Origin: Pelosinus propionicus DSM 13327
Lineage (GTDB): Bacteria; Bacillota; Negativicutes; DSM-13327
NCBI RefSeq assembly: GCF_900114615.1
Contig: NZ_FOTS01000056.1
Span: forward strand, 1 to 32,150
DNA length: 32,150 nucleotides
Reading direction: 5' to 3'
In this document: in pieces, positions 1-32,150 of the stretch
Layout: the number at the start of each line of letters is the position of its first letter
How positions within the stretch are numbered: position 1 is the stretch's first letter
Made by a program: the position numbers and the translations under genes
Notes under the pieces: model-generated
Seen by the model: only the letters and a program-made list of their open reading frames with translations
Told to the model about the DNA's origin: nothing
The model's database searches: none

Positions 1-279
1 TTTTACTCCGTATTTTTTACAAAGATCCATATGAGAACCACTACCAGATAGATAATCCATCACGACTGTTTCTTTCAACTCCCAAGAATAGGATAGGTTT
101 TTCGAGGTTTCCTGTAGCCCTTCTGGTCCTAAAGACTGATACCTTGCTAACCATCGCCTAATGCTTGTATTAGCTACCTTTAATTGCTTTGACAGATCGT
201 TCATGGAGTATTCATTCCGTAGGTACTTTTCAACTGCATCAATGCGTTCTTCATATGAAACCGTAAATTTGCTTCCCAT
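1..279 (-). CDS. IS3-family transposase OrfA (N-terminal 93 residues, partial)
   Basis: This frame starts with ATG at 279 and stays open to the window edge. It encodes MGSKFTVSYEERIDAVEKY and continues with a helix-turn-helix of the insertion-element type (SMNDLSKQLKVANTSIRRWL, residues about 26-45), then LGPEGL, a motif common between the two HTH units of IS3/IS150-group OrfA proteins. A second HTH begins near residue 75. OrfA supplies DNA binding and, by frameshift with OrfB, the transposase. A purine-rich AAGGAAGGAG lies 9-18 bases upstream. The C-terminus and OrfB are not in the window. Confidence 0.85.
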   Translation of the reverse strand, partial: MGSKFTVSYEERIDAVEKYLRNEYSMNDLSKQLKVANTSIRRWLARYQSLGPEGLQETSKNLSYSWELKETVVMDYLSGSGSHMDLCKKYGVK

Positions 280-284
280 AAAAA

Positions 285-348
285 ATATGCTCCTTCCTTG
301 CAATAGACAGTTTTATTATTTCAACTGTCTATTACAAGGGGAGCATAT
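285..348 (-). promoter_or_regulatory. Long inverted repeat covering the IS terminal end and transposase ribosome binding site
   Basis: Left arm ATATGCTCC-TT-CCTTG-C-AATAGACAGTT (285-312) pairs with AACTGTCTATT-A-CAAGG-GGAGCATAT (323-348) with only a small bulge and one mismatch. The transposase Shine-Dalgarno lies in the left arm. RNA started outside the element would fold the whole hairpin and bury the ribosome site. Such protection from outside transcription is known for other insertion sequences (IS10, IS30); here it is inferred from structure only. Confidence 0.55.
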
Positions 349-350
349 CA

Positions 351-384
351 ATTAAGGTAAGACGGTGCAACATATATATTAACG
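351..384. repeat. Direct repeat copy A, flanking the secreted-protein cargo gene
   Basis: ATTAAGGTAAGACGGTG (351-367), then CAACA, then TATATATTAACG (373-384). The same 17 and 12 bases occur, without the 5-base insert, at 1536-1564. Copy A abuts the IS3 end. Confidence 0.8.
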
Positions 385-597
385 TCATTTTTTATTATGT
401 ACATAGCAAGTCGTACCAATACCTATAGTTCGAGTATACCAATTAATAATTGGCTAACATATCCTACACTTTTCTAAAAATATGATATAAAATAAGTTAT
501 GGCTCTCTTTTTATTCAACTGTAATGGAACTCAATCATTTTTGCTTTATATTTGTATTGGCTATTATTATATTATTAAAAAGGAAGTAAGTATTATT

Positions 598-1449
598 GTG
601 AAAATATATTTTTTTAGTTTACTTATTCTAAATTTAGCTTTTGGTTTTTTTTATACTCAACCCGCTTCAGCTGAGCCTCTATCATACACTCATCTTGACG
701 CTGAAAGATGGGTTCCACCCCAAAAAAAAATATCTCCTATCTTCAGTTTTAATTCCCAAGTTATAAAAGGCGATGGTCTATGGTATCTTGAGTCGCTTGC
801 ATATAACACTGATGCATCTGAAATTATTGCAGCTTTTAAATGCCACGACACCGCCAAAGAACATTATGGTCGCATAGTCGTGTATGACGGAGTTACACAT
901 AAGATCAAAAGACAGTATTCTCACGAGGAAATATGGCATGCTAATGACATGACATATAATAATAGCAATAAAACTATTGTTCTTGTGCCGATGAAAGATA
1001 TTCGAGCCGCAAACTACTTATACATTTTTGACGCCAGCACCATGAAAAAGTTAGAAGAAGTAAGAGTAGAAGGTATCGACAGTATAACAGGGGTTGCCTA
1101 TAACCAAAGTACCGGTGGTTATGTTGTTAATTCTAACAAAGATAAGACTTTTTATATCACCGATGATAACTTTAATGTGCAAAGTCAATTTAAATATCAT
1201 GAAGATGCCACAATGCAAAGTATAGAGATCTATAACGATATGATCTATTATTATTGCAACAATATAATTAAAACGTTTACGATGGATGGGAAAGTAGATG
1301 GACGATATCAATTAACTAGCCATGGTGAAAGTGAAGGAATCACTAGTTTAGGTGATGGTAAATTTTTAATCGGTTTTATTCGAAAAGGGAATACCGGTAA
1401 GTATTATACTCTCAGCAATTTGATTCCAAATTACCAAATCTCTCATTAG
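598..1449 (+). CDS. Secreted beta-propeller-like protein, probable cargo gene
   Basis: I place the start at GTG 598, preceded by AGGAAG, because it opens with a classical signal peptide: VKIYFFSLLILNLAFGFF then a PASAEP cleavage region (residues about 1-26). The 283-residue product has no remaining membrane segment. The mature part contains repeated strand-rich blocks such as DGLWYLESLAYN, GRIVVYDG, YLYIFDA, ITGVAYN and EGITSLGDGKFLIGF, which resemble blades of a beta-propeller of the SMP-30 or YVTN kind, but no catalytic residues can be assigned. It lies beyond the lysis genes on the opposite strand, between two direct repeats, which fits a moron or host gene next to the prophage end. A longer in-frame start at 499 would put the signal peptide inside the protein and is rejected. 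Confidence 0.65.
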   Translation: MKIYFFSLLILNLAFGFFYTQPASAEPLSYTHLDAERWVPPQKKISPIFSFNSQVIKGDGLWYLESLAYNTDASEIIAAFKCHDTAKEHYGRIVVYDGVTHKIKRQYSHEEIWHANDMTYNNSNKTIVLVPMKDIRAANYLYIFDASTMKKLEEVRVEGIDSITGVAYNQSTGGYVVNSNKDKTFYITDDNFNVQSQFKYHEDATMQSIEIYNDMIYYYCNNIIKTFTMDGKVDGRYQLTSHGESEGITSLGDGKFLIGFIRKGNTGKYYTLSNLIPNYQISH

Positions 1450-1535
1450 CAATAAAGTACATAACTACCAACGATAATGTTAATAAAAAATCACCGCCCT
1501 ACTAATTATGAAGTGCCCCCTGTCAAGTCAATGTC

Positions 1536-1564
1536 ATTAAGGTAAGACGGTGTATATATTAACG
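1536..1564. repeat. Direct repeat copy B, overlapping the end of the lysis operon
   Basis: ATTAAGGTAAGACGGTG directly followed by TATATATTAACG, matching copy A at 351-384 except for a missing CAACA. The last bases include the stop codon of the membrane protein gene at 1559. Just upstream, TGAAGTGCCCCCTG at 1509 looks like a lone IS3-type terminus. Confidence 0.8.
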
Positions 1565-2122
1565 ACTCAACAAATATCCCCCTGCAGCAGTTCCAATAAT
1601 CCAACCAATCCGCTCCTTTTTGCGAGCGGACTTTTCTTTATCTAATTCCTTTTTATGGATTACAGCCTGTTTCTCTAGTTCTTGGTTAGCTATTAATCTT
1701 GCTTGCGCATTCGCCATATCGGTAACATCTATCTTTGTAGTAGAAGACGTAGAAAATCTAAGCTCTCCATTCTCACCAATTTTAATATCAGGCTGTCCAG
1801 AAATGTTGGGAACCTCAACTTCTTTCCCATTTACTATAGCAATAACCTTGCCTTGACGCTCTACGAATTGTAGGATAGCTCCCTCTTGGCTTGGCGCTTG
1901 TACGGATACCTCTCTGATCGTTTCCGTCTTAGTATTTATAACCTGCGGGGGCAATGTAACAACTGTTTGCGTATTGGCTTTCTGTGCTTGACCAATAATG
2001 TGCTGCTTCCACTGCTGATATTCTTTATTACCAAAATAAAAAAGAGATAGCAACACTGCTACCCCTAAAAAATATTTCCAATTGTTTGAGATAAACGACT
2101 TACTTGCATCTAAATTGATCAT
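1559..2122 (-). CDS. Lysis-cassette membrane protein, possible spanin-like function
   Basis: The 187-residue product has an N-terminal membrane segment (YFLGVAVLLSLFYFG, residues about 17-31), a middle part, a charged helical stretch rich in K, E, Q and A (residues about 135-170, probable coiled coil) and a short hydrophobic C-terminus (IGWIIGTAAGGYLL). It contains no cysteine, so it is not a lipoprotein. It follows the amidase by two bases and ends the lysis operon. The position and the TM-plus-coiled-coil layout recall Rz/i-spanin proteins that disrupt the outer membrane of diderm hosts, but there is no partner o-spanin and no sequence match I can name. It may equally be a generic holin-associated protein. 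Confidence 0.6.
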   Translation of the reverse strand: MINLDASKSFISNNWKYFLGVAVLLSLFYFGNKEYQQWKQHIIGQAQKANTQTVVTLPPQVINTKTETIREVSVQAPSQEGAILQFVERQGKVIAIVNGKEVEVPNISGQPDIKIGENGELRFSTSSTTKIDVTDMANAQARLIANQELEKQAVIHKKELDKEKSARKKERIGWIIGTAAGGYLLSR

Positions 2123-2124
2123 CT

Positions 2125-2703
2125 TTATAAACCTCCTATATAATCAGTGATACCTCTAGCAATCGCTCTTGCATATCGATCCTGCCAGGTTGGATTTGCT
2201 AATAAGTGCCCTTCTTCCTCATTGGATATGAATGCTGTCTCAACCAAGCATGCTGGTGCATTGGTATACATGAGCACGTAGAAACGACTTTCTTTATCTG
2301 AATCACCATCACTGTAATCAGTTCGCCCTACTCGATCAGGGAACTCACCTGCAACCTGGTTAAATATTTTAGTTGCCAAAATATCTCCTTTGGTCTGCCC
2401 TGGTGAAGTCCAAACTTCGTACCCTCGCGCGGATGAGCTGCCTGCACTATTGCAATGCAGACTAATAAAGACATCAGCTCCCCAAGAGTTTGATAAGTTA
2501 GTGCGATAACTTAAGTCGTCAGTTTCTGGCTGTTCTTCCTGGGTTCTAGTCAACAAAACTTCATACCCTACTGCTTGCAGATACCGCTGGACCATGAACG
2601 CCATGGATAAAACTATGTCCGATTCTCTTAACCCTGTAAAGGGCGATACTGCCCCCGGATCTGTCAATCTTCCTGCATGTCCTGGATCAATACAAATTCT
2701 CAT
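2125..2703 (-). CDS. N-acetylmuramoyl-L-alanine amidase (Amidase_3 family endolysin)
   Basis: This 192-residue zinc enzyme cuts the bond between N-acetylmuramic acid and L-alanine in peptidoglycan. The whole protein is one Amidase_3 domain: the opening IDPGHAG gives zinc ligand His9, GLRESD gives Glu27, SLHCNS gives His83, and VETAFISN gives the catalytic Glu155. There is no signal peptide or separate wall-binding domain, so release depends on the holin encoded just upstream. The length is typical for single-domain members (CwlD and phage endolysins). It sits between the holin and the membrane protein, with 2- and 16-base gaps, forming a lysis operon. Confidence 0.93.
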   Translation of the reverse strand: MRICIDPGHAGRLTDPGAVSPFTGLRESDIVLSMAFMVQRYLQAVGYEVLLTRTQEEQPETDDLSYRTNLSNSWGADVFISLHCNSAGSSSARGYEVWTSPGQTKGDILATKIFNQVAGEFPDRVGRTDYSDGDSDKESRFYVLMYTNAPACLVETAFISNEEEGHLLANPTWQDRYARAIARGITDYIGGL

Positions 2704-2719
2704 AATACAATCCCTCCAA

Positions 2720-3256
2720 TTATCTTTGTTTAAACCGATCTAACCAAACCGTCAATTTGCTACGAAAAAAATCAAGCAGGCCACTGGCCTGCTCAACTCC
2801 TGCATCTCTTAAATTTTCTAATACGCTAATGGCTTCTGTTGTTGCAAGATAAACCCATGTTACTTTTAATATCAATGCTGCTTCACCTGATAGCTGCAGC
2901 AGCTCATCCGTTTTTACCGCCATAAAGGTTAGTACGATATAGACAACTATTTTGCCAACAAATCGATGTTTCATGGCATTACTATTGATATAACCTGCTT
3001 TGAACGCTGCTGGTATATCTAGTATGCAACTTACTAGATCATTTTCCAACCCACAATCCTTTAAATGCGTGTAACATAAAGCAATCCACCGAGTAAGTAA
3101 ATCAATGAATACTAGCGTAACAAAAGTAATTAATGCGCTACCATGTAAGCTGGTAGCAGTGCTTATTACTAACGCTACCCCCATTTTAAACAGCCAGGCA
3201 TCTGCTAGACTTTGTCCCGCTTTTACGATTGCTTTTAATAAATTTTCTATATCCAA
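2720..3256 (-). CDS. Phage holin, toxin secretion/phage lysis family (Phage_holin_4)
   Basis: The 178-residue protein has three or four hydrophobic segments (about 25-40, 42-62, 100-118, 123-140) and the family motif SVLENLRDAGV near residue 144, close to the SI-ENL-E-G pattern of the Phage_holin_4 family. Holins form holes in the inner membrane at a set time and let the endolysin reach the wall. It has a longer N-terminus and C-terminus than the usual 130-150 residues, ending in an amphipathic, basic helix. It is the first gene after the terminator at 3271-3305, so it either has its own promoter or relies on read-through. Confidence 0.85.
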   Translation of the reverse strand: MDIENLLKAIVKAGQSLADAWLFKMGVALVISTATSLHGSALITFVTLVFIDLLTRWIALCYTHLKDCGLENDLVSCILDIPAAFKAGYINSNAMKHRFVGKIVVYIVLTFMAVKTDELLQLSGEAALILKVTWVYLATTEAISVLENLRDAGVEQASGLLDFFRSKLTVWLDRFKQR

Positions 3257-3270
3257 TTATCCCACCCCCA

Positions 3271-3305
3271 AATAAATAAAAAATTGAGGCTAGTAGCCTC
3301 AATTT
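3271..3305 (-). terminator. Rho-independent terminator between tail accessory and lysis genes
   Basis: A perfect 10-bp stem AAATTGAGGC-TAGTA-GCCTCAATTT is followed on the minus strand by TTTTTTATTTATTT. It overlaps the stop codon of the 56-residue gene at 3299 and separates tail from lysis transcription. Confidence 0.75.
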
Positions 3306-3469
3306 AGCACTCTTATTTTTTCACCATCATAAAACACCTTATCTATACTTTCTACTTCGAGTTCCTCTACATCAATTCCCTGTGGCTTTTCAAGTAGACA
3401 TTTTAATATATGTACTTGATATCCGTGTGCTGAGTCGTAATATGTGTCAATATAAGCATACACGATCAT
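3299..3469 (-). CDS. Small phage protein, 56 residues, unknown function
   Basis: ATG at 3469 is preceded by GAGGAG at a 7-base distance. The product MIVYAYIDTYYDSAHGYQ... is acidic in its second half (DVEELEVESIDK) and ends GEKIRVLN. It has no membrane segment and I do not recognise its family. Its place between the XkdX/CD1375-like gene and the holin, its good ribosome site and the terminator at its stop codon support a real gene. Confidence 0.6.
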   Translation of the reverse strand: MIVYAYIDTYYDSAHGYQVHILKCLLEKPQGIDVEELEVESIDKVFYDGEKIRVLN

Positions 3470-3564
3470 GCAATTCACTCCTCAAATCTTTTGTTCTAGT
3501 ATATGAATGGTTTAAATTTTATACTCAACAACTACCACCATCAGGAAAATATTCATTTTAGCTC

Positions 3565-3690
3565 TTACTCTGCAATCAATCTTTCTGCAACTACTGTCTG
3601 ATATTCTGCTGGAATTTCTTCGATTTTTAAACGACCAGCCTTGACCAGATATACATATCCTTTCACCTTCCATTCTATTAATACTGCCAA
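3565..3690 (-). CDS. CD1375/XkdX-like small tail-region protein, 41 residues
   Basis: TTG start at 3690 with GGAGGGG 7 bases upstream. The product LAVLIEWKVKGYVYLVKAGR... then IEEIPAEYQTVVAERLIAE matches the layout of the small proteins found between tail-fibre genes and the holin in PBSX-like prophages: short beta-strand start, basic middle, I-x-x-IP, then a helix ending with a Glu. The role of that family is not known. The stop codon of the upstream frameshifted gene lies inside its ribosome site, so the two are translationally linked. Confidence 0.6.
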   Translation of the reverse strand: MAVLIEWKVKGYVYLVKAGRLKIEEIPAEYQTVVAERLIAE

Positions 3691-3691
3691 G

Positions 3692-4098
3692 TTATTCCCC
3701 TCCCTTCTCTGACGATAACGCAAATATCGCTTCCCAAACGTCTGCCAAGTCTTGGCTTACAGACGGCGTTATTATTACAGGTGCTGGTTCGGGAGGCGTA
3801 TACTCAATCAGTTTTTTAGTTTTAATATCTATTTTTCTAGTCGATTGATTTGCCATCCAGTCTACATGCTCTGCTTCAGTAATTGAGACATATGGCCTAG
3901 GTATCGCAGATAAATCGTAAGTGGTACCTACTGGGACAGTTCCTGCCTCCTGTATGATATCGTTACCCTCTGCATCTTGCGTAATGATTGGATCAGTATT
4001 GTATACAGGTACTTCTTTGCCGTGTATAACATCTACATAACATCTACATAACATCCCAAGATATTACCGTCTTGATCGTAATTTAAATAGTATTGCAT
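3692..4098 (-). pseudogene. Tail-fibre-associated protein, frameshifted by an 11-bp tandem duplication
   Basis: The natural start is ATG 4098 with AAGGAGGG upstream, directly after the tail-fibre stop. Translation gives MQYYLNYDQDGNILGCYVDV then M and a stop. The following 120-residue frame (to 3692) resumes with GCYVDVIHGKEVP in another phase. Removing one copy of the 11-bp unit at 4026-4055 joins the two into one open frame of about 130 residues. The position after the tail fibre and the pattern ITEAEHVDWMANQS followed by a P-rich linker suit a tail-fibre chaperone or accessory protein, but I cannot assign a family. The long frame alone has no ribosome site. Confidence 0.7.
4026..4055. repeat. 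11-bp tandem repeat, 2.7 copies, causing a frameshift
   Basis: ATAACATCTAC at 4026-4036 and 4037-4047, then ATAACATC at 4048-4055. One unit fewer restores the reading frame of the gene at 3692-4098. Confidence 0.9.
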
Positions 4099-4110
4099 GG
4101 CTTACCCTCC

Positions 4111-5748
4111 TTAATATCCTATTGCAAAGTAAAATATATCACTAGATGGTCCAGCACTATCTTCGTCAATCGTTAAACGAATTTGACTGCTAGAAATAAT
4201 GTCAGCATAACAACTAGAATTACCTGTGTAATAGTTACTGCCTCTTAGTGTCGCAGACGGTACTAGAAAAGCATTTGGGAACGTAATTGGTAAAGTTACT
4301 GCTATAGTAGCATTACCAACCGTATTTACATATCTGCCCCATTGTAAAATTAATCCATTACTCAGTTTTTGATAGCCGTTACCGGAAAACAAATGAGCTG
4401 AATCGTAAGCTGTGGCCGCTACGGTTGTTTCGTCTGTAGTAGCTATTTGTTTCCAAGGATTCCAAACGCCTGATTTTTTCGTCCTAAACCACATCCTAGG
4501 CGTTGTAGAACTGTTGTACTCTATTGCTAGTTGTGTCGCATGATTACCGTCATACGCATTATGCAATATCGTGCAATCACTAATGCCACCAGGAAGTGCC
4601 CCGCCAGTATTATTACAATAATACAAACCACTTTTATCCAATAAATCTGCCGTATGCACTCCAGAGTTATATGTTCCTATCCCATAGTCCGTAATCATGT
4701 TTGCCGTAGCTACTTGTTGCCATGCTGACCAAGTGCCACTATCTCCATTATATGTTCTTCTCCAAGCAGTTAATGGATTAGCGTTTCCACTACTATAATA
4801 TAAATCAAAATATTGCACTATTCGTGCGCTACTACCACCATGATTTCTAACCATTCCAACTTGTCCTGATGCATTTGCCAACGTCCCATAAGGTGTATTT
4901 AAAACCGCACCTGATCCTGTATCAAAATGCCAGTAGGAGTCGGCGATTGTAAAATTGTTTAAATCTCTATTTGTAGGTGTAGTTGAAGACTTTGTAAAAC
5001 TGGTATCGGTAGTAGGTATTTCTTTCCATGCTGACCATGTGCCTCCCTGATTCTTACGAGTATAAATGTTTCCAGTTACTGCACTAGTAGCGTGTTGGCT
5101 TACATAATTTGTTCGAGTTGATGTCCCATTTATGACATTAAGATAGAAGATATGATTAGCGTCTCCTGCGGGCAAAGGTCCATTTATAGCAAGAGCGCTA
5201 GCGCCTATAACATAATACTTCCCATTTTTGATTAATGTGTTCCAATCAGTAGCTGTGATTTCAGTAGAGTAATCAAAAGAAGATAATGCTGCTTTTTCAG
5301 ATGCCAGCTCCGCTATAGCAGCCTGTACATTTGTTGCTGCTACATCTCCTGTGGCAACACTGCTTATTGCAGAGGCTGTATGCGCCCCACTGGTAGCGTT
5401 TATGTGCGTATTAGCTGCTTCTAGCGTTGTTGCTGGTGCTGTATACCATGCACTTTTACCTGTTATTTGCTTGATCATATTGCCAAGCTTACTGAGTAAA
5501 TTGGTTAAACTTCCTGCTCCTGCAGTTGCCGTGACGGTATCTGAAATGGTTCGATTGCCAATTCGGTCGTCGTCAATTGATTTTTCTGATTCTCCTTTTA
5601 AATATTTGACAGCCTGGGACGTCCGATTAAAAAACCAGTTAAAATATTCTGCTGGTGGTTTTTCTTCTGGCTTCCATCCTTCATCTTTCTTTGCCTGTGT
5701 CGGCTCAACCCCAGGCTGATTCCATTCTAAATCATCGGGATATGACAT
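4111..5748 (-). CDS. Phage tail fibre / receptor-binding protein with pyocin-knob repeats
   Basis: The 545-residue protein opens with a baseplate-attachment segment typical of tail fibres (DLEWNQPGVEPTQAKKDEGW, then FNWFFNRTSQAVKYL). A linker with TSGAHTASAISS... follows. Three pyocin-knob-like units then occur, each ending in a W-x-x-W-K/Q pattern: about 158-245 (GGTWSAWKEI), 258-348 (SGTWSAWQQV) and 353-440 (SGVWNPWKQI). The C-terminal 90 residues (LILQWGRYV...ITFPNAF...FYFAIGY) match the gp53-like tail-fibre C-terminal domain that contacts host surface sugars. It ends with the aromatic FYFAIGY tip normal for the family, so this gene looks intact, unlike its neighbours. Confidence 0.9.
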   Translation of the reverse strand: MSYPDDLEWNQPGVEPTQAKKDEGWKPEEKPPAEYFNWFFNRTSQAVKYLKGESEKSIDDDRIGNRTISDTVTATAGAGSLTNLLSKLGNMIKQITGKSAWYTAPATTLEAANTHINATSGAHTASAISSVATGDVAATNVQAAIAELASEKAALSSFDYSTEITATDWNTLIKNGKYYVIGASALAINGPLPAGDANHIFYLNVINGTSTRTNYVSQHATSAVTGNIYTRKNQGGTWSAWKEIPTTDTSFTKSSTTPTNRDLNNFTIADSYWHFDTGSGAVLNTPYGTLANASGQVGMVRNHGGSSARIVQYFDLYYSSGNANPLTAWRRTYNGDSGTWSAWQQVATANMITDYGIGTYNSGVHTADLLDKSGLYYCNNTGGALPGGISDCTILHNAYDGNHATQLAIEYNSSTTPRMWFRTKKSGVWNPWKQIATTDETTVAATAYDSAHLFSGNGYQKLSNGLILQWGRYVNTVGNATIAVTLPITFPNAFLVPSATLRGSNYYTGNSSCYADIISSSQIRLTIDEDSAGPSSDIFYFAIGY

Positions 5749-5760
5749 CGTCTCAACTCC

Positions 5761-6429
5761 TTATTTTATATATAGACCACCGAAAAAGCCGCCTGTATCT
5801 CGGCTATTATTTGAGAATCCTTTTGCACTATCAAATTCAGGTGAAGGATACCTCAGACTGCCACCTTGATCCGGATTAATCAGACTTGAAAATCCATACC
5901 CTTCTTCAAATTCTGATTGCCTTGGTAAACTACTAAACTGAAAACCGCCGGCATAATATAATTCACTGCCAAATTCAAAGGTACCGTTTACACGCAGCCT
6001 CCAATCCAAATGAGCAGGCATGGTCCAGTAAAGAACCTTATCAATGGTCTCAAAGCTGGTCTTCATGCCAGTGAAAAGGAACTCCACCAGGTACTCTGAA
6101 AAATGCTGATCGATCTCTACACCATTTGCAAATGGCTCTAGAAATCGAATGAATTCTTGCCTAGTGGTCGGACTTCTAAGCCTCAGTTTGGACAATAGTC
6201 TTGCTCGGCGCTGTTCCAAAGTATCTCCTGCTGCAGTCGTAACAGCAAAGATTTCTTCATAGGTTGGTATCTTCCAAGTGGCCTTTTGAATGGTGAACTG
6301 GCCTTCAACATCTTGGATATTTGCCTCCAGCGTGTCCAGCTCTTTCCCTTCTGTTTCCATGATCACGTTCATTTGCCTGGAATCACGATAATAATCAGGA
6401 AGATAATCCTTCATTTTACTAGATTTCAC
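5761..6429 (-). CDS. xkdU: Baseplate protein, YmfQ/XkdU family (DUF2313)
   Basis: The first 150 residues are the YmfQ (DUF2313) domain: LPDYYRDSRQMNVIMETEGKEL near the N-terminus, then the characteristic TLEQRRARLLSKLRLRSPTTRQEF (about 70-93). Members are baseplate wedge proteins of contractile-tail phages and lie between baseplate J and the tail fibre, as here. The C-terminal 70 residues (SELYYAGGFQFSSLPRQSEFEEGYGF, Gly/Phe/Ser-rich, ending GGFFGGLYIK) are a low-complexity extension. The start overlaps the end of the preceding baseplate gene by 11 bases, indicating translational coupling. Confidence 0.85.
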   Translation of the reverse strand: MKSSKMKDYLPDYYRDSRQMNVIMETEGKELDTLEANIQDVEGQFTIQKATWKIPTYEEIFAVTTAAGDTLEQRRARLLSKLRLRSPTTRQEFIRFLEPFANGVEIDQHFSEYLVEFLFTGMKTSFETIDKVLYWTMPAHLDWRLRVNGTFEFGSELYYAGGFQFSSLPRQSEFEEGYGFSSLINPDQGGSLRYPSPEFDSAKGFSNNSRDTGGFFGGLYIK

Positions 6430-7510
6430 TTAGCATCACCGCCCCAAGTGAGGGGATTTCATTCACTCCAAGAGTTATATTTATATTGCTGCCATTTAGC
6501 AAAAGCCCCTCATAATCCGTAATCCCTTTCATATTAACCAGTGCTGATCCAATCCTGTTTACAATCACAGTACGGTTAGAGCTCAGATTAATGCTCGTAA
6601 AATAACTGTCAACATCATTAGCAAATTCAACTTGTACATCTGCCAGGCTCTTAGAACCATCCATTCGTATACTTGCAATAATATCAATTGCAACAGGAAC
6701 TGCCGGCTCAACAGTCACATGGGCACCTATCGGAGCTTTCCCCATACCGTTGCCGCTTGGTTCAGGATCTAGATATTCTTTGACGTTTGAAACAAGTCCA
6801 GGAGATGCAGGATCTCCATTGCTATCTAAGACTGTGATTTTAACGGTTCCCCCTCCGGCCCAAAGAGGCTGCACAATGACCTTTCCTACTCCTACAATCT
6901 CACTGCACCAGAATTCATAATCATCAATATTACCACTGCCAGGGTTTCTTCTGACAGTTATGTAGTAGCGCTCACGCAACTCCTCATCGCTTTCAGCATC
7001 CACCCCATTAAAATCATTCTCATGTTCAAAAAGTAAAGAAGCACTTTCTAGTCCAGGGATTCCCTCAACAGAAAGTACTTCGCTATTGTAATCGATGACC
7101 GTCTGGCTGCCGACTGTTTCACTTTCGATTCCCACGATCCCTGGAATATCAATTTGTCCAGTTGCCTTGAAATAGGTATCTTCAATTAGAAATCGGTCAC
7201 CAACAAAGATTCGACCACTGGATCCAGTACATATCCAATATTTTTGACCACCAGCAAAACGTATGACTGTGACACTTTCCCCCACTGCTAATTCGTTGAG
7301 AAATTCTAGTTCAGCATTATCCAAGATAATACTTGTCAGATCATGCTGATGCGGACCTTCTCCTCTTAAGGTTTCTTCATCCGTAATGTTTGTTGATGAA
7401 AGCTTTACCTTTCGTTTATGTTTTGTCAAAAGTTCGGCAACTACAATCAGTTCTTTAGGTATGACAAGATTGCCATTGCCAGCCTTGTACCATGTAAGAA
7501 GTAAGGGCAA
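6419..7510 (-). pseudogene. Deletion fusion: XkdR-like (DUF2577) fragment joined to the C-terminal part of baseplate J (XkdT)
   Basis: Residues from about 8 to 93 (NLVIPKELIVVAELLTKHKR ... LAVGESVTVIRFAGGQKYW) follow the DUF2577/XkdR pattern, whose end is normally VGDKV-LLR-GGQKYLVL. From about residue 94 (TGSSGRIFVGDRFLIEDTYF) the protein is baseplate J: AESDEELRERYYITVRRNPGSGNIDDYEFW and the long domain to LGAVMLSEI. Missing are the N-terminus of XkdR, all of XkdS (DUF2634) and roughly the first 90 residues of XkdT. The open frame starts at TTG 7510 inside the tape-measure end with no ribosome site. The fused protein is in frame but is unlikely to be translated or to form a baseplate. Confidence 0.75.
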
Positions 7511-9224
7511 TTACTAGCCCTCCTGTTATCAAAGTCCCAGTAGCCAACGCTACAATTCCCGTTCGTATCATTCCTGCAACAAAAGATGCCATTATATTGG
7601 CATTGGCAATCACAGCTTGTCTCCCAGAGTTAATGATACTAGCAACAAAGGTACTTGCGATTTTAACTCCAGCAATGGCTGCCTCAACCCCTGTCTTGAT
7701 TAATGCAGGAGCAAAGACAACACCTAAAACCATTGCCGTATTTCCAATTGCTACTTGATTTTCTTCAAAGAACATTTTTAAAGCTTCAAATTTTGCACCA
7801 ACACTCGTAATTACGTCAGAAGTAATCTCTCGAATACCCATGAAATTATTTTTCCAAGCTAATGCCAATAGGGCTACACCAGCACCAACTGCCAGTGCTA
7901 TACCAATTAAGGGAGCCATTGATGCCACGGTTGCCATATTTGCTGCTCTAGTTGCCGCTGTTCTTTCCCATTCTGTTTTAGTCCATCCAATTAATGCAGG
8001 GATTACGATCGTTGTTATCACAGCTGCAATTGCTGGACCATACACATCAAAATTATTAGCAATATACTCAATCTCATTACTGATTCCGTCAAATGTAGTC
8101 ATCACAGTGGTTAGAATAGCAGGCATATTACTGATAATCCAGTTTCCAAATACGTTGAGTGTCGGAAGCAGTTTATCTCCTAGGGGTACTAATATTCCAG
8201 TCTCTAATTGCCTACTAATCCCCCGAATTGCAGAACCGAAATCCTTGTACTTTACAGCATTGATCCTTTCCAATGTGTCTGCAGTCGAATTTGCAATACC
8301 AGAAGTATCTCCTAAAGCCAGTATCGCTTTGGCACCTAGGTCTTCAAACATCGTTCCAAATAATGCCACGCCAGCCGTATTTTGTGCAACGGGATCTTCC
8401 ATACCGGCTAACGCCTTAACCACAGTTTGAAATGCATCTTGTGCTGCTGGTCCACCTTGAGCAAATGCCATTGTCATCTGCTCTGCATCAAGTCCCATGG
8501 CTGCGAATCCTTCAGCACTAGATTTTGAGCCATCTTTCGAACGAATCGTAAACTCTTTAACAGCATCTCCCACTTTATCGATACTAAAAGCTCCGTCTGC
8601 AGCACCGTTTATAAGTGCATTAGTAAACTGTTCAGCAGAAAAGCCTAGCATTTTAAATTGCACCGAATACTCATTTAACGAATCCAAGAGATCGTCATTT
8701 TTATTTGCTCCATTTTGGGCACCTTGCGCGATCAATGTAAAGGCTTGATCCCCCGTAATCCCAAAGTTTTTCATTAATGCATCGGCTGCACGAGTTGATT
8801 CGTTCACTTCAAACTCAAACGTATCTCTCAGCATCAATGCATTGGACGTAAGTTTTTCTAATTCTTTGCCCGATGCATTGGTTATCTGATTGACGGTAGA
8901 TAATGCTTTGCCTATATCCTGAAAGTTCTCTCCAAGATTATTGTTATAAATCGAAAGCATCGTATCTTTAAGACCACTCATTTCGGCATCTACTAAACCG
9001 GTGGAAGCCTGTACACTATTTAGAGCTCGATTTAGATTATCAGATGCATGAGCGACTGCCGTTCCAGCCGTTAAAACAGCAGCCCCGATTGCAGCAAAAG
9101 CCATCGCTCCATACTTAGCAAGTTTTTGAGAGGCTTCCGTGTATTTTTCAGTTCTCCTTGCTAATTGATCTAGTTTAGCCGAGATCCTATCCTGCATTTC
9201 AAATCTAGCAAACATACTTGCCAT
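7455..9224 (-). CDS. Phage tail tape measure protein, C-terminally truncated
   Basis: I start the gene at ATG 9224 (MASMFARFEMQDRIS), with AAGGAGGT 7 bases upstream; an earlier in-frame ATG at 9266 lies in the frameshift-chaperone coding region. The 589 residues show the tape measure pattern: N-terminal helical region, the TP901-like core (SASTGL-like Q-ASTGLVDAEM, YNNNLGENFQDIGKALS, LGFSAEQFTNALI, PVAQNTAGVALFGTMFEDLG) and several hydrophobic stretches (GPAIAAVITTIVIPALIGW, MAPLIGIALAVGAGVALLALAW). It sets tail length and is often over 700 residues. Here the last ~15 residues (TSYMVQGWQWQSCHT) are read out of frame from xkdR-like sequence, so the C-terminus was lost in a deletion. Confidence 0.85.
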   Translation of the reverse strand: MASMFARFEMQDRISAKLDQLARRTEKYTEASQKLAKYGAMAFAAIGAAVLTAGTAVAHASDNLNRALNSVQASTGLVDAEMSGLKDTMLSIYNNNLGENFQDIGKALSTVNQITNASGKELEKLTSNALMLRDTFEFEVNESTRAADALMKNFGITGDQAFTLIAQGAQNGANKNDDLLDSLNEYSVQFKMLGFSAEQFTNALINGAADGAFSIDKVGDAVKEFTIRSKDGSKSSAEGFAAMGLDAEQMTMAFAQGGPAAQDAFQTVVKALAGMEDPVAQNTAGVALFGTMFEDLGAKAILALGDTSGIANSTADTLERINAVKYKDFGSAIRGISRQLETGILVPLGDKLLPTLNVFGNWIISNMPAILTTVMTTFDGISNEIEYIANNFDVYGPAIAAVITTIVIPALIGWTKTEWERTAATRAANMATVASMAPLIGIALAVGAGVALLALAWKNNFMGIREITSDVITSVGAKFEALKMFFEENQVAIGNTAMVLGVVFAPALIKTGVEAAIAGVKIASTFVASIINSGRQAVIANANIMASFVAGMIRTGIVALATGTLITGGLVIALTSYMVQGWQWQSCHT

Positions 9225-9228
9225 CAAC

Positions 9229-9423
9229 TCACCTCCTTCTTCCCTTTTTTGCTGCTTTTTGAGCATCCTTTTTCTCCTGTTCCATCACAAGTTCCTCTGA
9301 GGCAAGTAAAAATGACTTATGGTATTCATCCATAAGCCAAAAAGCTTGTGGTAGAAGATGATGACGCTGCCAAATTCGATGAGCGAGAACCGCGTCATAG
9401 TTACCGCTCTGAATTAGTTTTTT
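9229..9423 (-). CDS. Tail assembly chaperone T-extension, reached by -1 ribosomal frameshift
   Basis: This frame has no start codon or ribosome site of its own. Shifting -1 at A-AAA-AAC (9417-9423) continues translation as LIQSGNYDAVLAHRIWQRHH..., adding 62 residues after the 141-residue XkdN-like protein (about 203 in total), and ends with a basic KAAKKGRRR tail at 9229, five bases before the tape measure ATG. The segment FWLMDEYHKSFLLASEELVMEQEKK is the short helical extension expected in G-T type chaperones, which bind the tape measure and the tube protein during tail assembly. Confidence 0.75.
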   Translation of the reverse strand, partial: KKLIQSGNYDAVLAHRIWQRHHLLPQAFWLMDEYHKSFLLASEELVMEQEKKDAQKAAKKGRRR

Positions 9424-9839
9424 GCTTCTTTTACTACGTCTTCAATGGTGTCATCAAACCCATTAATCCTTGAGCAAGTCTGAATCCATTCCGTATATTC
9501 ACCACCTAGATTGAGGACTGTTTTGGCCAAATCAACAGGATCAATACAATTATAGGATTGCAGTAACTCTGCATTCTTAAAATCGGGAAATACCGTTGTT
9601 TCAATTCCGATTCTGCAAGAGAATCGATCTCGGTCAAAACTCTCAATTCGCTGTCCTTTTATGTACTTAATCGTTGTGCAATCTGCTTTTAATTTATCTA
9701 TCAGAGTGGTGGTGATTGCCTTAAATTTGAAAGGAATCGGCTGCCCCTCTTCATCCTCAAATAGCTTAGTGATCACTTTTTCTTCCTCAGGTAACTGCTT
9801 AGCTTTCCCTTTCATAAAAACTGACATATCCATATACAT
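9414..9839 (-). CDS. xkdN: Phage tail assembly chaperone, XkdN family
   Basis: The 141-residue protein has the XkdN layout: a short start, a VITKLFEDEEGQPIPFKFKA strand region, then CTTIKYIKGQRIESFDRDRF and FKNAELLQSYNCIDPVDLAK. It ends GFDDTIEDVVKEAKN. A GGAGG is 4 bases before ATG 9839; the in-frame ATG at 9833 (10-base spacing) is equally possible. The gene lies between the tube protein and the tape measure as in PBSX, with the cargo acetyltransferase inserted in front. The last codons GCA-AAA-AAC-TAA carry the slippery heptamer for the longer product. Confidence 0.85.
   Translation of the reverse strand: MYMDMSVFMKGKAKQLPEEEKVITKLFEDEEGQPIPFKFKAITTTLIDKLKADCTTIKYIKGQRIESFDRDRFSCRIGIETTVFPDFKNAELLQSYNCIDPVDLAKTVLNLGGEYTEWIQTCSRINGFDDTIEDVVKEAKN
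9417..9423 (-). other. Programmed -1 frameshift site A AAA AAC
   Basis: The heptamer lies in the correct phase (GCA AAA AAC) immediately before the zero-frame stop TAA, and the -1 frame is open for 62 codons beyond it. This is a canonical X XXY YYZ slippery sequence. I did not identify a clear downstream pseudoknot by eye. Confidence 0.75.
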
Positions 9840-9945
9840 AAAACCTCCAATTTTATATTTTTGTGCTAATTTTTAAGAGAACGATTCAACTTTTCGCGGA
9901 ACATCTCTTCTTCCTGAACTAATATGCAGGAAAATCGAGTATGAA

Positions 9946-9951
9946 TATAAT
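9946..9951 (+). promoter_or_regulatory. Candidate -10 element (TATAAT) for the cargo acetyltransferase
   Basis: TATAAT lies 49 bases before the TTG start at 10000, in an AT-rich gap between two minus-strand tail genes. The hexamer 17 bases upstream (TATGCA) is a poor -35. A dyad TTCCTG/CAGGAA sits just upstream. Confidence 0.4.
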
Positions 9952-9999
9952 ATAACTAACATTAATGATTAAAATAATAGAGTCTATGGAGTGATTTTT

Positions 10000-10455
10000 T
10001 TGGACATTAAACTAGATGATTTAACTGGATCGGAAGTAGCTACACTAATCGGAGAACATCTTCAGAATATGGCACTTAATTCTCCGCCTGAAAGTAGGCA
10101 TGCTCTAAATCTTGAGGAATTGAAAAAACCAGAAATTACATTCTGGAGTGCATGGGAACAAGGTCAATTAGTTGGCTGCGGGGCACTCAAGGAACTTGAT
10201 AATCGACATGGAGAGATAAAATCAATGCGAACTTCTTCATCACATCTAAGAAAAGGTGTTGCAAGGCGAATGCTTGAGCATATCATTGAGGAAGCTAAAC
10301 GACGTGGCTACCAGCGGCTAAGTTTAGAAACGGGCTCAATGAGTGCTTTCAATCCAGCTAAAAGACTCTATGTGAGTTTTGATTTTCAATTTTGCAAGCC
10401 GTTTTCGGATTACATAGAAGATCCTAATAGCGTATTTATGACAAAGGAATTATAA
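10000..10455 (+). CDS. ysnE: GNAT N-acetyltransferase, YsnE-like
   Basis: The 151-residue protein closely resembles Bacillus YsnE (a putative indole-3-acetate acetyltransferase): LTGSEV..., SPPESRHALNLEELKKPEIT, FWSAWE, GCGALKELD, HGEIKSMRTS, then the acetyl-CoA loop HLRKGVARRMLEHIIEEA and RLSLETGSMSAFNPAKRLY. The match runs full length to NSVFMTKEL. I choose TTG 10000 because GGAGTGA sits 6 bases upstream and the protein then begins LDIKLDD like YsnE; GTG 9991 lies inside that ribosome site. It is on the opposite strand to the tail genes around it, with its own terminator, so it is cargo (a moron) inserted between xkdM and xkdN. Its effect on the host is unknown. Confidence 0.9.
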   Translation: MDIKLDDLTGSEVATLIGEHLQNMALNSPPESRHALNLEELKKPEITFWSAWEQGQLVGCGALKELDNRHGEIKSMRTSSSHLRKGVARRMLEHIIEEAKRRGYQRLSLETGSMSAFNPAKRLYVSFDFQFCKPFSDYIEDPNSVFMTKEL

Positions 10456-10474
10456 GTTTGTTTTACGTTCATTT

Positions 10475-10500
10475 AACTGCCTTCAAAGGGCAGTTTTCTT
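10475..10500 (+). terminator. Terminator of the ysnE-like cargo gene
   Basis: AACTGCC-TTCAAAG-GGCAGTT followed by TTCTTCT, 20 bases after the stop codon. Confidence 0.7.
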
Positions 10501-10525
10501 CTAGTTACAAATCGAAAATAGAGCC

Positions 10526-10564
10526 ATTTTTAAAGAACAGTCTAGAGATAACCTCTAGACTGTT
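10526..10564 (-). terminator. Hairpin terminator at the end of the xkdM remnant
   Basis: Perfect 12-bp stem AACAGTCTAGAG-ATAAC-CTCTAGACTGTT, containing the xkdM stop codon TAG at 10555. On the minus strand it is followed by CTTTAAAAAT, a short T stretch, so termination may be partial. Confidence 0.55.
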
Positions 10565-10860
10565 GCGTTTAAAGGACTAATATAGTTAAAATCTTCAATC
10601 GTGAAAGGTAATTCGTCCTGAATGACATCGCCTTCAGCGTCAATATTAATAATGGCTACACTATCAAAGTTGATCCCTGTCAAGGCAATTCGTTCTGTTC
10701 CGCGACCGCCAGATTTATCATCAAGTATAGCAGTTCCATCAAGATAAACATCCTCACCTGTGTCTTTATATTTCTGAAACAGTAAACCAACATTAGAAGT
10801 AGCGTGATACTCTGTCACCGTTCCACTGCCCGACATTCCAACTGTTTTATGTCCAGTCAT
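10555..10860 (-). pseudogene. xkdM: Phage tail tube protein XkdM, N-terminus deleted
   Basis: The 101 residues from MTGHKTVGMSGSGTVTEYHA to DELPFTIEDFNYISPLN match the C-terminal two thirds of XkdM (DUF2001), including GRGTERIALTGINFDSVAI. XkdM forms the inner tube of contractile tails and is about 140 residues long. The expected N-terminus (a beta domain ending G-RRM-GHK) is replaced by terminase small-subunit sequence: in this frame, the bases before ATG 10860 read GVR, so the joint lies a few bases upstream. No ribosome site precedes this ATG. The gene is the downstream partner of the large head-module deletion. Confidence 0.8.
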
Positions 10861-11324
10861 ACGTACGCCCAGGCGCTTGATTTCCAGACATCAAACTATG
10901 AATCCGCTCCATCATACGACGTTCGCGAAAGGTAAAGAACTTTATACCTGCCTCAACTTGCGCCAAGGTACTGGTATCGATTTTATCATAGAGCAATTGC
11001 TCTTCCTCGGTCAGACAGTCAAACCAAATTGTTTCATACTCTCCAGTGGTTACAGCATTTTTATTGCCTGGCATACCACCAGGACCTCCACGATTGCCAA
11101 TGCCATTTTTATTACCTTTAGGTGCTCCATGACCTTTGGCGTTTTTACTGCCAATCGGAGCGCTCCTTTATTTTTTGATCCCAATTATCTTCAGTTTTCC
11201 ACTTCCTGATGCGAGAATCAGGGATACTAATCTCAGCAGCAATATCTTTAAGTTTAGCTGTACCATTACTATTAAGCCAAATTTCAAAAGCCTTATCCCT
11301 ATCAGGATTTCTTGGCCTTGCCAT
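10847..11324 (-). pseudogene. terS: Terminase small subunit (PBSX type), frameshifted and C-terminally truncated
   Basis: From ATG 11324 the frame reads MARPRNPDRDKAFEIWLNSN, then an HTH (KLKDIAAEISIPDSRIRKWK) and DNWDQKIKERSDWQ-stop: the PBSX terminase small-subunit N-terminal domain that recognises phage DNA. Dropping one base near 11160-11166 (palindrome GGAGCGCTCC) leads into the normal Gly/Asn-rich linker (APIGSKNAKGHGAPKGNKNG) and the core EYETIWFDCLTEEEQLLYDK ... FTFRERRMMERIHSL, which ends at SGNQAPGRT where xkdM sequence begins. So the gene has both a frameshift and a lost C-terminus. Its usual follower, the large terminase, is absent. Confidence 0.8.
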
Positions 11325-11344
11325 TTACATATCACCCACCTCCA

Positions 11345-11590
11345 CTAGTCATCGCGCTGTAGTTCTATATCAAGCTCTATTAGCTTTTTCAAATCATCCA
11401 CGCTATTAATCTCGATATTACCCTTTTGAAAGTCACTTACCCATTTGGCAATGCCTGCCTGAACAATTTTACGGTACTTTACTTTGGAATCTTGAATTCC
11501 TTCGCAAATCGAAGCATGATGCTGTAATAGTAAGCTATTCTTACCCTTTATCGAACATTTGTTCGTTTTATCAATTGCCGGCACCCCCAT
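11345..11590 (-). CDS. Hypothetical phage protein upstream of terS, start uncertain
   Basis: The reliable part is SLLLQHHASICEGIQDSKVK, YRKIVQAGIAKWVSDFQKGN and IEINSVDDLKKLIELDIELQRDD, ending at TAG 11345. The frame is open further up to 11704, but that part runs through a terminator and hairpin cluster, so I give ATG 11590 as a conservative start; no good ribosome site precedes it. The gene ends 20 bases before terS, inside which the terS ribosome site falls. I do not recognise the family. It may itself be a remnant whose N-terminus was lost. Confidence 0.4.
   Translation of the reverse strand: MGVPAIDKTNKCSIKGKNSLLLQHHASICEGIQDSKVKYRKIVQAGIAKWVSDFQKGNIEINSVDDLKKLIELDIELQRDD
11552..11565. 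promoter_or_regulatory. LexA-box-like dyad
   Basis: CGAACATTTGTTCG keeps both half sites CGAAC and GTTCG of the Firmicute SOS box (CGAACRNRYGTTYG) with one deviation in the centre. It lies within the uncertain N-terminal part of the hypothetical gene, about 230 bases before terS. Confidence 0.4.
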
Positions 11591-11610
11591 CCATGGTTTA
11601 AAATGGATAC

Positions 11611-11676
11611 GAGATAGTAGTTGGAGAGTATCTGTGGCCACAGTGTAGCCTACTATCTCCTGCTGGGAGTGCCCAG
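11611..11676. other. Nested inverted repeats, possible structured RNA or DNA site
   Basis: GAGATAGTAG (11611-11620) and CTACTATCTC (11650-11659) form a perfect 10-bp outer stem around the 12-bp palindrome CTGTGGCCACAG (11632-11643). A third small hairpin CTGGG-AGTG-CCCAG follows at about 11663-11676. Together with the terminator at 11677-11706 this makes four structured units in under 100 bases, upstream of terS. A packaging site or a structured leader are possible readings. Confidence 0.4.
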
Positions 11677-11706
11677 AAAAAAGGGTGGACGTTAGCGCGT
11701 CCACCC
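11677..11706 (-). terminator. Rho-independent terminator
   Basis: GGGTGGACG-TTAGCG-CGTCCACCC, perfect 9-bp stem, followed on the minus strand by TTTTTTC. It is the second terminator after the cupin gene and lies before the terS segment. Confidence 0.7.
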
Positions 11707-11730
11707 TCTATCTTTCCCTCTTAATTGATA

Positions 11731-11775
11731 AAGAGAAAAGCTTAAAATCCAGGAAGCTTTACGCTACCTGGATTT
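11731..11775 (-). terminator. Terminator of the cupin gene
   Basis: AAATCCAGGAAGC (11745-11757) pairs with GCTACCTGGATTT (11763-11775) with one mismatch; on the minus strand TTTTAAGCTTTTC follows. It starts 17 bases after the cupin stop. Confidence 0.65.
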
Positions 11776-11791
11776 CTAAACGGTTAGCTTA

Positions 11792-12124
11792 TTATTCTTT
11801 TATCTTATATCGGGATTTTTGATCAAAGTAAGTCATATCGGCATAACCAGCGTAAATTTTGCCGGAATGTTTAACTCCTTCGAGAATAAAATAACGGTCA
11901 CCTTTAACAAATGTTTTCTTTACTCCATCAATTGTTAGATCAATTTTTCCTTCTAAGACGATACCCCATTGAAATTCATGAGAGTGTTCTGGTAGTTCAA
12001 CATCTTCATTAAATTCCATAAAGATAATTTGGTGCTTTTCGCTTTGGGACAAATATGCCTTTATTCCTTTTAATGGGATATCAGCTTCCGGCAAGTTAAG
12101 TATTGGCTCCGGGAAAGTAGCCAT
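11792..12124 (-). CDS. Small cupin-domain protein
   Basis: Start at ATG 12124, after TTAGGAGGTG with a short spacing; the longer frame to 12223 has no ribosome site. The 110-residue product is a single Cupin_2 barrel: VELPEHSHEFQWGIVLEGKI carries motif 1 histidines (HSH) with the WG-V-EG signature, and GDRYFILEGVKHSGKIYAG carries motif 2 with His. Such proteins bind a metal and often a small ligand; substrate unknown. It has its own terminators on the 3' side and is not a normal phage gene, so it is probably cargo placed before the packaging genes. Confidence 0.8.
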   Translation of the reverse strand: MATFPEPILNLPEADIPLKGIKAYLSQSEKHQIIFMEFNEDVELPEHSHEFQWGIVLEGKIDLTIDGVKKTFVKGDRYFILEGVKHSGKIYAGYADMTYFDQKSRYKIKE

Positions 12125-12234
12125 GGGCACACCTCCTAAATTATGATTTTTGACTAATATGAAACAAAGGATAAATGAAAAAGTGCCATTGGTAAATATC
12201 CAATTAATTCTTTTATAACACAATTGGACTTACT

Positions 12235-13631
12235 CTATTCAAAAGTTAATGTACCAGTAAGTTTTACGGCTACTTGTCCTGTGAACTCTTCCCAACGTTT
12301 AATAATGACATCACAATAAATGGGATCCACCTCTACCATATAACATACTCGATCCGTCTGTTCAGCAGCCATCAATGTGCTTCCAGATCCACCAAAGAAA
12401 TCAGCTACACGGTCGCCTGGCCGGCTACTATTTTGTATAGCTCTAGCACATAGCCCTATCGGCTTCATAGTTGGATGCTCACCATTTCGAAGCGGCTTCT
12501 CAAAACGCCACACAGTGGATAGACTATCATCGCCTGATTGCAACACCTCAAACGATGGTACCCGGATGGTTATACTTTGAATACCGGCAGTAAAAGTAAG
12601 CAGCGCCAATCATTGTCTTCTCTGACAATGATTGGCGCTGCTTCTTCAAATACAGTTCCTTGTTTGCGTCCACCGTAAAACCGATGAGCTGCACCAGGCT
12701 TCCATCCATAAAGGATGGGCTCATGCTGCCACTGATAATCCTGTCTACCAATCACGAATTGATTCTTAGCCCAGACTAGGCACTGCTTTAAAAGCCAGCC
12801 AGCATCTAGTAATGAGCCGCGGAAATTCGCCCCCTCGGAATCAGCATGACAAATATAGATAGCGCCACCCGGCTCTGTCGCAATGAACATAGATATGAAT
12901 GCATCATGTAAGAATTGATTAAACTTATCAGCCGACATGTTATCATTCTTAATAGTCAATTTATCTGCTGTCCCGCCCTCATATGCAACATTATAAGGTG
13001 GATCCGTAAATACCATCGATGCTAACCTACCATCCATTAACCTTTCCATATCTGAAATAAGTGTCGCATCACCGCACATAAGACGATGCCGGCCAAGCTG
13101 CCAAATGTCACCTGGTTTAGTGATTGGCTCCTTAATCTCAGCAGCAGCTGCAGCTGGATTAAAGTTATCTTCTTTTACTTCCTGAATATTAAAGTCGGCC
13201 AGCAAGTTATCAATTTGCTTGTCAGAAAAGCCGGTTAAGCAGGAATCAAAATCACTAATGCTTATTTCAGTTAGCAAACTGGCTAACAATCCCTCGTCAA
13301 TCTGTGATAGTTCTGCAATCCGATTGTCTGCAATCAAATCGGCCCATTCTTCGGCCTCTGTTGCATAATCTTGCCGATCTACAGGTACTTGCTCAACACC
13401 CAACAATTGAGCCGCCAAAAGCCGACCATGGCCGCGTACGACAAAACCAGAGCGAGTCGACACCGTTATTGGTGCACGCCAGCCCTGGTTCTTTATAATC
13501 TTAGCCAGTAATTCAATTTGTTTTTGCGGATGCTGGTTTGGATTCTGTGGATTTGGGACCAATGTTGTTATGTCGGCCAAATCGCTATAAGCGCAACGCA
13601 CTGGTACACCAGATACAGTAAATTCACTCAT
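12235..13631 (-). pseudogene. ParB-domain DNA methyltransferase (N4/N6, beta class), frameshifted
   Basis: ATG 13631 is preceded by AAGGGAGAA. Residues about 15-110 form a ParB-like domain (ITTLVPNPQNPNQHPQKQIE, GFVVRGHGRLLAAQLLG). The methyltransferase follows: catalytic motif IV DPPYNVAYEG near residue 211, then the AdoMet motif I DFFGGSGSTLMAAE in the C-terminal frame, the order of the beta class. The frame stops at 12570 after EDNDWRCLLLLPVFKV. The true continuation (LLTFTAGIQSITIRVPSFEV ... RFEKPLRNGEHPTMKPIGL ... to 12235) lies in another phase. The break sits in a perfect hairpin at 12598-12643. Such enzymes protect phage DNA from host restriction; the split halves are unlikely to work unless the frame is restored. 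Confidence 0.85.
12598..12643. repeat. Perfect 20-bp inverted repeat at the methyltransferase frameshift
   Basis: AAGCAGCGCCAATCATTGTC (12598-12617), six-base loop, and its exact reverse complement (12624-12643). It lies inside coding sequence at the point where the reading frame is lost. Confidence 0.9.
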
Positions 13632-13644
13632 ACATTCTCCCTTC

Positions 13645-13797
13645 TTACTTACTCTTTTTAAGATCTATTTGATATTCACTTCCATCTGGAAGTTTTACGA
13701 TAAAACCACCATTCTTAGTAATAATGTCAGCATTGTTAATACTATCGAAGATACCATACATCATATGTCCCATTAACTCTTTAGCACTTTTATCCAT
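13645..13797 (-). CDS. Small phage protein, 50 residues
   Basis: Start at ATG 13797 with AAAAGGGGAT upstream: MDKSAKELMGHMMYGIFDS..., ending VKLPDGSEYQIDLKKSK. An alternative ATG at 13839 overlaps the previous stop (TAATG) but has no ribosome site. It is soluble and basic at the end; the end resembles a short beta hairpin. No family recognised. It lies 13 bases before the methyltransferase gene, in the same operon. Confidence 0.6.
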   Translation of the reverse strand: MDKSAKELMGHMMYGIFDSINNADIITKNGGFIVKLPDGSEYQIDLKKSK

Positions 13798-13831
13798 CTG
13801 TTTTATCCCCTTTTCGTTTAGCGTTGTTACA

Positions 13832-14002
13832 TTAATCACTTACTACGCTCTTAAAGTCAAGGGTTTTTAGGATTGTATACTTGTTGTCTCTGGTCTCAAA
13901 TCTCAAAATAGATCTATCTTTACATTTAGCCTGTTCTAAGTGGTATGTATCGCGTGTACATTCGCTTTCTTGATTATAAGCACAGTCTGTATAACATTTC
14001 AC
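13832..14002 (-). CDS. Small cysteine-containing phage protein, 56 residues
   Basis: GTG start at 14002 with GAGGTGATATA before it. The product opens MKCYTDCAYNQESECTRDTY and goes on to HLEQAKCKDR, with four cysteines in 27 residues (C3, C7, C15, C27), consistent with a small metal-binding or disulphide fold, then a basic half ending LDFKSVVSD. It is the first gene after the leader terminator at 14024-14047 and overlaps the next possible start by TAATG. Function unknown. Confidence 0.65.
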   Translation of the reverse strand: MKCYTDCAYNQESECTRDTYHLEQAKCKDRSILRFETRDNKYTILKTLDFKSVVSD

Positions 14003-14023
14003 TATATCACCTCATTTTTTGCA

Positions 14024-14047
14024 TAAAAAAAGCCTGCAATGCAGGCT
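14024..14047 (-). terminator. Rho-independent terminator directly in front of the late operon
   Basis: AGCCTGC-ATT-GCAGGCT followed by TTTTTT on the minus strand, ending 22 bases before the GTG of the 56-residue gene. No minus-strand gene lies between it and the Spo0E-like gene's own terminator, so it acts on a leader transcript. Confidence 0.7.
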
Positions 14048-14132
14048 CTCATCACATTATTTTTTCATCGTTACTCACCTTTTTATTTCACCATCATACA
14101 ATACATTAATTGATAATAAAGGAGGAATACTT

Positions 14133-14246
14133 ATGGGTTTTGGATTTGGAGGACGTAATGGTTTCGGTGGCTCCGGCTGCATTATTATTATAATCATCAT
14201 TTTATTACTTTTCTGCTGCGATAATAACGATTTTTCCTCTTGCTAA
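14133..14246 (+). CDS. YjcZ-like glycine-rich small membrane protein, 37 residues
   Basis: ATG 14133 has AAAGGAGG ideally spaced upstream. The product MGFGFGGRNGFGGSG is followed by C, seven Ile, three Leu, then FCCDNNDFSSC. This Gly-rich start plus a single hydrophobic helix is the layout of the YjcZ/sporulation-associated tiny membrane proteins of spore formers. The run of seven isoleucines and four cysteines is unusual. It is plus-strand, has its own terminator at 14282-14315 and interrupts the minus-strand late region, so it is cargo. Role unknown; link to sporulation is inferred from the family only. Confidence 0.7.
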   Translation: MGFGFGGRNGFGGSGCIIIIIIILLLFCCDNNDFSSC

Positions 14247-14281
14247 TTCTTTTAAACACTCGCCAAGCTGTATACTCTTGC

Positions 14282-14315
14282 AACCACGTTTCCACCAAAA
14301 CGTGGTTCTTTTTTT
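14282..14315 (+). terminator. Terminator of the YjcZ-like gene
   Basis: AACCACGTTT-CCACCA-AAACGTGGTT followed by CTTTTTTT. Confidence 0.85.
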
Positions 14316-14318
14316 GCA

Positions 14319-14343
14319 TAAAAAAAGCATCCATTAGGACGCT
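14319..14343 (-). terminator. Terminator of the Spo0E-like gene
   Basis: On the minus strand AGCGTCC-TAAT-GGATGCT (one G-T pair) followed by TTTTTTATG, immediately after the stop codon at 14344. Confidence 0.7.
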
Positions 14344-14532
14344 TTATAAACGACTTGATCGTAATCTGCTTTGTCTTTGACAGCGATAGTATTCATTTAT
14401 TTTAATATCTAATAATTGACTTGCTCTGATCGTTCCCGGGGAGTTTATGCCTTGTTTCATAGCAATATCATGAAGCTCTTCACGTAATCGTTCTGTATCT
14501 TCCCACAATTGTTTAGTTACTAAATCATCCAT
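14344..14532 (-). CDS. Spo0E-like aspartyl-phosphate phosphatase
   Basis: The 62-residue protein has the Spo0E pattern: ERLREELHDIAMKQGINSP, then T-IRASQLLDIKINEYYR, matching L-x-x-x-I ... SQ-LD--I--Y. Family members dephosphorylate Spo0A~P and delay sporulation. AAAGGGGATG lies upstream of ATG 14532. It follows the sigma-like regulator by about 120 bases and ends at its own terminator. The exact target cannot be read from the sequence; a phage-borne copy could hold back host sporulation during lytic growth. Confidence 0.75.
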   Translation of the reverse strand: MDDLVTKQLWEDTERLREELHDIAMKQGINSPGTIRASQLLDIKINEYYRCQRQSRLRSSRL

Positions 14533-14653
14533 CGCAGTTCATCCCCTTTGAGATAATTATACTCAACGAGGAAGAATTAGTATGTGATTTAAATCATTTT
14601 GAAGTATTAATAAAACCACCCCAACGGGACGGTCTAATAACTTTCACATTTAC

Positions 14654-15232
14654 TTACACTACTATCCTATCATAAAAACCGGCCCCATGTGCGTCCATTT
14701 TGCGTCCACTTTGCTTTTGGAAGCAAATCGTAACATATTTTATAACTTTATAATGAATGGATCTTATACGTTTTTCAGTACAATGAAACATATCTGCTAT
14801 ACTACGATTTGATCTACGCCATGAATATTTCATTTCTAAAATACGCTTTTCCTCTTCAGTCAATCGGTTAAAAGCTATGTCAAATGGCGCCATCCATTCT
14901 CGTATCTCATGGATTCGGTATCTAATGCTAATTAATCTCTTATATTTATCTGGCAGAAGCTGCTGTGCTTTGCGTGTTGCGCTCTCTAACTTTTCTATCA
15001 TGGAAGCCAAGGGATCTCTACAATCACTACTACCACCTGGTGAATAACCATATTTTGCTGTCATTTTTGGGGTGTCCATTATACATTTTATTGTTTCTTC
15101 CATCTCACGGATATCACCTAACAAAATGACCTCAATACCTCGCAATTGCTCTAATCTAGACTGTTTATGATAATATTTTACAAGCACTTTTCCTATTAGT
15201 GTTTCCCATGGCTTTACTCTTTTCGTTTGCAT
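14654..15232 (-). CDS. Sigma-like phage late transcription regulator (ArpU/RinA type)
   Basis: Start at ATG 15232 after GGGGTGGGAAT; an earlier start at 15277 lacks a ribosome site and crosses a hairpin. The 192-residue protein is helical and ends with a sigma-70 region 4-type helix-turn-helix: RLTEEEKRILEMKYSWRRSN, RSIADMFHCTEKRIRSIHYK (about residues 123-163). ArpU/RinA-type proteins switch on phage late genes and are encoded at this spot, between replication and packaging genes. Likely target: the promoter region of the operon starting near 14100. Confidence 0.75.
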   Translation of the reverse strand: MQTKRVKPWETLIGKVLVKYYHKQSRLEQLRGIEVILLGDIREMEETIKCIMDTPKMTAKYGYSPGGSSDCRDPLASMIEKLESATRKAQQLLPDKYKRLISIRYRIHEIREWMAPFDIAFNRLTEEEKRILEMKYSWRRSNRSIADMFHCTEKRIRSIHYKVIKYVTICFQKQSGRKMDAHGAGFYDRIVV

Positions 15233-15246
15233 ATTCCCACCCCACT

Positions 15247-15294
15247 CATAAATATAAAATGCCGACACTCCTAGCAATGCCAGATAGTGTCGGC
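15247..15294 (-). terminator. Hairpin after the DUF2292 gene, possible terminator
   Basis: GCCGACACT (15261-15269) and AGTGTCGGC (15286-15294), perfect 9-bp stem with a 16-base loop, followed on the minus strand by ATTTTATATTTATG. Confidence 0.45.
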
Positions 15295-15315
15295 TTCCGT
15301 TCTTCGGTCAGCCAA

Positions 15316-15468
15316 TTATTCTTTTTTCTCCGGACGAATACTCTGCCGTATATCGACTCGGGTGACTTCACCGTTTTGTATGATAAAATCTACATTTCCA
15401 AACTTGAGAGAATTTAGCTGGTCTTTAGACTTGATTATTTGCTGTATGAGATCATTGCTTAATGTCAT
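15316..15468 (-). CDS. DUF2292 (YezD-like) small protein
   Basis: ATG 15468 is preceded by AAAGGAGATAAGG. The 50-residue product reads MTLSNDLIQQIIKSKDQLNS, then LKFGNVDFIIQNGEVTRVDI and RQSIRPEKKE. The centre fits the DUF2292 pattern (I-FGSV-I-IQDG-V-QIE). Function of the family is unknown; members often stand alone or near phage and sulphur-metabolism genes. Downstream, a hairpin precedes the late regulator. Confidence 0.7.
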   Translation of the reverse strand: MTLSNDLIQQIIKSKDQLNSLKFGNVDFIIQNGEVTRVDIRQSIRPEKKE

Positions 15469-15624
15469 CCTTATCTCCTTTAAGGTGCTGTCTCCTTTTT
15501 ATCAATCTGGATACTATAAAGATTTAGAAACTAAATTGATAACCGCTTAATCACCTTTATTTACCATAGATCATATTATGTATAGATAAGTTTTCTATTG
15601 GTGAGTTAGGAGGTAATTATAAAG

Positions 15625-15885
15625 ATGGGCTATCGCAAATGGGGTCACCCTGAAATTGAGGACTGGAAAGAAGATCCTAATTCAAGAAAAAAATTATATG
15701 CATCAGATTTATGGGAATTCGGCCTAGGCTGCTACCCTATTGACTCTTGTTATAATTGGTATTGCTGGCCTAATGATAGTTGCTGTCCTAGACGATCTTG
15801 TTGCCCTAGACGGGGTTGTTGGCCTAGGAGAAATTGCTGGCCTAGACAAAGTTGCTGGCCCAGACAAGATTGCTGGCCGCGCTAG
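15625..15885 (+). CDS. Cys/Trp/Pro/Arg hexapeptide-repeat protein (novel cargo)
   Basis: ATG 15625 follows TAGGAGGT. The 86-residue protein has a hydrophilic N-terminus (MGYRKWGHPEIEDWKEDPN), a hinge (LWEFGLGCYPIDSCYNWY) and then seven tandem six-residue units from residue 47: CWPNDS, CCPRRS, CCPRRG, CWPRRN, CWPRQS, CWPRQD, CWPR-end. There is no signal peptide or membrane segment. The repeat is visible in DNA as 18-bp units. The repeats have many thiols, aromatic and positive groups, which suits metal binding, disulphide cross-linking or a coat-like structure; I know no named family. It is plus-strand, with a terminator at 15906, and lies between minus-strand late-regulation genes. Confidence 0.75.
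   Translation: MGYRKWGHPEIEDWKEDPNSRKKLYASDLWEFGLGCYPIDSCYNWYCWPNDSCCPRRSCCPRRGCWPRRNCWPRQSCWPRQDCWPR
15763..15885 (+). repeat. 18-bp coding tandem repeat, 6.8 copies
   Basis: Units start at 15763, 15781, 15799, 15817, 15835, 15853 and 15871; each begins TGYTG and encodes C-(W/C)-P-(R/N)-(R/Q/D)-x. Units 5 and 6 are the most alike (TGCTGGCCTAGACAAAGT and TGCTGGCCCAGACAAGAT), which suggests recent copy growth. Confidence 0.9.
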
Positions 15886-15905
15886 TTTCGCATTTACTTA
15901 TTTTT

Positions 15906-15932
15906 TATTAAAAAGCCTTCGGGCTTTTTTTA
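15906..15932. terminator. Bidirectional terminator between convergent genes
   Basis: AAAAAGCC-TTCG-GGCTTTTTTT: a stable UUCG-type tetraloop with T tracts on both strands. It serves the repeat protein (plus) and the LysM gene (minus). Confidence 0.9.
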
Positions 15933-15953
15933 TTCCTCACGCTCTAATAAATT

Positions 15954-16175
15954 TCACTTCCACCGATTTATTTCTAAAACCAGACCCGCCCACACATCAC
16001 TCTCACCAATCACCTCATAATTCAATTCTCTGATCCCTTCACGAAACTCCGCAATCTGTCGAGGATCATCGCCCTGGCAATATTGTTCAGCGATTGACTG
16101 CAGCGTATCACCAGCGTTTACTGTATACTGCATTGTAAATAAGATCAATCCCACCATAAACTGTTTCACTCTCAA
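15954..16175 (-). CDS. Small LysM-domain protein with an N-terminal membrane anchor
   Basis: TTG start at 16175 with AAGGAGATGTC upstream. Residues 1-16 (MRVKQFMVGLILFTMQ) form a short hydrophobic anchor; the remainder is a single LysM domain, YTVNAGDTLQSIAEQYC ... WAGLVLEINRW, which binds peptidoglycan sugars. Membrane anchor plus LysM resembles the cell-division inhibitor YneA, which acts during SOS, but the protein is shorter (73 residues) and the resemblance may be only architectural. It is the last gene before the convergent terminator. Confidence 0.65.
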   Translation of the reverse strand: MRVKQFMVGLILFTMQYTVNAGDTLQSIAEQYCQGDDPRQIAEFREGIRELNYEVIGESDVWAGLVLEINRWK

Positions 16176-16239
16176 GACATCTCCTTAATCAAAATTCAAC
16201 TATACTTACTCTTTCCGTGTATAACATATGCTTGAGTCG

Positions 16240-16351
16240 GTAATAATATTATTGTGCACACACTTTCTTCCAGCAGGTGACCATAACAATGGAGCCTGTA
16301 CATATTCTCCTGGAACAAGACCATCAACGGAGCTGGTCTTGTTCTTTTTTT
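16240..16351 (+). ncRNA. Candidate small RNA ending in a strong terminator
   Basis: A perfect 11-bp hairpin GAACAAGACCA...TGGTCTTGTTC with seven T (16313-16351) faces plus, yet no plus-strand gene precedes it. The stretch 16176-16312 has no convincing ORF. An additional GGAG/CTCC hairpin lies just upstream. The 5' end is uncertain; no clear -35/-10 pair was found. It may instead protect the neighbouring operon from antisense transcription. Confidence 0.35.
16313..16351 (+). terminator. Strong rho-independent terminator, plus strand
   Basis: Stem GAACAAGACCA / TGGTCTTGTTC, 10-base loop, TTTTTTT tract. Overlaps the stop codon region of the minus-strand gene at 16350. Confidence 0.85.
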
Positions 16352-17213
16352 AGCCAATTAATTGACATGGGTCTTTATATTCACGACCGTAGTTTTTACT
16401 ATGTACCTGTAGATTGCGCGAAGGCGCTTGCTCCTGGCACATTTCTTTTACTTGCTGAGGTTCCCTATTAACAAAATATCGATTCGTCAGCAATGTTGCT
16501 CCTACGCCATCACTTGGATCAGAAATTTCCTTCACCTGGAGATCAGCAAATACTGTTTTTTGACATTCACGGCAACGTCCTTTCGTTCGACCACCTGGAA
16601 AGCCATTATACATATTAGCAAAATACTCAGCACCACACGAACATTCAATACGATATCGTTCCTGGTCGGTGGTGCTATTACTTTGCGTTTGCACCGGTTT
16701 CAACTTTGCCCATTCAAGATCTTCCAAACCAGACACATGCATGCCGACAACTTCCTGCATATCAATTGCCACAAATTCATCATCTACGAACTTAGCACAT
16801 ATGCTGCGAGAAAAACGACTTGGGCGCTTAATTTCTTCTATGAGGCATTCAGTCATATGCTCTGGCAGATGCATTACAATTTTCAGGCCGCTGTTAAGCA
16901 ATAGGGTAACAGGTAGACCATTATTTTCGCAATCGAGATCCAGGTCGTCTTCCACATTGGCTTGAATGGCTTCCGGTGTAGCCGGCTTGGAGATCGATAC
17001 CATTAGATTTTCCTTAGCTTGCTCATCAAGATAGCCTAGACGTATGTCTGCTGATTTTTCTAAGCGTGTCCTTGCATGCCTGAGCTCCGAAAGAAATTTC
17101 TTATCTACGTTCTTCAAACTAGAGTATAACTCAATGACTTTCTCAAGCTGGACTCTGAGTGTCATAAGCCTGACCAGATTCTCTTTTTCATCCCTCGATA
17201 AATATTGATTCAT
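16350..17213 (-). CDS. Phage protein with a C-terminal zinc ribbon, unknown function
   Basis: Start at ATG 17213 (MNQYLSRDEKENLVRLM), with GTGGGGAGA upstream. The 287-residue product has an N-terminal coiled-coil helix region (about 1-65), a middle alpha/beta part (PVTLLLNSGLKIVMHLPEHM ... CAKFVDDEFVAIDMQEVVGM) and a four-cysteine zinc ribbon (IECSCGAEYFANMYNGFPGG, then GRCRECQKTVF) near residues 192-228. It lies between RecU-linked genes and the LysM gene, so a role in DNA metabolism is possible, but I do not recognise a family. Confidence 0.7.
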   Translation of the reverse strand: MNQYLSRDEKENLVRLMTLRVQLEKVIELYSSLKNVDKKFLSELRHARTRLEKSADIRLGYLDEQAKENLMVSISKPATPEAIQANVEDDLDLDCENNGLPVTLLLNSGLKIVMHLPEHMTECLIEEIKRPSRFSRSICAKFVDDEFVAIDMQEVVGMHVSGLEDLEWAKLKPVQTQSNSTTDQERYRIECSCGAEYFANMYNGFPGGRTKGRCRECQKTVFADLQVKEISDPSDGVGATLLTNRYFVNREPQQVKEMCQEQAPSRNLQVHSKNYGREYKDPCQLIG

Positions 17214-17296
17214 TCTCCCCACTCCAATCAATTTTATTTGAGTTCGTTTCTCTATACGTGCGCACAAGGCACTCATAACATTTGATAACCGGGATA

Positions 17297-17554
17297 TTAC
17301 TCGCCATTGATAATAATTATCGTTGATCTTCCATTATCAGTATAAGCACAACTACCACCAACACTCACACTAAAGGCTCCGCCAACCCCGGTCTTAATAA
17401 CAGCTGCGTCTGAACTATTCTCCAGCAATGAAATAATCTCGCTATACTCATTACTTTCAGCCTTTAATAGACCACGTTTCTTGACTTCCTCAAGTAAATC
17501 GTCATCCTCAAACTCTTCTAGATCAACATAAACACTGACAATAGCCACTTTCAC
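17297..17554 (-). CDS. Small phage protein, 85 residues, unknown
   Basis: GTG start at 17554 overlaps the stop of recU (GTGA), so it is translationally coupled. The protein starts MKVAIVSVYVDLEEFEDDDLLE, strongly acidic, then a Gly/Val/Ser-rich part (VGGAFSVSVGGSCAY) and ends NGRSTIIIINGE. No membrane segment or motif identified. Confidence 0.6.
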   Translation of the reverse strand: MKVAIVSVYVDLEEFEDDDLLEEVKKRGLLKAESNEYSEIISLLENSSDAAVIKTGVGGAFSVSVGGSCAYTDNGRSTIIIINGE

Positions 17555-18057
17555 CCCACCTTCCTAAACAGCCGATCCACTACCGGCAAATAATCCAAAC
17601 TCTGTGGCACCTTCCACTCTGGTGAAAAATCCTTGCTATGTATCGATGCAGCCCCGCCCGCTTGCCATTCATCCAGCCCATACTCCCAAACTTTCCACGG
17701 TACCGCAAAGTATCTTCCGCCCTTAAAACTAACAAACACGAAGGAGATCCCGCCCGTCTTATCATGCCGATCAAGAAACTCCTGTTGATGCTCTTTTAGC
17801 TCCGCCCAGCGAATCCGATCCGAAGACAAACACTCTTTTGCATCAAAGGCAATGGATTGTCCCTTATAGCTCCCCAGAAAATCCACGATTGACTTATTCT
17901 CCACCTTTGCAGATACGATTTTCCCGCCCTGGCGAATGGGAATCCACTCCGTCGGCACTTTAGTTATAATGGCTTTGCCTCTGGCCTTATAGATTTCATT
18001 CACCATGATAATCGACTCTTCAAAAGCCTTACCACGGTTTGCATGGGCATATCTCAC
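17551..18057 (-). CDS. recU: Holliday junction resolvase RecU
   Basis: The start at GTG 18057 has GGAGGT 6 bases upstream; an ATG at 18075 precedes this ribosome site. The 168-residue protein has the RecU nuclease core: YAHANRGKAFEESI, KVPTEWIPI, SIVDFLGSYKGQSIAFDAKE (Asp and E-x-K catalytic residues), HQQEFLDRHDKTGGISFVFV. RecU resolves four-way junctions during recombination and replication and is common in Gram-positive phages. It lies after the replisome organiser and forms an operon with the 85-residue protein. Confidence 0.9.
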   Translation of the reverse strand: MRYAHANRGKAFEESIIMVNEIYKARGKAIITKVPTEWIPIRQGGKIVSAKVENKSIVDFLGSYKGQSIAFDAKECLSSDRIRWAELKEHQQEFLDRHDKTGGISFVFVSFKGGRYFAVPWKVWEYGLDEWQAGGAASIHSKDFSPEWKVPQSLDYLPVVDRLFRKVG

Positions 18058-18132
18058 ACCTACACCTCCATTCATACAGCACTGATAGAATCATTTTCCT
18101 AATATTTCCCAGAAAATAACATATACATTAGC

Positions 18133-18789
18133 TTATTTTATTGCTTCCATAGCCCATGATGCAGGCTTTTTCTTACAATCACAGGTAACGGCTTCATCCC
18201 TCGTATTTATGCCGTTGTTAAAGGGCACTTGAGTAAGATACCATCCTTGGCCATTGCATTTTGGACACACAGAATCAATTTTCGAGTTATCCACAACCAT
18301 AGCCTCGCGCGCGCTATTATTTATATTTATATTTATAGTTTTGTCTACGTCTAGTCTAGTATAAGAATGTGCTACAGGTGTGCCTACACCTGTGCCTAGT
18401 GGTATGCCTACTACTGTGCCTACATCTATGCCTACAGGTGTGCCTAGTACTGTGCCTAAATTCTGACACTCAGAAAAATTATCCACAGGCACTTCTTGTT
18501 TCTTTTCTTCCAAAAGAGAAATCATACGATAACTTCCTGCTTGGTTTGATTTGCCTTTTTTATATTCAATTAATCCATATTGAATTAGCGAATTCCTTGT
18601 GGATTCGACCCCTTGTCGGGACAATCCGGTAAGTAGTTGAACAGTTTGATTGGGCGCAGTAAACCATTCTTTCCAGCCGATCATATTGTTTATGCTCATT
18701 AACATGTACCATAAAGCAATTACCCCTGTAGAAGGTCGGTTTATCATTGTCCAATCCCTAAACGCATTCAACTCTCGCATATAGTTCAT
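18133..18789 (-). CDS. Phage replisome organiser-like protein with tetrapeptide repeat and zinc finger
   Basis: ATG 18789 follows AGGTGGTGG. Residues 1-90 (LNAFRDWTMINRPSTGVIAL, MIGWKEWFTAPNQTVQLLTG, LSRQGVESTRNSLIQYGLIEYKKGK) form the winged-helix domain of DnaD-like replisome organisers, which bind origin DNA and help load the helicase. A linker holds seven tetrapeptides of type (V/L)G(T/I)x, encoded by a 12-bp repeat. The C-terminus has a CPKCNGQGW ... CDC zinc-binding motif. The repeat linker may act as a flexible spacer. Length 218. Confidence 0.75.
   Translation of the reverse strand: MNYMRELNAFRDWTMINRPSTGVIALWYMLMSINNMIGWKEWFTAPNQTVQLLTGLSRQGVESTRNSLIQYGLIEYKKGKSNQAGSYRMISLLEEKKQEVPVDNFSECQNLGTVLGTPVGIDVGTVVGIPLGTGVGTPVAHSYTRLDVDKTINININNSAREAMVVDNSKIDSVCPKCNGQGWYLTQVPFNNGINTRDEAVTCDCKKKPASWAMEAIK
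18377..18460 (-). repeat. 12-bp tandem repeat, 7 copies, in the replisome organiser gene
   Basis: Units share TGCCTA at positions 5-10 on the plus strand, for example GGTGTGCCTACA and ACTGTGCCTAAA. They encode LGTV, LGTP, VGID, VGTV, VGIP, LGTG, VGTP. Confidence 0.9.
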
Positions 18790-18911
18790 AAGCCACCACC
18801 TAAGAGCAAATCTTGGATCTATTACTATAATCTCTGTAACAATTCATACGTTATCATTGCATCTAAATTTCGAGTAAGGAGGCGGCATTATGCACCGCCT
18901 TAATTTCTCTA

Positions 18912-18995
18912 TTAAGCAACCTTATGCTGCTTTAACCATTTCCTTATCTCTTTGCCTTTAATTATGGCGCCATCATAAGGTACCCGAACCACCAT
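18912..18995 (-). CDS. Possible 27-residue basic protein overlapping the DUF6011 gene end
   Basis: ATG 18995 to TAA 18912 encodes MVVRVPYDGAIIKGKEIRKW then LKQHKVA, overlapping the end of the DUF6011 gene by 23 bases in another frame. Its composition is protein-like and ends before a GGCGG/CCGCC hairpin at about 18883-18899. There is no clear ribosome site, so translation would need coupling. Weak call. Confidence 0.3.
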   Translation of the reverse strand: MVVRVPYDGAIIKGKEIRKWLKQHKVA

Positions 18996-19248
18996 AGCCC
19001 CATTCAAAACCACTCAGGCTATGGAGTTCAATCTGCTGCAATACGTTTGTAAGTACGCTGCCATTCTCGCTGCGTTTTAGAATAATGTCACCGCTAAAAG
19101 ATAACTCAGGATCTTTAAACAATCTCCCCTGTCCTTTTTGACTCTCCCTGGTACCAATGATTTTAGTCCAACACACTGGACCAAATCCTTTTTCTTTACT
19201 AATGACGTCTCTCAGTACCCGATTGCAACGCCCGCACCGTTCGCTCAT
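18973..19248 (-). CDS. DUF6011 zinc-finger protein
   Basis: The start ATG 19248 overlaps the stop of the AbrB-like gene (ATGA). The 91-residue protein opens MSERCGRCNRVLRDVISKEK, then GFGPVCWTKI, which is the DUF6011 motif C-x-x-C-x-R-x-L ... GxGPVC that binds zinc. The rest (GQGRLFKDPELSFSGDIILK) is unassigned. DUF6011 proteins are frequent in phages and plasmids with no known role. Confidence 0.75.
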   Translation of the reverse strand: MSERCGRCNRVLRDVISKEKGFGPVCWTKIIGTRESQKGQGRLFKDPELSFSGDIILKRSENGSVLTNVLQQIELHSLSGFEWGYGGSGTL

Positions 19249-19511
19249 GCGACATCGCCAGGCTTCTTTTGTGTAATGGATTCTAGGCAATCTTTACATA
19301 TTGATTTTCCCTTAAATGCACTAACATTTTGGGAACTACGGCAAAATAAGCACTCATAAGATGGCTGGTATTTCTGAAGGATGATCCGATCATTTTGAAC
19401 AAAGATTTCTAAGCCATCTCGTTCTTCAATTTCCAGCGTTTTTCTGACTTCTATGGGAATGACTACCCGTCCAAGGTTATCTAGCTTTCTTACAATACCA
19501 GTTGATTTCAT
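19245..19511 (-). CDS. AbrB-family transition-state regulator with C-terminal zinc ribbon
   Basis: Residues 1-50 are a swapped-hairpin AbrB DNA-binding domain (STGIVRKLDNLGRVVIPIEV, RKTLEIEERDGLEIFVQNDR). The C-terminal part has a C-x-x-C ... C-x-x-C ribbon (CLFCRSSQNVSAF, ICKDCLE) as in several phage AbrB relatives. AbrB represses post-exponential and sporulation genes. AAGGGAGAG is upstream of ATG 19511. Translationally coupled to the DUF6011 gene. Its DNA target here is unknown. Confidence 0.85.
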   Translation of the reverse strand: MKSTGIVRKLDNLGRVVIPIEVRKTLEIEERDGLEIFVQNDRIILQKYQPSYECLFCRSSQNVSAFKGKSICKDCLESITQKKPGDVA

Positions 19512-19605
19512 GATATTTTTCTCTCCCTTAATTTTTATTTGTAATCATTTTATGATCTTCTGCATAAGATGCTTTATCTTGATTTTTTTTGGAGGTAACG
19601 AATTG

Positions 19606-19866
19606 ATGAATTTTATTATTTTAGATAAGGTTTTAACCACCTTATCTTTTATTACTCCCTTTTTACTTTACGGTGGAATGATTCTTACTTTATCAATGAG
19701 TATTAACGTATGTGAGCTATGCGACCAGTACTTCGACAGACTCATCTTCAGGTTTAAAGAAAATTTTCTGTTCAAACGCTTCCTGGACGGTTTTCACATG
19801 ACTAATGACAAGCACTACGCCAAAGCGACTAGCAACTTGTTTAACCGCATCAATCACCATCGGTAA
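19606..19866 (+). CDS. Possible small membrane protein antisense to the sbcC end
   Basis: ATG 19606 has a strong GGAGG upstream (19591-19595) and reads MNFIILDKVLTTLSFITPFL, LYGGMILTLSMSINVCELCD before entering sequence antisense to sbcC. The first 37 codons lie in the 205-base gap between sbcC and the AbrB gene, and encode a hydrophobic helix. The antisense remainder looks like chance coding. Either a real small gene or a decayed one. Confidence 0.3.
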   Translation: MNFIILDKVLTTLSFITPFLLYGGMILTLSMSINVCELCDQYFDRLIFRFKENFLFKRFLDGFHMTNDKHYAKATSNLFNRINHHR

Positions 19867-22261
19867 AAACTCATCCGATTGGCTCCCAAAGCCTTCGTCG
19901 ATCGTCAACCAGTCTACTTTAGAGCCAGCACGCCGAGCCAATAATTCGGCTAAAGCAAAGCGAATAGCAAAGTCTATGCGCAGCTGCTCTCCACCGCTAT
20001 ACGTTTCATAGATGCGCTCACCAGCCCAATCACCAACAATAATATCTAAGGTCTCTGCCATACCACTCCGGCTCTTCAGTTCTTTTTGCGTTTCAAACTT
20101 GAGATAATTCTTACCGCCAGACATCTGACCAAGAATATCATTAGCAATACGTTCGAGTTCCGGTACCGCATTTTCGATAATAAGAGCAGGGATTCCATCA
20201 CGGCTAAATGCTTTTACCAACGTCTGATACCGGACAACTTTTTTTGATAAAGGTGCCATTTCATCCACTAAGGTCTGCCGAGTGATTTCATCCTCTGTCA
20301 AAGCATCTAGTTTCGCTTGTATACCTCCAAGAGCAGCGACTAAACGTGTTAATTCATCTCTCGATACTTGGAGTGCTGTCTGCAGGTTTGTGCATTTGTT
20401 TTTGGCAGCCTGCTCTAATCCTTTGGCATCCCCGATGATGGATTCGTACTCTGCTTCAAGTTTAGTTGCCTGCTCTGTAAGGGCAGTGATTTCAGCATTT
20501 AAACGAGTAATCACTTCGTTAGCTGAAGTTGATACTTCTCGTGCTATCGCAAGCTGATCTTTCGATAAAAGATACGGCTGCAGCAGCTTTATTTTTTCTT
20601 CCATCGCTGGAAGTTCTTTTACCCCTTCGGCCAATACTCGGTACTGTTCTCTCATGGATTTAATTCTAGTTTCAAGATTGGTTTGACGAGCTAGATATTC
20701 ACTATTTTGCTTTTTATAGTTGTCCAGTAGCTGAATCTGACCATCTAGCTTAGCAAAGGCTTCTGCATCTGGTTGTAAGGTATTCACTAACCCCTGTAGC
20801 CTACTCCATTCCGTAGTTTGATAGTTAAGACCATTCATCTGCACTTTTAAATCCTCTTGCTGTTTTTGCAGATTTTCTGCATCAGGATTCTTAAGTACTT
20901 CAATCTGAGCTAATAACTCCGTAACTCTTCCCTGGGCTTCTTTGGCGTCTTTCAAAAAGGCACATTCTGCCCGTTTTATATCAATGCACTGTGCATTTTG
21001 TAAGATGATTGTCTTTCCTTCAAGCAACTTAATTTCCTTAGATAGATTTGTCTTTTTCATTTCAAAACGAGTGGCAGATAGTTCAAGTGCCTTTTGAACA
21101 TCTAACCTTTGGCGAGAAAGATCTTCATAGGAAATCTTAAGCGTATCTATCTTTGCAAAATCAGTTATTGCCTGCTTATAATCTGCAGCTGCGATCTCCA
21201 GTCTAGGACGATCTGCTAGAATTGATTCCAGCTTAACAATTTCATCATTGGTATTTTTCAAACTAGTTACGACGCCAGCAAGTTCTTCTTCTAATCGCAT
21301 AGTATCTGTTTGCAGCGTAGTCTGTTGCTCTCTCTGGGTCTGCAGTACGGTAACTTGTTGTTGTGTCTGCTCATATTCCACAACTTTGGTCAAAATCGTT
21401 TCTTCTTGAAGTAAAAGCTTATTGGCCGTATCCAAACGCCCTTGCTGCCGATCGCGTTCAATCGTCTTGGCATCAATGGCAACTCTCAAGCCTTCTGCTT
21501 GTTTGCCAATTTCATCAGCCTGTTGAATACGAGCGACCAACACGTTATGTTCCACCTGGGCAGCCTGTAAATCAGCGTCAGCTTTCTTGATTTGGGTTTC
21601 AATGGCGACCTTTTTTACCTGAACCTCTAACTTCTGTGCCTCAAGCCCTTGCTTTGCAGATAAACGCCCATCAATTTCAGATACTCTGACTTTGACCTTT
21701 TCTAACTCCAAGGTAGTCGATTGAAGCTTTGCCTTCGCTTTTTCCTGGAGCGTTTCGTATTGATCTAGCTGCAACACCTGAGCCAATATGGCTTTTCGCT
21801 GCCCCGCTGGCCTAGAGGTAAATTCATTCGCTTTCCCTTGGAGAATCATGCTGCTAGAGGAAAAGGTTTCTGCATCTAGATTTAGTAAGGCAATGATCTT
21901 CTTCTGTGTCTCAGCAATACTAGCACCGGATTCACTAGCCCATAGCTCTCCAGATTTACGCTGCAGCTCTAACGTGGTTTTCCCTTTACCTTTTGTACTG
22001 CGAGTACGAATGGTTCTAAAAATCTCCCCTTGATGCTCATAATCGAATATGACCTCTGCTTCAGTAGTACCCATACGTACCATATCATCCGCACTAGTGC
22101 CAGGTTTTGTGGTACCGCGCAAACATCGGGGCTATTGTAAAAGCTGTACTTTTTCCTGCTCCGTTCGGTCCACATATAACAGCAATGTCTGTATTAGACA
22201 AATCAATGTCAGTATAAGGAATGGCCCCAAAGTTTTTAATTTGTATGCGTAGTGGTCTCAT
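19717..22261 (-). pseudogene. sbcC: SbcC-like exonuclease ATPase subunit, frameshifted near the N-terminus
   Basis: ATG 22261 (GGAGGC upstream, ATGA overlap with the previous stop) gives MRPLRIQIKNFGAIPYTDID and the Walker A motif GPNGAGKST, then MFARYHKTWH-stop at 22094. The remaining 800 residues continue in another phase from about 22122 (GTTKPGTSADDMVRMGTTEA). The body has the Q-loop-like ILQGKANEFT, long coiled coils on either side of a zinc hook (QCIDIKRAECAFL) and a C-terminal ATPase lobe with TYSGGEQLRIDFAIRFALAE (signature) and WLTIDEGFGSQS (Walker B, D-loop). One inserted base near 22120-22124 explains the break. With SbcD it would cut hairpins and DNA ends. Confidence 0.85.
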
Positions 22262-23118
22262 TGCTTTTGCCTCCGTTCCGCAACTTTATCTCGTGCCGTT
22301 ACGAGTAATTCTAGAATAAAATCAATCTGAGAGGATGGGCGCTGACGTCCAGGGGAACTAAAAAAGATGGTATCCATCGCTATATTGGCAATCTCAAATC
22401 CTTCCATAAGCAACTTTGAATAAGGAGGGCCTACGCTTACATAATTAGTTTTAGGTATGTTAGGAGCTAACTTTGGATCAGGTATCGGTGGAGGAGGAAG
22501 AACAACATTAGGTGACGACGATTCTTCCTCTTTCTTAGGTACCTTAGGAGCTGAAGGAGTAACTTTATGCTTCTTTTTATGCAAACCCCATTTTTCCAGT
22601 TTGTAATATAAACCCCCAGGGCTTTTGAAGGAATAATACTTCAGTAATACTGAAGGACCATGACCTGCCTTCAAAATAAGAGTAGCATCCTCCTGAGTCA
22701 AATCTTCAGGTGACATTCTCTGAGCATTTTCTAACGAAATATGATTAATAATACACTCCGCTGGAGTCATTAATTGATTAGGCACACTTTCCATCTCCTT
22801 TGAGGTTTCACTACCAAAAATTTTCTTACTGCCCTTTTTATGAATACCCCACTCGATCAGCTTCTTATAAAGATCTGATGTAGCCATTTGATAAGAAGCT
22901 GCTATAAGGATTTTAGAGACTTTGCTTTCAAGCAAAACTTGTGCATCTTCCGGTGTTAATTCTTGCGGATACATCGGGCGTGCTCTATAAAGAGATAGGC
23001 CTTTTCTAACACATTCAATGGGGGTTGGATCTTCTGGCTCTACTCTTTTGAGTACTACCTGGCGCGGAGTCGTTCGCCACGCCATTTCACCAGGGATAAT
23101 GATATTTGCATTTGCCAT
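22258..23118 (-). CDS. Unknown protein with two internal repeats, between SbcC and SbcD
   Basis: The 286 residues contain a duplicated unit of about 70 residues. Repeat 1 (about 32-98): PTPIECVRKGLSLYRARPMY, LTPEDAQVLLES, LYKKLIEWGIHKKGSKK. Repeat 2 (about 117-188): MTPAECIINHISLENAQRMS, LTQEDATLILKA, LYYKLEKWGLHKKKHK. Shared pattern: TP-EC, LT-EDA--(L/I)L, LY-KL-(E/K)WG-HKK, which looks like a helical DNA-binding unit with a basic end. A proline-rich linker (VVLPPPPIPDPKLAPNIPK) and a helical C-terminus follow. The stop overlaps sbcC by ATGA, so it is expressed with SbcCD and may be its accessory factor. I know no named family. Confidence 0.7.
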   Translation of the reverse strand: MANANIIIPGEMAWRTTPRQVVLKRVEPEDPTPIECVRKGLSLYRARPMYPQELTPEDAQVLLESKVSKILIAASYQMATSDLYKKLIEWGIHKKGSKKIFGSETSKEMESVPNQLMTPAECIINHISLENAQRMSPEDLTQEDATLILKAGHGPSVLLKYYSFKSPGGLYYKLEKWGLHKKKHKVTPSAPKVPKKEEESSSPNVVLPPPPIPDPKLAPNIPKTNYVSVGPPYSKLLMEGFEIANIAMDTIFFSSPGRQRPSSQIDFILELLVTARDKVAERRQKQ

Positions 23119-23121
23119 ATG

Positions 23122-23379
23122 CTAAACTACCCCCACCCTTTTTGTAGCAATAACAGCACCAGGATTATTATGTTCACGACAAACATCCAAATCAGGACCT
23201 ATCTTGGTTTTGCATTGATTACACATTGACCTATCGCAAGTCTTTCCTTTGCCTACAGGATAGTCACATAAGCTAGTCATGGGTTTTCCGCAGTAAAGGC
23301 AAGGCGCAACTGGCTTGCGTCCTCTGCTGCAAATCATCATCACACTACCATCAGAACCTACAAAGCATTCACAAGGCAT
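23122..23379 (-). CDS. Zinc-finger phage protein
   Basis: ATG 23379 overlaps the sbcD end by 11 bases, with GGAGGTG in the sbcD tail. The 85 residues hold many Cys/His pairs: PCLYCGKPMTSLCDYPVGKG, KTCDRSMCNQCKTKIG and CREHN, consistent with a double zinc-binding (treble-clef or RING-like) fold. It is followed by the two-repeat protein 4 bases later. Function unknown. Confidence 0.65.
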   Translation of the reverse strand: MPCECFVGSDGSVMMICSRGRKPVAPCLYCGKPMTSLCDYPVGKGKTCDRSMCNQCKTKIGPDLDVCREHNNPGAVIATKRVGVV

Positions 23380-24577
23380 CAGCTGGCACCTCCAGTAATT
23401 CAGCCGTCATAGCTGCCAATTCCTCAATCTCCGCTGGTTCACTCTCTTGATTATTAGCCCACTTTCTTAGTGCATCTATAGGTCCAAGTGCTTCTGTAAT
23501 CTCCGCATCACGCAATCGATCTTCAGAACGTTTAACATCACCTTTAATTTCACTGACATAGTAAGCACCTGCATCATATAAAGATTTTTCTAACGTTCTT
23601 CGATTGAGCTGCCGATTCAGTTCTTCACTGCATGTATAGTGAATTCGAACAACCGCATCCTTAGGACATGGTCCATGATCCTCTTCATCACCTTCATCCC
23701 AGTCCCAACATAATGAATCTTCAATGACCATTTTTACTCCGAACTCATCTAATTTATAGGTCACAAAGCGTCTTGCTGGAGTATCAATAAATCTCGAATC
23801 AAACTTCTGCCCATCCCATTCATGAATCCAAAATCCTGCATCAACCTTTTCATCATTAAAGCTAAGTCGTTCAGGAGATCCACTATAAAATACATTGCCA
23901 TTCTGCTGAGGGCGATGGATATGGCCTAGTGTAACCAGATCATAACCTGCAACTGCATCCGTAGTAAGGATTGCTTCCTGCTGCATTAATACATCTTCAA
24001 ATCCTGTCTCAGCAAGATCATAAGTCATATGGCTAACGAGTATGGTCGGACTATAATTGCTTTCTCTTCGAAACTCTTGGCAAGTCTCCGTTATGTGGTC
24101 CGTCATCATCTGATGAACCACATGCGCCGGTAGTCCGCGATATTCTTCTTTGCTGACAAAGCTTGAGCGATCCATCCCTGGAATGCAGACTATTGAAAAA
24201 CCACATTCACCATCATAGTCGTACCAAATTGGCTCTGTTGCGATTGTTACCTTAGGCAGCTGATAATCTTTCAACAATTCATACGCACTGATAGGATCAT
24301 GACTGGGAGTACCTGAAATGATAACTATCTCAATACCAACTGCAGTTAGTTTTCGCAGCCATGCGGTGCAAGCCCTGATCTCCTTGCTTGCCTTTTCTAA
24401 CGCAATATCAGCTTTTCGAAACATATCGCCAGCAACAATTACAATGTCACAACCTTCTGCTATCATCCGATCCGCTACCCAATCCATTGTGCGACATATA
24501 TCATCGAACCGAGCTGTAGCAGTGGGGCCAGAATAACCTAGACCCCAATGTATATCTGCAATATGTCCTATTTTCAT
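23369..24577 (-). CDS. sbcD: SbcD-like exonuclease subunit (Mre11 family)
   Basis: The 402-residue protein carries the calcineurin-like phosphoesterase motifs: DIHWG (Asp8, His10), AGDMF (Asp51), SGTPSHD (His93, in place of the usual GNHD), SHMTYD near 190 and GHIHRPQ near 229. The C-terminal part supplies a capping and DNA-binding region. SbcD is the nuclease partner of SbcC. The start overlaps the previous stop by ATGA, and the next two genes follow with 3- to 11-base overlaps or gaps, so all are one operon. The gene looks intact while sbcC is frameshifted. Confidence 0.88.
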   Translation of the reverse strand: MKIGHIADIHWGLGYSGPTATARFDDICRTMDWVADRMIAEGCDIVIVAGDMFRKADIALEKASKEIRACTAWLRKLTAVGIEIVIISGTPSHDPISAYELLKDYQLPKVTIATEPIWYDYDGECGFSIVCIPGMDRSSFVSKEEYRGLPAHVVHQMMTDHITETCQEFRRESNYSPTILVSHMTYDLAETGFEDVLMQQEAILTTDAVAGYDLVTLGHIHRPQQNGNVFYSGSPERLSFNDEKVDAGFWIHEWDGQKFDSRFIDTPARRFVTYKLDEFGVKMVIEDSLCWDWDEGDEEDHGPCPKDAVVRIHYTCSEELNRQLNRRTLEKSLYDAGAYYVSEIKGDVKRSEDRLRDAEITEALGPIDALRKWANNQESEPAEIEELAAMTAELLEVPADAL

Positions 24578-25539
24578 GCCATATCACCTGGCAGTGCAGC
24601 TGACATAAGCAAGTCTTGCAACTCTTCCTCATTGGTTTTTGCTATAAAATCAATTACTGAACTCGCTTCAGCAGTGGTCAAATCACTAAGAGATTTACCT
24701 TTCACAAATTGCACGATGGATTTGATGCCATTTTCATCAACGTTTTTTCGCTTGGCATCACCGACGATTTTGCCATACTGCTTGTCCGACAATTTATTAC
24801 CTGTAGGTGGAGTAAAGGAAGAACGTTCATCACTGGCCTTGGGAGCACTACGCTGTTTTTCAAGCTTTTCTTTAGGGGCATCGCTACCTTCACCCTCCAA
24901 CCAAGCTTCCAGTTCATCCTCAGATTGACTAAAAATACTTGAACTTCTAGTTGCTGATAAAACAGCATCCACTAAAGCTCTTTTCTTTGCCATTTTCAAA
25001 ATAGTGTTCCACTGGTCGATCAGATCCGTATTTTCAATCCGATATTTCGCATATTCCGCACCAGTCTTCTTATTTTTGAAAATTTTACTTACAATTGACT
25101 CTTTATCTAAGCCTTTTGGAACATCACTTTCATACACCCAATGATATCGATACTTACTTTCATAGCTGCTTGCTTCGCCAACGCCTTCGGCAATGATAGT
25201 ACCGGTCTTACGGTGTACGATTTGCATAGTAATCTCCGATAAGTAATATCCAGTCTTAAAATCCCGAGTGTCATTTTTGGCCTTTACAATAGGAGCAAAT
25301 CCATATAATTCGCAAAGCTTTTCTGCACCGGGCTTATAAAGAGTAGGCTTGTCCGTACCTGGAATAATTCCATAATCTAAATCTTTAACCATAACCTGCT
25401 TGAAGAATTTCTGAACCAGATCAAGCTTAGTTGTCATTTCTGCTAATCGAATTGCCATATCACTTGCCCCATTAGAATCCATATCAAGCAGCGCTCCATT
25501 TTGCTGCTGCGGTGCTAATATTGTTACATTATTTTCCAT
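24574..25539 (-). CDS. Phage recombination/replication-associated protein, possible single-strand annealing role
   Basis: I start at ATG 25539 (MENNVTILAPQQQNG), overlapping the upstream stop as TAATG with AGGGGGTG before it; the upstream extension is the zinc-ribbon gene in another frame. The 321-residue protein holds KDLDYGIIPGTDKPTLYKPG, AEKLCELYGFAPIVKAKND, YHWVYESDVPKG and NTILKMAKKRALVDAVLSAT, a pattern seen in many prophages and mobile elements next to recombination nucleases. The C-terminal 90 residues are a low-complexity linker and a small helical domain. Adjacent SbcCD suggests a nuclease-annealase pair, but this role is inferred from neighbourhood. Confidence 0.65.
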   Translation of the reverse strand: MENNVTILAPQQQNGALLDMDSNGASDMAIRLAEMTTKLDLVQKFFKQVMVKDLDYGIIPGTDKPTLYKPGAEKLCELYGFAPIVKAKNDTRDFKTGYYLSEITMQIVHRKTGTIIAEGVGEASSYESKYRYHWVYESDVPKGLDKESIVSKIFKNKKTGAEYAKYRIENTDLIDQWNTILKMAKKRALVDAVLSATRSSSIFSQSEDELEAWLEGEGSDAPKEKLEKQRSAPKASDERSSFTPPTGNKLSDKQYGKIVGDAKRKNVDENGIKSIVQFVKGKSLSDLTTAEASSVIDFIAKTNEEELQDLLMSAALPGDMA

Positions 25540-25736
25540 TACGCTACACCCCCTGTTACTACACGACGAGTAAGATTGCCTTGCCAATCCTCTCCCTCTG
25601 TTACCTGGACCCCTTCGGCTGGTTCCCATCCTGTTTTTCCATTCAAGTGCATGCATTTATAGCATGCATCATGATTTGACCGATCCTGGAATTTACAAGT
25701 AGTGCATGAAGCTCCAAGATTAACAACTTTCTTCAT
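25539..25736 (-). CDS. Small zinc-ribbon protein, 65 residues
   Basis: Start ATG 25736 with GCGAGGAAATC upstream: MKKVVNLGASCTTCKFQDRS, NHDACYKCMHLNG. Two C-x-x-C pairs make a zinc ribbon; the remainder WEPAEGVQVTEGEDWQGNL is acidic. It overlaps the gene after it by TAATG and the gene before it by 4 bases. Unknown role. Confidence 0.65.
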   Translation of the reverse strand: MKKVVNLGASCTTCKFQDRSNHDACYKCMHLNGKTGWEPAEGVQVTEGEDWQGNLTRRVVTGGVA

Positions 25737-25885
25737 TTTGATTTCCTCGCTTTCGTATTTGTTAAGGTGGACCAAGTCGCAAGACATTTTGGACATTGAT
25801 ATACAGCGATGCGAATATAATCCTCAATTTTGACTCCTGGTACTTTGCAAGCTACGCAGCTAGTTAGCGGCTGGATGTTGCTCAT
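25733..25885 (-). CDS. Small zinc-ribbon protein, 50 residues
   Basis: Start ATG 25885 (AGAAGGTG upstream): MSNIQPLTSCVACKVPGVKI, then YQCPKCLATWSTLTN. A C-x-x-C ... CPKC ribbon of 30 residues. Overlaps the next gene by ATGA. First gene after the regulatory region at 25984-26078. Unknown role. Confidence 0.65.
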   Translation of the reverse strand: MSNIQPLTSCVACKVPGVKIEDYIRIAVYQCPKCLATWSTLTNTKARKSK

Positions 25886-25983
25886 GTTGCAGCACCTTCT
25901 TCCTGCTAACCTCAACCCCTATGAGATATGCCAAACGGCACCAGTATTTCGCAGTAATTTTACTCATTACCGTTTCCTCCGAA

Positions 25984-26013
25984 TTGACCACTATGTACCG
26001 CACATGGTACAAT
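25984..26013 (+). promoter_or_regulatory. Sigma-A promoter TTGACC-18-TACAAT
   Basis: -35 TTGACC at 25984-25989 and -10 TACAAT at 26008-26013, 18-base spacer, plus strand. The only plausible product is the short RNA ending at 26078. Confidence 0.6.
25994..26011. promoter_or_regulatory. Operator-like dyad inside the promoter
   Basis: TGTACC-GCACAT-GGTACA: perfect 6-bp arms with a 6-base gap, overlapping the spacer and the -10 element, as expected for a repressor site. Confidence 0.5.
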
Positions 26014-26019
26014 AATGGT

Positions 26020-26078
26020 GAAAAATTTTAGTTAGACCTTAAAGTCGCTTGCGCGCCAACGCAGGTGACTTTTTCTTT
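26020..26078 (+). ncRNA. Candidate ~60-nt small RNA, antisense to the end of the Xre gene
   Basis: From the promoter's expected start near 26020 the RNA is unpaired for about 20 bases and then forms AAAGTC-GCTTGCG-CGCCAA-CGCAGGT-GACTTTTTCTTT, a terminator ending near 26078. There is no ORF. It overlaps the last 50 bases of the minus-strand Xre gene (from 26028). Confidence 0.5.
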
Positions 26079-26489
26079 ATGCATTCCCAAGGATATAAGA
26101 GCATTCTTTAACTTATCATAGGTTTCACAGATAACTCTAAATCGAGAGTGTTCATGCTCATCTATGACTCCATCTGCAAGGATATCTTCAAGTTCCGTTC
26201 TCGTATTCTCAGCATCACTTAGGAATTTCATAACCTTCATACCTGCCAATACCGGCTCCATTCTCTCGTAAGAAAGACCGATCGCCTTCCCAGCGGGACA
26301 ATGGCAGCTGCAATAGTTCATGATTAACTTTCCGTCTTGCTTCAAAAATTGATCAATGGCTATTAATTCATGTGGGTCTGGCAGCGCACGATTGTTCTCA
26401 ATTTTCATGTACCGTTTTCGGTCAATCCCACACTCGCTTGCTACTACATCTTGGGACTTTTTACGAAGTTTTCGTGTTTCACTAAACAC
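26028..26489 (-). CDS. Xre-family regulator
   Basis: I start at GTG 26489, because GAGAGGGG is correctly spaced from it; GTG 26498 touches the ribosome site. The 153-residue protein has an N-terminal helix-turn-helix (TRKLRKKSQDVVASECGIDR, KRYMKIENNRALPDPHELIA). The middle holds CSCHCPAGKAIG, a cysteine/histidine cluster, and the C-terminus is helical. A dyad GTGTTT/AAACAC spans the start codon, possibly for self-control. Located in the early operon, it may control early or recombination genes. Confidence 0.75.
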   Translation of the reverse strand: MFSETRKLRKKSQDVVASECGIDRKRYMKIENNRALPDPHELIAIDQFLKQDGKLIMNYCSCHCPAGKAIGLSYERMEPVLAGMKVMKFLSDAENTRTELEDILADGVIDEHEHSRFRVICETYDKLKNALISLGMHKEKVTCVGAQATLRSN

Positions 26490-26555
26490 TGATTTCACCC
26501 CCTCTCTATGAGATAATGAGCTAAGAGGACACTCCTTACGTTCTCACCCCCACTC

Positions 26556-26585
26556 AGCCTGTCTATCTGGACAGGCTCTTTTTTT
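26556..26585 (+). terminator. Plus-strand terminator upstream of the Xre gene
   Basis: AGCCTGTC-TATCTG-GACAGGCT followed by CTTTTTTT. No plus-strand gene precedes it; possible tiny antisense RNA or insulation. Confidence 0.65.
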
Positions 26586-26712
26586 AGATTAGGGCAATAG
26601 CCACAAGCACCATACCACCAACCACTAAAACCCAGAGTTTGTCATCCTCCTCATTTTGGGCTACAGTCTTTGATTCGGTTATACCAAAACGAATATTTTT
26701 GATAACGATCAT
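26584..26712 (-). CDS. Small single-pass membrane protein, 42 residues
   Basis: ATG 26712 has AAGGGAGTG upstream. The product MIVIKNIRFGITESKTVAQN EEDDK ends with one hydrophobic helix, LWVLVVGGMVLVAIALI. Small tail-anchored protein of unknown role in the early operon. Confidence 0.6.
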   Translation of the reverse strand: MIVIKNIRFGITESKTVAQNEEDDKLWVLVVGGMVLVAIALI

Positions 26713-26757
26713 AGGTTCACTCCCTTCTTTTAGTAGATGCTAGTTGAACTTAAATGA

Positions 26758-26925
26758 TCAGCCTGCTTCCAAGTTCTCATCTTTAACAGGTGGATTACTC
26801 TTAAGAGCAATTTTTATGGCGTTCATTTTCCTTTCATCATCATCTTCAGCGGGTTCATGTATTCGTACATACGTTATAACTTGACGGCCTACCTTACATT
26901 TTTCTGTAGATTGTGTGATTGGCAT
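26758..26925 (-). CDS. Small phage protein, 55 residues
   Basis: ATG 26925 has GGGAGGTGG well spaced upstream. The product begins MPITQSTEKCKVGRQVITYV, then RIHEPAEDDDERKMNAIKIA and ends VKDENLEAG. Its start overlaps the end of the previous gene by 37 bases. Unknown function. Confidence 0.6.
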   Translation of the reverse strand: MPITQSTEKCKVGRQVITYVRIHEPAEDDDERKMNAIKIALKSNPPVKDENLEAG

Positions 26926-27149
26926 GTTGCCACCTCCCTCTCCGCAACTCTGTGAAATTTAGAAACTCCATCCCGATAAATGCAAGGCTGCTCAAATACC
27001 AGTTCCTGTTTTCCATTAGGAAAGACATTAACATATGCAAGTAATTGGGCTTGTCCAGCTCGATGTTGAACGTTTTCATTTGCATTTTTCATGATCGCTT
27101 CTAATTGATTAAGATCGATATGAAATTTTTTAGAGTCTATTTTTCTCAA
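26889..27149 (-). CDS. Hypothetical early phage protein, start uncertain
   Basis: The frame from TTG 27149 encodes MRKIDSKKFHIDLNQLEAIM, KNANENVQHRAGQAQLLAYV, NVFPNGKQELVFEQPCIYRD and ends SHNLQKNVR. AAGGAG touches the TTG, so the real start may be ATG 27092 instead. First gene of the early operon after the cargo gene. No family recognised. Confidence 0.5.
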   Translation of the reverse strand: MRKIDSKKFHIDLNQLEAIMKNANENVQHRAGQAQLLAYVNVFPNGKQELVFEQPCIYRDGVSKFHRVAEREVATCQSHNLQKNVR

Positions 27150-27229
27150 CTCCTTAAATTACTTTGATTTACAAATTAATACAGGAATTATCTTCCTTTT
27201 GTCGAATTGTTGACCGTGAAAGGAGTTAT

Positions 27230-27277
27230 ATGTCTCACCTCCTTAAACGACTTAAGATTCTAAATACGAAGGGATAA
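27230..27277 (+). CDS. Possible 15-residue leader peptide
   Basis: AAAGGAG precedes ATG 27230, giving MSHLLKRLKILNTKG-stop. Its last codons AAG GGA TAA form the ribosome site of the secreted-protein gene 6 bases later, so translation of the two may be linked. Confidence 0.35.
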   Translation: MSHLLKRLKILNTKG

Positions 27278-27283
27278 CCAATT

Positions 27284-27808
27284 ATGAAAAAAATACTGTT
27301 TTTATTTTGCTTACTCTTTGCTTTTTCAAGCAATTTTGCTTTTGCAGAATCTGATGAGCAATCAATAAAATCCTCTTTTCAAGACTTAGTTAAAAAACAT
27401 ATAGATGGTTATACAGATGACCCTAGAGTGCTGGTTTACTATGTTCCTGGAGATTTATCTCCCAACGTACCAGCCGGCTGGAGAAAAAGTAAATGTGTTG
27501 CTCTGCCAGATTACTCATACGATGTAACGAAAACGGATTCACTAACAACACCATATACTGCCTATCTAATTTACAAGATGTACGTATTGGTTAGCCCTGC
27601 TTTTGATACAAAAGAGATGGCAGAAAATACTGAGACCTTTAAAGAAAACAAGGCGCCTTATGTTTATCGAATCAGTTTTTCATATCAAAACGGTAGTTGG
27701 ATTCCAGAAACATATGAGACAGAGTTTAGAGTGAAAGATCAGTACCACCAATCTGGCGAACTATTAGCCAAAATAGTTGGAGCAGTCCTTACAAACGAGT
27801 CGTTGTAA
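27284..27808 (+). CDS. Secreted protein of unknown function, cargo in the early region
   Basis: The 174-residue product begins with a signal peptide (MKKILFLFCLLFAFSSNFAF-A, cleavage about AFA-ES at residue 21). The mature part (IKSSFQDLVKKHIDGYTDDP, VPGDLSPNVPAGWRKSKCVA, YRISFSYQNGSWIPETYETE) resembles small alpha/beta domains of the NTF2 or cystatin type, but I make no family call. It is plus-strand, between the early operon and the Cro-like gene. Such surface or periplasmic proteins are typical lysogenic-conversion cargo. Confidence 0.65.
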   Translation: MKKILFLFCLLFAFSSNFAFAESDEQSIKSSFQDLVKKHIDGYTDDPRVLVYYVPGDLSPNVPAGWRKSKCVALPDYSYDVTKTDSLTTPYTAYLIYKMYVLVSPAFDTKEMAENTETFKENKAPYVYRISFSYQNGSWIPETYETEFRVKDQYHQSGELLAKIVGAVLTNESL

Positions 27809-27966
27809 AAGATTAACTGGATATATTGCAGCCTAGTTTTCTTGTTAGTCTGGAATTGATATACTTTATCCCTTACTTAAACGATAACGTTGCAGGCATG
27901 TCTTCTGAAATAAGTCTCACTCCTTTTCTTTACCTTTTATGGATACGGTAGCATTGTCTAACTTAT

Positions 27967-28263
27967 TTAGCTGGCTCTAGGCTTAAAAGGAATCTCTTGC
28001 ATTGTTAACGTTACTGATTGATCATCACCGAATAAATCACCTGTTTGAACTCTTTTAGTTGACTTCGATGGTAAAAAAATATCCATATTACAACCAATTA
28101 TTTTTGCTACCTCTTTTACTAATTCAAAAGAAAAGTTTCCTGTTCTTTCTTTTTTAGCAAAAGCTTGCTTAGACATTGGTTTTGCAAGATGTTTTGCGAT
28201 ATATTCAGCAGACATTTTCATTTCATTTCTTTGTTTGCGAATTAGATCACCTATATGGGCCAT
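27967..28263 (-). CDS. Xre-family regulator, Cro-like side of the lysogeny switch
   Basis: The 98-residue protein is mainly one helix-turn-helix: HIGDLIRKQRNEMKMSAEYI, AKHLAKPMSKQAFAKKERTG, NFSFELVKEVAKIIGCNMDI. AAAGGAGGG precedes ATG 28263. It diverges from the repressor gene and its promoter (28309-28338) is overlapped by operator O1. The orientation towards the early genes fits a Cro/early regulator, though the nearest early gene is 800 bases away, beyond a cargo gene. Confidence 0.8.
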   Translation of the reverse strand: MAHIGDLIRKQRNEMKMSAEYIAKHLAKPMSKQAFAKKERTGNFSFELVKEVAKIIGCNMDIFLPSKSTKRVQTGDLFGDDQSVTLTMQEIPFKPRAS

Positions 28264-28308
28264 ATTGCATTATCCCTCCTTTTACAAAGTAATCTTTTAG
28301 TTGACTCA

Positions 28309-28338
28309 ATTATACTGTAAACTATTAGTTTTCGTCAA
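28309..28338 (-). promoter_or_regulatory. Promoter of the Cro-like gene, TTGACG-18-TATAAT
   Basis: On the minus strand: -35 TTGACG (28338-28333), 18-base spacer, -10 TATAAT (28314-28309). Operator O1 fills the spacer exactly. Confidence 0.7.
28317..28333. promoter_or_regulatory. Operator O1
   Basis: GTAAA-CTATTAG-TTTTC, 17 bp; one deviation from the GTAAA-7-TTTAC dyad. Confidence 0.6.
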
Positions 28339-28347
28339 TAGTATTTT

Positions 28348-28364
28348 GTAAACTTTTATTTTAC
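28348..28364. promoter_or_regulatory. Operator O2
   Basis: GTAAA-CTTTTAT-TTTAC, 17 bp, perfect outer arms. Confidence 0.7.
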
Positions 28365-28371
28365 GTAGTAA

Positions 28372-28388
28372 GTAAATTAAAAGTTTAC
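28372..28388. promoter_or_regulatory. Operator O3
   Basis: GTAAA-TTAAAAG-TTTAC, 17 bp, directly abutting the -10 element of the repressor promoter. Confidence 0.7.
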
Positions 28389-28394
28389 TATAAT
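28389..28394 (+). promoter_or_regulatory. -10 element (TATAAT) of the repressor promoter
   Basis: TATAAT, 24 bases before the TTG start at 28418. No good -35 (TAGTAA 17 bases upstream), so the promoter may need activation or repressor help. Confidence 0.55.
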
Positions 28395-28417
28395 GTAAGT
28401 AGATAGGTGGTGATATT

Positions 28418-28828
28418 TTGAATGGTAATATGATTTTTGCCAAAAGAATAAAACAATTACGCGAAGAGAATGGCGATAGCCAAGAATCTCTTGCGGTTAT
28501 TTTTAATTACTCTAAGCAAGCAATATCCAATTGGGAAGTTAGTGGCAAGGTGCCTCGTAGTAAAGTCTTAGAAAAACTAGCAGAACGCTATGAAACTACA
28601 AGTGATTATTTGCTTGGATTTACTGACGATCCACATTCTATCCGACCTAGCAACGAAACAAAAAAGCCCAAAGATCTAAAAAGAATCCTTGAGCAGCATG
28701 ATATTATGTTCGACGGTGTCCCTATTGACGAAGATGCTAAAAAAGAAATCATGCATATCGTTGAATTTGAACTCTATAAACGAGCAAAAGAATTAAACAA
28801 AAGAAAAAAAGCTACACCAGAATCTTAA
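28418..28828 (+). CDS. Xre-family lysogeny repressor (CI-like)
   Basis: TTG start with AGGTGGTGAT upstream. Residues about 8-65 form the helix-turn-helix: RIKQLREENGDSQESLAVIF, NYSKQAISNWEVSGKVPRSK, LEKLAERYETTSDYLLGF. The C-terminal half (KKPKDLKRILEQHDIMFDGV, EDAKKEIMHIVEFELYKRAK) is helical; there is no LexA-type autoprotease Ser-Lys domain. The downstream ImmA-type peptidase is the likely inactivator, as in ICEBs1 and similar elements. Confidence 0.85.
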   Translation: MNGNMIFAKRIKQLREENGDSQESLAVIFNYSKQAISNWEVSGKVPRSKVLEKLAERYETTSDYLLGFTDDPHSIRPSNETKKPKDLKRILEQHDIMFDGVPIDEDAKKEIMHIVEFELYKRAKELNKRKKATPES

Positions 28829-28916
28829 CCTAATTATTAAAAGACTCTTAATAATAGAGGTGCAATAATGAATATGACAGTAATCCGAACTATAAAAGCA
28901 TACTTTCCATAAATAA

Positions 28917-28949
28917 AAAACACGCCATTTTTATGTCGTGTTTTATTTT
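28917..28949 (+). terminator. Terminator between repressor and immA
   Basis: AAAACACG-12-CGTGTTTT followed by ATTTTG. It separates transcription of the repressor from immA. Confidence 0.5.
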
Positions 28950-28961
28950 GTCGCTTATTGT

Positions 28962-28975
28962 CGAACATATGTTTT
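28962..28975. promoter_or_regulatory. SOS (LexA) box in front of immA
   Basis: CGAACATATGTTTT matches the Firmicute consensus CGAACRNRYGTTYG except at the final base. It lies 20 bases before the immA start. Confidence 0.55.
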
Positions 28976-28994
28976 CTTTTCCTGGAGGTTGCAG

Positions 28995-29417
28995 ATGAAC
29001 ATACCGCGCCGCGTGCGAAATCTTATGAAGAAATATAATACTAGAAATCCATTCGAATTAGCAGATTTATTAAATATTACGGTTATATCCTATCCTATAA
29101 AGTCAGGTGTACGGGGCTTTTATGATAAAGTTCTAAGACGTAAATTTATTATAATCAATAGCTCTCTGCCTGAACATATACAAAGGCAAGTTTGTGCTCA
29201 TGAATTAGGACATGCCCTGCTCCACAAAGGCTGGGGCTACTACTTTATGATCGAACATACCTTCTTCTCCCCTGGCCGCTTTGAACGTGAAGCTAATGAG
29301 TTTGCATGGCAGCTACTGTTTGATGAAGAGGCTTGCAGGGTTGAATATGATAATGATCTTGGCAGGTATGTACGGGAGGAAGGGATTGTGGAACTAGTTG
29401 GATATAGGAAGTTATAA
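28995..29417 (+). CDS. ImmA/IrrE-family zinc metallopeptidase
   Basis: Start at ATG 28995 with TGGAGG upstream, rather than the ATG at 28938 inside the terminator. The 140-residue protein has the catalytic VCAHELGHALLHKG motif (residues about 68-81) with a third ligand Glu in FEREANEFAWQLL (ReANeFA). In phages and ICEs of Firmicutes these enzymes cut the Xre repressor to start induction. SOS box and terminator in front suggest DNA damage raises its amount. Confidence 0.88.
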   Translation: MNIPRRVRNLMKKYNTRNPFELADLLNITVISYPIKSGVRGFYDKVLRRKFIIINSSLPEHIQRQVCAHELGHALLHKGWGYYFMIEHTFFSPGRFEREANEFAWQLLFDEEACRVEYDNDLGRYVREEGIVELVGYRKL

Positions 29418-29437
29418 TTAAAGGAGATGCACGACAC

Positions 29438-30481
29438 ATGGGATTATTTGATTTACTTAGAAGAGCTTTAAAAAAAGAAGTATATGAAAAAGCCGATGCA
29501 GATCGGGATAGAAAGCTTACTGAAGAAGCTATGAAACGTTCAGATGATTCTTCTATTATTCATAGTAATAAATTAAAAGCCATAAATATAAACAATATTA
29601 TCAATTCGAAAAAAGACTACTCCCCTCTTACGCCTTACGAAATACTTTTTTTAGATTATATAAATGGTAAAAGTATTAAAGATCCTAATATCGCGGGGTA
29701 TTGGACTCATGAATACAATTTAGATTATCAAGTTGTATTTGAGAAACTATTTAATAATGGATACTTACAAGAATCTGATTATAAATTTAACATGACTAAA
29801 TACAAACTCTCTGAATTAAAGGATTACTTGAAAGCTAAGGGATTAAAAGTTACAGGGAAAAAGGAAGAATTGATCTCTCGGATAATAAATGAATCTCCTG
29901 TAGAGGATTCTATTGCATATTTTAATAAATCTTTTTTTCAGTGCACTGATAAGGCCATTGAGATGTTAGCAAACAATCAGCATATTATGTATTCTCACAG
30001 ACACCAAAATGATATAGGCATATCCGTTATGGATGCTGATAATTTTAAGAAAACGAATCCCCTATTAAATCATTATCAGCTATTCTTAGAAATGCTCACT
30101 ATAAAGCTACATGAATATGAGCAGGATAAACGCTGGATTTCATATAGAAATGCCATTTTAAGCATGTCTATCATCTACGGTGATATGGGAAATCATGCGA
30201 GAGAATTAGAGTTATTGCTGGAAGTTTGCTACAGAGATTTGAGTGGCCTTATGGATTCTGGTTCTGTTTCTGAAAAAATGAGTTTTTTAGCCCCAGGTGT
30301 TGTAGCCCGCGTAGTTGCTACCCAAAAAGAGTTAGCTCTCGGTGAACAGGCACTTTGGGATCTATTTATAGAAACTATCTCTAAAATCAGTTTGGAAAAT
30401 AGCTTATATACTGCTGAGCATAGCTATAATTTATTGATGAAGGATATTCAGAAAGTAGGAAATGGAATTTCATTAAAGTAA
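29438..30481 (+). CDS. SAP-domain protein of the lysogeny module
   Basis: ATG 29438 has AAAGGAG upstream. The N-terminus is helical and charged (FDLLRRALKKEVYEKADADR). Residues about 127-150 (YKLSELKDYLKAKGLKVTGK, KEELISRII) form a SAP DNA-binding motif. The rest (AIEMLANNQHIMYSHRHQND, YEQDKRWISYRNAILSMSII, LELLLEVCYRDLSGLMD) is helical, repeat-like. It lies between immA and the HsdR-N-like gene. Proteins with this arrangement are common in prophage lysogeny modules; a role in exclusion or DNA handling is possible but unproven. Confidence 0.75.
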   Translation: MGLFDLLRRALKKEVYEKADADRDRKLTEEAMKRSDDSSIIHSNKLKAININNIINSKKDYSPLTPYEILFLDYINGKSIKDPNIAGYWTHEYNLDYQVVFEKLFNNGYLQESDYKFNMTKYKLSELKDYLKAKGLKVTGKKEELISRIINESPVEDSIAYFNKSFFQCTDKAIEMLANNQHIMYSHRHQNDIGISVMDADNFKKTNPLLNHYQLFLEMLTIKLHEYEQDKRWISYRNAILSMSIIYGDMGNHARELELLLEVCYRDLSGLMDSGSVSEKMSFLAPGVVARVVATQKELALGEQALWDLFIETISKISLENSLYTAEHSYNLLMKDIQKVGNGISLK

Positions 30482-30540
30482 TGATAGTCTATTCCTTAAA
30501 AAGGAATAGTATATAAATTTAATATAAAGGAGATGTTATT

Positions 30541-31709
30541 ATGAATTTTGAAGAACAAGTTCAAACATTATCTCTTCAAATCCAGCAACGGAAAACCCAT
30601 ATTACTAATGAGGAAATGACTAAGCATTCATTGATAATTCCATTCATACAACTGCTGGGCTTTGATGTTTTTAATCCACTTGAAGTCCAGCCTGAATACA
30701 CGGCAGACTTCGGAAAGAAAAAGGGCGAAAAAGTTGACTATGCAGTATTGAAGAATAACAAAATTATTATGTTTATTGAGGCTAAGTCTGTCGGTAGTAG
30801 ACTTGATAATCACAATGCTCAATTATGTCGCTATTTTAATTCAACTCCTGAATTAAAATTGGCCATTATAACAGATGGCGTTAAATATAAATTTTTCTCT
30901 GATGTGAAGCAACTAAACATCATGGATACGACCCCGTTTTTTTTCAAGTTGATTTTTCTTCAATTACAAAAACAGATATACAAACGCTATCACACTTTAG
31001 AAAAAACCTTATTGAGAACAATGTTATTACAAAACTAGCAGAAGACCTCTCTTCTGTAATTTCAATACAAGAAGTGTTGAGAAATTTATTCAATGACCCT
31101 TCTGACGAGTTTATTCGATTGATTATTAAACAAACTGGTAAAATTCGATTAACGAATGGAGCCATTGAACGATACCGCCCTTTGGTAAAAGAATCTCTAC
31201 TATCAACATTATCTGAAATTTTTAATGAAGTTAGTAAAGAAGTATTGCAGCCTACTACAGCTAAGACTATAAAAAATACCCCTAAACCCACCCACTCTAT
31301 TGAGCCATTATCTTGCCAAGTAGTTTCAGAGCAACCAATAGAAATAATAAAAGAACAATTAAGGCCAGAAATGCATGATATCGAACAACGAGTCTTTACA
31401 CGTATCGAAAAGATTTTACAAAACAATGAACATGACATATCAATGCTTAGCTTCAAACTGTTACCTAATGAGCTTGTTTTGAAATTTAATAATTATGAGT
31501 TCTTAAGGTTCACATCAAGTGACCAATGTCATTTTAGCTCTTTTCTTGATATCTCTGTGGCTAATGAAATGTGTCCGTACTATAAGATCTCAAGTAGAGG
31601 TGAATCTAGCATCGTTACATTTAATTCCCCTGCTGATATCGGCAATATAGCGCAGTTTATTCTTGCCAGTTTGCAACTTAGCTTAGAAAATAATTCTTGC
31701 TTGCAATGA
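30541..31709 (+). pseudogene. Type I restriction HsdR-N-terminal-domain protein, frameshifted at a T tract
   Basis: ATG 30541 has AAAGGAG upstream. The first 130 residues (TNEEMTKHSLIIPFIQLLGF, VFNPLEVQPEYTADFG, KVDYAVLKNNKIIMFIEAKS) match the HSDR_N_2 nuclease fold with catalytic Asp and E-x-K. The frame then stops at 31038 after reading through TTTTTTTT (30937-30944). The correct continuation VDFSSITKTDIQTLSHFRKN ... LAEDLSSVISIQEVLRN is in another phase and runs to 31709 with a helical C-terminal part. One T more would restore one protein of about 390 residues. Possible defence or superinfection-exclusion nuclease. Confidence 0.8.
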
Positions 31710-31739
31710 CAATTATAATCTAGACTGAAAAGAAATAAG

Positions 31740-31785
31740 CACAACCTTACTCCATTATTTGAATGGGGCAGGCTGTGTCTTTATT
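31740..31785. terminator. Terminator after the lysogeny-module genes
   Basis: Two-part stem CACAACCT / AGGCTGTG and CTCCATT-ATTTG-AATGGGG (with one mismatch), followed by TCTTTATT on plus and by CTTATTTCTTTTC on minus, so it may act both ways. Confidence 0.65.
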
Positions 31786-31789
31786 CTAA

Positions 31790-32150
31790 AAAAGCAATCT
31801 GGTAATATGTCAAGCCCATAAAAAATAAGTTTTGTAAGTAATCCGCAAAAAATGGGTGCACTAAACAAGCCTCTTCTTCAAGCCGAAGAAAAAGTAAATA
31901 AATGGGATCTATTAACTTTGGCTTACTCTACTTGGAGAGTAAAGCTGATGGTTGGCCAGCAATCCAAAAATCAGCCGGATGAATTTACGAGCAGTAAGTG
32001 CGAGTGCGCGTTTGTGCTGATGAGTTTTAACTTCATCATACTTCTTCTGGTAAAAAGCTGCATATTCAGATAAATGATTCTTTACATGGCTAGTAGCTTC
32101 AATTAAATAGTATCTGAGATAAGTATTGCCAGCTTTTGAAAGGATGGTGT
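31790..32150 (-). mobile_element. IS110/IS1111-family insertion sequence, C-terminal end, cut by window edge
   Basis: The transposase C-terminus (31912-32150) is followed by an untranslated 120-base end. IS110 elements usually lack terminal inverted repeats, so the outer limit cannot be fixed; it must lie between the terminator at 31785 and the stop codon. Confidence 0.6.
31912..32150 (-). CDS. IS110-family transposase, C-terminal fragment
   Basis: Reading from the right edge, the frame gives ILSKAGNTYLRYYLIEATSH, VKNHLSEYAAFYQKKYDEVK, THQHKRALALTARKFIRLIF and ends GLLANHQLYSPSRVSQS at TAA 31912. This is the C-terminal Transposase_20 part of IS110 enzymes, with the (S)KAGN--LR motif, Y-KKY and QHKRAL--TARK-(V/I)R. 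The N-terminal DEDD RuvC-like domain is outside the window. Confidence 0.9.
   Translation of the reverse strand, partial: TILSKAGNTYLRYYLIEATSHVKNHLSEYAAFYQKKYDEVKTHQHKRALALTARKFIRLIFGLLANHQLYSPSRVSQS

Follow-up and report, generated by a model that had tools for sequence, protein, structure and literature searches.

Cysteine-rich proteins such as CotY/ExsY, CdeC and CsxA work in the spore coat or exosporium through disulphides, CdeC and CdeM being the cysteine-rich exosporium proteins of C. difficile, and Streptomyces makes morphogenetic lanthipeptides of the SapB type. Three-residue cyclophanes, as in triceptide-like chemistry, use an aromatic-x-Arg spacing. The SigK promoter consensus of B. 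subtilis consists of AC, 16-17 nt and CATANNNTA. According to the available part of a 2012 survey, spore coat formation differs substantially between Bacilli and Clostridia, many coat proteins are lineage-specific, and there was no completely sequenced Negativicutes spore former to study (PMC3533761). Sporulation genes can also be borne by phages, and the accessible part of one source gives phage sigma factors as an example (PMC9429907).

The window analysed here (the whole stretch of 32,150 bases) is one entire contig, C103, of a 5.4 Mb genome, and it contains a small gene for a cysteine-rich repeat protein within a prophage. We interpret the product, a member of a new family in Negativicutes, as a spore protein that is made late by the mother cell and would be modified by a radical enzyme, the prophage carrying an extra substrate. 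This overall reading is moderately probable from the sequence comparisons described below.

The repeat-protein gene

The features of the locus are the following.

15553-15582, + strand: late-sporulation promoter-like element, AC (15553-15554), 17 nt and CATATTATGTA (15572-15582), with the exact CATATTATGTA beginning at 15572 in the sequence
15608-15614, + strand: ribosome-binding site AGGAGGT, 10 nt before the ATG (sequence)
15625-15885, + strand: 86-codon ATG open reading frame of the repeat protein (ORF list and translation)
15625-15729, + strand: leader part, residues 1-35, with the family motif W6-GHPEIED-W14 at 15640-15666 (translation and leader profile)
15730-15882, + strand: Cys-Pro repeat part, residues 36-86, with eight C-x-P, seven of them C(W/C)P units at 15763-15882 (translation, Tandem Repeats Finder and unit count)
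15883-15885, + strand: stop codon of the 86-codon gene (translation)
15910-15929, + strand: Rho-independent terminator-like hairpin, probably bidirectional, AAAAAGCC-TTCG-GGCTTTTT with a T-rich tail (hairpin search)

The window gene is real, looks coding and is under purifying selection. Comparison with its closest relative, at locus L038, gives a dN of 0.072 and a dS of 0.313 over 80 ungapped codons (dN/dS about 0.23), and comparison with L012 gives 0.21 and 0.81 over 86 codons (dN/dS about 0.26). An earlier sequence-only reading of this DNA had given the gene its own ribosome site and a bidirectional terminator. The first is confirmed by AGGAGGT at 15608-15614, and the A-run/T-run symmetry of the hairpin at 15910-15929 fits bidirectional use, one terminator-like hairpin being found against a mean of 0.4 in shuffles. 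The same reading described seven C(W/C)PRRx units. Seven C(W/C)P units are indeed present, starting at residues 47, 53, 59, 65, 71, 77 and 83, but the first is CWPNDS, the last stops at CWPR, P-R occurs in six units, and the residues after P-R vary. That reading overlooked an eighth C-x-P, CYP at residue 36, and it mentioned neither the conserved leader motif nor the promoter-like element at 15553-15582, nor any of the family to which the protein belongs.

Tandem Repeats Finder scores the repeat region at 54-122 at periods 18, 36 and 54. A recent expansion of the array, proposed earlier from near-identical 18-bp neighbours, is not supported, because adjacent 18-bp units are identical at just 10, 13, 12, 13 and 15 of 18 bases. 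Searches of Pfam, NCBIfam, PHROGs and PADLOC with the window protein gave no match, and none of the first three assigns it to a known coat family. Its predicted structure shows no confident fold (mean pLDDT 34.7), and the search for solved relatives returned one chance-level match, a thermal hysteresis protein (E 0.33).

A multigene family in Negativicutes

Sequence comparison places the window protein in a multigene family of Negativicutes whose members are dispersed; no curated model of this family was found. The earlier statement that no family with this repeat is known holds for the curated collections, but the protein turns out to be a member of a class-wide multigene family, and an orphan cargo gene is ruled out by the relatives in its own genome and across Negativicutes. 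The own genome has five family genes, four of them besides the window copy (on contigs C69, C49, C79 and C92). A search of 60 genomes (the own genome and relatives) with the window protein at E <= 0.01 gave matches in 18, among them every one of the 8 genomes of the own genus and the two further genomes of its taxonomic family. With a profile of 17 aligned members (E <= 1e-5), the family was found in 45 of 220 Negativicutes genomes, with up to 11 matches per genome, some of which are several matches within one gene. Literature searches, in which subscription papers were only partly covered, found nothing resembling the family described.

Members typically start with a few tens of residues, mostly acidic, that contain the leader motif W-(D/E)-x-P-E-(I/M)-x-(D/E)-W (short form W-x-x-PEI-x-(D/E)-W), followed by a run of 4-26 C-x-P units, whose spacing is mostly 6, 5 or 4 residues (494, 275 and 118 cases in 100 proteins). 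A leader-like motif is present in 94 of 103 ORFs that were picked solely for six or more C-x-P, from loci themselves fetched with the family profile. Among the other nine, L079, L101, L121, L142 and L176 carry the leader motif with one changed residue, L148 and L152 have the acidic start only, L112 is a broken copy, and L209 is unrelated. The L112 gene (G003, P. fermentans JBW45) adjoins the enzyme described below and is broken by a frame change inside the repeats. Four other family members gave nothing above cut-off in Pfam, and the members tested against curated coat families (Pfam, NCBIfam) gave no match. At locus L074, from another Negativicutes family, a zinc-ribbon-like protein with a low-complexity FGGFGG/RFFPF tail is encoded directly 3' of a family gene (5455-5862), and the curated collections gave nothing above cut-off for it.

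A radical SAM/SPASM enzyme beside family genes

In the own genome, the family gene on C79 lies 45 nt 3' of the gene for a 410-residue radical SAM/SPASM protein; the window gene itself is not beside this enzyme, being on a different contig. The enzyme-adjoining copies examined sit on the chromosome next to genes that, by eye, we take to be tig, clpP and clpX. The own enzyme matches PF04055 with 68 bits (cut-off 29.5) and PF13186 with 32.9 bits (cut-off 21.5), and its C106-C110-C113 (CxxxCxxC) and C-terminal SPASM cysteines are invariant in all four enzymes aligned. Among solved structures, the maturase of the sporulation killing factor, SkfB, is closest to it. The N-termini of two enzymes resemble the PqqD/RRE leader-binding domain (PF05402) only weakly, at E 0.064 and 0.08 and with about 14 bits, below the cut-off of 23.4. 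None of three enzymes tested against the NCBIfam maturases exceeded a cut-off; TIGR04193, which spans the N-terminus and the SPASM region, is the best NCBIfam match for two of the three, and the three score 119.2, 106.9 and 99 bits against its cut-off of 175. The ATP-grasp partner, TIGR04192, is above its cut-off in none of 13 genomes and below it in G012, a genome without the enzyme.

A family gene adjoins 38 of the 51 enzyme copies: 34 genes lie just 3' (one of them, in G003, broken), 3 lie just 5', and 1 is degenerate. Many of the pairs overlap or stand less than 10 nt apart. The other 13 copies have no family neighbour within the 1 to 1.3 kb examined on each side, the contigs of L154 and L155 starting so close to the enzyme that the 5' side is not visible. 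The arrangement of a RiPP precursor, a leader and a variable core beside a maturase, is thus found in the family at 38 of the enzyme copies, and for these operon copies an enzyme-substrate relation appears well supported. In two genomes, a gene for a Coat_F-domain protein stands a few genes from the enzyme.

Distribution of the family, the enzyme and spoIVA

Across the 220 Negativicutes genomes, spoIVA is present in 52, the enzyme in 50 and the repeat family in 45, and the three largely coincide, with 43-47 genomes common to pairs. The family is limited to spore formers in that 44 of its 45 genomes have spoIVA, the exception being G004, which is 83% complete. spoIVA is also present in 47 of the 50 enzyme genomes (exceptions G004, G043, 93% complete, and G122, 65%), and the enzyme is present in 43 of the 45 family genomes (exceptions G007 and G134, 85 and 87% complete). 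Eight spoIVA genomes have no match to the family profile, and one of these, G028, has a family-like gene adjoining its enzyme, indicating that the profile misses some members. Similarly, no family match was obtained in 7 of the 50 enzyme genomes, among which G028 and G043 do have a family-like gene adjoining the enzyme that escaped the profile. The enzyme was not found in five spoIVA genomes (G007, G014, G032, G048 and G134), and G014, G032 and G048 are near-complete genomes that have neither the enzyme nor the family.

Fisher p-values for the co-occurrence are below 1e-34; since the genomes are related, the count per taxonomic family is preferred, and among the 19 taxonomic families with any of the three, spoIVA is present in 19, the enzyme in 18 and the repeat family in 15. 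Among 299 phylum-wide genomes, the enzyme was found in the own genome only, and the repeat family gave two matches, in the own genome and in G306. The latter is rejected as an occurrence of the family outside Negativicutes, being a chance match to an FPRT-repeat frame without cysteine in a proline-glycine-rich gene. Taken with the promoters below, these distributions make it very probable that the family and the window gene are linked to spores.

Putative late-sporulation promoters

The window gene has a promoter-like element of the SigK type, AC-N17-CATATTATG, which is one base, the last, off the consensus CATANNNTA, and the end of CATATTATGTA is 42 nt upstream of the start codon. CATATTATGTA occurs 16 times in the own genome, compared with 4 times for the reversed control, and the genes behind it include three family genes and the enzyme gene; several other sites are without a clear gene. 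The C69 copy has no CATATTATG within 110 nt upstream. In the wider set, 53 of the 72 dispersed family genes have AC-N16/17-CATANNNT in their upstream 130 nt, against a mean of 1.4 for shuffles, and the other 19 lack it. The enzyme genes have it in 39 of 49 cases and the control ORFs, among which there may be enzyme genes, in 16 of 379. The 28 family genes immediately 3' of the enzyme all lack it, as a transcript shared with the enzyme would lead one to expect.

According to the available part of the source, SigK controls yabG in B. subtilis, and in C. difficile both SigE and SigK do so (PMC10681294). This gene, found in 17 of 26 genomes, was used as an independent yardstick. CATANNAT, which is like the -10 element, is upstream of yabG in 17 of 17 cases and AC at a spacing of 16/17 nt in only 5 of 17, so that the SigK assignment leans on the -10 element. 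For spoIVA, the full promoter match is found in 0 of 10 genes and CATANNNT alone in 3 of 10. Either way, the element upstream of the window gene appears to be of the mother-cell type, SigE control also being possible. The spore-related role guessed at earlier fits the spoIVA co-occurrence, the promoter statistics and the yabG comparison.

Other observations on late-sporulation genes concern sigK and small proteins. In 6 of the 8 genus genomes (G000, G001 and G003-G006), sigK is in two pieces, several kb apart on one contig (G000:C78:180450-180866 and 186134-186385), as if interrupted by a skin-like element that needs excision for SigK activity. Small Cys/His-rich proteins of the CHHHKKCSKC... 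type are encoded behind a CATATTATGTA element on C83 of the own genome (L050/L051) and close to a family gene at L066 (8829-9014), the latter having no Pfam or NCBIfam match. Both are possibly further late-sporulation Cys-rich proteins.

The window protein as a candidate substrate

With a leader profile from the 28 enzyme-adjoining proteins, 65 of the 72 dispersed leaders are recovered (E <= 0.01), against none of 1440 shuffled sequences. This comparison is partly circular in that the members were picked with a loose leader pattern, but the ORFs picked solely for repeats, from loci fetched with the family profile, agree with it. From the shared leader and the presence of the enzyme in nearly all family genomes, we infer that the leader is an address tag read in trans. 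The leader could instead be a tag for coat assembly, which is compatible with enzyme recognition. The family is likely to be a substrate of the enzyme, and the window copy is reasonably likely to be modified in trans by the chromosomal enzyme.

The x residue of C-x-P differs between the two groups. In the 428 units of enzyme-adjoining proteins, it is N in 85, F in 70, R in 62, Y in 50 and W in 49, with S also frequent; in the 669 units of dispersed proteins, it is F in 229, W in 172 and Y in 116, that is, F, W or Y in 517, and R follows P in 479. The C-x-P frame is common to both groups, which favours chemistry at the cysteine, namely a thioether as in SkfB or the ranthisynthases, and we tentatively propose thioethers on the C-x-P cysteines.

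In the strongest alternative, the Cys-rich protein is made late in sporulation and acts in the coat or exosporium by means of disulphides, without modification, and the enzyme modifies only the family member that adjoins it. The spore link is independent of the enzyme, and the different make-up at x in the enzyme-adjoining and dispersed units also speaks for this explanation. However, the leader motif is common to both kinds of protein, 43 of 45 family genomes have the enzyme, and the three near-complete spoIVA genomes without the enzyme are also without the family, and we consider an unmodified disulphide protein rather unlikely. A metal-binding or disulphide role had been suggested earlier for the cysteines; modification by an enzyme is now the likelier role for them, given a class-wide family with a radical SAM/SPASM enzyme adjoining one member.

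If the family is modified, the chemistry could also be C-C cyclophanes that join the aromatic residue to the Arg of (F/W/Y)-P-R and leave the cysteines unused, as in triceptides. The frequent aromatic residues at x and the R after P in the dispersed units give just the aromatic-x-Arg spacing, but the enzyme-adjoining proteins, which are the most certain substrates, often have N, R or S at x, the C-x-P frame is the feature that both groups share, and the closest solved relative, SkfB, is a thioether enzyme. Given the enzyme-adjoining proteins, the cyclophane is less likely as the general chemistry and possible for dispersed members, and overall we regard it as rather improbable.

A radical SAM/SPASM enzyme with a leader-core precursor is also what would be expected of an antimicrobial or signalling peptide that the mother cell secretes, either a bacteriocin-type RiPP such as SkfA or a ranthipeptide, and SkfA is, in the available part of the source, a cannibalistic factor at the transition to spores (PMC8326336). 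In four enzyme loci, however, no exporter, immunity gene, leader protease or extra peptidase was recognised by eye, apparent ClpP and Lon aside; each protein has 4-26 C-x-P, and genomes have several dispersed genes, of which most carry a promoter of the late mother-cell type, which makes a secreted peptide improbable. The missing exporter in these loci and the late mother-cell timing suggest that the product is most likely retained by the mother cell and deposited on the spore, and a location of the protein in the coat seems fairly likely.

The prophage setting

Nine of ten window proteins scanned match PHROGs, all except the repeat protein, which agrees with the earlier description of the gene as prophage cargo. 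The families matched include tail, tape-measure, baseplate and endolysin proteins, repressor/transcription regulators and a DNA methyltransferase. The window gene, on the + strand, is opposite to the flanking prophage genes at 14654-15277 and 15954-16175. With the window protein as query, the only IMG/VR match is a 29.4 kb record, which represents the same prophage and encodes the identical protein, and two short patterns searched there found no relatives of the enzyme. The question raised earlier of whether C-x-P repeats lie in prophages has a mixed answer. When 16 distinct family loci (3 to 19 kb each) were compared with the window, L242, L067, L235, L066 and L069 shared several or phage-type genes, L233, L238 and L061 had only an amidase/endolysin relative in common with it, and eight had nothing else in common. 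The closest relative (L038/L233, 88% identical) has no clear prophage around it, an amidase-like gene lying about 11 kb off.

A phage-specific family is rejected as the main reading, as no match was found in phage (50,697 records) or plasmid records and the one IMG/VR record is the same prophage. That the protein serves the phage, as a virion part or an anti-host factor with no spore role, is very improbable: the gene does lie inside a prophage, but the searches of phage records, the eight of 16 loci with no other gene in common with the prophage, the host-type late-sporulation promoter and the strand opposite to the flanking prophage genes all argue against it.

A second small gene of the window (14133-14246, + strand) encodes a 37-residue MGFGFGG...IIIIIIILLLFCC protein with its own ribosome site, which we presume to be similar to small sporulation proteins of the YjcZ type, and CATACAAT upstream of it presumably resembles a SigE -10 element. 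The protein has no curated match, apart from one sub-cut-off Pfam match that looks like chance. Nine matches lie in the own genome, which is one of 15 genomes with matches among the 21 searched. In G001, G003 and G006, the three least fragmented genomes compared, 6 of 19 copies lie within 5 kb of C-x-P genes, against 0.37 expected by circular shift, and none of 10,000 shifts reaches 6; in the own genome, 1 of 5 copies is near a repeat gene, which is the window pair itself. The prophage therefore seems to harbour two small host-type genes with a tendency to move as a pair. Elsewhere in the window, a tandem repeat with a 12-bp period (18368-18458) lies within the ORF 18133-18789 and encodes repeats of the GT-V-G type.

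Proposed model

In the model that we propose, the window gene would be read late in sporulation from its SigK-type promoter, as the sequence-level evidence suggests. The acidic leader with W-x-x-PEI-x-(D/E)-W would then dock on one chromosomal radical SAM/SPASM enzyme, which would be co-transcribed with one family member and serve the dispersed members, presumably including the prophage copy, in trans. The C-x-P repeats would be modified, most likely by thioethers at the cysteines, which are constant in the units along with proline, and the modified proteins would be built into the spore coat or an outer layer as hardened, cross-linked material. The prophage copy would be a moron, by which a lysogen could alter or strengthen the spore that also carries the phage. 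Put in its broadest form, Negativicutes spores would be hardened by a radical-SAM-modified multi-repeat RiPP as building material. One enzyme would serve a scattered family, and prophages would add further substrates, thereby changing the spore they travel in. We place this proposal slightly short of an even chance.

The family is a class-wide candidate spore component for Negativicutes, with an enzyme that is open to deletion or co-expression. If the enzyme modifies the repeats, a modified repeat protein would serve as structural material with many similar sites per chain, which would interest both radical SAM chemistry and biomaterials research. With the prophage copy, it becomes directly testable whether a phage alters host spores.

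Comparison with known systems

Like SkfA/SkfB and other sactipeptide and ranthipeptide systems, the family places a SPASM enzyme beside a Cys-containing, leader-bearing substrate. It differs from the SkfA/SkfB type in its tandem C-x-P, in one enzyme apparently acting for several dispersed genes and in the lack of an exporter recognised in the four loci. The likeness to the grasp-with-spasm maturases (TIGR04193) lies in the best NCBIfam match of two of the three enzymes, and the differences are the scores of 99-119 bits against 175 and the lack of a TIGR04192 partner. With the Cys-rich exosporium and coat proteins (CotY/ExsY, CsxA, C. difficile), as far as the available parts of the sources describe them, the family shares the link to spores, the richness in cysteine and the lack of a signal peptide evident by eye; it differs by its C-x-P design, its leader, its radical SAM enzyme and the lack of a curated coat match for the members tested. 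Like SapB, it would be a modified ribosomal peptide with a structural role in development, and SapB differs in having another chemistry and in being secreted and short. Finally, the window gene resembles the phage sigma factors, within what the accessible part of that source covers, in being a phage gene that would act on host sporulation, and here the phage would supply a putative structural substrate, not a regulator.
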